This document shows positions 1-64,000 of a stretch of DNA of 64,000 nucleotides, piece by piece. A model generated the notes under the pieces. That model saw only the letters and a list, made by a program, of their open reading frames with translations, was not told the origin of the DNA and did no database searches. The stretch lies in contig BGZK01000087.1 of assembly GCA_005406025.1 (NCBI GenBank), positions 248,001-312,000 on the forward strand, in the 5' to 3' direction. Each line of letters starts with the position of its first letter. Within the stretch, counting starts at the first letter, position 1. The translations under genes and the position numbers were made by a program. This DNA comes from Eumeta japonica. Lineage: Eukaryota > Arthropoda > Insecta > Lepidoptera > Psychidae.

Positions 1-3000
1 TTGATTTCTATTTAGAGATTGCGGTTTTTTAATAAATATGAGAGTGTACTTGTAATATTTAAAACGGAAAATGTGGACTCTTGAAGCCTTTCAATCTGAA
101 ATAGAAGGACCGTTATAGGACAGTACCGGGACGACTGTAGTTATAGTTTGATTAAAGTAAGGTGTCACTCATTATATTGATCTCCAGATTTATCATGTGA
201 CAATTGATGTCGTGTGCTAGGGTGTACCTGTTGCATGTCACATGAATGCTGCTTGACAATCGTTACAGCTTGGAAATTAAAAATACTAAATTAGTGTTTT
301 AGTTTGACATTTATCATTGTGTACAAAAAGAAAAATGTCAAATAATGATATCGATGATGACCAACAATTCTTAAAAGAAATCATTCTTTCCTAATTCATT
401 TCTTTCGTTGCTCTGACATTCTTCATATTATTCGCTTAATGCAAGTTTTCAGTGACGGATTCTGAAAGTTGAGAAAGTTCATCAGCAGCTTTTTTAGTTT
501 CTGATTTGCTCTGATCTAAAGAAGTCCATTCTTTTTTGTTCATGTTGTGATATCTCATGTCTTGTCTACACGAGTTTTTCATGTGTAACTAGGACTCTTC
601 TTTTTGTTGTAATGAATTATAAAATGGCGTTTACTAAATGGCGACCAGCTCTTCTTAAAAGAATTTTTTCTTTCTCTATTTATTTTTTCCGTTACTTTTT
701 CTTTCTTTTTTCATATTCTTTGCTTGGTGAAAATTTTCAGTGTCCGTTACTAAGAGTTTCTGTGGTTCATCTACAGTGCTTTTTAATCCTACTTCGCTCT
801 GTGCAAATTTTCTTTTCTTTCATTAATTATTCTTCTTTCTCGTCATGTGAAAGAATAGATTACGCTATTTGAGTGAGTAACTTTCTATTGTATTAGGTAA
901 GAACTAACGAATCTGTAGCCATTTCGATTTCTTGAACAAATGTGTCGAGGTCTTTCCTAAAAGTTTTGTAATTGAATATTAACCCAAATAATTTACATGT
1001 CTGATGCTTTATTGGCCTGTAAACACAATTATCTCCTCCTTTCATTTTGATGACATGTACTTTTCCGTTGTGAGATGCGGTAGATAACGAAATTTATAAA
1101 AGGAACAAATTTATAGTAATTTATTTGGGTAATAGTATATTAAGTAGCTGAGCCGTATCTTATGATAAAATAAAATAGTAACATCAGAATATTATTAATA
1201 AAAATCAATTCCAAGCAGTTTTGTTACATAATATATCTACTTATTGAGTACTCAATCCCCTGGTGATTAACAATAATGTTATAAGAATTATAGTATCAAT
1301 CATTTAACAGTAGTTTAGTTTTAAAATAATGTCTATCTTGTAATGTATCGAAATTTTAGTGCAAGAGTTACCCTACTACTTAATTTATTATAATTATTGT
1401 GTTACTCTATTAATGAATTCACTAATTTTTGCATCAGATAGTAATACCTATTTATTGACTTCTTTATCCTCCGGTGATATAATACTATTTGTAAGTTGTA
1501 TCACTAATCAATGCACAAAGATTATTGAATAGTAGGTAATATATTTACTGATTTTCTTTTTATCCTGTAGCATTTAATAATAGTAACCTAAAAATTATGC
1601 TAATAGTCATGTCAAAATTTTTGTATTGCATAATAATGTATGTAATTATTAGTTGTATTCTACCCTGTGTTGGTTATTAATGATTACATTACCAGTCAAT
1701 TTATTGTAACTCAGACGGACAGTCACGTACCTACTAATTTTATCGATCCCTGTGTAATTAACAGGTACAGAGAAGGAAGATACCTATAATATTTATTAAA
1801 AACCTTAATAATGTACTAAACTTATATATATATTTTGTTGAGTTCTTTAGTAATTACTGTGTAATGATAACCTTAAGAATATATTGTTTATTCATTTATT
1901 TATACTTTGACTTGTGATGCTATCTCAATGATTGTAATGTATTTTTATATATGTAACAATTCTAAGTACTCATTGTTAATAAGCAATAAATGTGTATGAC
2001 TCCTTAAAAAGACTCCCTCCTTAAAAAGGGTCCAGTTTTACCGATTTTCTCATTTTTTTTAAGGAAACGATACAAGCTAGGACAAAATCACAAATAAAAT
2101 TATTTCCCAATAAATGACCTAGAATTTATTACTCCATTTATTTTAATACAAATTTTATTCTCCAAGACATAGTGCGTCACAGTTCACTGAAAACTTATAA
2201 TCAGTAAATAATCACAGTTTAAATATTCGTGATCAAAATATTTATCTGTTGGCCCTTTTACTGGATCTTATTTAGACAATATATATTCTTTCTGAAAGTG
2301 GGTCAAAGGACTGTGAAAAGAGGACTAGAAACAGCACTAGGAACTTAATTGATGGAGATGTAGTTGAAAATTGCAGGGAATCAATACTCTTTCTCCATGC
2401 AGTAAATGATTGTGCTACTACATCGCCATTCTACTGCAAAAAAATTGTATAGTATTCTACTTAGTAAAAATCGAATTGCAAGGTAAGATAAACATTTTCA
2501 ATAACCCGGTTGCCTCATACGAACACGTAGAAGAAAAAAGAAAAAGATACAACATCCACTTATCAAATACGTCGGTCTGACAACCAATACGTTGATATTT
2601 TGAAATTACCACTTTCTTCAGCCACAGCTCGTCAGCATTAAATGCATACTTTCCATCAAGCTCAAATATAGCGAAGGAAACGCATTGAACTCAGAAAACT
2701 GGAGCTAGAAAAAGAATAATAACTTTTTATAACTCATATACGCCACAAAGTTACCACCTCCTCGATCAATACTGGAAACAGTATCATGTAGCAGCATAAA
2801 AGGGTCCGGAAATAGATGTGGATGTGTCAAAGTTGGATCCCATTGCTCCGCCATGAGCATATTCTTGATCATTTCGTTCTAATTTGTATCGTTTTCCTAA
2901 AAACTGAGGAAATCTGCAAAACGGGACACTTCATGAGGAGGAGAGGCGAAACCGCTTATGGAGTGGGGGGAGAATCGTGTATGTGTATGTACTGTGTACT

Positions 3001-4680
3001 CACACAGGTCTAACACAGCGGCTGTCTAAAAAAAATATAAACTTTGCCGCCAAAATATCTAGAAGTTATATATTATTTAACCTCAAACTACTGAACCCAT
3101 TAATATTATTTTAGTGGCTATATTTGTGTTGTATTTTATGTATAATATATGTGTGAATTGTATTATAATAATTTGAAATTATTTAAAATGTATTCATACA
3201 ATATTAATTATAGGATCGTATATAAAAGCAAAACTTTACTTAGTTACCTTTTACGTAAATCTCCTGAACTAATTATCATATTATTAACTATTCATCATAA
3301 CTCCATAAAAAACTCTTTTTTGTAGATATTACTAGGTCTTTAAGAACATACTCCTGTTTTTCTGGACATATAATATTTTTGTTTACTGTTTAATCTATGT
3401 AATGAGCTTTTGGAGGAGCTGACAGATCACCTGGCCTTGTAATTAAACGATGGGTGGCTGATGCCTTGTAATTGAACAAGATAGACACGCTCTCTCTCGA
3501 ATAATGCTTTAATTCGTATTCTATAAAGTTTAAAATTTATGATACACGAGTTTACATCAATCGCTTTCATACAGAACTTATTTCACAGTGACTTGAGGTG
3601 CTGTAGCACAGTCATGCGGCCGTGCAAAGCCAGGGGCACCTACGCCCCAGCCACCACAAACTTGTTACTTTATACAAACTACGCTTTTTTCCTAAAGACT
3701 TTTCGATTTCCTTTTTAGAGGATGTGGAGGTGTTGATCAAATATTATTAGTAAATAAGCTGAAACTTTTGTCGATTCGAGTCAGCTTCCACTAAGTTTTA
3801 TGTCTCAGTGTGCATCTCATGCATAAGAACGTTTCAGTTCTCGTGACATTTTTCTTGAGTCCTCGCGTCCTCGCGCTGTGACGCGCCCTGCCTATCTCAG
3901 GAGTAGGACAAGCACTGGCGCGGCACCACATCGCACTAAGAGACAAATTTCTCAACTGCGTTAGTGCTGAATGCAGTGTTTTACTCGCTGTCATTAGCTG
4001 CTCTCCTCAACTTTCTGACGATGACTATTACTGCTTATAATATCTAATTGGCAAAAATGATTTAAAGATCCTAAATTTTTTGCCTCTCAATAACTTTTAG
4101 ATAGTTGTAACTAGTATGAATGCTTGTCCATGGCTCGGTTCGATGCTTCTCGTGTGACAAAAAACGTTGCAGATGGAATAATCCTGGTTTTCCAAATCTA
4201 TCTGAGTAGAATATTTTAGTGAATATCTGAGATCTCAATTCTAATTTCGATATCTGAATAACTTAATTTCGGAAGACTGTATCTGAGTGGGATGAATGGT
4301 AAATTTTATTTTAGGTTGTTCTTCAAGCGCATAAGCGTTGAAGAAAAACTTATTATGCATCAAAAAGTTAATGAAATATTTGAAGTCTTCAACATCTTCA
4401 ATGTTTGATGCATTAATTTAAATATAATAATTAACACACACACGACGCAAATACGGCCATCCACGTACGTGCGCTCAACGCTCGCGGTATAGTCGGCCGT
4501 AAAGGGCGCCGTCACGCATTTTAAAAATAGACCAATTAAAACATTTTGTACTCAATTGCACCGATCATAAGATACGATTTTAATATGCTTCACGAATGTA
4601 CGAATGCGCATGAACACTCCATGTGCTTAACTGGATAGAATATACGAAAATATATGCAAATCGTTGTGACAGGACGGGTC
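1..4680. other. AT-rich stretch without a recognisable gene
   Basis: Both strands hold only short scattered ORFs with no family motif. Two GC-richer patches stand out, at about 3590-3650 with 3840-3990 and at 4440-4520. The 67-aa minus-strand ORF across 3791-3994 has no recognisable domain. I saw no credible exon set. Confidence 0.4.
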
Positions 4681-4689
4681 AATTTATAA

Positions 4690-5525
4690 AATCAATCAAA
4701 TCAAATCGAAAATAGCTTTATTTCGTAGGTAATAGAATTACACTTTAAATACGTTATTAACTAATTCTTTTCGTCATGAATATTACCACCCATTCCAAAT
4801 GCTGATTTACCTTGAGAAGAACGGACAAAAACTCAAGGGCTGCTCTTTTCGCACTCATCGATTCAAAGTATTGAATAATTAATAAGTTAATAAAACACTT
4901 AGAAATAACATTACACAACCTGATAACCGAGCACTTCAATCACATGGTTTTTTTTTCATTAAAATATTCAGACACGGTATAATGGCCCTTGGTATTTAAT
5001 TTCTTTTTAAAGAAAATTTTAAATTCATAAAATAGCAAATTTTGAAATCAAGCTTGAATCTTATTATAAAAGCGCATAAACAAGTGATTTTCTAACTTTG
5101 CTTAGTCGGAGTTTATGAGCAGCAAGATCGTTCTTATGTTTAGAATTAATGTTATGGATATTTGGAACGATTTTATATTTCTCTTACCATATACCAGGGT
5201 TTCGTATGTACATTCTAAGGTCACAGTTAAAGTCTTAGTTTCTTTAAATATTTCTCTGAGAGATTTTTTTGGTCTCCAATTATAAACAGCTCGAACAGCT
5301 CGCTTCTGTAGCATAAAAAATGTGTTAGTATCAGCTGCATGGCCCCATAATAAAATTCTATAAGTCATGAGACTATGAAAGGAACTGAAACAAATTAGTC
5401 TCGCGGTGCTTTCATCAGTAAGCTTTAATCAATAACCTGAATTCTTTTTACTGCATGTGCTGCAGAACTAAGCTTTTTCGATAATGTCTTAATCTAAAGT
5501 GAGACGTAGAAGTAAAATCATGTCC
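4690..5525 (-). mobile_element. Jockey-group LINE, 3' end (copy B)
   Basis: Minus-strand translation around 5368-5102 gives the C-terminal part of a LINE reverse transcriptase protein, with GHAADTNTFFMLQKRAVRAV and KSLREIFKE. A frame-shifted continuation upstream (5520-5430) reads as the TLSKKLSSAAHAVKR-type segment. The 3' end has AAATAAAGC followed by repeats of TTTGA at about 4712-4690. Two relatives occur at 34-37 kb and 62.2-63.0 kb with the same tail. The 5' part is absent and several frames are broken, so it is a dead 5'-truncated insertion. Confidence 0.85.
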
Positions 5526-5760
5526 ACAAAATCTAGTATCTTGTTCTTGACCATTACGAAAGCGTCGGTCAGTTTCAGTAGGTTAGTAAGACAAGAAAAA
5601 TTTATTAAATTTTGTTTTTTATTTTGAGAAGCAGATTATTAATACTAAATCACTCAACTATTTCAGAGATCGTACTGTTTACTTCGTCAAAAGTTGGTTC
5701 TAATTTAAATAATCGTAATGAAAAAATTAATGAATAACACAGGTTTGCTTAGTCATCAAC

Positions 5761-5766
5761 TTTATT
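5761..5766 (-). terminator. Poly(A) signal AATAAA of the PGRP gene
   Basis: AATAAA on the minus strand starts 8 nt after the TAA stop at 5777-5775. If cleavage occurs at the usual 10-30 nt downstream, the whole 3' UTR is only about 25-45 nt. No other AATAAA was noticed between this and the stop. Confidence 0.7.
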
Positions 5767-5774
5767 GCAGTCCC

Positions 5775-8700
5775 TTAATTCCCAGAGTCGATGACACTAA
5801 TATCCTCGATCCAGTTCGGCCACTGCTTGATGAGCTCCATGAGGCGGGCGCCGGGGCTCTCCGTCGGCCGCACCTGCATGTGTCCAACCAGGAAATAGTT
5901 TCTAGGCAGATGCCTTTTATTAACACCACACTTCAGAAGTCGTTGGGCTGCCCGCAAAGCTGCCGGGGTCGGTTCTTTTGCTGCAAAACAAAAAATATTT
6001 TATAAACATAGAAAAAATATGATGTGTCGCAGTATTTACGTTTATTAATTAATAAGTTATTGGAACGAAGTTCTAAACACACAACACGCCGCGAGGAGTT
6101 GGGCAGCAAAAATATCAAGTTATGTAAATGTTAGCATGATATAGAATAAACGCCCTATGTGAAGTATAGTACGCGTCCGAAGTGCCCGTGTTCGATTCTG
6201 CCTTAGCTTTTGGTATCTTTTTTAAATAAAAAAATAACAATTACTTGCAAACTTTTTAATTGATTTAATTGTTGTTTTTAATAAAATTATAATAGTAATG
6301 CTTTCATATTAAAGGCAATTATTGTATAATAATATTAATAGATTGCTTCGAGACGTTTTTGAACAATTTAAAAAAATATTATTTACTTGAATATATTACT
6401 TGTCAACACAAGTAAATAAATATGTATGCAAAAGGAAAGACTGGCGATTAACTATTTCTAAATTTTTGTTATGAAAATATTTCCAAAAAGCGATAGAAAT
6501 TTCGTTCTTACCGAGTGTCACCGAGACACCACTTTTCCTTTATAATAAAATTAATTACTTAGTTACCACTTATTTAATTATTGATTATTATATGACTATT
6601 AATTAACTATATGATTTTTAATTAACCATTAATTAACCATTAAATTATTAAGTGTTATTTGAATAAACCAATAACATGTTACATTAATAATATTCTTAAT
6701 TTATTCAACAAAACAAAATTTTTAAAAATAAATTTGTCGTAATTGTATTTTGACCTAGGATTTTGTCCAGAAATGCAGTTAAAAAGGAAACATTACACAT
6801 GGTACACGAAAAAAGAGGAATTTTATTTTGTTTACAGTAAAAGACTTTTCTTAATATATAGATTGTAATTATATAGGTTCTTATAAACCTACGAAGAATG
6901 TTAATGGGCACTAACAGAAATACTATGCTCGGTGTTGAGTAGACTTTTTGCAAGGAAAGCAGTGAATAAAGTAAACGCTTACTCCTAAAGTCTCCGATGA
7001 ACGCGATGCCGATGGACCTCCGGTTGTAGCCGAGGGAGTGCGAGCCCACGTTTTGCCAGCCCACTCCTTCGTACACCTTGCCGTTACCGCCTATCAGGAA
7101 ACTGCAACATAGTAATATAATCGCTATCACCATCTTTCAAATTTAAAAATAAATTCTGCTTTAGTAAAAGCCAGAAAAGCATAATTTCAAAAGAAATAAA
7201 TCTTTTCATATAAGCTTCTCGGTTTCTAATGCTTAAAATTTGGACCTTCGTTAATGTTTCACCAATTTAGCTTGTGTAACATTTTACAAGATTTTCCATT
7301 ACTAGTTCTTCCATAACCCTAGATAATTTTACAATTTGGAATTATGGAGCCTTGAATCAACCTCCATATTTTGTATATACCGTAGATGAGCATTACAGTA
7401 ATTATTGCTCCTCATAAAAGGACAAAATAAACACGAAACAGATATAGAAATAAATATTAAGAACGCAGAAGAAATCATGGAGCATAAAATCAATATAATG
7501 AATAATCAGAATGATAGCGAGACCAAAATCAAAACATAGAGCACAACAGCTGAGATTGGAATTGGAAACAAGGTTTGGAAAAAAACACACGCAGCATGAG
7601 GGTCGTGATCGAAAGAAAGCCCGCTCGATATGAAATATGAAGGAACTATCACACAGGTATAAGCATTTAAGTAAACTTTACAACATACACGCGCAACGCC
7701 GAGCGTTGCAAGAACATTTTCGTTACTTACTTATATGCTATATCCTTCCAACCGAGGTCCATCATGTGGTACCACTGAATGTTTCTGACGATGGATTCAC
7801 ATCGCTCGTCTGTGTAGCACTCCTGGGAGACGGTGTGCTGAATGATGACCAAGTTCACGGGCTGCTCCAGGGCCTCCACGAGCCGGGGGTCCATGGCGCC
7901 CCATTCGCTGGTGGTCACCGCGCCGCACTTGTCTAGCGAGGAAATAATATTTACTATAATGTCTGTTATTTTATCGAGGAAATAATATCTATTATTTCAT
8001 AATTCTGGACCAATGCTACTAATAAATAAATATATGAAAGTTGCTAACATTATATGTGCTACTTTAAGTTTCACCTGAATATAATTAGGAGACTTCTCAC
8101 CTTATTATTTAATAAGAAAATAAATCTTATACTCTTTACATATTCATGATACCTTCAGCGATCGCGTTAGGTCCACTATCGCTTCATCAAAATTATATAA
8201 TATACTTGTAATGTACAATATACATAATTATAAATTATACCTATTTTCATAATAATTAATTTTGAACTACTATTCGATTACTCGACTAGCCAGAACACGG
8301 AAATTGTAAATAATTACGATAAAATTCAACACCAGGCATGTCTGACTGAATGTTAGTACAATGGAAAATTTTGTCGTGAAACTAACGCCATTCCTAATGT
8401 CACATACAATAGGTATCTTAAAAATTAAACCATGAAATATATGTGATGATCGTATGTATTTGGATTAAAAGTAGACATTTGGGACAAAAAAATTTTGTTT
8501 TTATACTCATCTACTGTATTTTTGTTGTATGTCACACGTTTTTATCGATTGAGAATCAACTATATTTTTTTCTAAGTTCCAGCTATGATTAAAAAAATTT
8601 TCATACATTGGGCAGATACGGTTTTCAGTGGACTTTCAAAAATAGAGTTTTAATCGGATAATGACGTTTTAGGGCAGTAGTAACCTATTCTGACCACTTT

Positions 8701-10302
8701 TCAAATGAGGACTGTATGTCCACATGCATGTTTTTTGTATATATGTATGTGTTGAAAAATATTTCAATAAGCGTTTTCTGAATATATTTTAAACTACTTT
8801 ATCGATAGACTCCAAAATTTAATTAGTTCTTTTGCTTAAAAAACGACGTCGATCGTTGCATACTGTATTAAAAATCGGTGAGTTAATTCGAGTGATATTG
8901 TTAACGGAAAATTTGAAAAAAAAGATTTTTTCCAAATGGGATGTGAATATATTTCACAGGATATATTAATTGGAAAAAGTTTACCATTTATACAATCTCA
9001 ATTAAGTTTAGTTGAGATCAGATGAAGAAGCGATAGAAGAAAAAAGGAACCTAACCGTTGACTGAAGACAGTACGCACGTCAGATTAGGTCATTGTCTTA
9101 AAGTTTTAGAAACGTCTGATTACTTGCACTGTCTTGAACTAGCGGTGCCTTGACAAAACTAATCAGAATGTTTTTCAGTATTGTGTAATATTTTTTTTGA
9201 ATTAAACTAAATATATCAGCACAGTACTAATCACTGTCCATTAAAGTACACTAAAGTATGTATAGTATACATATAAAATTTCGTCGCTCTATAATTCTTA
9301 AATAAATCTTCGTTCTACGTCAAACATGAAACACATACCTTTCTTTTTCAATGCCAAATTGTTGTTGCAAGTATTGCTAAGAGCATTGATCAATAAAATG
9401 CCAAGATAGGCAACAAAATCGGGATCAAAATCAGAAGTGGGATTAAATTGGAGTCGAGAGTAACAACGCGATCGGAAGCTAGACCAAAGTGGTTTTGATA
9501 TAAAAATTAAAAAAATGTCTTTCACGCCCAAGGGCACTGAAAGAATTACAATAAAATTTTACGAATAAATTGTGTTTGACATCTTCTATAAATCCACTAA
9601 ATCGACTATAAATTTGAAAACATAACCAATATCATACTCGACAGAGGTAGCAGAATCAGAATCAAGAAGCGAATTGCAACCGGGAACGAGATCAGGTTCG
9701 TGTTAGGAAATGATACAGAAACCGGGATAGACGCTGAGATAGACAGTGAGTCGAAAGGAGGGCCTGAATAGCACAAAGAGTTAAATTGAACTCTTAATCG
9801 GAATAAATTTGGGAATAAAGCTAAAAGCATAAGGTTTTAATACATAATTAATACATTTAATGCTTAATTAAGACAAAATAAATAGTAAAACCGTTATTAG
9901 GCTTATCTATTTATGTTTCTTATTGTTTACTTATCGTTATCTTTGTTAAGGTATACAGTAAAAAATCAAAAATAATGTTTTTAATCAGATATAAAAAATT
10001 GCAAGTAAATAAAATACACTTTTATCATTAAGATATTAGTAATAACCAAGGATGTTTTTAGAGTAGACACGAAATGGGCGTAAGTTTATAAACAAAAAAA
10101 ATGGAATAAAATTGTATCAAATATCTCGTTTTTGTGTGTCATTAAAAATAATATTTGTACTTTTTTATTGTATAATGTAATAAAACTAATTATATAATAA
10201 TCGTCACGTGACACGTCACATGCACAATATGCGAAACTCACCTCTAGCTTCGATGTGCAGGAGCTGCACAAGGAGCAATGCGGTCGACAGCAGAATTTTC
10301 AT
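5775..10302 (-). CDS. PGRP: Secreted short peptidoglycan recognition protein (PGRP), non-catalytic type; 4 exons
   Basis: Seen: exons 10302-10242, 7932-7731, 7101-6983 and 5980-5775, all with GT..AG introns (donors GTGAGT, GTAAGT, GTAAGC) and matching phases, give 588 nt (195 aa plus TAA). Residues 1-19 are a hydrophobic signal peptide (starts [11 protein letters not shown]). The rest is one PGRP/amidase_2 domain with landmarks SEWGA (29-33), GWKDIAYNFLIGG (81-93), VYEGVGW (97-103), [15 protein letters not shown] (112-126), [17 protein letters not shown] (155-171) and WPNW (181-184). Cys59 and Cys65 fit the conserved PGRP disulfide; Cys23 and Cys145 may form a second. Of the family's zinc ligands, Tyr87 and His161 remain, but the His is Gln52 and the Cys is Ser169. 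Inference: a haemolymph peptidoglycan sensor that feeds Toll, Imd or prophenoloxidase signalling, not an amidase. Length is normal for short PGRPs. Introns hold repeats. I cannot assign the exact orthologue. Confidence 0.94.
6140..6235 (+). repeat. Possible tRNA-related SINE in PGRP intron 3
   Basis: The sequence GTGTTCGATTCTGCC at about 6189-6203 resembles a polymerase III B box. It is followed at about 6206 by TTAGCTTTTGG and then an A-rich run (AAATAAAAAAATAA). That order suits a SINE. The A box is weak, so the call is tentative. Confidence 0.35.
6490..6540 (-). repeat. Short relative of the 16.3-kb element end
   Basis: The plus-strand text TTCGTTCTTACCGAGTGTC then GAGACACCACTTT parallels the reverse complement of 16332-16367 (TTCGTTCCTACCTGGTGTC then GACACCACT). 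The copy lies in PGRP intron 3 and has diverged. It shows that the 16.3-kb end sequence is dispersed. Confidence 0.5.
7430..7590 (+). repeat. Degenerate purine-rich hexamer-type repeat, in PGRP intron 2
   Basis: The strand is rich in loose repeats of GARAYC/GGAATY words (agaatgatagcgagaccaaa, gagattggaattggaaac). The same texture recurs at 9400-9830, 24585-24900 and 38175-38990. The 62-aa ORF on the opposite strand is an effect of the repeat, not a gene. Confidence 0.5.
9400..9830 (+). repeat. Degenerate purine-rich hexamer-type repeat, in PGRP intron 1
   Basis: Two blocks (about 9415-9540 and 9640-9800) consist of words such as GGGATCAAAATCAGAAG, GAATCAGAATCAAG and GGGATAGACGCTGAGATAG. They are related in texture to the repeat in intron 2. 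The Ser/Pro/Leu-rich antisense ORFs here follow from the repeat. Confidence 0.55.
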
Positions 10303-10336
10303 TTCGTCGGTTATGCACAATCTACCCTGTAGTGGT

Positions 10337-10373
10337 GAATGACCAAAATACACGAAATGCCAATTAATATATA
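10337..10373 (-). promoter_or_regulatory. Core promoter of the PGRP gene (TATA box and initiator-like site)
   Basis: On the minus strand TATATA begins at 10373, and TCATTC, an insect initiator-like motif, covers 10342-10337. The TATA-to-initiator distance of about 33 nt fits a focused start. This leaves a 5' leader of about 40 nt before the ATG at 10302. The start site itself is inferred. Confidence 0.6.
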
Positions 10374-10392
10374 GCTACGGAGGAGATTAGCC

Positions 10393-10402
10393 GGGATGCC
10401 CC
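10393..10402. promoter_or_regulatory. NF-kappaB (Rel) site in the PGRP promoter
   Basis: GGGATGCCCC matches the kappaB consensus GGGRNNYYCC at every position, and its complement also matches. It lies about 20 bp upstream of the TATA box, roughly -53 to -62 from the inferred start. This spacing is familiar from insect immune genes regulated by Dorsal, Dif or Relish. A chance match cannot be excluded, but the position is telling. Confidence 0.65.
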
Positions 10403-10418
10403 GGCGCGAACGGCGCAC

Positions 10419-10424
10419 TTATCA
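10419..10424 (-). promoter_or_regulatory. GATA site next to the kappaB site
   Basis: On the minus strand this reads TGATAA, a match to WGATAR, 16 bp beyond the kappaB site. Closely linked kappaB and GATA sites are a known arrangement in fat-body immune promoters. The motif is short, so the support is contextual. Confidence 0.4.
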
Positions 10425-10594
10425 CTTAATCGATAATCATTTAAATTTGACACAGACTTTAATCTTAATCGATATGATTAATAGATTTTTAGAACTCATT
10501 AACAATGCTGAATAATTCTCTTTGTACACCGTCCTTGACGATTTCGACTGAAATACGATATCGCTGCAATAATAGAAAATAATAACCCGCTTAC

Positions 10595-10700
10595 CTATAA
10601 ACGCCTATAACGTGGAAGTCGTTTCCACTAAAGTTTATATTGCAAATGACACTGGTAGCGCGAGCCCGCCGTGGTGCTCGCTCCTGCACAGGTACACTTC
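10595..10700 (-). other. Possible non-coding exon upstream of PGRP
   Basis: A GC-richer block ends on the minus strand at 10595, followed by GTAAGC, a good 5' splice site. It could be an alternative leader exon for PGRP from a distal start. There is no long ORF, no proven acceptor, and the TATA-containing promoter downstream would make it unnecessary. Confidence 0.2.
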
Positions 10701-12834
10701 GTTGCAGTGGACTTATTTCAAAAAGAAGCAGAGGTCTTTTTTAGGTAGATCATGACGATCGGTAACGCATTTCGGCGACTGATTAAGTTTGCTCTCGTTT
10801 CCTTCTGTTCTCTTCTCCATGACATTTATCCACTCGCTTTGGTGAGTCATCAAATCGGAGATTGCGTTTTAAAGACTGCGTACTCGCATTTGGTGCCCGG
10901 ATGACTTCTAGAGCACCTTATTACTCGTGCAACAACGTAATAAAATCTATGATAATTACATTTCTATGTTGATCCAAACGCAAAATTATATCGATCAATG
11001 ATTTATTCAGATATTAACCATAAGTTTAGACAATAGTTGAACAAATTAATAAAAACACGTTTCGAACCAAAAAACAGGGTGAATTTGCGTATTTACGGGG
11101 CGTAACATTAGAGGCGCTTGTGAGTAAAATTTTTGTACGTTAAATTTTAAAACAGAACTTAATTAAAAATAAATAAAATATGGATATATGTACCTACCAA
11201 AAAAGTTACTTTATAATCTAATTAATTGTGTAGATAAGATTTAAAATCATTCATCTCCTGTAAGGCCACAACGTCCATAGAACTCGGGTGACGAAAACCA
11301 CATTTCTGGTGGGTCGAATACGCCGCAAATATTTTATGAATCCCTTAAAAGTATCATCAGACGTACCCTAACTTCCTAGTGACAACGTCGTCGTCAAAAT
11401 AATTAGTGAGTTTATTTAGTAAGAACTTCATTATTTTAAATTTTGGTTCGGTATGATAGATAGTTTCCAAGCTATCTTTTCTATATTAAAAAAGATTATT
11501 TTATAAGAATCCAACTTTGCATGCAACTTTTTGATGCGCTGGGAATATTTTAATGTATAAATACTAAATTATTCCTTTAGGATTTCAAATTAATATAAAA
11601 AGAGTTAATTGCCCTAATTTCTGCAGAATAATTTCCATATTTTATGCCACGGAACTTACGTAAACACCATGCAAATTGTTGGCTTATTTCTTTCTCAACA
11701 AATTTAATTTGATATCTTTTTTTATCAGAATGTTAAATTTTATATTAATAAGTTCAAAGTTACTACCATATTTATATTTTAACCATATTATATTTTAGCC
11801 TGTAAAAACTAAAGACGGGGAGATCAAAAATAAACCGTTAGGATAAATATTGCAAATTTGGGAAAATATTTGAAAGAATAAGGAAAAATAGTCCAGACAT
11901 GATAGTTCGTCAAGAAAAAATGCAAGGAAAAGAAATATAATTAATATTAAATAATTTAGGGAAAGAAAAACAACTTTTCATAATTAAAATTTAAATAAAG
12001 ATTCGGCTTCCTTTTATTGTAAAGCAGACAGATAAAATACAGAAGATCTCATTATTTAAATTGTGAATGACTTTTGCTGCCCGGTCGGGTGGCGTACATT
12101 AGGATATTGCTGTATGTGTGTTTAATAAGCCAAATAGCAAGCAGGTAACTGCGTACATCAGATACACCAATATCGCAATATACACTTGATTACGCAAATA
12201 CCCTTACACAAAATTATGCCATCTGTTTGTAATGTGCTAACTACAATAATAGGTTTTACTTTATAGTTTTTACTATTTGCATTTTAATATTTCTGAAGCT
12301 ATTGTCACCTGGAATAGTCTTACCAAACTAAGAATCGCTCATAGGTCATGAGCGATTGAAAAGCAGATTTCCTTAGGAGAAAACATTCTTAGTATTTTTT
12401 TTTTAATTTCCATGGACACAAAATTTATACTGTTTCCAGGTGCACTAATAATTAGGTGCAATAAGTACGCGAGAAACATTAAACTTAACGGCATTTAATT
12501 AATGTTTATCTTTCTTATCACCCTATAATTTTAGTATATACCTATAAATAAAATAAAAATACAAATGAAAACTACACAAAGAACGATTTCTCGAAGAACC
12601 ATCTACGCACCGCTGTAATAACGATGATATGTTCATTTATATTAAAAAGTCACCGGCTGTCATGATCGGTTTTGCCAGTCGGCTCACTCTCAGCGTCAAG
12701 GAACTATCTTAAGCCGCTAATCACAAACGCTTAAATATTGATTAGAATTTCGCTTTCTGTAGTTCACCGCAAAAATACAAACATAACTCTGAAACGTGTG
12801 AGCGAATGCGGCGATCGATCCGTGACAACATAAA

Positions 12835-13020
12835 AACAGACTTCATTCACAACTCACGCCGCGAGCGCCCGCCGCGGCAGTCCGGACGCCGCGCGCCCTA
12901 TAACGTATTCTTATAAATTTTTCCTCCGCTCACAAAGCTAGACAGGAGCGCAGACAACTCTGGTGACTTTTCTTGTACCGCGAGCCGGCGCATGACGCGC
13001 CGCGCCCCGGCCCTAGTTCA
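12835..13020. promoter_or_regulatory. GC-rich island, candidate promoter
   Basis: In a strongly AT-rich setting this block has runs such as GCCGCGAGCGCCCGCCGCGG and GCGCCGCGCCCCGGCCC, many CpGs, two TATAA-like words (about 12899 and 12912) and a CACGTG E-box close by (about 13048). It could drive a transcript on either strand. No start-codon exon is obvious. Confidence 0.35.
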
Positions 13021-16000
13021 AGGATTGACATTCTTATTATCTCCCTGCACGTGACCTTAGTCTCTAAATCTCTAAGCTCCTAGAGAGTTCTATAAAATCT
13101 CAAACCGCAACTTTTTATTGCACACCCCTAAGTCCTCGATGCAGAGTGGCCGAGGACTCGCCACGAGCGGCGACTGTCCGTGTCCATATTATTCAATATC
13201 AGTATTCCCGTCATAGCAAAAAGCGAAATGTATCAATTTTATTTTTTTATCAATTTCTTTTTTCAATACATAAAATAACTTTATAAGTAGTTTCATCCTC
13301 TTTGTAACAATAACATAATAGGAAATGATAATTTTCTCTTCTAATTTAAGTTTTAGTTTCAAATAAATTAATGGGCAGACATAACGCAAAAGCTTAATTA
13401 AATGCCTTATCTATAAAATCATTTTTTATGTGGTATTAGAAAAAAAAATCCCTGGAAAAAAAAAAGTTATGTATATATGTATATAAATATGTTATTTTCA
13501 ATAATTAAACTCAGATGATTTTATTTTAATCCTAAAATATACATTTAGTTGTGAATCATATTTCATATTTTATTTGTTTCTGCGACTACAATTTCCTAAT
13601 TAATGTCTTTAATAGTGACATATAGTACTATCAGTCTAATTTATGTTATAGGTATAATGCCATTTGTTGTTAAGAACATTACATAAGGTTACTGGTACCT
13701 CGACACTACATCAAATAGCATGGTAAAAACAGTTACCTCAAAATCTTAAGAGATGGCTACGTAAACCACTACTTAAAAAATGTATAAAAATTTTATTCAT
13801 GGAAGATTCCTATATATCAGTGGATACACATGAAAATCAAAATGTCATTAATTATAAAAAAAAACTTTAAAAATATATTTATATATACCAAATTGATAAA
13901 AAATTTGTTTCTGATTGCCTGTATATTGTTGTGTATTTATATGAAATGCATTTGCTCTGATCTTGCCGTCCGAGAAATATAACAATAGAAATTTTTGTTT
14001 TTTTTGTATTGTGATATTAGAGGAAAATTGTAATTAATATTATGATTTGTATTGTTGGTTACAAATATGAGTTAATAAATTCGAATTATGTGTGTTCTTG
14101 ACTATCTTTAATAGTTGCTATCGTTTTGTGAATTATTTTAATTGATGGCTTGAAATATGTTAGGTACTGTTTTTATGCATTAATTTAGCAGGTTTTCATT
14201 GATTTTTCTCATATATGTATACAAAATATACAAAAATTATACAAATAGTATGATGCATAAAATTAGTTGGAGCCGTCGAAATATGAAAGCATAGAATTAT
14301 AACGTCGAAAAATTTACGTTCATTCCTGACACACAACTCACACAAATGTAAATGAGGATATAGGACATATTTATAAACCATATAAATCTCTTACAAAGGA
14401 CCTTAATATTATCCTTTTTAGATGTAATTTCGAAAGACACTGTTATTTATTAATCGAAGAGAAAGAAATAAAAAGAACGAAGACCCTCGTTGACGACAAA
14501 AAGAGAAAGAATAAGGACACATAGATTTTACCTACCTAGCATTAGGGTTTTATTTTGTCATCCATGATATCTAAAGTCGGAAAATATTATTTTAAGACCA
14601 TCTTAAAAAAAATTATGTATGGAATAATATATTAATATTTGTTTATTCAAATATAATGTTCGTATGAAATTTTAATACTTTCGATGTATAATATTATTAG
14701 ACTCATAAAACCAATTTGTCACTTACTATTTTTTGTATTATTAATTTACTATTTATAATAATATAATATTTGTAAACATAACACAATTTTATTTGTAATG
14801 TAGCTGTTACCCACAGCTCCACCAGCATTAATGTTTTCCGTGTTGTCTCGTGTTTATTTTGATTACCGTATAGGTGTGGAGTTCTGTTTCGTTATTATAA
14901 ACACTTATATTTTTGGACATGATTTCTTACAATAAAAGTAATGTGTATCCGTTTTCAGAAAACAAACGTCTCCCTGGCTAATTTCATTATAATTGTGTAA
15001 GTGGTTTAGTAATAAAAAGATAAGTATAACACATGCGCACTCCTCACTACTCTAAGTATTGACCCGAGTCTCCGCACGCTTGAACAAAATCATTCCCTTC
15101 TCTAGTCCCTACGTAACTAGGCGTAGTGAATTGTAACTTAGTTTGGTTCCTGAGCTGTGACTAAATATTCCAAAACAGTAATCAAATAGAGTTTAATAGT
15201 TTTGAGTTCAGTATCGTCCATATGGCTTATAAAAATATTGTTTTGGAAAATATCTTATGAACCGAATTGTACATTACAATTTTATTATGTGTATAGTTGC
15301 ATGTGTATAAAATAACTCTCTTATATAGGTAGCATGTGATCCATACGGCACAAAATAAGTATACCCGGAAGGTCCACTCCTGCATTTACTCCACTTTAAT
15401 TACCTACTCTCAGCCGAGCACTTAGGGCTGGAGGTTCCGACTTTTGTAGAATTATATTTTAACGTAAGTCTTTTTCTATTAAAACATGATTTTGCGTTCT
15501 GGAAGATAGATAACTTTATTTATAAAAAAATAATTGTTCTAACATAATTCCAGAAAGATAAAAATACTTTGACAAAGAATAAAATCAACATATATATATA
15601 TATTAAAAAAGCATTTTCAACACTACGTTTTCGTGATAGGAAAGCGCTTTTGACGATTGCGGTAACTATTATATTTAATTTTATATTATTATTGTTTTAT
15701 TAGGGTATAATAGATTCTCATTAAAGTTTCCTACAATAGATCACTGAAGTACAGATACAAGGCATAGAAAAGGACAGGTTTTATATAATTTAAGAAATCT
15801 TTAAAAATTTGACAATGTACATAGTTTAATGAAATGCAGAATTAACTCTATTATTTCAACAAATCGTACAAAGCTTGGAAAGTATTATCACTTAAATTAA
15901 ATTTAAATTTATCTATTTACTAAATGCGTAGGTCAAGTTGGGGAAAATACTAATACGATTCATAGAATATAGCACTTTCGACTCTGAAAAAAGTATTTAC

Positions 16001-16397
16001 TGATATATTACTGCTTTCGAAATATTGTATACTAATGAGAGAAGTTTTATAAAAAGATATCGAACTTGACTACTATTTTTCAAAATTAAATATATCTTAC
16101 ATCCGAAGAAAATTTCTTTATTTATTATAGTAATATAGATAATATAACGTAGACTATATTATTATTACATTGCCTTTTTTCACAAATAAAGTCATACATT
16201 CAATTTGGGTGCAACGGTAGTATTTGAAGGAACAGACATTAAATATCTTTATAATAAAATGTTTTGCCCAAGTGTTTTATTTAGTATTATCTTTCTACGA
16301 TATATCAACAGGTAACGAAAAAAAACCGAGTGGTGTCGTGGGACACCAGGTAGGAACGAAGTTCCTTCGGCTAATGTAGAATCGACACAATTTTCAA

Positions 16398-16841
16398 AAT
16401 AAACTTTTTAAATATTTTCATTAGTTTACTAGATATTTTTGCTTTATATTGTACCTTTCTTGCTTATTCTCATTTTTTTTTAGCTTTTTGACGTTCCCTA
16501 TTCTCCTTTTGATACTCTGCTTTGGTTTTTGGTGGTTTTGCAGTACTAAAAATGATTAATAAAATAGAATTATCAAAATATATATATATATATATATATA
16601 TATTTAAATGTTTGGAATTGAAGGGAGAATTTTTTTTAATTATTTAAAAGAATAATCAATAAACTTTTTAAATATTTTCATTACTTTAGAGGATATCTTT
16701 GCTTTATATCGTACCTTTTCTTGCTTCTTTTCATTTTTTTTAGCTTTTTGGCGTTCCCTATACTCCTTTTGATACTCTGCTTTGGTTTTTCGTGGTTTTG
16801 CAGTACTAAAAATTATTAAATATAAATAGAATTATTAATAC
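16398..16841. repeat. Tandem duplication, unit about 260 bp
   Basis: 16398-16580 and 16658-16841 align at an offset of 260 bp with only scattered differences; both carry aactttttaaatattttcat, the basic exon and flanking intron ends. A (TA)n tract at 16577-16602 separates them. The similarity is higher than in the neighbouring decayed elements, so the duplication is fairly recent. Confidence 0.85.
16455..16545 (-). pseudogene. Tandem duplicate of the basic exon, broken by a frameshift
   Basis: This 91-nt segment has the same acceptor and donor context as 16805-16715 and translates as KPPKTKAEYQKENRERQKAK. A run of nine A instead of eight then shifts the frame into TGA. Because each copy is 91 nt, including both would also shift the frame, so the copies could only work as alternatives. 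This copy looks dead for the conserved frame. Confidence 0.55.
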
Positions 16842-16890
16842 TAATAACATGTATATATATTTAGGACAGAATTAACTTTTAAAAAGTAAT

Positions 16891-16933
<43 letters not shown>

Positions 16934-17221
16934 CATACACACAGACACGCATAAACACAGACACGCACACACACATATATAATCTCTATAAAGTTTCGTT
17001 GTTTTTTTCTCAACTTTTCCGTATGACCCTCAAAACAGCAAGAAAGATAACCTAGAAAACCTTACAAAGATTTTAGTATGTACACACAATATTAACCAAT
17101 GTAAAATATTTTATATTTATAAATAAACTAATACTTACGTATTTAATTCTTTTGCATTGAATAATTTCCCACTATTATCACTGTCAATTGCATTCAAGTC
17201 ACTTGTTAGTTCACTTGCCAT
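16640..17221 (-). CDS. Small spliced gene for a highly basic 82-aa protein, function unknown
   Basis: Exon 1 is 17221-17139: ATG, then MASELTSDLN..., 27 codons plus AC, ending at a GTAAGT donor. Exon 2 begins at 16805 after a TTTTTAG acceptor. Its first base completes the split codon and the frame continues through KAEYQKEYRERQKAKKNEKK to TAA at 16642-16640 (249 nt in all). A GT at 16714 offers an alternative donor after QEK. Residues 29-58 form a charged Lys/Glu/Arg/Gln helix with YxxxYRERxKAKK character; the N-terminus is acidic. I know of no function; a nucleic-acid-binding or coiled-coil role is only a guess. A promoter-like block lies just upstream, and a decayed copy of exon 2 lies downstream. 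Confidence 0.5.
16894..16977 (+). repeat. (CA)n microsatellite with a short minisatellite
   Basis: About 16 CA units are followed by three related copies of a word like AGACACGCATAAACAC. The tract lies in the intron of the small basic gene. Confidence 0.95.
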
Positions 17222-17269
17222 TGTTACTATATTTATTATTGTTTTGACGATTTGAAATTATATGAAAAC

Positions 17270-17520
17270 AAGTCGCGCGGCATCATGCCAGTCGTGCCCG
17301 GTGTGATCCACCAATCAGCGCTCGCCGTTCGCCGAGCTCGCGTCACCTTGCGCCAATAAACGCACAGTAAAATAACGACATATCTAAAAATATACGACTG
17401 TCGCGCCTGCGCACGTCTCATTTAACGGTTTTATTCCACGGAGTTTTTCTTACGGTTTTACTATCACATTTTTTTCAGGTCGGTCGCGCAGCAAAATCCC
17501 TATCTCCTCCAAGCCCGCTG
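17270..17520 (-). promoter_or_regulatory. GC-rich promoter-like block upstream of the small basic gene
   Basis: On the minus strand the block contains TGCGCAGGCGC (NRF-1-like, about 17410-17400) and two ATTGG (inverted CCAAT) words in GTTTATTGGCGC and CTGATTGGTGG. CpG content is high compared with the surrounding DNA. It ends about 50 bp before the exon-1 ATG at 17221. The layout resembles a TATA-less housekeeping promoter. The 61-aa ORF across it (17421-17236) is more likely leader sequence. Confidence 0.5.
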
Positions 17521-17747
17521 TAAGGAACTTCGTTCCAAAAAGTGAATTCGCTAATTATAACGGCCAGTCATTTTATAGCTGATTTAAAAAAAAAGTTGTA
17601 TCTCTACTATCTCTTACGCATGCCAGTCACAAACGACATGGTTAAAATGGTTTAGGAATCCTTTTCTCGACCGGAGACGCACGTGAGTCATCATTTGGCG
17701 TGCTTTGTATGGAGCGGACCTTCTGCACCTATTTATCTTGTGCATAA

Positions 17748-17800
17748 GACATCCATGCTGAGTCCCGCGAACGTGGATTCCGTTTATGATTTTAATGATA
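17748..17800 (+). repeat. Dispersed short repeat (with 18667-18720)
   Basis: CATCCATGCTGAGTCCCGCG followed by AACGTGGATTCCGTTTATGA is nearly repeated at 18667-18720 (GTGCCGAGTCCTGCGAACGT then GGGTTCAGTTTATGATTTA). The orientation is the same, with about 0.9 kb between. The element class is unknown. Confidence 0.55.
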
Positions 17801-18666
17801 TAATTTGATTTTAATCTTAACATTGGGTATGTCTAGATTAGCGTGAATTTATAAGTTAATACGTATCGTTTTTATGTGACACGTTGCGTGCGAGAGCTGA
17901 TGAACCTCTAAGTGGCAGGTGTCGCGATCAGTCTCTGAAATCATGGTATAAATAATGGAAAACGATGAAAAGCTTACCGTGACCCAATTTAAATTATGAA
18001 GGGTTATGTTCGAAAAATGAAGTACACAAGAAAAGATCCCGTTTGTGAAGAGAAGCAACTGTGATCATAGAGTTCACTCTCTGACATGAATTGTATCAGG
18101 AGTCACTGTTGATGATATGATCAGAATTGTTTCCTCACATAACTTATAGTTTCTGATGCTGAGAACACTCGAGGGTAGGGTGGTGCCGCTACGCTGCTGG
18201 CCGAGCCGCTACGGCCCTGCGGCGGCCGACATCTTCAGGCAACCTCTCGAGCCTTCGAGAAATCCACTGACTCAAAAACAATGACGTTTTATTATAAAAT
18301 TTCTTAAGTTGATTATCTATATGTAATACCATGTTTAATCTTTCGAGTGGTCATCTATCTTTTAAATTGGTTTTGACAGATGAGTACACTGCAACGCAGC
18401 GTGGCTACGTGTGTTTATATGTAAATAATAAATATATGATCACCCGCAACCGATTGGAATCGTAAATCGAAAGCCATATCAAATGATTTGATGTGACAAT
18501 GACACACTACTCGCGATATAGGACGTTCCACGTCCAGGTAGGGCGTAGGACCTTATACTGTCAATTGCTTCGACGTCCATGTAAAAAGAAATACTTCCGT
18601 TACATTTTTTGTTCGTACAGCAGGAATGATGTAATAACTTCTGAGCTATGTAGGTAGCATGTGAGG

Positions 18667-18720
18667 CATCCGTTTTCCGTGCCGAGTCCTGCGAACGTGG
18701 GTTCAGTTTATGATTTATAT
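18667..18720 (+). repeat. Second copy of the 17.75-kb dispersed repeat
   Basis: It shares the core GAGTCC(C/T)GCGAACGTGG and TTTATGATTT with 17748-17800. The 93-aa ORF on the opposite strand spans the repeat and is not counted as a gene. Confidence 0.55.
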
Positions 18721-18779
18721 TTGAATGAAGTAGAATATTAGTCGGGGCAGAAAGAAACAAAAAGGCTTAGTAGAAAAAA

Positions 18780-21700
18780 GAAAGTATTTCGGGCTCTGGC
18801 CTGGGCAGGTGGACCTCGATAGTCATAAAAACGAGAGAATTAAATATAATTAAGGTCATAGTGAACGAACGTAAAATACTTGAGCAAATAAATGAGACTA
18901 ATCGAACTAACCGAACAATAACAATAATCAAACTAGTAAACAAAACTAATCGAACTCAAGAAAATTGAGTTCATGAAGATTTGGAAATACAAGATGAAAT
19001 CTGATAAAACTGTGTGTACCAATATAAAAATAGTCACTAAGTCTGATGGTAATGTTTTTATCGCTCATGTGGTTATTGCAAATTATTTTACTTCGGAGAG
19101 TGCCAATCCTTATTTGTCAATACCCTGTCTATCTAATTTTTATGTTCATGCTTGAAGAGAGATTTATTTACGACGGATAGTACTATATGTAAATACTTAA
19201 CATGTTACAATTACTGGTATATGATAATGTTCTTACAGAATAGCTCTTGAAATAAATTCATAACAGCTCTCAACAATTAATTAACTTGAATTATCGAAGT
19301 AGAAATAATAAAAACATTTGCATCAAAATTGCAATTAACGAAAATAATTTAAATTCCAAAATATAAGTTCTTATCAAGTTGCTTGTTTTCATTTTGCATT
19401 TAATGAAGATAAAAATCTCAATTAAATTGTAAATTTCAAGGCATATTTAAATTTTTACAATATTTTCAAAATTAACGTCCTACCCCCTTCGCTTCGGTGT
19501 GGCCTGATTGCAAACACATAGTCATAATCAGTTTTTGGATCGATTCTGATCACAATTCCAATTAAAATTACAATCCAGTTTCTCCACCTATGCCTACTAG
19601 AATATTAAAGATCACTAAAAATTAAAAGTACTGATATCATTAGGTATAATATATAAAACAACTAACAATACTTACAATATAGTAGAAGCAAAAACCATTT
19701 TAGACAGTCTCTTATTAGTTCACCTAACAAGTAGATCTTGCACTAGTGTAACCCTTGTGATCAGGTGTGTAGAATGTGTTATGATGCCTGTGTGCAATTG
19801 GATATTTCACAGATATTTCAATGGTATAAGTGATCATCTCAAAATTCATGAGAACGACTTTCTATAGTTATTTGCCACATTCAAAATATTTAACTATGTT
19901 ACTTTTCATATTTTGAAAATAAGTCATTTTAAAAACATAATAATATATTAATATTTTACATAAAATTATAAATATAGTCTTGTCGCTGCCCTTCTTTCAA
20001 TCAAGGTCCTGAGTGCCGAAAACCGACGAGGGGTCGGTTACAATACACGTAGATATAAGGTCGATAGTAGTAAAGTACAATAGTACATTTCTCTCCTTGT
20101 AAACATACATCGTAGGAATCAAGATTTAAGGACCGCATCTTTATGCAAATATTTATTACTATTTTGCACGCAAAGTATTGAAAGTGTACGGAACAAACAC
20201 GACTGTACTTAATAGGGATCCAATAGGGTCTTTTACATCTGAGACATTGACTTTTTCCTGAATCTTTGAGAAAATTACAAAATCATAACTTATTAAATTA
20301 ATAAAATTTTGTAACCAAGGTTTGTATTATTATTTCTATAAGAAATACAAAAAGTTAAAAATAAAATACAATAGTATCAATAATTTAAATAATATTTACA
20401 TCACATAGAACAGCATAAATAATTTAATTCCAATATGTTATTGAATTATAGATTTTTATTGCACATCACTAATATTGGTAACATCCAACATCTATCAAGA
20501 GAAGCTATTGTGTTATTTACTAATATAAGCTTAATTTATGAAATTAAGTATAATTTTATTTTAAAAGTAACTCACCAAAAAAATAATTTCTTTTTATTAT
20601 AGTTTGTAGACAAAGTAATGGCACAATCACTATTTTATAAGGGAATATCGCAGCGGTGACAATTCACGACTGACATGTCTTTGCATTTTTGTGCGTGAAA
20701 GTTAAAGTTTGGGGTTCGATAGGCCCGAACTAGGCTTTACGCCACCTTCATTTGGTTAACGGCCACGGCGGCGCTGTCGCCTCAACTTGAATTCAGTGAA
20801 TTATCTTGTAAAACAGCAATTTATTCATATTTTTTTCATAAGACTATATTTATGATATCAAAACAAAAATCTCAAGGCATTATTTCAGATAGCAATATTG
20901 TGTTATGTCATTGTATGGCATTCATTTATTCAGTAGTGCGATTTTATCTTATTCAATTTTTATTTTTCTTCTGTCTCGGGAGTGATTTGATTTTAAATAC
21001 GACCCATTAAATCTTTATTCGCTAAAAAATTATAAACCATTCGGTTGAGTTTGAACGTGACTACTGTTTCAAATACGATTTCTGTGCTATTTTAATTGAA
21101 AACGTGACCGAAATATTTTACAAAAAATCTGTTATGCTGTAGGCGCGAGCGGCTGGGACGAAATAATGAACAAAATCCCTGCATAACAAAGGTCGGCACA
21201 TTTAGTAGGGCTAATACTGCGGCTCGTTACTAACTTCACAATTGCATTAGGTAGACAGGCTGGTCGTGCACTGGGACTGTATTTTGTTAATTTCAAGTTC
21301 ATGCCGAACACAGAATCCCAAATTAGTGTATCGCAGTTTCCTCGAAACTTAAAAATTATGCCGGCCTGCCTCCGAACTCTTCGTATGTATATTGTCGAAA
21401 TAAATACCATAGGAAAGGGAATAATTAGGAAGTGGAAAACTTATCCCTTATCGCGTCCTGGATCACATACGCGACACCACACAATCTTGTGCTTTATATT
21501 ATTTTTGCCGCACAAGCGTTTTACACGTCGCATACGTCGAAAGTTACTTATATATCTTGTCGGTAGTTGTAGAAAAGCGACACCTATCGCCCCTCCAACA
21601 AGAATTGGAAGTAGCGCCAAGGAAATATGTGTACTATATGATAGATATTAATATATATACAAATGTTTATGTGTATTAAACCATATATAAGCAATATTAA

Positions 21701-22080
21701 ACATATGTGTCCGCTCATAACTGGTGCATGTGCAGCTGGTCGTCAGCCAATGACAACGACGAAGAAGTCGGTGCCGCTTTCAACATTTCGTGGTGATTTA
21801 GCGCTTTCATTCACTGCTTTAAGTCTTTGTGAGTAACGATGATCCATACTCAACTAGAAAAAAGAATTCCGTATTATTATAGATTACCTTTTGCGATATA
21901 ATAATATGTACCACACCGATTATAATAAAATACTTACACATAATAAATTAAAGTGTGTATGTCAAGGAAACACTTTGAAAGCTGTACAACGCAGAATACT
22001 CTAATATATAAAATCAATGAAGCAAGTGGTCTGACCCAATATAAAAGTAAAATAAAAAATTAAACTCTGAGATTTTGAAA
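18780..22080. other. Intergenic stretch, no gene recognised
   Basis: The DNA is mostly AT-rich. GC-richer patches lie at 20690-20790 and 21130-21640. The second holds overlapping ORFs on both strands (minus 21410-21132, 92 aa; plus 21301-21651, 116 aa). Neither shows a motif, signal peptide or splice pattern that I can tie to a family. Confidence 0.35.
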
Positions 22081-22088
22081 TCATATCG

Positions 22089-22730
22089 AATACCATGTTG
22101 AACCCAGTTCAGTGCTCGTCGAGAATCCTCCATTCAACGTTATTGACAAATATGTCTTCTTGGGACGACCATCTGATTAGGTCGAACTACGATAAAGAGA
22201 TTACACGCAGAATTTATCTCGGCTGGGAAGCGGCCAGTAAATTGCGAATCATCTTCAAATCCCATGAACCTCAGTGCTTAAAGACGAAAGTCTTTGAACG
22301 GTGCGTATTACTAGCGATGACGTGCTGAAGTTAGACAGAATCTTTTACTGTTGGCCGTAAATAAGCTCAGGGTCGCTTAGCGCGGGACGGAAATATGTTA
22401 TTTCTTTGCGAGAAAAAATCCCAAACAACGAAATTCACAGCAAAATTCGGTAACTTAATATAGCTCATACATCAATAAGTCGAAGAGGTCATGGGTAGAC
22501 CACATCAATCGGTGATCCGATATCCACTGAGGAGGAGAGTATCTCGAGTGGCGACCACGAACTGGACGTCGCAACGAAAGAACGCCTCTCGCTAAGTGCT
22601 CTGACAACGCCACGACGAAATCGCGGGCCACCTTAGGCTGCAGGTGGCTCAAGAGCATACAAAATCTGGAAGGGAGACCCTCATCCGGCAGTGGCCGTCC
22701 AGTGACTTAAAGGGAAAGCCAACACGAACA
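22089..22730 (+). mobile_element. RTE-type LINE, 3' end of the reverse transcriptase ORF
   Basis: The ORF from 22095 to 22328 contains YDKEITRRIYLGWEAASKLR and PQCLKTKVFERCVL, characteristic of the C-terminal region of RTE-clade reverse transcriptases. After a stop, broken frames continue with NKLRVA, DHINR, LEWRPRTGRRNERTPLAK and LGCRWLKSIQNLEG up to about 22715, again RTE-like. The catalytic palm is missing upstream, so this is a 5'-truncated dead copy. The antisense ORF (22658-22455) is a shadow. Confidence 0.85.
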
Positions 22731-22739
22731 GCGAAACGA

Positions 22740-25700
22740 CACGCCCGGACATAGCCGTGTAAGCTATTCACATGATATTTTAATACGATAACTGCCCGCG
22801 TCAGTCCTTGGGCTTCACAATATACTTTCTACCGTTGTAGGTCGCTTATTTTCTTGGTAACTTCAGCCGTCGACAGATTTCGTTCTTGCTATAAATATTA
22901 CTCGGTCAAGTATGGGATGCAATCATTAAAACGTAATCAACATTACGAAAAAAACTCTTTGCTGTGATACGAAGTGCTCGGGTCACCATTATCTACTTAT
23001 GGATTACTATAATCTTACTATCTATCGGCTTGATTTCTTTGTACGTGTCAAAATGAATGGTGTCAACAACAAAAAAATTGAATAACATCTTCATTAATAT
23101 GGCCGCCAAACCTCCTGTTCAAGTGTTAAAAACTTATTTGGTATGTTTTGTAAAAGCTTGTCACTAATTTTTTAATCGAGAGCGTTAGTTACTTTTAAGT
23201 TGTAACTTAAAATTAACTCAACGCTTAAATTTAAAAATTGAGTGAAAAATAAGGGTAGCTATAACTTTAGGTAATGTCGTTTACAACTTTAAATACATAA
23301 TTTCTTTTCCATTTATTCTGACAATTTCTCAAAAAATGTTTAATACTAAACAGTCCGTGTTTTAATAAGTACAATGTCACTGAAATCGGACGAAAATTAA
23401 CAAATTTAGAAAAAGCATATTAAGTAATACTACAATTGTGGCCGGGCAGGCGCACAACAAGCCGAGCACACGACCTAACAGCGTTCTGAAGTCGCTACGA
23501 AAATAAGCATGTTTGCGGGTATCAGGCTCCGTCAAAGATTTGAATAGAAAACGTGAAGGATGAAGAGAATGTCATAAGTTTTTAAATATTTTACAACTTT
23601 TGTACTGAACCGAATAGCATCTGTTTATTTCTGGGTTCTACAATTGAGTCCGAAGATTGACCGACAGGAATCAATCGTCAGCCACCCTCGAGAAAAAGCT
23701 TAAGCTGCGAGCGATCGCTTGAAAAGTCATCTAATGATCGTTTCTGGCCTGTCTGTCCATCAGTTCTGTCCATCGATACAAAGTGTCCGTTCTCCTAATA
23801 ATCTCATTGAGAAAAGCTGGCCGCAGGTTATTTAGAGAACTCGAGTGCGTGTCTCACTCGTGCGCCCGAAGGCCCCGCTCTGATGAGGAGGATAATCATG
23901 ATATCATCTAAGCTAATAGGCGTTAAATAAAAACATTAGGATTCAATGTTTCTAATTTTATTGCCACAATTTTCATTTTTTCCTTTTGCAAATATGATAA
24001 GATATATTATTTTCGAGTACTATAGACTATGAATTATTCTAAAAACTAGCATTGACCTATGGTTTAGCCTGTACGTTGTAGTGTGCGACAGCCATCTTAT
24101 TTTGATCCAGTTATTTCGCTTACAACCCTGTACTTTCGCGGATTTCTTAATTTTTTTTAATTTTTAATCCTTAACGAGATCTATTAAATTCTGAATAGTT
24201 TCTATTTCTAAGGGAGCAAAACCACCGCGTTTCCAATTATATATAAATTTAACTGCATTTCATTGTGCAGGCCAATCTTGAAAACCACGGCAAATATTTC
24301 GATCAAAATGTTATGAATGGGTATTTTATAATAAACCAAATAAAGACCGAAAGCTTTTTATTCCTTCAACGAGAAAATTCAGGAAGTTGAAAAATCTATT
24401 TGTCTATGTTAGTAGTGATGCAGAATAGACGAGGGTAACTGACGCGCAGGGTGCACAGGAGACTGCCCGCTCAACGGAAAAATAGCCAAGAAAATTCAGT
24501 TCAGCAATGTAGCAACAGAAATAGTCTGTTATCAATAGCGAGGTACTTATGCGCCAAACACAGACTAAAACCATTGTGCTAAAGCGGAGCCGGGTCCGAA
24601 GGAGACGCGGGTATTGGGATCAGACCGTGAGATTAGTTGTGCTTATGTAAAAACTAGATACAATAGTTGTCTTAGCTTCTTGAGTGAACAAGACGATCGC
24701 AAACGGAACAGAATAAGAATTATATTCCATGAATATGTATCTGGAGGGCGTATAATATATGATCGATGTAGTAAACCATCGTAATATAGGGCGGAAACAG
24801 GGTCGGACCTCAGAACGAGACTCGCGTCGTCACTGAGGGCGGGGACGAAGTCGGGACTCACATTTGTATCGAAACGCAAACCTAGAGCATAACCAGGATC
24901 AGGGTAGTGATTAAAAGAAATACCTTTCTATATAAAATATGAACAAAATAGTTGTATACGAGTTGATAGCTTAAATTTAGTATAATCAATACAATAGTAA
25001 AATATTAGTGCATAAAACCTTAAAGTATTATCGCTCAAATATCCATTAAATCTATTGTATTATTATTTATTTATTTGTTGCACTTCTCAATTGAAAACAA
25101 ACGTACTTATATTTATATCTAAAAAACATATAATGCATTTAAATTTATTTTTCTTCAATCATTCTTTTGTATATATATTTTTATCGTTTTATCAGTAGTT
25201 TTACGTATAAAAATTCGTGTTATCACGTCATACAATCTATGAAAATATCAGTTCACTATATCTTATCGCGTGCGCGATTGGCGCACTGATGACCCCAGCT
25301 AAGCACTAGGATTTGGTTTATCTTTTACGCGTACGGAACTCTAGAATTTTTAAGTTTATCTTGTTTACTTCATGTTTCTATTTTGGTCTGGTGGCAGATA
25401 ACAGAACTATAAATCCGGAGCTACGCCTCCTATCAATGACAAATTTAACATAATCTGATTCACAAGTGGAAAATCGTGTGACTATCTAATGCGTGTTAAA
25501 ATACGTATAATGGCGCACTGGTAAGTGCGGTAAGTAAGTAGATCTCAAATAACGCGCAACACTCTAAAGCCCGCACAAAACGATTGCAAAAGTTTTTAAC
25601 GATTATATGTTCCAAAAATGAGTCTAATTTTAAGGGTCAATAGCGGTGCATTAAAACAAAGTTTTTTCCAATTTTTAACTAACGTCAATTAACCCGCACA

Positions 25701-26220
25701 ATTACAATTCGTTTAATTACGCTATATATTCATGGTTATGTCACCTTACTCTATACCGAATCACAACTTTTTTGTTCTGCAGTTTCTGAAAAAACAGATT
25801 ATCACACACGGGTAAACAGACAGATAATTATTAGCCATTAAGATTCCGGTTTTAATTTGGTATGCGGAACCCTAAAAATTATAATGATGAATAAGTGTTT
25901 ATTGTTTTTTTTATCGTTATAATCCTTAGGTCTGAAAACCTTATTATATAACACTACTAAAATTTTATTTATTATTTTTATTTTAAAATTTATCTAAATG
26001 ATTTTTTCATTTTCTTGATATTCAAAAAAACACTAAAATATACGTAATTTTTGTACCGGTGAACGAAAAACGCCTAATTAAATCCAAAAAAAAAGATGTA
26101 ATTAGACTGTTTTGCGATCTATTAAAGGCATGCGTTGTGTTTGCGTCAATCGGGTGAGCTCCGATCGAGAAATAGTTTCATTATGACACGACAGGCCCTC
26201 GGCCTTCTGAAATCGTATTT
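22740..26220. other. Intergenic stretch, no gene recognised apart from the 24.6-kb repeat
   Basis: Only short ORFs occur. GC-richer patches at about 23440-23500 and 23690-23890 show no open frame of interest. The purine-rich repeat at 24585-24900 is listed separately. Confidence 0.35.
24585..24900 (+). repeat. Degenerate purine-rich hexamer-type repeat
   Basis: Words such as GGAGCCGGGTCCGAAGGAGA, GGGTATTGGGATCAGACC and GGGCGGGGACGAAGTCGGGA recur irregularly. The texture matches 9400-9830 and 38175-38540 but is more GC-rich. The antisense 78-aa ORF is a product of the repeat. Confidence 0.5.
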
Positions 26221-26267
26221 CAGTAAGAGAATCAGGAGGTCCATGCCAAAGACATGAAATCGTTTGA

Positions 26268-26336
26268 ATGTATACTTATACGTATAAGTATAAGTATACG
26301 TATATGTATACGTTTAAGTATACGTATACGTATATT
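26268..26336. repeat. Alternating purine-pyrimidine (TATACG)n-type tract
   Basis: About 68 bp is built almost only of GTATAC, ATACGT and TATAAG words and is largely self-complementary. Such a tract could form cruciforms or unusual helical structure. The overlapping ORFs on both strands (Ile/Arg-rich) are caused by it. Confidence 0.85.
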
Positions 26337-26414
26337 ACATAACGATGTATTGTGGCGAAAAATATTTAGTGAGCAGAACCCAAAAACGTATGTGCAGCAG
26401 CAATTTAACATCGT

Positions 26415-26470
26415 ACGTCCATTCGAGTGTACCACGGGAATCACTCCTTGGTCTATCTCTGTTTTTACGG
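26415..26470 (+). mobile_element. Possible tiny LINE reverse-transcriptase remnant
   Basis: GTACCACGGGAATCACTCCT then TGGTCTATCTCTGTTTTT parallels the LINE RT motif-B coding sequence at 35880-35918 (GTACCGCAGGATTCAATGCT then TGGACCATTTCTATTC). The implied motif is a worn VPQGSxLGPxLF. Only about 50 bp match, so support is weak. Confidence 0.3.
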
Positions 26471-26569
26471 TTTCTGTCCACGGCTTATCTCGCAGACTGT
26501 TAATACTCGAAACCTATAGTATGGTCTGGGTACGTATATTAAACATGCCGACAAAGTGGTGGAAATAAA

Positions 26570-28270
26570 ATATAAAGATATAAAGTTTTGGTTGCTTCAC
26601 CTACATGTAAGTGGGATGAACTTTCTTTCCCGTCTACCCCACGTTGTGGGGTATCGTTAGATAGCTCATTCAAAGACAATAAACCGGGTTTATGAAAACC
26701 ATATTTCGTTTTAGGTTTCAGTTTGAAAAATGTTAAGCTTTAAAGTGCTAATTTGGTAGTCAAGAGCCCTCTATCTGTCAACTATATGTTAAAAGGTTAT
26801 GTTTGGATATGTGACAAAATTCACGACAATAATGTACATACACCAAATCATTGGGAAAAATACCACAGTTGAATAGACTACAAATTAACGAGTAACAGTC
26901 GAGCATTAAAAAATATACTTAGAGAAATAAAAAGCAAAATTCCGTACAAATTCCTTTGAAACCACTTAAATGACGTTGTTGCTCGTATAATAGTTGATAA
27001 ATAATTTTTTGAACTATATAAAATTATGAAACTACCAAATCATACCGTCAATCATTAACACGGGTCCTATATAGGTTCGTTTTCAGACATTGTTAACCAG
27101 TAAACCGTGAACTCAATTAATAATTTTATAATATCAAACAAAAAATCCCTTTCCACCCCCGTATATTGTGATGAGCAACAACTGTGGGGTAAGTGCGCGT
27201 GTCGCGACGTGTTTTTGGCTGTTTTTTTTATTAATATAAAAACTTTTTTAAACCATACTAATTATATTAATATATGCATAGACTCTTAAGGCCTCATTCA
27301 AGACTTACATGAAATAGTAATATAATAAAGGAAAGAAGATATTTTTTTTATAACTACATAATAATGGATTTCTGATAACATGATTATTTTATATTTATAT
27401 CTGTTTTAAAAAAAAAATAATTTGACATCACGACGTTCTGTTTGGACGTTGAGCGCCGCAACTAGTAAGCATGTCATAGGCAACCGGTAATTTGTATTTG
27501 CTAATGCAAATTTTAAAAAATTAAGTGCATTTCATGTGGTTATATTTGTAATTCATTCGCAGTGCTAAAAAAGTGATAAGTAATAAAATCAAAAAACATA
27601 AGAAATATGCAGTCCTATTGGGATTTGAACTTTTTCTTAAATTTTCCTGTATTATAACTAACTCTACGTTAAACAAAGTTTTAATTTATTTTTCCGGTCA
27701 ATTAAACATTTTTACATAAGCATAATTCATTTCTTATAATTATTTTCATTTTAGTGCATTATTTTAAAAAAAAACATGAGAGTGCTTAACCGTCCATCTA
27801 TTGGTGCATTTACCTAAAGTTGTACATTTTAAATACGATTCAAAAACAAAAATAAAATAAAAAGAAATACCATGAACAACATTTAATTACAAGCTAAACA
27901 TATAACAATCAGGGCGCGTGTGACCTTAACAGTGACCTCTGAAATATCATTGAATTTAGTTTTAGAGATCAAATCTTTAACCATTTGGTAGCCTCAGATA
28001 AGTGTTTACAATAATAATATAAAGGAGACCACCCGACCATGAGCGTTGAGCAAAGAAGACAAAAAATACCAAGCAACTATTTACAACATTAAGTAGGTTC
28101 AGCTAATACCTTTCAATATTTAATCTTCCTAATATTCATAATCAAATATCTAATCGTTCTGATCAATATGACGCAGCTTCGTTAAGTAGACAGTTGTTAT
28201 AGATAGATACTCTTGTATTAAATAATCAAGTTACCTAACTTCATTATTGATCGGGCTATACTTCCCGTGT
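26570..28270. other. Intergenic stretch, no gene recognised
   Basis: AT-rich DNA with short ORFs only. Nothing in either strand suggests an exon series or a known repeat boundary. Confidence 0.35.
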
Positions 28271-28284
28271 ATATTTTGCATGGA

Positions 28285-28405
28285 CTTATATGACACTAGT
28301 CATTCCCCGCAACCCGCGGGTGCTCATGGGTGGCGATGACTATCTACTCACCAGTGACCCGAACACTCGTTTGCCCTTTTAAATCGTATAAAATAAAAAA
28401 ACGGT
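28285..28405 (+). repeat. SINE or LINE 3' tail
   Basis: GGTGGCGATGACTATCTACT then CACCAGTGACCCGAACACTC then GTTTGCCC, followed by TATAAAATAAAAAA, matches the general form of a 3' tail (CAxCAGGTGxCCCGTxTGCTCGTTTGCC) that is very common in moth and butterfly genomes. I recognise the pattern but cannot name the family with certainty. Confidence 0.5.
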
Positions 28406-28429
28406 CAATGTCAGAGCATACTCAATGTA

Positions 28430-28960
28430 AGATTTCGAAATCGGTTTCTACTAAGAAACGCATTACAGAAGTAGGTATGTCGACTATTACTATTAAATTA
28501 GAGTAATTTAAAATGCACCAGCAAGAGTCTATCTTCATGGCACTTACGTCCTTTTTTTTCAGAAGCGCAGTTTTTCGGCAATAACTCAATACATTCGACA
28601 TGATCAAAATAATTTTCTTTGAAGTTATTTATTAAGCTTTACACTCGTAATTTGTTTCATATTTTTGGAACATTTTAAACAGTTTAAAAAATAAAGAAGG
28701 GCGACACAATTTATACTACTTTCAGAACGATTATTTCCGAAACCATTCGACTGATCAAAAAAATGTTTATAAACCTTACAGTGTATTTATAAAAACTATA
28801 TGCAATACGTTGATGGTTGCTGAAAAAATTTTCAGTTTCTTTTACATGTATGGTGTACCACCCCCATAAATATTTATTTTTGTTATTTAACTATCAAAGC
28901 AGGTAGGGGCTTATACAAGACATCCATACTATAAATTTTAACATAGATTTTAAAGTTTTT
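28430..28960 (-). repeat. Dispersed repeat, inverted copy of the 42.2-43.0 kb element
   Basis: The plus strand here (GTAGGTATGTCGACTATTAC, CATGGCACTTACGTCC, TTTTTCGGCAATAACTCAA, TCGACATGATCAAAATA) matches the reverse complement of about 42640-42820 in the same order. Copies in both orientations show mobility. The 61-aa ORF on the minus strand lies inside the repeat. Confidence 0.75.
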
Positions 28961-28979
28961 CAGCAGTAAAATGCCCGTG

Positions 28980-30390
28980 ACTTAAAAACAGACGTATTTG
29001 ACATGACGAAACTGTAAGGATTCCGTTTTTGCCATTTTACTTCCAGATCTTAAAAATCGATTCACCAATTATCGCATTTCCTGAAGAAAATTGGGCTTAT
29101 CACAGTGGTTTCCCAGACGCTTATCAAAAAAAGAATTCCCACAAATCTTTGAAACAAAAAATCAACTTAACACAATTAAAGAGCTCCGCCGCAAACTGAA
29201 TTATGTTGATCTAACGAAAACTTTATTGTAGTAACCTAAAGAAAATACATCATACTATTTAATAAACGTATTTAGTTTATGTTTGAAGGACACTACTAAT
29301 ATTGTCAAATTTAATAAATATAACAGTGGCTTCTTTATTTGGAAATATCAACAAGAAAAAGTTTGGACACAATTCTCTTTGAACCAAACGAGTGGACTTA
29401 AAACAATTTCAAACAATTAGGTCTTACACAGCAAATCACGTCCAGGTAATTGGCTTAATTCGCCTCACGTCCATTAAGCTGTTGTGCACTGCGCTCATGA
29501 ACTGAATTATTAGAAGTACAGAACGTTCGGAGAAGGTTCGAAATGTGCCCGAATCGAGGTATCGGTACTGATGAATCGCTTATTTTTGCAATTAGTGCGT
29601 TCACAAACCGAGTGCAATCAACCACAGTGCTAAAACGGTTCCGTATTAAATCATCGTATCTATGGTTAACAACAATATGCTATAGAACATTCAGCGCGTA
29701 CTTGACGTTACAGAGTATGTGTCAAGCAAAACAAAAACATTACCATATTACACGATTGGTTTGAAATGAAAGTTGTTGAGGATACAACACAATTTTCATC
29801 ACAGATTTATATTCACTTTCGCATTGAATTGAACTCAATCGAGATAGCCGCATCTTTTCTGTAGAGACAATATCATTAGATACTGTAAAGTACTTAAAAC
29901 TGCTCCTAACTCAATTATGTCAGATTATGAACATGACTCGGTTTGTGCCAGAGCTTCTCAATTTAACAGATGATAAGTTAATTTAATATAGGATTGAACG
30001 ACATTGAAAATGTTCAAGATAATTGCTTTTATATTATGTCCTCTTGAATATTCAACGATCTAGTAGAGTTATAAATGAAAATAGGCTCGGTTCATTTTGA
30101 TCAAAACTGATTCCGGATCCATTTAAATGTTAAGACATGTTGTTCAAAAAAATTGCTTACTTACGAGAAAAGCTCGAATCATTTTCTAAACACCGATATT
30201 AATTTTGAGGTTCTACACATTGCCTCATGTGCACTTAAAATATATGAAAATTATCAGATACAAAACCTCTTAGACTGGTTTACTCGATTGTTTCCATAAC
30301 CTGAAGTCATGTGGCATCCCGATCTGTAGACGTGCCATGGTTCAGAGTCGTATATAGATAGTTATAGAATTTTGTGTTGCAGAAGAGAGG
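28980..30390. other. Intergenic stretch, no gene recognised
   Basis: A 73-aa plus-strand ORF at 29543-29764 has slightly better composition than its surroundings but no recognisable domain, acceptor or donor. Nothing else stands out. Confidence 0.3.
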
Positions 30391-30399
30391 TACTTGGAT

Positions 30400-31360
30400 G
30401 ATTCACCTCGAGTAAGTTTAGTTATTTATAAAAAATCTGTAAAATGGTTGACCTTGCAGAACATCCCTAAAACTTTTTGCTATGATGTTCATCAAAGTGT
30501 CTTTGAGCTTCTTGTGTTCTAAATATTGTTTATGAGTTTTGAACTCAAAAATTTGAAAGACAGTTGATTTTGTAGGCCATCCCTGAAACTCCTTACTTTT
30601 TAAAGCTCAAAGTGCTGACAAGTAATGGAGCTGCTTATTAAGCACATCATACTCAAAAGGTAGATTTTATAACTTTTTCAAACTCTTCAAGCTCAAGAAT
30701 ATAATTCTAATACGCTATGATCCCGTCCAGTTCAAAGATCTATATATGACAAAAAAAAGCATTATGTTTTTAATTTTCAACTATTTTATCATTCGAACAC
30801 CTTGTTCGATTTTCATCTGCTTTATAACATCTAACGCAGTTTTTAACAAAAAAAAAACCGATTACCTAAATGTCAATCCATTAAGAATTTCATGTATCAC
30901 TTCTCTAACAATATATTTTGAATAAATCAACCAATTCTGGTGCATTTAACAACTATCAACGTTGTTTTCCAAGAAGACAACTAAGTTCATTTTGAAATCT
31001 ATCGGTAAAGCAGTTGCAAAACATTGTAAATAAAAAAAATCTCCAATGATATCAACCGATTTTCATCTAATTTGCTTCAATCGATGTGATTACTCGGGGA
31101 AAAGAACAGGTTAGATTTTGGTATCGATCGGTAGAGTGATCTAAAAGTTATTTATAAAATATATGGAAACTTTTTTTGTGACTTCGGCAAAATCTTCCAG
31201 GTGAAATTAGTACAACTTTTCAAAAAGTTAACTTGACTAGACCCCTTTCGAAGGTCGCAAACTGCATTTCGATCGGTTAACTTGTGTAAAAGTTATAAGA
31301 GGTCTCATCTACACACAAACCCACGCACGCACGCACACACAAATCTCAAAAAATATTTAG
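30400..31360. repeat. Noncoding dispersed repeat with internal subrepeats
   Basis: Near-repeats of AAAATGGTTGACCTTGCAGA then ACATCCCTAAAACT (30440-30475) and ACAGTTGATTTTGTAGGCCA then TCCCTGAAACT (30560-30592) are followed by blocks with AACCGATTTTCATCTAATTT and ATCGGTNNNNNNGT words. The region ends with an (AC)n-type run at 31312-31342. This is the usual texture of moth/butterfly noncoding repeats. Boundaries are not fixed. Confidence 0.45.
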
Positions 31361-31369
31361 TAACCGCCA

Positions 31370-32350
31370 TTGTTTCTATATTCCAGATTTAATTGCCCTA
31401 ATTTAATTGACATATTTCAACAATTAATCAAAGAAGTCGTTTACATGTTCCTGGTCCCGACATTTTAAGAAACGTCGTAGCTAACTTCTTCGCGGTGTTC
31501 TTTTTGATCAACTTATGAATGCTACAGCACTGTACAGCACAGAACAATACATCTTCATATTTCCATATCGTAAAAGCGATTAAAAGCACAATGTTATAAA
31601 TACCGAATAAACTACCCGAACAAACAAGCCGCGCATAAACGCAGCATAAATTTGAACTACTTAAGTAAATAAATATTTGTGAGGTAGTTTCGCTGAAACT
31701 GGCAAGTAACAAAATTGACTTTAATTTTAAATTTTACTGGATTTACTTGTTTTGTTTATATCGTGGGATCTATATATATATATATTTAATTAATATTTTT
31801 AGAATGTTGCTGCATAATTCTGTGTTTGTTTGAACGTTTGTTTGTTCGTTTAGGTCAATAGTTAAGCAGTACGTTTGCGCACGGGGTGCCCGCTCGTTAG
31901 GATCTCTAATAGCATTTGTATTTTATTATTACTTTACTTTTGTAATGTAATTAATTTTTAATGTACGTAATTTATTTTATTACAAGTTTTGTGAACTCTC
32001 AATAGCAGTACAAGTGTCTATTGCTAGATATATTGCAGCTTGGTGTCCTTGATTAACACCGATTCCAAAAATGACAATAATTGTAACTACATTATATTAT
32101 CGTAATAATTTGATTGACTTTTAAATAGTCTAATATTTTTCATTCCATTTTACATAGCAGAACTCTAAAAATATTTTGATCATTGTTTGTTATTCATAGG
32201 TATGTGTTGAGTTAAATTTGAAGTGGGTAGGTACTAACCTACTTTCTTGCTTGGTAGACACATAGATCGTACCTACATATTAATGAGTAAAAAAAGTAAG
32301 TTGATTATTAAGTTGTAGAAGAATACGCAGTCATTTTGTTACTTTTTAGT
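31370..32350. other. AT-rich stretch, no gene recognised
   Basis: A 94-aa minus-strand ORF (31712-31428) is Leu/Ser/Cys-rich with no identifiable family or splice context. A short (TA)n run lies near 31770. Confidence 0.3.
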
Positions 32351-32359
32351 GCATATTAA

Positions 32360-33020
32360 TTAGTTTTGGAATAGGTTTGTTTTGAAGTCGGTTTTTTCTT
32401 GTTAAAATTTTTGATTATTTTTTGATTTTTTGTAAATGTGAAGTACACCAACAATTTTTTTTGAATATGGGTAGACCCACTGAACGTGCTGCTCGTAAAT
32501 TTCACCTTAACTGTAAGCCGTTAAGAGTTCAATTGATCATCATATTCGACTACGACAATTATTTGACCATAATTACCTTACGGTAGATGATTCAAATATC
32601 ATAATAGTCTATAAAATATTCGGCTGAGTATTGTTAATTTACTCCAAAGAATTGAAGAGTTCCGTTACTTTGTCACGCATCCCATAACCAGAACCTAACC
32701 AAACTCTCATGAAACTACCCTTGAAGTACATCCTTTCTAATTAAAAAAGAATCTTTAAAATCGGTTAGCGTGATATTGAGTTATTCGTCCATTTGTCGTG
32801 CACCTACTTAAAATGCAAATTTTAGATTTATATGACTTTCTCGTGGATACTATTGTCAAAACTGAACCAAATTGAAATGGAACCACACGGAAAGCACCAG
32901 CTTTTAAATGAAAAAAGAATTATCAAAATCGGTTCACCCAGTCGAAAGTTATGAGGTAACAAAAATAATATGGTCGAACCTTCTTCTTTCTTTTTTTAAT
33001 TTTGAAGTCGGTTAAAAATT
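32360..33020. repeat. Dispersed repeat with GAAGTCGGTT ends
   Basis: TTTTGAAGTCGGTTTTTTCT (32380-32400) and TTTTGAAGTCGGTTAAAAAT (33000-33019) bound about 0.6 kb. Between them lie two related subunits with AAAAAAGAATCTTTAAAATC and AAAAAAGAATTATCAAAATC, each followed by GGTTAGCG or GGTTCACC. No ORF is present. The element class is unknown. Confidence 0.55.
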
Positions 33021-33064
33021 CAGAATTACTTAAATCTATAACCTTTTATAAATAAAAATTTAAT

Positions 33065-33328
33065 GAAAAGGATTCTGAGTGTCAAAGTCTGCTGCAACAA
33101 ATGCAACATTTGCTCAGTAATTTAATGGAATTAACGACACAGGTTGAGTTGCTCAAGAAAATTAAAAATTTGAATGTTAACAAACTATTGTATGACATTT
33201 TGCCGAATGAGAATTCAGATTGGACGAGGCCCACACAAACGAAACAGATGAGCAATTCTGTCCACGCCGCTGTGCCTCGCCAAGGTCGGGACGCGTCTCC
33301 GCGCGACACGCGGTGGGCCGAGATGTAG
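33065..33328 (+). CDS. Unidentified ORF with a heptad-like N-terminus; possibly part of a retroelement
   Basis: The frame is open from about 33065 and includes SLLQQMQHLLSNLMELTTQV (about 33080-33140), a leucine-rich amphipathic stretch. It then reads KKIKNLNVNKLLYDILPNEN and a Gln/Arg-rich tail to TAG at 33326-33328. GC content rises sharply across 33220-33420. The fragment could be a LINE ORF1 or gag remnant upstream of the LINE at 34 kb, or an orphan exon. The opposite strand has a 113-aa ORF over the same DNA, and I cannot decide between them by sequence alone. Confidence 0.25.
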   Translation, partial: EKDSECQSLLQQMQHLLSNLMELTTQVELLKKIKNLNVNKLLYDILPNENSDWTRPTQTKQMSNSVHAAVPRQGRDASPRDTRWAEM

Positions 33329-33984
33329 CGTACAGCGACGAGTTCAGAACGTCGATGGGCCCGCAGCTCAACCGCCGTGTAACCGGGAGAAACGCACTCA
33401 ATACCTGTATGCCGGGGCTTCACACCATATTATAATGGAGAAAAACTGCTAAAACGTATTTCCACTCTAATATAATAATTATAATTTTAATCAGTAGTAG
33501 GGAAAAGACTGACTCAAAAGGTATAGTTAACTGTTTCTCAAAATTAAATAGTACCGAAAATGTAAATAAAGTAACTTTGTTCGCTTTTCCATTCAGCCAA
33601 AGCAAGTCACAAAAAGAAAATAAATATGGATATAAGTTGAATATTAATATTCATACATTGACATGTCATCATTTCAATAAATTTCATTTCAAAGACACTA
33701 ATAAAATTATTGGTAAATATTTTTTTGACAAGAAGGAATTACATCCTTAGAAATTTATTTTACAAGAATTAGCGGAGTCGCCAAGTTATTTTATTATCGA
33801 CACGTCCAGTTCCATGGACAAACAATTATGTGCTTCTATTGAAGCATTTGACGTCGATGATAATTTAAATTAGTTTATAAGACAATACAGAATACCTCGT
33901 ACAATTTTTCGACATTATTCCAAAATTGTAATAACTCAAAAACAAATGAAAAAAATAATAATGTTTTACGAGCATGGGAGACTC

Positions 33985-36900
33985 AACCCATAGTGCCTGA
34001 AGGGAAAAATGCTAATAATAAAAAATATATACTCAATCTGGTGCATCAAAATGTACAGGCAATGTCAAGTCAGGAACTGGAAATTGAATTATTCATAAAT
34101 AGTAATGATATTAACATATTTGGCTTGAAAGTCACCAGTTCATGTTTTAACTTCAGTATTCAGCAAGCAAGTTAGTTTAACAAAGAAAAAGCTATACATG
34201 GCGGCTCTTTAATAATAGTTAAAAATAATATGAAATACAAAGAATGTCCAGATATTAAGAGCCTATTGAAGTAGCAAACTGTTGAAGTAACTAGAGCGGC
34301 TTATTGTATTAAGCATATCCAGACCCCCAAAGTCATCGTACTCGCATGACGTCCTCGAAAAGGTGATGGATGATATTTTATACACGTTAAGTTATAATAA
34401 CAAATTTATTGCTTTTAGCGGAGATTTTAATATACATCTATTGGAAAATTCTTGTTTATGCACTAGAATTAAACCCTTATTCTATTGTTGTCATTTAGAG
34501 GATTTATATTTGGAATCGACCAGGTTTACAGCTACTTCGTCATCCATTCTCGATAATATATTCACAAATATTAAACAAGAATTTTAGTCGATTATAATTA
34601 AATTATCATCTTATCATTTCGGACAGCTCGTAATGTTTGAAAATAAGTCAAAAAAAATACAATATAAAACATAAGTTCAAAGTTGTGCCTGTAAACACTG
34701 GTTGTCTGTAGCAGTTTAGAAATAACATGCTAAAAAAATTGTCTAACTTGTCTTAATGTAAGGACCTTAATAAATTATAGGGTTCAATGTTAACATAAAC
34801 AGGTCTGCATTAAGAAATATTTTTAAATCAAAAACTATTAATATTAATAATATTTTATAATTTGGTGACTGGGCGACAGTGGGAATTTATAATAGCAGGC
34901 GTAGATTATACGCACTTTATAAGAAAAAGTCGTATAACAATTAAATTATTTTTGTCAAGTAAATAAATATTCCAAGCTATTTAAGCATGTATGTGCAGCC
35001 GCAAAATCTATGTTTGTCAGTAATGAAAGAAAAAATAGCGCGGATGCGATGAAAACTTATTGGAATATAATGAATAATGAAACTGGAAAACATAAACCAT
35101 CATACAAATTTCAAAAAAAAATTATTATAAAATTTTAAATAAAAACAGAAAAATTGCTTTTGTTTTAGAAAATTTTTGCTAGCATTCCAGTTTCAACTAC
35201 ACAATCTCTAAAATCATCGCCCACTCTCGTTGAATCTCTGTTGAAGCGAAACGTTGATACTTGTAACATTATGTCTGAATTTACTCACGTAAACTACAAT
35301 GAAGTTATTAAAATATTCAAACGTATAAAAATGGAAAAACTGCTGATCGTGTTGGCTTTTCTGTAAAAATAATTGATTCAATAATAGATTGCAATGTTCC
35401 ATGCTTAGTAGTGATTTTTAATGCTTACCTTGATTGTAATGTGTTTCCTAATCTAATGAAGGAAAGTAAAGTTATTCCATTATTTTTGGATTCGGTAGTA
35501 TATCTGACCCTTCTTTTTTTAGACCGATATCAATACTACCGTCACTCAGTGAAATTTTTGAAAAGCTTATTTTAAATCAATTATCGTGATATTTTTGTAA
35601 CAATAATATGTATGTTAAACAATTTGGTTCGCGAGGGGGCGCTCAATAACTGAAGCCGGTGCAGAGCAACAGATTTTTGATGCCTGGGAGGATTCACGGA
35701 ATGCAATCGGTGTCTTGTGATTTATCCAAGGTTTTTGATTGCGTTCATCATGACACTTTGATCAGGAAACTACATTATTATGGTCCATCACTTGCACTTC
35801 TAGAGTCTTAATTAAGAGATAGAATTCAAAGAGTTGATGTTAATGGTGAGAGCTCGTCGGGATCTACAGTTAATATGAGTGTACCGCAGGATTCAATGCT
35901 TGGACCATTTCTATTCTTAGCTTACGTTAATGATCTACCATATCTTGTTAAAGAAGGGCATGGGATTGTACTGTTTGCTGATGATACCTTCTTACTTTTT
36001 AAGATTGATAGGTATCAATCAGCTTTTAAGAGGTAAACAGTACCATCTCTGTAATAGTTGAAGGATTTAGTATTAAGAAATTTCTGTTCAATGAAAGTAA
36101 ACAAAACTTTTCCCTATCTCATTCTAAATTGATTGACACAAACGTAACGGTCAAGAACGAAGTACTAGATATTGTAGAAGCGATCTTATTCCTTGGTCTC
36201 ACTTTAGATGCTAAATTGTGTTGGAATTCTCATATTAACACATTAACTAAACGCCTTAGTTCTGCAGCATATGCAGGGAAAAGAATTCGGAGAGTTACAG
36301 ATAAAATCACTGTGATACTAGCTTATTTCGCTTTTGCTCATAGTCTCATGACCTATAAAAGTTTGTTATTGCGTCACGTAGCCGATATTAACACAATTTT
36401 ATGCCGCAGAAGCGAGCTATTCGTACTATTTATGATTTGAGACCAATGGTATCTCGCAGAAAAAAATTTAAGGAATTCAATATTGTAACTTTAGCATCAC
36501 AATACATATACGTAAACCTGGTATATCTCTAGAAACATATAGAATCGTCCTAAAAAAGAAACGACATACATAACATTAACACTAGACACAAAAATGATCT
36601 TTCTGCTCATAAAACCCAACTAACCAAAATGAATAAATAATTTAAAGGGAAATATGCGTACCTTTATAATAATATCCTCGCTGAAGTTCAAAATTTGCCA
36701 CTATATGAATTTAAAGGTTTCATAAAAAAAAAAATTATGACTGTGGCAATTATATTTTGTCATAATGGAAAAAACCCATGGGATTGAATTTCTCGACTAT
36801 CAGGTTGCTTCATGCTATTACTAAGTGTTGTACTAAATATTTACTTATTCAATATTTTGTATCGATGAGTAAGAAAGAACAAACCTTGAATTTCTTGCTC

Positions 36901-37020
36901 ATTCTTCTCAACGTGAATCAGCATTTTGAACGGGTGTTAATGTCGAAAACAATCGTTTATTACGTATTTCAAATGTATTTTATATTACCTATGAAATAAA
37001 GCTATATTTGATTTTATATT
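33985..37020 (+). mobile_element. Jockey-group LINE, nearly full length ORF2 but broken (copy A)
   Basis: Endonuclease part (about 34040-34590): LVHQNVQAMSSQELEIELFI, then a catalytic SGDFNIHLLENS (34417-34452) and SSILDNIFTN. Reverse transcriptase part: DCVHHDTLIRKLHYYG (about 35738-35785), VPQDSMLGPFLFLAYVNDLP (about 35880-35940) and the catalytic LFADDTFLLF around 35971-36000. C-terminal part: LFLGLTLDAKLCWNSHIN and AKRLSSAAYAGKR-type sequence (36190-36290). The end at about 36990-37016 is GAAATAAAGCTATATTTGAT. Many stops and frameshifts interrupt it, so it is inactive. DNA from about 33600 upstream may be its 5' region. Copies B and C share its 3' end. Confidence 0.9.
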
Positions 37021-37039
37021 TAGCCGATAGACTTTTGAA

Positions 37040-37200
37040 TTAATAGGATGTATTTGGGTAAACCAGGCGATTGTCCGTCCACGTGGGTTCGATTCTTGAC
37101 ACCTGGGTAGTGTCTAACGTGCCAATCGAGCGACATTGCTCTTATTGCTACAGCTGCATACATCACGTCTCGGTCCGTCTGAAGATTTCTAAATAAACAT
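37040..37200 (+). repeat. Possible SINE with a B-box-like word
   Basis: GTGGGTTCGATTCTTGACAC then CTGGGTAGTG at 37085-37114 contains a near-perfect B box (GGTTCGATTC). A related word, GAGTTCGAAATCTGACACCT then GGTGTGA, occurs at 52775-52801. No clear A box or poly(A) tail was fixed. Confidence 0.35.
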
Positions 37201-37479
37201 TGGAGACTACTTGACAGAAGACCTTAACACGTCCACAGTCGAACACGCGGCGTATTGAGATATTGTGCTAACATTATATCATCGCGGTGCGTTTGCATAG
37301 AGAAGCCTCGAATAGAAAAGAAAATTAAATAAGATGTTTGTGAATATAATCTACATACATAAAACAATAAACTGACTAAATGATATATCAACACACAGCC
37401 AATACTACTAAGTCTTTAGAATTGAAATTTTCTAGAGACATTCCGGTTATAACGTAATCGAGCATTAAGAAAGGATTTT

Positions 37480-38010
37480 ATAACTACAACTCTTAAGGGG
37501 GTGAAAATGGAGTAATGTGGTTGTATGGAAAACGAAACCCTTGTAGCTACAGATGTCACAATTAACATTTTGGGTACATGTTCAAATAAAAAAAACAAAA
37601 TATATATTGTTTTTTGTATTAGCACTAAAGTGGGCTAAAATAGGGGATGAAATTTTGTATTGAAAATAGAAACCGATAGAAACCGCTGAAGCTATTTATG
37701 TTAAAGTTTACAATTTTAGTTTACAAAGTTTACAATTTTATCATTACCAATAAAAAATAATGACATACGTCGTACTTAAAAGTAACCCTATAGGAGGTGA
37801 AATAGAGATTGAATATGGTATATGAGAAAACTAAACCGCTGAGGCTATCGACGACAATACTTACATTTTAGCTGCTAATTACATGTGAAAAGTAACGACA
37901 AGTACCATTTTTGGAAAAGTAGCTTTACGTGGCTAAAATGTGGGATGAAATGTTTTATGGAAAATCGAAACCGCTATGTGTGTTTCATACGTTTTTTTTT
38001 TTTGCGTACA
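37480..38010. repeat. Noncoding repeat of four degenerate subunits (about 120-180 bp)
   Basis: Each subunit has the pattern 'GGnGnTGAAATnnnGnATTG/GTATGGAAAATnGAAACCnnTGnnGCTA'. They start near 37498 (GGGTGAAAATGGAGTAATGT), 37640 (GGATGAAATTTTGTATTGAA), 37795 (GGTGAAATAGAGATTGAATA) and 37942 (GGATGAAATGTTTTATGGAA). The tandem order and lack of ORFs fit a dispersed insect repeat. Confidence 0.6.
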
Positions 38011-38174
38011 GACTACTAAATTCATATCGTTACCACAAACGAAAAGCTTTCGAAAAAACTTAGTTTCATCTTTATATATTTGCCATTAAAGATTATAAAA
38101 ATTCTTTCACTTATAGAAATCTATACTATTCTTGAGTAGTATAACCCGAGAAGTATTTTGTTACTACTAGTATT

Positions 38175-38540
38175 TGTTACTTCTTCGTCCGAATCAGAAC
38201 TGCGTCTGATATCAAAATCGAAATTGCGCACAAGACGAGGAATGGAATTGAAAATTAAAGTCGGTATTAAAATCCAAAATGAGACGACGGTCAAAATCGA
38301 GTAAGGTCTCAAAATTGGAATCAATATTATGACCATAATTGGAATGAGAAGCGGTACTGAGATCAAAACTTAAAACGGAACTGGTATCGCTAATGAAATC
38401 GGAATGAAAGCAGTAATGACGAGCGGGCCGCAAACAGAATTGACAATGAACAAGATTGACATTGAGATTGAGACCGGATCCATAATCGCTATAAATCGGA
38501 CGGCGATCAAAATTTTGATTTCGTGATGAGGCGATATACG
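38175..38540 (+). repeat. Left arm: degenerate GA-rich hexamer-type repeat
   Basis: GARATT, GGAATT and AAAATC words dominate (GACGAGGAATGGAATTGAAA, GACATTGAGATTGAGACCGG). It faces a TC-rich arm at 38700-38990. Overlapping antisense ORFs with Asp/Asn/Phe/Ser repeats come from the repeat. Confidence 0.65.
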
Positions 38541-38699
38541 AGATGGAGGAATGCATTTTATGCCTACGCAGGCGGAGCCGTTGGTAAAAGCTAATAAATA
38601 ATAAATGCCTGAATAGAATCCTTGTAGAACACCGAAAATTATTTTATTACTAGCTTCTGCCCGCGGCTTCGCCTGCGTGGACTTTGAAGACATTCCTTT

Positions 38700-38990
38700 A
38701 TCTTATGTATAGACCGATTACGATGACAATCCTAATCTTGATTTCGATACCGATTTGTCTCACTTTTGACTTTGATCGCAGTCTCGCTTTTAATTCAGAA
38801 CCCGGTCTCGGACTAAGTAGATTAGGGTTAAGAAGCCCCGCTCGGATTTCTAACCTCGGCACCGTTCTTTATTCCGATTCCGAACACGCTCTTGGTTCTA
38901 ATTTTAATTCCACACTCGATTCCAACCATGGTTCCGTTCTCAATTCCGTCCTCATCCGGTCTCGACTTTCGATTCTGTTCTTCGTCTAGT
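38700..38990 (-). repeat. Right arm: degenerate TC-rich hexamer-type repeat
   Basis: GATTTCGATACCGATTTGTC, TTCTTTATTCCGATTCCGAA and AATTCCACACTCGATTCCAA are reverse-complement in texture to the left arm. Between the arms, GCCTACGCAGGCGGAGCCG (38561-38580) and CGGCTTCGCCTGCGTGG (38664-38680) are an inverted pair. The arms therefore form one inverted structure of about 0.8 kb. Confidence 0.65.
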
Positions 38991-38999
38991 TTGCAATAA

Positions 39000-40190
39000 A
39001 AGAACTTTTTTGCATCTATAACTCGATTCAGTCAATGAATCATAAAAAAACAAGAAATTTAAAAGCATCTGTTTTGCATATCTAATTCTTAGTGTCATTA
39101 AATTCTTCATTAGATTGATCAGCCATATCATTTGTAACATATCGAAGATAACTTTTTCAAATACCAAAATTCGTAAGTATTATTTTCTGGTTTGAAAAGC
39201 GTCAGGGCAGACATTGCGAAAGGCGAATTTCTTTCGAGGAAGTATTATAACCATTCAATCTTCTCCTGTCTAATATAAGTATTTTTTGTGAGATCCTCCT
39301 AAATGACGGGTAAAATGCGATGTTTTGTTCAGAGAAGTGATTTGTAAAATCTGGTATACCGGTTATCATCGGTAGCACGTGTCTATTGTGGTTCTAGGAC
39401 CTTTTTTTATTCACCCCCGCAAGAGTGGATGTCCGATATTTGAATACGAAGACGACGGTTTGGAAGTGCACAGTGTTCTATAGCTGAGGCAGCCTCAGTC
39501 AGCAACATTTCCTCTAACATATTTGCCTGCACTGCCTACTGCCGAAGTTTCATCACCAAGAACAAATATAGGTGGGAAGTGATCCCAGTTCAATATTCGA
39601 CATCAGAACCTACCTTAATCTTTTTGTTCAACATTTGATTGTGAACATCATTAAGTTTGATTTTATATCTTTTTTCGGCACTTGCTGTCGGTAGCCGCCC
39701 ATTAATTACACTGTGATCATGTACAATGTTTATCATATGTCTCAATTGATAAAACAGGTAATTTAGACTTAAGTTAAACCCTATTATATGTCAGAGGTCA
39801 CATAAAAAATAAGCATATGCCCTGAACCTCATGTCTCATTAAACATAAATTAAATATTCTGTTGCTTTTATTTACTTATATTGACCAACTCACTAATAAA
39901 AATACACCTTTACATAAGTTATAAAAAATACATACACACTTGCCAAAAAACACATAGACAGACAGTAGCCTATTATTTACGCAATCACATATTCTTACTG
40001 TCGGTACACAAATTTTCATCAAGATCAGTGAAAACTTTTTTTAGTTATAGAAAAACGTACAGACAAACAGAAAAACACTAGCCTACCATTTACAAAATCA
40101 AATGTTCTTACTGTATACCAATTTTAATTACAATCGGTCAAACCGTTCTTACGTTTGTGTTGTGTGAAGTGTTAATTCGCGGAAATCCAT
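39000..40190. other. Stretch without a gene; two tandem words near 39940-40140
   Basis: ACATAGACAGACAGTAGCCT and, about 110 bp on, GTACAGACAAACAGAAAAAC then ACTAGCCT head similar segments, each continuing with ATTCTTACTGT and TTTTCATCAAGATC/TTTTAATTACAATC. A related form occurs at 41410-41570. The rest shows nothing identifiable. Confidence 0.35.
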
Positions 40191-40194
40191 AGTA

Positions 40195-40245
40195 GACGCT
40201 TGCCTGCAACTTGCATTAACATGCAGCATGCAACCCACCGCTGAC
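40195..40245 (+). repeat. Left arm of a 51-bp inverted repeat around the Penelope-like fragment
   Basis: GACGCTTGCCTGCAACTTGC and the following 31 bp match the reverse complement of 41345-41395 at all but two positions. The pair encloses about 1.1 kb with the GIY-YIG fragment. Confidence 0.9.
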
Positions 40246-40359
40246 GTGCACAGATACTACAATACCCATTTCTTCTTGTCATCCATGGCAACACAGATTG
40301 GCGGCTTATAAATCAATGATACATCGGTTATTCACCATACCCCCTTAATAATCATAATT

Positions 40360-40976
40360 TCTCTTTAGAATTAAATACCATTTACAGTATAGCATTGGCA
40401 AACGGATATAGTAAAAAATGTATTGATGGACTCATTAATAATAAAAAACAAAAAAGTATTATAAAGAAAAATATCATCCAACACAATCTAAAGATCAAAA
40501 GAAATATATAGCTAGTTTGACATATTTTAGTACAATTTCGGAGAAAATTTCAAGATTATTAAAAAAAAATAATATTTATACGGCCTTTAAAACAAATAAT
40601 AATTTCAAAACTTTATGTGACAATAAAGATAAATTACACAATAATAAAAAATCTGGAATTTATAAATTAACTTGTGATGACTGTAAATCAATATATATAG
40701 GACAAACCGGACTTTGCTTTGAAAAAAGATACAAAGAACATATTTCGGCCTTTAGAAATAATAAATCAGACACATCCCATTTTGCTAAACATCTATGAAA
40801 AACCGGTCATAAGCTTAATAACGATCACAAATTCGATGTCTTGCGTGTGTGTGTGTGAGGAGTTACGTTTAAATGTTTTGGAATCCTTCGAAATTTTAAA
40901 ACATAAAGATAATAATAATATGCTTAACGACCAAATTGACGTTTATAAATCGCCATTATTGGACGCTTGCCTGTAA
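40360..40976 (+). mobile_element. Penelope-like retroelement fragment with a GIY-YIG endonuclease domain
   Basis: The frame enters near 40360 (ELNTIYSIALANGYSKKCID), shifts once near 40498 and continues as ASLTYFSTISEKISRLLKKN. It then gives the endonuclease: KSGIYKLTCDDCKSIYIGQT (GIY and YIG both present, CxxC before the YIG) followed by FEKRYKEHISAF with the conserved Arg and His. A stop after KHL (40796-40798) and a frame change lead to SFEILKHKDNNNMLNDQID (to 40976). That is the usual C-terminus of Penelope-like elements. The reverse transcriptase palm is missing, so this is a dead 3' fragment. Confidence 0.85.
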
Positions 40977-41264
40977 CTATTTGGGTAATATTGGTGATGG
41001 TTAGTCTGTGACATTTGACAAGCATGTCTATCGGTGGTGGTCTGTGGCTGCCTTAAGAATGTTTTCGTCGCTCTTTGACCATTGCATGACAGCGGCCCAC
41101 TTAACGAGGTTGTGTTGGTTGTTTTAACGCTCCTTGCACCCTGGTGGATGTGACTGTCGGCAATTTCCTGAGGATGTGCCTTGTTGGCATGAAACGTACG
41201 TAGAATTTACAATTTAACAGTTGGCGGAATTAGATAATTATAAAAATAAATACCACTTGCTTAG

Positions 41265-41395
41265 GTGTTCGATATCTGTCAATCCTCTGGAATCAATATG
41301 CAATCATTTGGATAGAGATTCGTAGTGGTGAGGCAGATTCGAAGGTCAGCGGTGAGTTGCATGCTGCATGTTAATGCATGTTGCAGGCAAGCGTC
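41265..41395 (+). repeat. Dispersed repeat, relative at 52505-52615
   Basis: The shared order is ATCTGTCA-TCCTCT-GAATCAATAT-CAAT then GATTCGTAGTGG then TTCGA-G-TCAGCGG-G-GTTGCA in both places, same orientation, with scattered mismatches. No ORF is present. Confidence 0.7.
41345..41395 (-). repeat. Right arm of the 51-bp inverted repeat
   Basis: GTCAGCGGTGAGTTGCATGC and the rest are the inverse of 40195-40245. This arm belongs to a longer dispersed sequence (41265-41395) with a relative at 52505-52615. Confidence 0.9.
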
Positions 41396-42217
41396 GTTCT
41401 TATGTTATAAAAACACACACAGACAGACAGACACACAGTTAAATATCAGACAGTGGATTATCATGTGTGCAACTACATTTTATTATCGTATACCAATTTT
41501 CATTTCGATCGTCCGAGACGTTCTTGAGTTATAGAACGACAGACAGACAGACCGACAGACTAAAGTAAAAAAAAATAGTAGAATGTGAATCACTGCATCA
41601 TAAAATGATCATCTATCACAAAATTAGGTAAAAAAAATGTACAGAAAGAGCCAATAGATTTATATATTGGTATAGATTAGACAACCGGTAACCTTTAAGA
41701 GTAACAAGCTGAGTTCTGTTGTTGAAGTACGTGAAAAAATACCCAAAAAGACTGCCACTGTATCCCGAATGAATACAGTTTTTGAGATCGAAGTTAGTGT
41801 TCGCGCCTATCGAATGTCTTAAAAGAGTCCTTGTAAACGGAATCAATCTGACCTCTTGCAGCAAAGACAAAGGACAAAAACATTATTACTTTAGTAGAAT
41901 TGAGATAGCGAACTCATCCCTGATATCTATATTGCGAAGTTACTGTTATAGATTTGAAGCGATTATATAGGTATTTGTATACTGGGGACTTTATCAAGAC
42001 TTAACAAGACGTGACAAAATATTTATAGGTCTATAAATGCAACAACAAAATTTATCTCCAATTTATAGATAATACAAGCGTCATTTTTCAGGCGTGAGGG
42101 AAAGTATTGAACCTTTATGAGGGGATTTATTGTAAATTACGTTTAACAGAGTGATAAGTTCATTATCTAATGTTTTAATCTTTATTAGTCACTGACCCCT
42201 ATACCTTTATTCGTTTT

Positions 42218-42990
42218 TAGAGTTCCAAGCCTAAACTGGGGAAACGTAACCCTCACAGTTTAGTCATGTCCATCCGTCCGACCGTCCGTATGTCACAGGC
42301 ATTTTATTTACAAACTACTAGACGCATATAAATGCAATTTATAAAAATAGGTGTCTTGTATAAGTCGCTACTTAGTTTGGTGGTTAAGTAACAAATATAA
42401 ATATTTCTAGGAAGAGGGGCGCACGATACATGTAACAGAAGCTAAAAAAAAATTCTCAACAAATATCAACATGTTGTACATATTTGGACAGTTTTTTAAA
42501 AACACTTTTAATTTTTTAAGCATTCGTTCTGATTACATGAATAATTTTGGAAATAATTACTCCTAAAGTTGCATAAATTATGTCCCCCTTTTCTGTTTTC
42601 TAAGCCGTATGTGCAAAAATAACAAAGGAAACGTATAATAAATTCTTTCCATAAAAAATATTTTAAACATGATCGAATATACTGTTTTTGAGTTATTGCC
42701 GAAAAATTACGCTTCTAAATAAAAGGACGGAAGTGCCATGTAGATACGCTCTTTTGCCGATGCACTTTAGTTTACACTAGTTTAATAGTAATAATCGACA
42801 TACCTACTCGTTTTTCTCATTTTTAGGCGACTAAAGTGCTTATAACTATTCTGTAGAGGAAACATGGAAAAAGTGTAACAATCCTACTTTTTTCGTCTAT
42901 AGTACATTTCTTTGTAATAATGGCTTCGGAACCCTATAATGAGCATGATCGGACATGCTCTTGGCCAGTTTTTTTTTTTTCATTTTGACC
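42218..42990 (+). repeat. Dispersed repeat with GTTCCnAAGCC inverted ends
   Basis: It begins TAGAGTTCCAAGCCTAAACT and has the inverted end GGCTTCGGAACCCTAT at 42922-42937, followed by GGACATGCTCTTGGCC and a T run. CCATCCGTCCGACCGTCCGT near the start is typical of such repeats in moth and butterfly DNA. A copy in the opposite orientation lies at 28430-28960. Confidence 0.7.
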
Positions 42991-43282
42991 AATCTTAATC
43001 AACTCCTTGTAGAACCACTTATTAAATTTAATTGTTTTTGAAAACCTTTTTAATTGTAATTAAAGAGGTCGTTTTAATCGTCTTGTCTTTGCTTTGTCCA
43101 GTGCCCCACTGCGAGGTGCTCCAAGTTTGTGTATTGTCTTACATTTATTGGGTAAGTTATAATTTTGTTCATAACACTGTATGCTCTTTGCCTGAATTAT
43201 TTTTTTTATTATAAAATGTTTTAGTAATTTTAAATAATTAATAATCACGGCCCTCGGCCAAGATCACGTGTAGCACAATTAC

Positions 43283-43284
<2 letters not shown>

Positions 43285-43313
<29 letters not shown>
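43285..43313 (+). repeat. (GA)n microsatellite
   Basis: About 14 uninterrupted GA units. Confidence 0.97.
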
Positions 43314-43316
<3 letters not shown>

Positions 43317-43319
43317 AAT

Positions 43320-44025
43320 TTTTAATTTGTAATTATTAATAGAAAATAGACAGATATATAAAATTGGTATAATTAACTATTATGCAAAGGGAAACGATAG
43401 AACTTTGTTTTCTTGTAAAAGGGGCGGTAGTCCATAAAAGGATGGGAACCTCAGCAGTAGAAAATGTAGAATAAGAGCAATTGTGAGCGGATGGATGGAA
43501 AAACCCCACCGCACTACACAGTGATTTGATATTTATCATCTGCGAACATGTGTCAAAGCATTCTATTAAGGTGTTTTATTTTCATTGTAAAATCTAGTTA
43601 CACTGTAGTTAGAAATAAGCACTTTTATATAACGAAGACTATAAAAAATAAAAATTTCCATATTATACATAGAATCCTTTTCTTTTTCATTATTTTGACA
43701 AAATGTGTACAAACATCTGATCCAAAACGAAACATACTCTTATGAGGAATATTGAAAATTTCTTGAATTTTTATTTAAGCAAATCTAGAAACATCATTAG
43801 AAACATTTAAAGCATTCCAAGTTTTAAATTATTGACTTCAGGTATTCATTTATTCTTAAAATTTACACGTTTGTATTTTGTAACATCTTTGATTTCTCGT
43901 AGAATGCTAATGTGATGGGTAAGAGTGTGTCACCTAAAACTAAAAGAGCGCGATCGAGCCCTTTGAGGACATAAATTATTATTCAGAATATAAATCGCTA
44001 CGGTTTATGATAAAACGTTCTATCC
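43320..44025. other. AT-rich stretch, no gene recognised
   Basis: Two overlapping short ORFs (43539-43336 minus, 43548-43745 plus) show no family features. Nothing else was seen. Confidence 0.3.
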
Positions 44026-44753
44026 ACATAAATTGTCCAAGAGCTGGTAGACATTTTTGCGTAGGTATTTGACGCACCCTAAAAATTATTATAATTCTTT
44101 TTTTATAACTGTATACAAAAACGTAGACCTAAGGGGTGTTGTAGCTTAACCAATCATTGAATCGATCTTCGACTGGCTAATAAAATATTCAACCAAAACT
44201 ACCTGTCTTTTTGAAAATATTTATTTTTGATTACGAATATTACTCTGTTCAAATCTTAGCATGCCTCAAACATATTTTATTCATATAAGAATATTTATTC
44301 TTTTTGCATAACTGACTAGTAAAAATGAAATGAAGAGGTAATTTCTTCTTTCTGTAAAAACAAAGGACATGTTGACAATATAATTGTATTTTATTTTTGG
44401 AAATCATTAATTCTTATATTACAATAGTTACTATACATTGCTTCTAAACAAAAAAAACATCTGTAAAAACAAAAGAAACAACAATTCAAGCCTTTATGTC
44501 AGACCTCGTTATTTCTTTATCGTCTAAGAGCTAGAGCCGGCAACCTAAAGGTAAATTATAAAACCTGAAATTTTGCCCAGGAAGTTTCTTGTATGTGTCA
44601 CCCATTAGACGGAGTCTCGCTGAGCCCAGCGAGGTGGATCCTGGTTATTCTCAGGCGCGCCAAGTATAAAAATTTCACCAATTTTAAAAGTATTTTATAA
44701 AGGCTGAAGTTTTGAAATTCAAAATATATAAACATTATTATTCAAAAATAACA

Positions 44754-44840
44754 ATGGCAGACAAATATCGCGCTTCCAAGGTCGTGGCAGATACTTTTAA
44801 CATTGATAAAAATTATAGTTTTTCAAAAGTATTTCATTAA
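44754..44840 (+). CDS. Short ORF of 28 aa inside the long-TIR transposon
   Basis: The ATG at 44754 starts MADKYRASKVVADTFNIDKN, then YSFSKVFH and TAA. The context is ATAACAATGG, a good start site. There is no family match and the size is at chance level, so it may be meaningless; it is recorded because the composition is protein-like. Confidence 0.2.
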   Translation: MADKYRASKVVADTFNIDKNYSFSKVFH

Positions 44841-44892
44841 ATCTGATTTTTAGATATGTTGTTTATAAAACTATAAAAACCTTGTATTTACC

Positions 44893-45026
44893 TCGGCAGA
44901 CGTTTTCTCCGCGGATAATATCCTGGCAGACGTCAAAAACGTACCTACTGCCCGACTATCCTCATTTACAGTACACATTCCATCTTCATATTTTTTAGAT
45001 GCAGTTGAATACAGTATTACGCTTAT
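44893..45026 (-). pseudogene. Second coding remnant inside the long-TIR transposon
   Basis: Minus-strand frame STASKKYEDGMCTVNEDSRA then VGTFLTSARILSAEKTSAEV is open for about 45 codons and ends at a GTAAAT that could be a splice donor. It lies downstream of, but in another frame from, the acidic remnant. A deletion or intron would be needed to join them. Confidence 0.35.
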
Positions 45027-45033
45027 AATTTGA

Positions 45034-45390
45034 TTATACTTGTATTGAAATAGCTTCTTTTTTGGTTACAAAAAAACATACAATATCTATGTTTGATACA
45101 TCTTCGTTGCATAAAATTGGATTGTCTAATGAACTTGCTGCTTCAGGATTTGCAATCAGTACTGCTTTGGAAGTTTCATCGGCTTGGGCGCTATGACTTT
45201 CTTCTACAAGTTTACTGATCTCAAGCATTTTTTTTACTGACAAATCCTGCAATGTAGTATCATGAAGTGTTGAAATGCTGGTTGATGTTTACGGCTGATT
45301 AACCATTACCGATTCGAATGGTGATGGACTGGGTTGGGAAACGGAAAAAGCTTCCACTGTATGTTCTGTGTCATAAAATTTTCTTTCTAA
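45034..45390 (-). pseudogene. Acidic coding remnant inside the long-TIR transposon
   Basis: On the minus strand a frame reads from about 45385 (YDTEHTVEAFSVSQPSPSPF) through one stop (TAA, near 45295) into DTTLQDLSVKKMLEISKLVE and ANPEAASSLDNPILCNEDVS, ending at 45034. Composition is rich in Ser, Glu and Asp, and the frame is longer than chance in AT-rich DNA. A second open piece follows at about 45025-44895. Probably the remains of a transposon protein, family unknown. Confidence 0.45.
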
Positions 45391-45779
45391 TTACCTAATA
45401 ATATAATACAATTGTGTTCCTTCGTTTTGACAGAAAGAAGTAATTACCTCTTTATTTAATTTTTACTAATCAGTTATGTAAAAACAGTAAATATTTTTAT
45501 ATGAATAAAATATATTTGAGACATACTAAGATTTAAACAGAGTAATATTGGTAATCAGAAATAAATATTTTCAAAAAGACAGGTAGTTTTGGTTGAATAT
45601 TCTATTTGCCAGTCGACGATCAATTCAAGAATTGGTTAAGCTACACTACCTTTTAGGTCTACGTTTTTGTATACAGTTATAAAAAAAAGATTGTAAAAAT
45701 TTTTAGGGTGCGTCCAATACCTACGCAAAAATGTCTACCAGCTCTTGGACAGTTTATGAAAAACTCACAATGTTTACAC

Positions 45780-47055
45780 TCCCTCGTAATCCGTCAGATG
45801 TCACTACTGCCAAACGTCCGTATTGTGCTGCTGGTTTGTGGGCTCTGTCGATAGCACAAACTCAAACTCTCAAGAAAAGCGATGACGTAAGAATATAAAG
45901 GTAGTACTTTTCTTTACATTCATACTTATGGAATATAATTTTAAAAACTGTTGGTAAAATTTTAGACTCTACTAAATAATCTGGATTTTCTCTTTTTCAA
46001 TAATTCATTCTGGCTTTTGTATTTTTACTTAACATCATTCTGTTTATGAATTTTCAAAAATTTCATAGCTTATTCAAATTAATAATATGTATTATTTAAA
46101 TTAATTGTTGTAATTTCCTGTATTTTTGAAATATTATATGTATCTATTAACAGTAGGTCCCAATTGACGACAGACTCATTTAAAATTTCTAATGATCTGG
46201 AACTCTTGGTAAAGCATCAATAAGTTTTCTAATAGTAAATGCTGGTTTTGTATACCGATGAAAATTACATTTTCTTGCTCTTAAATAAATAATATACGTT
46301 AATGTCATTTTACATTTTCAATAGCAAATCCGTGGCTTAAATCCGTAGCAAAAAACGTAACTTCCCAGTGTTAAGCTTCAACGACATGATCAGCTGAGAA
46401 GTGCCGTCTGCCGCCCCCAAACAACCCGACGGCTGTGCGCGCTCAGTCACCACTTACTAGCGAGTAACAGTCGTCTCTAAATTTCAATGTACATTTATAA
46501 TTGTCACTTTTACTGTAGGGTTTTTGCAATATTCTAGCATGTAATGGAATAATCGAGAATGAATATTTTAATCTCAAACGTTATGTATGTTTTTCAGATT
46601 TAATTTGCTCTAAAATATGAAAATTGCGATTATCATAATTTTCACGTTCGTTCAATCTCACTATCGGTTTTCAGAGCTTTGACGAATATATGAGACTACA
46701 AGTTCTAAAATTTATTACATAATAATTCACAAGTGCGAATTCGTAAGCGTGATTTTTGAATCCAGCTTTGGATCAGTTTTTTTTTGTTGTTCTTCATCAC
46801 GTACTATGATTATAAATAGCTTCTGAAAATAGGTAGACAAATATTAACAATATTGGTGAAAGTCTTAACTTTTAATCAAATAAAATATATTTCCCTAAAG
46901 TTGTTGTTCGAGATTTTGAAATAATATCGGAAAGTTATTTTTTTTTATTGACGAAAATAATTATTTTAAGTAAAAGAAATGAGGATTTCTCTAGACTTGT
47001 TATATGTACAATTGTACATGATTATATGAACTGACTCGAAAGAACAACATTTTGA
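45780..47055. other. Intergenic stretch, no gene recognised
   Basis: Short ORFs only. A GC-richer patch at 46385-46480 has no open exon-like frame. Confidence 0.35.
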
Positions 47056-47060
47056 AGATG

Positions 47061-47098
47061 TTTATATTTTTTTTAACATTAGTTAAAAAAAATATAAA
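47061..47098. repeat. Perfect hairpin 1: 17-bp stem, ATTA loop
   Basis: TTTATATTTTTTTTAAC (47061-47077), loop ATTA (47078-47081), and GTTAAAAAAAATATAAA (47082-47098), with no mismatch. It is separated from hairpin 2 by a single C. Confidence 0.98.
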
Positions 47099-47099
47099 C

Positions 47100-47139
47100 G
47101 CGATTGCATTATTATGTATTAACATAATAATGCAATCGC
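47100..47139. repeat. Perfect hairpin 2: 18-bp stem, ATTA loop
   Basis: GCGATTGCATTATTATGT (47100-47117), loop ATTA (47118-47121), and ACATAATAATGCAATCGC (47122-47139), with no mismatch. The stem sequence differs from hairpin 1 but the loop is identical. Confidence 0.98.
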
Positions 47140-47513
47140 ATGTCCTTACTTAAAAAAGGCAATTTTTTGATGAAGTAATAAAATTATACAAATACACAAG
47201 TAGACATATAGTTCATGAATTTTCGTAAGTGGCAGGTGTCATTTCTTGTGCCTTAACTTCATAAACTATGAAAGACGAGCATCAGTAGACTCTGACATCG
47301 TACTTGCACGCGTACTTCTGTCCAGAGCGCTACTTCAATTGTTATTCTACGTACGTATACACAAAACGACTAGGCCTACATTTGACACAACTAATAAAAG
47401 AGTTCTTAAAAAGACATATTTTCCATTTTGGCACTATTTTCGCTTAATACATTAGCCACAGCAAAACCTGTGTGACGGTGCTTCGCTTGGCATTTATCTT
47501 TTTAACTTCCCGC

Positions 47514-47661
47514 TAAGAAAATTGAAAATTTTCAAAAATTTTCGGGAAATTATTGATTTCACCCATTTTTCAAAAATCGAGTTCTTATCAGACCTCGACG
47601 CTCTGAGGGTCTAGAAAGCTTCCCTGATCATCCCTGAGATGATGTCCGTATGACTGTGTGG

Positions 47662-47698
<37 letters not shown>

Positions 47699-48238
47699 CA
47701 TGTGTGGATGTATGTAAACCTCTTATAACTTTTAAACGGCTTGACCGAATCGAGCCCACTAAACAGCGTTCCAAAGAGTTTTCCCAACTTAGATTTCCTG
47801 AAAGTTTGGGCCGATTTGAACTGGTAGATTTTGAGAAATTTTCAAAAAATTAAGAAAAAAAAGGTTTTTAAATGTGGCTTTTTCAAAATAACTTTAAAAT
47901 GGCTTGACCGATCAATTTCAAAATATAATCAGCTCTTAACCTATTAAAAACACGTCAATTACCGTCAACCGGATCAAAATCGGTTGATTGGTTTGTGAAA
48001 AATCGTTGTCGAAGAAAATAAAAAAAAACAGTTTTTTTTAGAATAACTACGAAACGGCTCGACTGATCGATTTCAAATTCTAACCAGCTCTTGACCCTGT
48101 AAAAACACGTCGATTGCCGCAAACCAAGTCAAAATCGGTTGATTCGTTTGCGAGAAATCGCGTTGTCGAAAGAAATCGAAACAAACCGTTTTTTTTTTTT
48201 TGAAATAATTACGAAACGGATAAAATTAGCGGGAAGTT
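47514..48238. repeat. 725-bp nonautonomous element with TIR AACTTCCCGCTAA
   Basis: AACTTCCCGCTAA (47514-47526) is repeated inverted at 48226-48238 (TTAGCGGGAAGTT). Inside lie a (GT)n tract (47663-47694) and at least two tandem subunits of about 150-170 bp, each with AAnGGCTnGACnGATCnATTTC, CAGCTCTT, AAAAACACGTC and CAAAATCGGTTGATT. There is no coding sequence. The form fits a MITE-like family. Confidence 0.8.
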
Positions 48239-48825
48239 GCAGAGTTGGCCTTTAGGGTCAAATTTTTTTTATGAATATTTTGCAATTCTACATGCAACAT
48301 ATGAATACAGTATTTAAATAGACTAATCATGAAAGCACTTAGTTCAACACTTTATTTCAATCAATCCGTTATATTAAGCTATCTAATTTATAGTTTACTT
48401 GTCATTAGTTAGATATTTGATTGAATATGATTTTGCGGTGGTGGCGTCTTTGTAACTGTAACGCAGCATATATAATCTATTCAAGTTTCACGTTTTGACG
48501 TAATAACAGGTAGTACACAAAAAAGCAAACATCGAGGACAATCTCATGAAAACTCTTCTTTCCAATTTTCTTGATAACGGTATGTTCTCCGTCGTAAAGA
48601 AGTAGTACATCGGCCGTCTCGGGATCTCCATTAACAGACTACCGTTTACATGATCCAGATCGGTATAACGCATTCTAAAAAACCGGTGAATGTACGATAC
48701 TTAAAAATATTTAGGCGTTAAATTAGAACCTCCTTCTTTTTTTAAATTTTTAAAAAGAAAGGAGAAATATATGTAGTGAAAGCACAAAATTAATAACAAA
48801 ATCAAATAAATCGAAGTTTGTTTTT

Positions 48826-50625
48826 TTATTTATTTATTTGGGCCCACAAACCGTGAATACACAAGTATTAATGTGTTATCGTTACCGTTAACCACAGATA
48901 GGTGATAACCTATTTTCACATATATGAAAAAAAGCTTGATAATTGGTTGTCTGTAAATGTGAGGAAAGAAATAACGTGAAGTGATAAACGCAAAAACAAA
49001 ATTAAAAGACAATTAATATTAGATAACAATTATATCATTGATTTTATTAAATGTTTCTATACATTTTTTTGAACCTGCCAATACTCACAGATATTAACAT
49101 CGAAAAATGATTATTGTACAAATCAACCAGACGATAGAGTGATGTACGTTTACCGGCATTAGTACGACATGAAGTAGTTGCATATAGCCAGTTGTCTCTA
49201 CGACAATGTATTCGGTAAGGTACTGTGTAACACAGTTGGTGACATACAATCATATTTATTATGGCACAAATCTTAAAGCATAATTTTTATCAAGTTATAG
49301 ACGCCCGTATATTAGTTTTATTACGTTATATTTATCTAAAAGACAGTTATATGGCAGGCGACTACGAAAACATTTTAAATGCACGTAAAATGAATATTTA
49401 TATCGTATTATAAAAAGGGTTCCACATATTCCAATTGAGAGCGAATCAATGATTTATAAATTTGAAGAAATATGTAAGTTCGAGTGAACTTAGTACAAGA
49501 ACGAAATACAAATCCATACATTTTGTAAGCATTGTTAATTACATTTTCAATATGTACATCGAGGTGTAGTTTTTTATCAAATGTGACTCCGCGATTTCTA
49601 ATGAGCTCATTGGCATCGAAATGAACGCCATTCAAATTATAAGGATAACGGCTTAAGGTCCTTTTTTGTGAAAGTAATTGATTTACATTTCTTTAAGTTA
49701 CGACTTAATTTACATTTAATACAATAATCTAATATTCGATCTAAATGCCTTACGAAAGTAAATATATACTATCACTTTGCTTATTGCCATCTAATCCTTC
49801 AAAAAGATACGGCGTATATATCATCAAATTTGTAGTAGTCAAACGCCTCTTTACAAAATCATTTAAATCATGTCGTTTAAAAATTATACTGTGCAGAGAA
49901 GAATCAATAATGCTATCCACTAATCTCTCAAACCCTTCAACAGAGCAGCAAGATTAATATAGGACGGTAATTTTCAACATCACTTTTCGAACCTCTCTTA
50001 TGCAGAGGTACAATTCGAGCAGATTTCCAGATAATGGGAAAAACTCCTCTCTGGTAACTATTAAGCACATTGTAATGTTGACAAATAGAAAGAGTTATAG
50101 ATCTAAGAAATAGTTATAGAGTTATAGATCTAAGAAGAAATTCTATAGTGAGATTTATTTTGGTATTTCTTCCACTTAATCTAACTTTGAGTTTTATTTT
50201 TAAAAAAGTACAACTTTAGTATAAATATGTTTTTAAAGTAGAGTTAATAGCTTCATATAAAGCCAATACAGCACTTACAGCAAATTTTAATTGAAACAAC
50301 TTACAACAGTCAACATATTTTAATTGAAACAACTTACAACAGTCAGTATATTTTAATTCTGCATTAATAATTGAATAATCTGCCTTGTAAAATTTAAACT
50401 CATATCGAGGCCTACTAGACACAGGTTTGATACATTTGTTATAGATAATTTTATGCATAAGGTGGTCAATGCACCAGGTACAAGCGTGCACTGTTTTGCA
50501 GTCTATGATATTATTAAAAAATCAATGTAATATTGTACTATTGACATTTTTGAATCCATTAAATTGAACACAATTTGTTAAATACAGGAAATTGATTAAA
50601 TGTTTATTGGGTACGTAGATTGTAT
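48826..50625 (-). mobile_element. Second LINE type, endonuclease C-terminus to 3' tail, broken (copy D)
   Basis: Minus-strand frames in order: endonuclease C-terminal/linker region (50625-50216: FNNIIDCKTVHACT, SRPRYEFKFYKADYSIINAE); reverse transcriptase palm start (about 50060-49960: GVFPIIWKSARIVPLHKRGS then KSDVENYRPI); NLNGVHFDANELIRNRGVTF then HIENVINNAYKMYGFVFRSC (49635-49500); and a C-terminus with SCRTNAGKRTSLYRLVDLYN (about 49170-49110). The 3' tail is AAATAAATAAATAAA at 48842-48826. It differs from copies A-C in sequence and tail. Several stops and an internal 33-bp duplication show decay. Confidence 0.8.
50283..50353. repeat. 33-bp tandem duplication inside LINE copy D
   Basis: ATTTTAATTGAAACAACTTA then CAACAGTCAACAT occurs twice in a row, with the second copy ending CAGTAT. 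In the minus-strand frame this doubles an 11-residue unit (YxDCCKLFQLK). Confidence 0.9.
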
Positions 50626-50799
50626 TACAATCAATAAACTAAAGGTACGTGCTACAATCACACCACTTTAAAGTTGGCAAGTTATAACTCCGACTACGAT
50701 TATATAGTTAACGTCTGGTGAAAGAGACACTTGCGAGATAGTAAAAATGAGAAGTATAGATATCTATGTGGAGGCATGTATGTAGCACTAATAATGTAG

Positions 50800-50960
50800 C
50801 AACAGCTGCGCATGCGCAGCTCAAGCAAGACATGGTCAACAAGTGGTGAGCAGGGCGACAACGCGCCAGCAACGAATCGGCGGGGGCTAACAGGTGGCTC
50901 GCGCCGCACCGCTACCAGCACGCCACCCCCGTCCTGCCGCCCGAACGGTCACTGTCGCAT
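50800..50960. promoter_or_regulatory. GC-rich island with an NRF-1-type palindrome
   Basis: The perfect 18-bp palindrome AGCTGCGCATGCGCAGCT (50804-50821) contains the ideal NRF-1 site TGCGCATGCGCA. It is followed by CpG-rich sequence to about 50960. The overlapping 73-aa minus-strand ORF (50921-50700) shows no family. Candidate promoter of a transcript I could not identify. Confidence 0.4.
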
Positions 50961-51624
50961 CCAATTACTCGATATCGTGAATTTATAAATTCACTATCAC
51001 AAATATTACTATATAACCACGTTTCTATTAGGATAATCACATCATAATTATGCAACAAAATGTTCATATAAATCGTATACAGCTTTGTCCTAAATGCCCA
51101 AATTGTATATGGCTAATATACTGCTAGTACATAGCTACCCATAATGATATTTTAAAAGTGCGTAAAAGTTATTATTTAACTTTCATAATACTAAAATGCG
51201 AAAGAAATATCAATTTAATAGTTTATCACTGTAACTATGTGTTTATTATTCAAAAATTAAATTTGTTATTAAATAATAGACACTAAAATAGTTCTGTGTC
51301 TCAACGATCATACAAAAATTTAATACCCTTTGCGTCTATGCACGTTTATACATCGATGTTATTAATTTTTTCTTGTGAATGATGTATATATAATCAAATC
51401 AATTTTAGTGAGATAACCAAAAAAAAAATTTGTCAAATCGTTATAATAACTATGTATCATTATAAGAAAACAGAACAAATGACAATGGATTAGTCCAATT
51501 TGTCATCAAATAAAAAGCTGGATAATAAACTAATTTGAGAGTGAACTCCTCATTCTAGTCTTAGAACTAGCAATATTTTCGAGAGGGAATTTTAAAAGGG
51601 CTAGTTGTTCAATATGTTTTTTTC

Positions 51625-51712
51625 TTTCGCTCTCCCGGTCCCGCGCGGGCGTCTGGCTGCCCGTGGACGTCGCGTTTGCCCGCGCGCATGACGCCCGTGC
51701 AGGTACAAATAT
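51625..51712 (+). other. GC-rich block ending in a splice-donor-like site
   Basis: Pyrimidine-rich DNA leads into CCCGGTCCCGCGCGGGCGTC and then GCGCATGACGCCCGTGCAG followed by GTACAAAT, a fair donor. It might be a short first exon on the plus strand (ATG at about 51687). No partner exon could be identified. Confidence 0.2.
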
Positions 51713-52504
51713 TAACTTTTCAAATCGATTTACAATTTTCTTTTTTACGCTTACTTTTATGAAGCATTAAAAAATTAATTAACAAATTCCAGACGTTTCC
51801 ATTGTTGATAATAGTAAGCAATTATAATTATACAATACAGTATTCCACTATTTTATCCTTTTCATTGAATTTAATAGTGTTCACCTCCGTTATAATAGAA
51901 AACTCCGTATAAATTTCAAACCTCTTAACCCAGTAATAGAGATTTTTTTGTTAATAATGGATAATTGATGGATAATTAATTTCGTATGTATTACGGTATT
52001 CAGCCGTTTAGACCGTAAAGCTATTGTAAGGTTGACTATCACATCCGTCAGAGGTAATAACGAGCATAGAATCGATCTGGCTTTTCCTTTAACAGTCGCT
52101 TTGACGTCTGGCATATCAATTTTATACTTCTTAATATTTAAATAACATAGCATTAAAATTCTATCAATACCATCTATAATTATTTGGAAATTATTATTAT
52201 CTCAAATTAAAAATAGCATTTTATATACTATTATCAATAATACAAACGTCTGGTCACGATCAATTGAAATTTCTAATGATTCATAAAATTAAGTAAAAAA
52301 GAAATTTTCTTAAATTTATTAGAAAGTTAATATTTTTTACGATATAAGTTTTATGGGCACAAGCAAAAGCAACATCTACCGGCAGCAAAATAATCCGCAT
52401 GCGACCACTTTTCTTAAAATTTTTATTTTGCGAACGTTATCTCTCGTACTATTCAGGAATGCGGATAAAAGACAGTTGACGGTTAACAGAAATAGAAAAT
52501 TAAC

Positions 52505-52615
52505 ACTTTTTGAAGTGTTTAACATCTGTCACTCCTCTCGAATCAATATTCAATTCGTCGATGAGGATTCGTAGTGGAAGAAAGGTTCGAGGATCAGCGG
52601 AGGTTGCACGTTACT
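52505..52615 (+). repeat. Second copy of the 41.3-kb dispersed repeat
   Basis: AACATCTGTCACTCCTCTCG, AATCAATATTCAATTCGTCG and GATTCGTAGTGGAAG, then GGATCAGCGGAGGTTGCACG, follow the order seen at 41270-41365. The end that forms the inverted repeat at 41 kb is lost here. Confidence 0.7.
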
Positions 52616-52769
52616 CGTTTTTGCATGTCTCCCAGAGAATCCTCCAATAAAGAACAGCTCGGATAAATGAACGTCAAACAAATTATGACTGTGATCCAAT
52701 CCGTCGATATTATAAAGATATCTAACTAAGGCAATCCCCGATTTACTAAGAGAATTTTAGAATTTGATG

Positions 52770-52810
52770 GTACCGAGTTCGAAATCTGACACCTGGTGTG
52801 ATCTACAAGT
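52770..52810 (+). repeat. SINE-like B-box word
   Basis: GAGTTCGAAATCTGACACCT then GGTGTGA parallels GGGTTCGATTCTTGACACCT then GGGTAGTG at 37088. A shared tRNA-derived family is possible. Confidence 0.3.
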
Positions 52811-53541
52811 ATTTAATTTATTGACACTATAAATCACTCGCTCCGTGGCTTAGAAAACACGTCCAACTATCGGTCGTGGACGGCAACATCGTGTTTGTGG
52901 CGAGCGTTAGCAGCGAGCCTGGAGGGGTAAAATCCAATCTTCTCATTTGAAAATAAAAAAAAACATGTCTTTGCAATGATGTGATAAAAATCTAACATGC
53001 CAACCGATCAACTTCAATCATAATATGAACAAAAAATCTAAAATCTGTAGCCAATTAATCGTATGACCAGCCCATACTGAAGAACTGTTTTAATCTATGA
53101 AGCGCCTGATGATTGAATGTCGCAAAGTATAAAATATAATAATGAGTCTGTATAAAACCTTTTTTTACAGATTAGCTATTCTATGTGTTTCTGTTTTCTC
53201 AAATACAAAAAGTACTTATATTAATATTATTTCACAGTGTAATCATAAACGAGTCAATAAAAGGTTATTCAACAATACGAAAAGAAAAAGCGACGAAACG
53301 CTAATGCATTCGCATGAATACATAAACGTAGTGACATTCCCACCACCCACGTTTTCATTTCCTCTTAAATTTGAGTGAACTTTTATCTCCATTACCTTGA
53401 GGTATAAAATTTAGAATGCTGAGTATATAATTTGACAATGGGTTAGTGCGATTAGCAAGGAAATTATTTCTATTACCAACATGTACATGTTTATTTTAAA
53501 ATGGACTGGTATATGCATGATAACGCAAATAGATTAATTTA

Positions 53542-53779
53542 TGTAGGCGCCTTCATTGTTCATGTGCCACGCTAACGCCACCCTGATGACGACCCGCGGT
53601 GTAGTATACCGAGACGCCCCATATCTCATCTCGGTCGGAACAAACAACAACCTCCCGCGACCTTACTGTTATACGTAACGAATCGCAAAAGCACTGTGGT
53701 ACAACGATAAACTTAATCCCGTAGCCTCTTCCTGTTTCTTACAAATTGTTCTCTGACTGTGTTCGTGATCCTTGTAACA
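53542..53779 (-). mobile_element. Solo-like LTR (3' LTR) of a retrotransposon
   Basis: On the minus strand a purine tract, TTAAGGGGGAGT (about 53791-53780), is directly followed by TGTTACAAGGATCACG, and the segment ends with GGCGCCTACA at 53542. That gives a 238-bp unit bounded by TG..CA and preceded by a polypurine tract, as expected of a 3' LTR. The matching 5' LTR was not found. Confidence 0.45.
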
Positions 53780-53799
53780 ACTCCCCCTTAATTAGGTTT

Positions 53800-54613
53800 G
53801 TGCACACCACAATATGATCTTCGTCGTCAAGCAGCTGTTCTTTACTTTGAAACATGGTTGGAATTGCAATAATAATGGCGGAGAGTTCTAAGTTTTCTAT
53901 TTTCACGGTTCTTTGAACGTTTTCACGTCTGTATCCCAGACGTTCAACCTCAACATACCGAATAAGGTGTGCCTCTTCCTATTTCTGGGCGTGGGGCTAT
54001 CTAAAGCGTCTTACGTATAGAAGGACTCTCACTCTATACACTCCGATGTGGATCTATAACTTATTAGTGCAAACGCTCACCATTTTACGCAAACCGCAAA
54101 ATATAATGGCGACTGAGTTTCGCAGGTCTCTGCTTGTGTGATGGAACGATAAACTGACGCAACGCAGCGTCAGCCTCTGAACCATTAAGGCTATTTATCT
54201 GATGCTGCAACACGAGAACGAAACGCGATATGGCATCCTGATATTCAGCTTGAGGTAGATATTTCTGGACTGGGAAATATTTGTACCAAATTGAACAGGA
54301 AGAATCTGATGAAACTTTCATTATGGCGAATGCCTTAGTGACATTACTAAACACATGCTGAAGATACACTGTAAACAGTGTGGCTCATAATTCTTATGCC
54401 GTCCGAAATTAAAAGTAACTTTTCACACCTAACGACATACAAATAACGGTAGTCGGCGACAAAGTGAGTCAGACAGTTAGAGCCTTCTGCGGCGAAAGCA
54501 GTACTTTGCTGCCTTACTATTATTGAAAGTCCTCTCGTCATAAAGCTCATACAGTCTTCTTCTACTTTTATAAATTCCCACTGTTGCCCAATCGCTAAAT
54601 GACAATTTTTCAT
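53800..54613 (-). pseudogene. Degraded coding region upstream of the LTR, identity unknown
   Basis: Two overlapping minus-strand ORFs (54613-54347 and 54369-54085) look like one frame-shifted coding stretch: LTHFVADYRYLYVVRCEKLL then, in the other frame, AFAIMKVSSDSSCSIWYKYF and AEYQDAISRFVLVLQHQINS. The position next to a polypurine tract and LTR suggests the internal region of the same retrotransposon. I cannot match it to gag, pol or env. Confidence 0.35.
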
Positions 54614-54862
54614 TTATTTTAACATTTTTCATTTTAAATACATTATCATATTCCGTTTTTTGTCATGTTTGACGAAATCCGCCGGCCGGCATCGGCGGTG
54701 ACGGCGGCCGTGATGGACGGATGACCTCCGCTATCAGTATAGTTTTGCTGTATCTACGACGCGTTAATTATTGTTTGTTTATATTAAGAAATTGTTTTTT
54801 TTTTTTAATTTTTATTATGATTCTCTTTTAAACTGTGTGTACAGTGTGCGATGTAAGTAAAA

Positions 54863-56860
54863 ATGAGCAAAAACATTGATTATATTAAAGACAACAAAAC
54901 TTTTCAAAATAAAGTTGATATAAGACTGACCGGACTACCAAGACCCTTTTTTAATTTAAAACAAGAGTGTAAATCGAAAAATAAATCATTTACGCTAAGT
55001 TTTAACAGTGAAATGTTTATTAGAAAGAAATGGTTGTGAGGATGTGAGCGTCTTAATGCATTATTTTGTTTTCCTTGCATTATTTTTGGCGGAGAATCGA
55101 TTTGGACAGAAACTGGAATCAAGGATTAACGTATTTGAGTTAAAAAAATTAAAAACATGATTCTTCGCAAGTACACCTAAATGTAATGAGTTTTTCTGTG
55201 TTAGACACGGTCGACAATCGCAATCAGCTATATTCTGTGTATAGAAGCAATATCCAAAAGTATAATGAACAAGTTGATAAAAACAGGTATATTTTATCAC
55301 GTCTTGCGATTGTGTCAAATTTTGTGGTGCATTTGAGTTAGCTTTGCGAGGTCACGATGAAACAATTGAGTCTAGTAATGCTTCGTGGATTAATAGACTT
55401 TGTATCGGAGTTGGATACGGTTATAAAGGAGCATCTCACGTCGTCTATAGTCCTAGAAGGTACCTCAAAAACTATTCAGAACGATATTTTGAACTCAGTT
55501 TTATGTATATACCACAAAGAATTGTTGGATATTATAAAAAAAATGTGAATACGTAACACTTCAAGCTGATTAAACTAACGATGTATCGATCACAATGTAG
55601 ATGGTAATAATGGTTTTCGAAATATCTTACGGCACATTCCCATACTGCTGAAGGACTTAGTTCCTTTATTATAACTGAATTATGGGCACTTTAAATAACT
55701 CCGCAACAATCAATAGCACAATATTACGATGGCGCCTCTGCATTGAGCGGGAATGTTTGTGGAGTACAGGCTAAAGTAAAAACCGTATTTCCAAATGCCT
55801 CATTCGTTCATTGTTACGCCCACCAAATAAATTAATAATAGAAAAAAGTGTAAGTTAAAACAAAACCCTACAGAATTTTTTTGCTAACCTTCAAGCTATT
55901 CCAATTTTTTTTCACAATCACCTAAGCGTATAGAAATTTTGAAAACTATAGTATCAAAGAAGACTCCAGCTATTCCGCAAACGAGATAGAACCTTAATTC
56001 GCGAACGGTTGACTCAGGACACAGCTACAAGGAGCCTTTATGAGAATGCAAGACCACCATTATAGAAACGAAAAATTATACCAATTCTTTAAATCAGGCT
56101 GATATGCTTTAAAGATATTTGAACGACTGTATTTTTTTGTATTGGCTTGATTTTTTTCAGTCTATTCTGCCACAAAGTGAAGTTTTATTCAAATGCAAAA
56201 AAGGAATATTGATTTGGCTCGTATAAAAAACTGTATTAATGATTTCAAAATCAGTATACAGAATGCACGTAACACCATAGATCAACTTGAAGAGCCGCCT
56301 CAACGAAAAGTTTGAATCGTCTAGCTCTGTCATAGCAAAAAAAGTGTGCGATGACATAATTATTACTCAAGTGAAAAACAGATTCAATTCTTGTAATCAT
56401 TTGATAGCAGCCAAATTATTTTGCTGCGAGAACTGAACTACATACCGTTTTACTTTTCCCGATAAAGATTTCACGATCACAGTTTCCACTTACGCCGCTT
56501 TGGACAAATACAAATTTAAAAACGAATCTCCGTAACGCGACTATTTCATCACCGCATATACTGCAATTGCAATTTTACAATTGTTTTATGATAATGACCT
56601 CACTGAATCATTTTCAGAAGCAATGAAACTACAGCTAATTTTGTGCACTTTACCAATGACGTCACTATAGAGCGAGCGATATTTTTCGACACTGAAAAGA
56701 ATCAAAAAACTTTTCTGTGAAACACCATGTCTCAGGATCGACTAAATGCACTTTCTATGTTCAGTATTGAAAATGAAATTTATACAAACAATACCCGATT
56801 TTAATAAAAAGTTGATTGAATATTTCGCTCCAAAAAATGTGGTTGCATTGGTTTAATATA
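54863..56860 (+). pseudogene. hAT-type transposase pseudogene (ZMYM1-like, DUF4371 family)
   Basis: The start is MSKNIDYIKDNKTF (ATG at 54863). A TTF/zinc-finger-like stretch follows: RKKWL, GCERLNALFCFPCIIFGGES (about 55020-55090). DUF4371 part: HDETIESSN in one frame, then LRGLIDFVSELDTVIKEHLT and LEGTSKTIQNDILNSVLCIY (55370-55530). RNase H-like core remnants: YYDGASALSGNVCGVQAKVK and NASFVHCYAHQIN (about 55720-55830). The tail has DLARIKNCINDFKISIQNAR (about 56210-56270) and the dimerisation end SERYFSTLKRIKKLFCE (about 56670-56720), then PDFNKKLIEYFAPKN. At least ten stops or frameshifts make it a dead copy of about 650 codons. No TIRs were identified. Confidence 0.88.
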
Positions 56861-56959
56861 TTAAAAATAATAACAAATTAACATATTCTATATAAATTGT
56901 TATTTTTTTGCAATTTCTAATCTTAATACTTAATGATCAAGTAAATTGCACCACCAGTT

Positions 56960-57994
56960 CGATAACCCATCAGCCGCCACTGGTCACTACTTTTGGTGAA
57001 TCTGTTTGTTGCTAAGCCTTTAATTGGTTTACCCAGTTTAAAAGAGAAGAAGAAAACTTTGAAGAATAAGCAAAGACAAATTAGCCGTCTACCGCAGTCA
57101 CTCAAAAAAAATTGTTAAACAGTTAAAAAATTGCTCCGAGAGAACCGAAAAATTACGATATATAGCTTAAGTGAGAGCTGAGTATTGGATCAGCAGCGGT
57201 GCAAACTATTATTCACGATCACCTTTTTCTTTATTAGCGTTGTTCGAGTCGGGTGCCGCACACACTGACCGTTGAGCAGAAAAACTAACGTATACGGTAA
57301 TACGAATAACGAAAAATAACATATACGGTATAGTTACAGATGATGAAATATGACTGTACCCCTTCGACCCCCAAAACAAAGCGACAATCGATCGTATGAT
57401 GTTTTGGAAATGAACTAACACTAACAAAATATCGCCATGCGCGAAGTACACACAAACAGACAGTCGACACGCTTTTTATAAGACCGGTCATATTGCTACT
57501 GCGGTGCTAGACAATAAAAAAGCAGTTAATTCTAAGTTGTATGTGAAAGTTTGTACCCCAACAGTAATTTCAACTTGATGTGACAAGCGACGACGTCATG
57601 AATGCGGCACCTTCTTTAGTGTCACGACGACACCGCGCCGCACACGTCCTCTAGAAATACTTCGAAATAAAGGAAAAAACTTCGTTTTTTAATTCAAAAA
57701 AATTCGTCTATCCTACTTCACTTACCGTATTCCTTCGATTTAACACCATGCGACTTTTATGTATTTTCCAAAATCAAAGAAAAATTTAAAGGTAAGAGAT
57801 TTGAGAGCAATGGCTACCTATAAATCGGAATTTCTGAGATGTCTGAAAAAAATGGTTAGACGTATTTTTCAAGTAGTTTAAACTCATGGACAAGTGTATA
57901 CGTGTTCAGAGGAATAGTTTGAAAAGTTTATTAGTAATAAATAATAAATATTATAATTTTTGAGTATATAATTTTTTTTTGTTATGCCCCTCGT
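56960..57994 (+). mobile_element. Mariner transposon, broken (copy 1)
   Basis: In shifting frames: FNWFTQFKREEENFEE, STAVTQKN, LLRENRKITIYSLS (about 57000-57170), AAVQTIIHDHLF, GIVTDDEI then LYPFDPQNKATIDRMMFWK (about 57330-57410), YKTGHIATAVLDNKKAVNSK (about 57480-57535), and the end LPYSFDLTPCDFYVFSKIKE then KFKGKRF (about 57725-57800). This is the order of a mariner transposase. The third catalytic Asp (in PCDF) survives. A TIR-like end, TACGAGGGGCATAAC on the minus strand, lies at 57994-57980. Overlapping minus-strand ORFs are shadows. Confidence 0.85.
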
Positions 57995-57999
57995 ATTTT

Positions 58000-58845
58000 A
58001 GTGAGAAGCAAATTATCTAAATTTATTCTTAAGATATTAATTACTTCTCCCGTCCCGCATTGAACCAACGTAGAGAAGCAACTTAAAGCTGCCTAGTGCC
58101 TAAAAAGATTATGGAAAAGTATGTTCCTTCGGTTGAGTGATAAATATTTAACACAAGAGACCAGAAACTGTTACTTGAATTGCATTGATTGAAAGAAATG
58201 TCATGGTAATGGTTATTTTACTTAAGGCACCACTCCAACTTTTAAACATTTTTTCGTTTTCTTAAGCCCTTACAATGACATCCACTACTTGTGAATTCTC
58301 ATTTAGGTGTAAAAATTATAAACTCATTTATTTAAAATAAACTCATTAACTTCAATATCTTCAACACTTTCAGTATAGTAATTGTATATATGTATATAAA
58401 TTTTTCTTTGTCGGAGTAGCAGTTAAAAACTACTGAACTTGTTGATATAGTACTTTGGCCAACTTAGAATCATTTGTAGATCGTTTTGGGTCACTTATAA
58501 TATGGCAAACGTAAGAGTATGTTTTATAGATGTTCGTCACGCGCGGATTGGACGCTCAACGGATTCTAATTAAATTTTGCATAGATTATGTCTAATATAA
58601 TTAGATTATGTTCTCAAATCGAATATAGAATACATTTTATGTAAAAATTTATTTCATTCACGTTCTGCCAGAACATGCAGCAGATCCTGGACATTGGATG
58701 GATGGATTTAGATCATTAAATTGCCTATTTATTCATTTATTTTGATATACAAACAGAACGGGATTTATAAAGTAGAAATGCACAGATAAACGAAAATAGT
58801 TGCATAGCATATTGTGATATTGGACTTTCAAAATCAAGATATTTT
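58000..58845. other. AT-rich stretch between two mariners
   Basis: No ORF or repeat boundary of interest. Confidence 0.3.
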
Positions 58846-58849
58846 ACTT

Positions 58850-59700
58850 TAATTATTCGTTTTTTTTTTTTATTTCGCAGAATAAAAAGTTACATGGTGC
58901 CGAATCGAGAAGAGCGACCGATAAGCTGGCTATAAAGTTGCTGGTTTTGAGCGTCAAGTGCGCTGACGCGGTATCGTGGTGAAACAATAGCCTATGGAAT
59001 CCAGTGTTAGGTTCTTTGCAACAGGAACTGAACACGTAGCGGTAAGAAATTCTCGCAAATATATAGTAACATACCATTCATTATCGATGCTCTTTTGAGC
59101 TAATAAAGACATCGGCAACAAATAACTTATCAAAAAGAACTCTCGAATATTTTTTTGCGTATGCTTGCTCGCTTCACTTCAGTAGGCGTTGGTTCATTGT
59201 CAAAAACAGCCCTACCGTTGACAGGCATTTCGATTAAGAATCATAATCATAAAGACATGATTCATGACTCCCAAGGAAATCGCAAGGGCACCTAGACGAG
59301 CCTGCTTTAAATTCAACCATGATGTCAGGGACATTGTACAAAACCTGCTTCTTAGGCTGCTTTAGATTGTACTACCCGGCGTAGAGCTATCCTACTTAGG
59401 CAAATATGGCCGTATAGAAATACATAAACAATTCCCAATTCAATACACTGTATACGCAAAATCCTTTGATGTGTAATTCGCTCTTTATCTTGAGATAAAT
59501 CTCTCGGTGTCAGTACGTTTTGCTCTGTAACAGCCGTGAAAACGTCGTCATTCTTTCTTCGTCCGCAGCACAGCAACGCGTTGTTTACGTATTTCAATCT
59601 CTGAAACCAGCGATAAACAACAGTTTCGAAAGAGCTTTTGCCTTTTAACATCATTCGTTATTCATCATTCTTTCAAATGATTCTCCCGGTTTTAGTCGAC
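58850..59700 (-). mobile_element. Mariner transposon, broken, opposite strand (copy 2)
   Basis: Minus-strand frames: ETVVYRWFQRLKYVNNALLC and VTEQNVLTPRDLSQDKERIT (59640-59460), GSHESCLYDYDS and NEPTPTEVKRASIRK-type sequence (about 59270-59150), NEWYVTIYLREF (about 59080), then GFHRLLFHHDTASAHLTLKT and DSAPCNFLFCEIKKK (58995-58856). Compared with the family's Asp triad, the first Asp (GDES) reads as His, the second (HHD) is kept and the third (PCDF) is Asn. It has several frameshifts. It differs clearly from copy 1, so it is a separate lineage. Confidence 0.85.
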
Positions 59701-59709
59701 ATTTACAAT

Positions 59710-62150
59710 AATACCAATTCATATCCCGATAATAACCTCGTTATGAATTTTTATTCCAAAAATCATGCATTATTGTTATTTTAATATTCTCGTAGAAATA
59801 TGTTGAGGAAATATTCAATTTTCATGGTCTATATTTTTTCTCTTAATTCATAAAACTATAAAACTCAACAAAAACTAGCCATTTCTCTTAGTTAAAAATT
59901 ATTTTTCTTAAAACATTTTGCTCAGCCTAGTATTCATACCAACGTTATTTTAACTTTAATTTTTAAAACTTGTAATTAAATGAGGTAACAGGTCATTTAT
60001 ACTTGTTCAATCTTTACTTTTGTTTCGTTTTGTTCGATAATACGAAACTCCTGTTCAACTCTTTCTTAGATCTTGAAACCAGTGCACAAAGCTGTTGACC
60101 ATCAACTGTAGTGATGGTAGAAATGAATAAATGAACAGCGAATGGTGTGCTGATGAAATTTGACAACCGATAATAATATAGTCAATCCTCTAAACTCCAT
60201 TCCTTATACACATGCAAAGCAGGGAATGAATCTCTCTGTGGGAAGGACAATTACTTCTATATCTACGATTAGGGAGTTAAGTCAGCCAAAATTAGTCGCC
60301 GACCATGCAGCTTTGCACTGTAGGCGACCCAAATTGGGATTTGATATATTCTAGCATAGTTTATACATTAGAAATGGATAATTTAGTTGTTTTAGTCCAG
60401 TAATGAAAAGAGCACCTGCGCCCGACGGAGTTTAATGCGGTGAGTCGGATAGAGCTACTGCTTTGTTACATTCAGCGCCCTATATTTTACGTAGTCATTT
60501 CGACGTTACCCTTTAATTATACCCGATAACGAATACAGTTTGTATGCCAATGTGTGACACTTAAATATTGCCTGAGATATTCATGAATGGAAACAATAAT
60601 TGAGCCTTGTCCTTACTCGAGGTTTCGCTCGTCCCAATTACTATTAAAAAAATCTGTTTTAGCGCCCAAAATATATGTGTATATTTAGGGCTTCCCTAAA
60701 ACGAGAAATGACGTCAAATTATCATTTCTGTGGTCTATGTTTTGATGAGTTTAGTTTAGTTATAAACATTAAAAATATTTATTATATTACAATATAACAA
60801 ATAATTGTACTTTATAACGTTGTAAACTTTGAAAATTTGCATCAACAAATCTGGCTTGATATAACTGTCTGCGAAAATCTGTAGTGTAATATATGTGTCA
60901 AGTTTATTACGATATATATACATTGACTAATCAGCTACAAGCATTTGTATAACTTCTTATGATTAAGTAACTAATACTTAATATTTTATAAATGTAAGAA
61001 ATGGCGAGATTTTATGAAACATGTAGTTTTACTTTTTTAGAAATGTACAATAATGCTATAAAATAAATAAATGAAAAAAAAATGCACTCCGGGAGTGCCG
61101 GCAGTGAAAACTTGAACATTAACGTTGTGCATTTTTGAATATCCAATTTTACAAGTATACAGACGGTCGAGCCGTCAGCAGTCACCATCCGCGGATGCGC
61201 GTAGCAGGCTGTAGTACAAACACACCCGCAACTCGCGCAAGCGCCCTGCGCCGCTTAAACAACAGCAGCAGTAGGCACACATTTTCTCCGCGCGGTAGAA
61301 AGAGAGGGGGATATCACTTCCTCTCGTACGCCGCGCCGGCGGTCTACTCCCCTCCGTCTTACGCGTTTTCGATCGGGTCACGTGTGCTGACGCGAGTTTA
61401 ACATTTTTTACCCATCCCAAAAAGTGCACAACGCCGCTAAAGAAGTTTTCATTACAAAAAACACTATTATTAAATAACATTTTTAAAAGGTGAAATAATG
61501 TTGAAATATGCTATAATAATATTTTAGATAATATATCAATGTATATCATATTTATTTTTATATTTTAATGATTTCAAATTAATTCATGACCATTGTGTAC
61601 AAGCTTTGACCTTTAAAATTTTGGGTTAGTTCAGACGACAGTAACAGTAGGCACTGGAATGAAACGCATACACTAACGGACAAACAAATATCAAAATCTA
61701 ACCGAAAATAATCCGTTGTGTTGTGTTAGTGACGGAGTCGTAGAAGCGTTGAATAAAGTAAGGAAATGAAATTTTATTGGAATGGCTAATTTTTATTCAC
61801 TTAAATCGGTATAAAGAAAAGAATAAATAAAACTCATTAAAAACCTTTTGCAACTCCACCTGTCGGAGATTTTTCTTTACTGCTTAATGAATTATTATTA
61901 GTAATGAAGAAATATACCCATTTTCTTAATGATACTAGAAATAGCGAATACGGGTTGAATGGCCTAACATAAAAATATTTTAGAATTCATATACAAGATT
62001 CCAGCCACGACTTTACCACCTCAATGTTTGATATTCTAAATACACTGAAACATTATAATTAATAAAAAGATTAAATATCAAATAAGAAATATGAAAAATA
62101 TATTTGAAATTACAAGTGCTCCCGCGTAAAACGTCCATCCTCTGTTTCGC
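59710..62150. other. Intergenic stretch, no gene recognised apart from the GC-rich island
   Basis: The 64-aa ORF at 60160-60354 (NLSVGRTITSISTIRELSQP) is not recognised. The rest is AT-rich with only short ORFs. Confidence 0.3.
61150..61410. promoter_or_regulatory. GC-rich island with an E-box, candidate promoter
   Basis: CpG-dense DNA (CACCATCCGCGGATGCGCGT, TACGCCGCGCCGGCGGTC) with a CACGTG E-box at 61379-61384. ORFs of 88 and 101 aa overlap on opposite strands, as expected when stop codons are depleted by GC content. It may be a promoter or non-coding first exon. Direction is undetermined. Confidence 0.35.
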
Positions 62151-62159
62151 CCTTCGAAC

Positions 62160-63030
62160 TCATTTCTCGACGCTTTTATTTCTTAGTCTCACTTTAGTTG
62201 CTAAGTTATAGTGGGATTGTGATATAACGAAATTAACTAAAAACCTCGGTTCTGCAGCACACGCAGTCAAAAGAAACCGGCGGCTGACGCGCGACAGCGG
62301 CGCGAGACTCATTTACTTCATTTATTCCTTACGTAGTCTCATTACCGATTGCACTTTGTCATGGGCCATGCGGCCGATGTAAATATAATTTTGTGTTGAA
62401 GAAGCGCACTATTCGTGACTTTTTTATTTGAGCCTAAAAGCATGTCTCAAAGATAAATTTTAAATATTTAATATTTTACTTTAACCGTCTCAATACATAT
62501 GAAAACCTGATACACGTCAAGAGAAACTGCTCCAAATTGTTCCAAAAAATGAACGACATCCATACCTAATGTTAACACTAGACATAAAAATGACCTTGCT
62601 GTTCATAAAACCCGTTTCAAAAAAGTTAGCAAGTCATTTAAGGGGTAATGTGTGCGGTTTTGTAATAAGGTTCCTCAAATGCACAATGCTGTTTCACGCA
62701 CTTAAAAAGGTCATTAAAATAAATATGTTAAGGATTATTATGTCATATCTTAATATATTAACTAAAAAAACTTCTGGGATTGAACTGATCTGCTATCAGG
62801 TTGTGTCATGCAATTTCCAAATGTTGTATTAGTTTTCTAGTTTTATTAACTATCAGTATCCCGTATCTTAAATCAAAAAAGGACAAACCTTAAGTTCGTT
62901 GGCCCTTCTACTCAGGGCGAATCAGCATTTGGAATGTGTAGTAATCTTTATGTCAAAAGAATGTGATAATGACGTATTACAATTGTGATCCTATTACCTA
63001 CGAATTAGAGATATTTTGATTTGATTTGTT
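62160..63030 (+). mobile_element. Jockey-group LINE, 3' end (copy C)
   Basis: From 62180, CTTAGTCTCACTTTAGTTGC then TAAGTTATAGTGGGATTG parallels the LGLTLDAKLCWN region of copy A. GGTTCTGCAGCACACGCAGT corresponds to the SSAAYA segment. CTACTCAGGGCGAATCAGCA then TTTGGAATGTG matches the 3' UTR of copies A and B. It ends TTTTGATTTGATTTGTTT. It is 5'-truncated and full of stops. Confidence 0.85.
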
Positions 63031-63114
63031 TAAAAAGCGATAGACCAGATAAGAAACACAGAAACGAGACGCCGCAACAATTATATTGTTAAACTTCATT
63101 CATTATGAAAATAA

Positions 63115-63530
63115 TGATTTGTTATTTTTGACGAGCCAGTCGGTGCAGTGGCTGACCTCTGCGGGCTCAAGACCTCCCCAAACGATATGACTATCCGCCC
63201 AGACACGACGACAACAATACTGAAATGTGAGCGCCCGCCAAATATAGTCTCGTGGGTCCTGACTTCCGAATATCCTTGCGTGGGCTTGATGCATATCTTA
63301 TAGGTGAAAATTTAAAGAAACATGTATATTTTGGAAATTTTCTTTACTTTCTTTGATAACCGAAAATTCTAATATTTTTATGGATCTCATTAAAAACTCC
63401 GTTTCCTGCGTTTATGCATTCGCCATACGTGCATAATCTTCTTTCGCAGCAATTATGCTTCCTTTTAATTAAAAAGGAATTCCCTTATTAATATTTCTCT
63501 CTTTGTCAAAAGTTGATATTGTAACGAAAA
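63115..63530. other. Stretch downstream of the possible edge gene, no gene recognised
   Basis: A GC-richer block (63130-63300) holds a 63-aa minus-strand ORF with no recognisable domain and a weak B-box-like word. It could be a short repeat. Confidence 0.3.
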
Positions 63531-63539
63531 GATAAAGGA

Positions 63540-64000
63540 AACACAGAGGAAAATTTATTTTAATTTATTTCCATATCAAATCAACATGACATCGATTTCT
63601 AAAGGAGCTTCGACCACCACCGTATGGGGTCACCGGCGCGAGGCGTCCGGCGTCGACTCTGGGACCTGTGGACAAACGAGGGCAACGGTTAAGAAGTCTT
63701 CTAAATGCCATAGTTTTGTGATGAGTTTCTTTTAACACATAAAACAAACAAAAATTGTAAGTTCTTGTGAAGCACTTAAACCTTGCAAGCGCCGATTTAG
63801 TTGAAGCCCGCTGTTCAATGTTCTATTTTGTAGCTGTTTATACCAGCGATTTCCTCTATCTAATTTCAAAATTTACCATTTAATAACGTACCCACAAAAT
63901 TGATATGATATTTTTTGTAATCAACACTTTGCTAAGTAATTTCATTACGCAACAATGGAACAGCCGTGTGTGGCGCCGACAGTCGTACCTGGTCGAGGAG
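63540..64000 (-). CDS. Possible last exons of an unidentified gene (partial, runs off the window)
   Basis: On the minus strand, CTCCTCGACCAG (64000-63989) is followed by GTACGA, a possible donor. A good acceptor (TTTGTCCACAG) precedes 63665. Joined in phase 0 this reads LLDQ + VPESTPDASRR and stops at 63630. Two other frames of the last exon are also open (one reads SQSRRRTPRAGDPIRWWSKL, another RVDAGRLAPVTPYGGGRSSF). Two AATAAA signals follow (63569-63564 and 63559-63554). The splice sites and poly(A) signals make a terminal exon plausible, but the protein is unknown. Confidence 0.3.

Follow-up and report, generated by a model that had tools for sequence, protein, structure and literature searches.

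The unit at 16318..17541 on the minus strand of our window, a stretch of 64,000 nucleotides from the Eumeta japonica genome, is very probably a HINE, or non-autonomous Helentron. In this reading it is a rolling-circle transposon with an internal deletion, in which the two replication ends are preserved along with the 5' part of the transposase gene of its parent. The unit is repeated, of mobile type, and carries promoter-like DNA and exons; the kind of element is already known, while the family is new. The copy number, the ends, one empty site and the exon structure are the directly established parts of this reading. A preliminary description of the same DNA had seen a small spliced gene, perhaps within a mobile unit, that matched no known family. 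The ends and the insertion traits nevertheless fit those of non-autonomous Helentrons of the HINE/DINE-1 type, and the apparent orphan gene, with its promoter and splice sites, is explained as the remains of a transposon. An Rfam search of the window gave no match at the gathering score.

Layout, copy number and ends of the element

Read in its sense direction (minus strand), the window copy extends from T-run to T-run, with termini common to other copies; an empty site is known for another copy of the family. Five T residues (17541-17537) lie just before an exact palindromic sub-terminal repeat, GGAACGAAGTTCC (17524..17536). Within the GC-rich 5' block are the site TGCGCAGGCGCG (17402..17413), found with at most one mismatch in 21 of the 25 distinct 5' ends analysed, and two boxes at 17353-17357 and 17311-17315. 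We take these to be an NRF-1-like site and CCAAT boxes. They lie upstream of exon 1 at the places given in the preliminary description, and the block is presumably a promoter.

Exon 1, the start exon (17139..17221, minus strand, 83 nt), opens with an ATG at 17221, encodes MASELTSDLNAIDSDNSGKLFNAKELN plus a split codon and is followed by a GTAAGT donor at 17138. The intron contains a CA-rich microsatellite (16893..16977) and closes with the acceptor TTTTTAG, which ends at 16806. Next comes the basic module of exon 2 (16715..16805, minus strand), which at 91 nt is one base above a 90-nt cassette. Start exon, donor, acceptor and the basic exon from 16805 all lie on the minus strand exactly where they had been described. 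There are two tandem copies of exon 2 at a distance of 260 bp, and the second (16455..16545, minus strand, also 91 nt) has internal stops. At the 3' end are an exact inverted copy of GGAACGAAGTTCC (16353..16365), which reads on the plus strand here and on the minus strand at 17524-17536, then the hairpin TGGTGTC-CCAC-GACACCA (16331..16348, minus strand; fold of -10.0 kcal/mol with RNA parameters), and finally a T-run (16325-16318 in sense). The inverted copies of GGAACGAAGTTCC had been taken as the boundaries of the unit. Both are indeed exact and inverted, but they are sub-terminal, and the element continues past the hairpin to the T-run at 16318-16325. No OTU-like region, Rep or helicase is present in the window copy.

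The suspicion that this is a repeated, mobile-type unit is borne out by counts over the 701.7-Mb E. japonica assembly. The exact GGAACGAAGTTCC 13-mer occurs 936+928 times (1,864 in total) against 1+2 (3) for the reversed pattern that served as its control, and its abundance is therefore not due to chance. Allowing at most two mismatches, the 3' repeat plus hairpin has 367+352 (719) genomic copies, and the first 41 bases of exon 1, at up to three mismatches, have 164+163 (327), with 0+0 in the control in both cases. A DNA search with the whole unit returned at least 111 matching pieces, with 40 of 901 candidates scored. In 29 rows of that search the 5' block (about 276 bp) is 96-97% alike and exon 1 is absent; exon 1 is retained in other copies of the unit. 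Exon 2 was matched by protein search, with 150 of 367 candidates scored, on at least five contigs (C86, which is the window contig, C737, C2215, C1860 and C367). With 327 copies of exon 1 and broken frames in the window, the unit is not the single-copy ordinary gene that would contradict a mobile origin. Hundreds of false promoter or start-exon predictions are possible in this genome, and the dispersed 5' blocks with their splice donors could, if transcribed, initiate chimeric transcripts. Viral contigs gave 0 matches to either exact end pattern (3' or 5'), and prokaryote genome contigs gave 0 to the 3'-end pattern.

We compared 21 end pairs, of which three rows from locus L010 and two from L038 share one 3' end each, using end patterns that allow at most three mismatches. 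In sense, copies start TT|GGAACGAAGTTCCTTAC and finish GGAACTTCGTTCC-TACC-TGGTGTC-CCAC-GACACCA, followed by ACTCG or ACATTGA-like bases and then T. The palindrome GGAAC-GAA-GTTCC stands at both termini of the window copy and of the 21 end pairs (at most three mismatches over the longer patterns), and TT immediately precedes all 27 distinct 5' ends in the loci analysed. A loose 3' pattern matched at 49 distinct places. The hairpin is present at 21 of these and missing from 28; 25 of the latter are antisense 5' ends, and the other three are at L003, L006 and L038, where L038 has a paired 3' end without a hairpin. These are not canonical Helitron ends (5'-TC, 3'-CTRR, AT target): the termini are T-runs, with GGAAC at one end and ACTCG or ACATTGA and then a T-run at the other.

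An empty site was found for a copy nested in contig C2215, by comparison with a paralogous site. The target is T-rich (TAGTT|TATTTTT) and its flanks are not duplicated, with the exact 3' border blurred by Ts. It was the one empty site from 18 joined flank pairs tested, the remaining 17 giving none. The 13-bp inverted repeats at both ends and the hundreds of short copies could also belong to a MITE, derived from a cut-and-paste transposon with short terminal inverted repeats. However, the ends are asymmetric: at the 5' end the repeat directly adjoins the T-run, whereas at the other it lies about 30 nt inside the 3' end (27-35 nt from it in the family), the stem-loop is found at the 3' end only, and there are T-runs at both ends. 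Taken with the lack of a duplication at the one empty site and with exons like those of a Rep-type protein, this makes a MITE extremely unlikely. The traits that the available part of PMC4067079 gives for Helentrons and HINEs are palindromic sub-terminal repeats of 12-15 bp, a 3' hairpin and T-rich insertion without target modification.

A diverged copy of the unit's left end had also been reported at 6.5 kb. Related sequence is present there, but by eye it forms the 3' end of another element, diverged yet laid out in the same way (6060..6537, plus strand). Its 5' repeat (6062-6074) is a one-mismatch copy of GGAACGAAGTTCC beginning at 6062, its 3' repeat is at 6496-6508 and its hairpin at 6515-6529. 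This element looks older and contains a GTTCGATTC box of the kind found in tRNA-derived SINEs. It adjoins a peptidoglycan-recognition-like coding sequence, with an Amidase_2 match at 6705-7133 on the minus strand. Elsewhere in the window we observed an inverted repeat of 341 nt (44027-44367 and 45418-45758, 91% complementary and 1,050 nt apart), as well as related repeat stretches at 4709-5691, 36024-36733 and 62171-63017, which have 73-81% similarity in mixed orientation.

Exons and their likeness to Helentron proteins

Exon 2 has the form of a cassette, with TTTTTAG or TTTTCAG as its acceptor and AAAG|GTACRA as its donor. A module pattern found 11 copies in five sequences: six of 90 nt, open and with phase 2 on both sides, three of 91 nt, and two without a donor by this pattern, which missed an exon-2 match of the protein search (L044, on C367). 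On C2215, five of six modules are open, 90 nt long and equipped with both splice sites, and the sixth is interrupted by a nested element. The NCBI model P0123 on the same contig joins modules at the cassette borders, six in a row, with the last running on. The preliminary description had the basic exon of the window joined in correct phase; the splice sites are there, but its 82-aa reading passes through the donor AAAG|GTACGA (16714) that is common to other copies. Pfam matches of the 82-aa reading to arabinose isomerase, TCTP and EMC3 were all below curated cut-offs, and we rejected them.

The first exon-2 copy in the window is similar to the N-terminal modules of Helentron proteins. Compared with 120 of these proteins, the exon-2 module reached a top score of 73, the best of 200 shuffles being 62, and 38 of the 120 proteins scored 45 or more (shuffles: mean 2.5, maximum 12). 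A score of 52 was also reached beyond residue 450 of the same proteins, by P0001, which has similar modules in its tail. Exon 1 alone scored 40 against the 120 proteins, with a shuffle maximum of 48. Nothing here rises above the shuffles. Exon 1 is tied to Helentrons solely through one Cotesia glomerata protein, P0121, which is composed of exon 1, a B-like module and module C.

From P0121, the overlaps lead to Bombyx mori P0124, with modules in the order A-A-A-B-C, and to Chilo suppressalis P0086, in which module C is combined with an OTU-like region, DUF6570 and Helitron_like_N. Module C is identical at 55 of 64 residues between P0086 and P0124. The gene model P0086 looks chimeric, beginning with DUF4817, and the OTU-like region was called by eye, OTU not being listed by Pfam. 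No single protein among those compared has both exon 1 and Rep; the link runs through overlapping proteins. On contig C1145 of E. japonica, a longer basic exon with the same acceptor phase contains a homologous stretch, AQYQKEYRQRQKEKK, and the next exon leads into the Helentron OTU-like region. This chain of proteins across three species supports a descent of the exons from a Helentron protein. The spliced "micro-protein" most plausibly represents the N-terminal part of a Helentron transposase, whose 5' exons would then carry MASELTSDLN and the KTKAEYQKEYRERQK modules. The proposal of an element that carries a promoter and a spliced micro-protein instead of a transposase thus stands as regards the promoter-like block, the splice-competent exons and the lack of a full transposase, but the protein itself is probably not a separate micro-protein.

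Promoters of the NRF-1/CCAAT type are typical of host genes. Together with an exon 1 that, taken alone, has no match in the 120 Helentron proteins, the motifs of the 5' block would agree with the capture, by a Helentron, of the promoter and first exons of an ordinary host gene, and capture of gene fragments by Helentrons is indeed described in the available part of PMC4067079. However, in Helentron proteins from several species the modules precede the OTU-like region and Rep on the N-terminal side. Exon 1 has many matches, and the protein searches brought up no separate host gene beginning with it. We therefore consider such a capture very improbable.

The window copy is decayed. Both of its modules are 91 nt long, so that splicing at the 16714 donor would shift the frame, and the second has stops. 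In codons 1-21 of exon 1 (18 of 19 copies, with L033 left out), we counted nine non-synonymous and two synonymous changes against a neutral expectation of 2.67:1; with 11 changes the sample is small, and it was by protein similarity that these copies were retrieved. Within Eumeta, there is no sign of purifying selection on the frame of exon 1.

These data also bear on whether the mobile unit carries a functional small spliced protein, such as a trans-acting repressor made from the transposase N-terminus and kept for regulating transposition or the host. Conservation between species could be taken this way: the Eumeta exon-1 consensus is identical to the start of two C. glomerata proteins at 27 of 28 residues (P0122) and 25 of 28 (P0121), module A is identical to its Bombyx counterpart at 28 of 30, and five of the six C2215 modules remain intact. 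The window modules, with their extra base and the stops in the second, argue against it, as do the nine non-synonymous to two synonymous changes in exon 1, though counted in copies chosen on protein similarity, and the 29 rows in which the 5' block occurs without exon 1. A functional protein is hence highly unlikely, and the exons in the window copy are presumably functionless leftovers of the Helentron.

Proposed origin and the search for an autonomous partner

We propose that internal deletion of a parent Helentron would have spared both replication ends. The 5' part of the parent's transposase gene would have survived as a remnant, consisting of the promoter-like block, the start exon and two copies of the symmetric basic-module exon. 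An intact Helentron would supply Rep/helicase, and possibly an endonuclease, in trans, to act on the hairpin and the sub-terminal repeats, and the new copy would be placed between T residues with no target duplication. Helentron machinery is thus the presumed mover of the unit.

We did not find an intact Helentron with GGAACGAAGTTCC ends in the limited stretches of genome letters covered in the E. japonica assembly. Two Helentrons were considered as partners. The one on C2215 has an OTU-like frame; 2.7 kb upstream of this frame lies a GGAAC 5' end, whose 244-bp 5' block is 96% alike, and the contig has a reading frame identical to E. japonica P0001. We dropped this Helentron as a direct partner because its 3' end looks different and no family GGAAC repeat or hairpin (at most two mismatches) follows downstream through the end of L040. 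In the C2215 pieces, some of which look endonuclease-like by eye, Pfam gave no match to OTU or to an endonuclease. The second Helentron, on C1145 (P0041), likewise lacks support as the partner: the 1.5 kb further upstream hold only a repeat look-alike with three mismatches, and no exon 1. A search of the Eumeta genome for module C did not match it; all 25 candidates were scored, and each of the five matches fell on the query's first module, which is of B type.

The first 20 kb of C2215 (L039, C2215:1-10000, and L040, C2215:10001-20000) are a nest of elements, with tandem modules and copies inside copies. Next to this nest is a Helentron whose Rep reading frame is open over 871 aa and whose 3' end differs. 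Many Helentron Rep matches lie on a single contig, C1081, some of them in long open frames; this cluster is a candidate place for the autonomous partner.

Exons in other species and comparison with known systems

The split between moths and wasps is very old. Exon 1 is nearly identical in the two and shows no constraint within Eumeta, which therefore points to horizontal transfer; on these protein comparisons, the exons have probably passed between moth and wasp. That nearly identical exons occur in a braconid suggests transfer between parasitoids and moths, and the available parts of four papers describe such transfer for other Helitrons (PMC4344730, PMC5714489, PMC9389653, PMC4038834).

According to its protein record, Bombyx P0124 is zinc finger protein pita isoform X5, with three A modules, one B module and module C at its C-terminal end (residues ~519 to 703). 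Its zf-AD and C2H2 Pfam matches are below curated cut-offs. It is possible that Helentron modules were exonised into the host gene pita, and with the annotated isoform, donation of exons by such elements is open to direct testing. Since the exons are phase 2-2, they could join host genes by splicing at introns of matching phase, and further copies of them would leave the frame intact. Perhaps, then, a Helentron lineage that has spread horizontally serves as a mobile set of parts, made up of a promoter, a start exon and symmetric 90-nt exons that can replace one another. Host DNA-binding proteins would in this way gain tandem basic modules of 30 aa, the pita isoform being an example; we consider this rather unlikely. 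Among open-licence papers, searches on Helentron (DINE-1, Lepidoptera, exon/splicing/promoter) and on Helitron/Bombyx exonization did not return the present case. Eumeta is not mentioned in the available part of PMC6544945, nor pita in that of PMC8476886.

HINEs are deletion derivatives of Helentrons in the available part of Thomas et al. 2014 (PMC4067079), which also describes microsatellites in HINE/DINE-1 elements. The window unit is like these elements, DINE-1/INE-1 included, in its palindromic repeats, 3' hairpin, T-rich target, microsatellite and tandem repeats and high copy number. It differs in having retained a promoter-like block, a start exon and tandem symmetric transposase exons. 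In mite elements, the same source places the sub-terminal repeat 38-60 nt from the 3' end, a little further away than the 27-35 nt of the window family. The Lepidoptera Helentrons with an OTU-like region (Eumeta P0001 and P0041, Chilo suppressalis P0086) have basic modules N-terminal to the OTU-like region and Rep, with phase-2 acceptors on C1145 and C2215, whereas the window copy has neither the OTU-like region nor Rep nor helicase.

Hel-2 (PMC4344730) and Lep1 (PMC4038834), known from Lepidoptera and bracoviruses, are, in the available parts of these papers, likewise short non-autonomous rolling-circle elements that spread between moths and parasitoid wasps or wasp viruses. Hel-2 shares sub-terminal inverted repeats and a 3' hairpin with the window unit, but it has 5'-TC and 3'-CTRR ends with flanking A/T (PMC4344730), in contrast to the T-run ends without CTRR found here. 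Exons donated by Helitrons to silkworm transcripts (Han et al. 2013, PMC3789558, available part) are a further case of rolling-circle elements giving exons to host transcripts, as may have happened in Bombyx pita. In the pita isoform, however, the modules in the protein record would be those of the element's own transposase.
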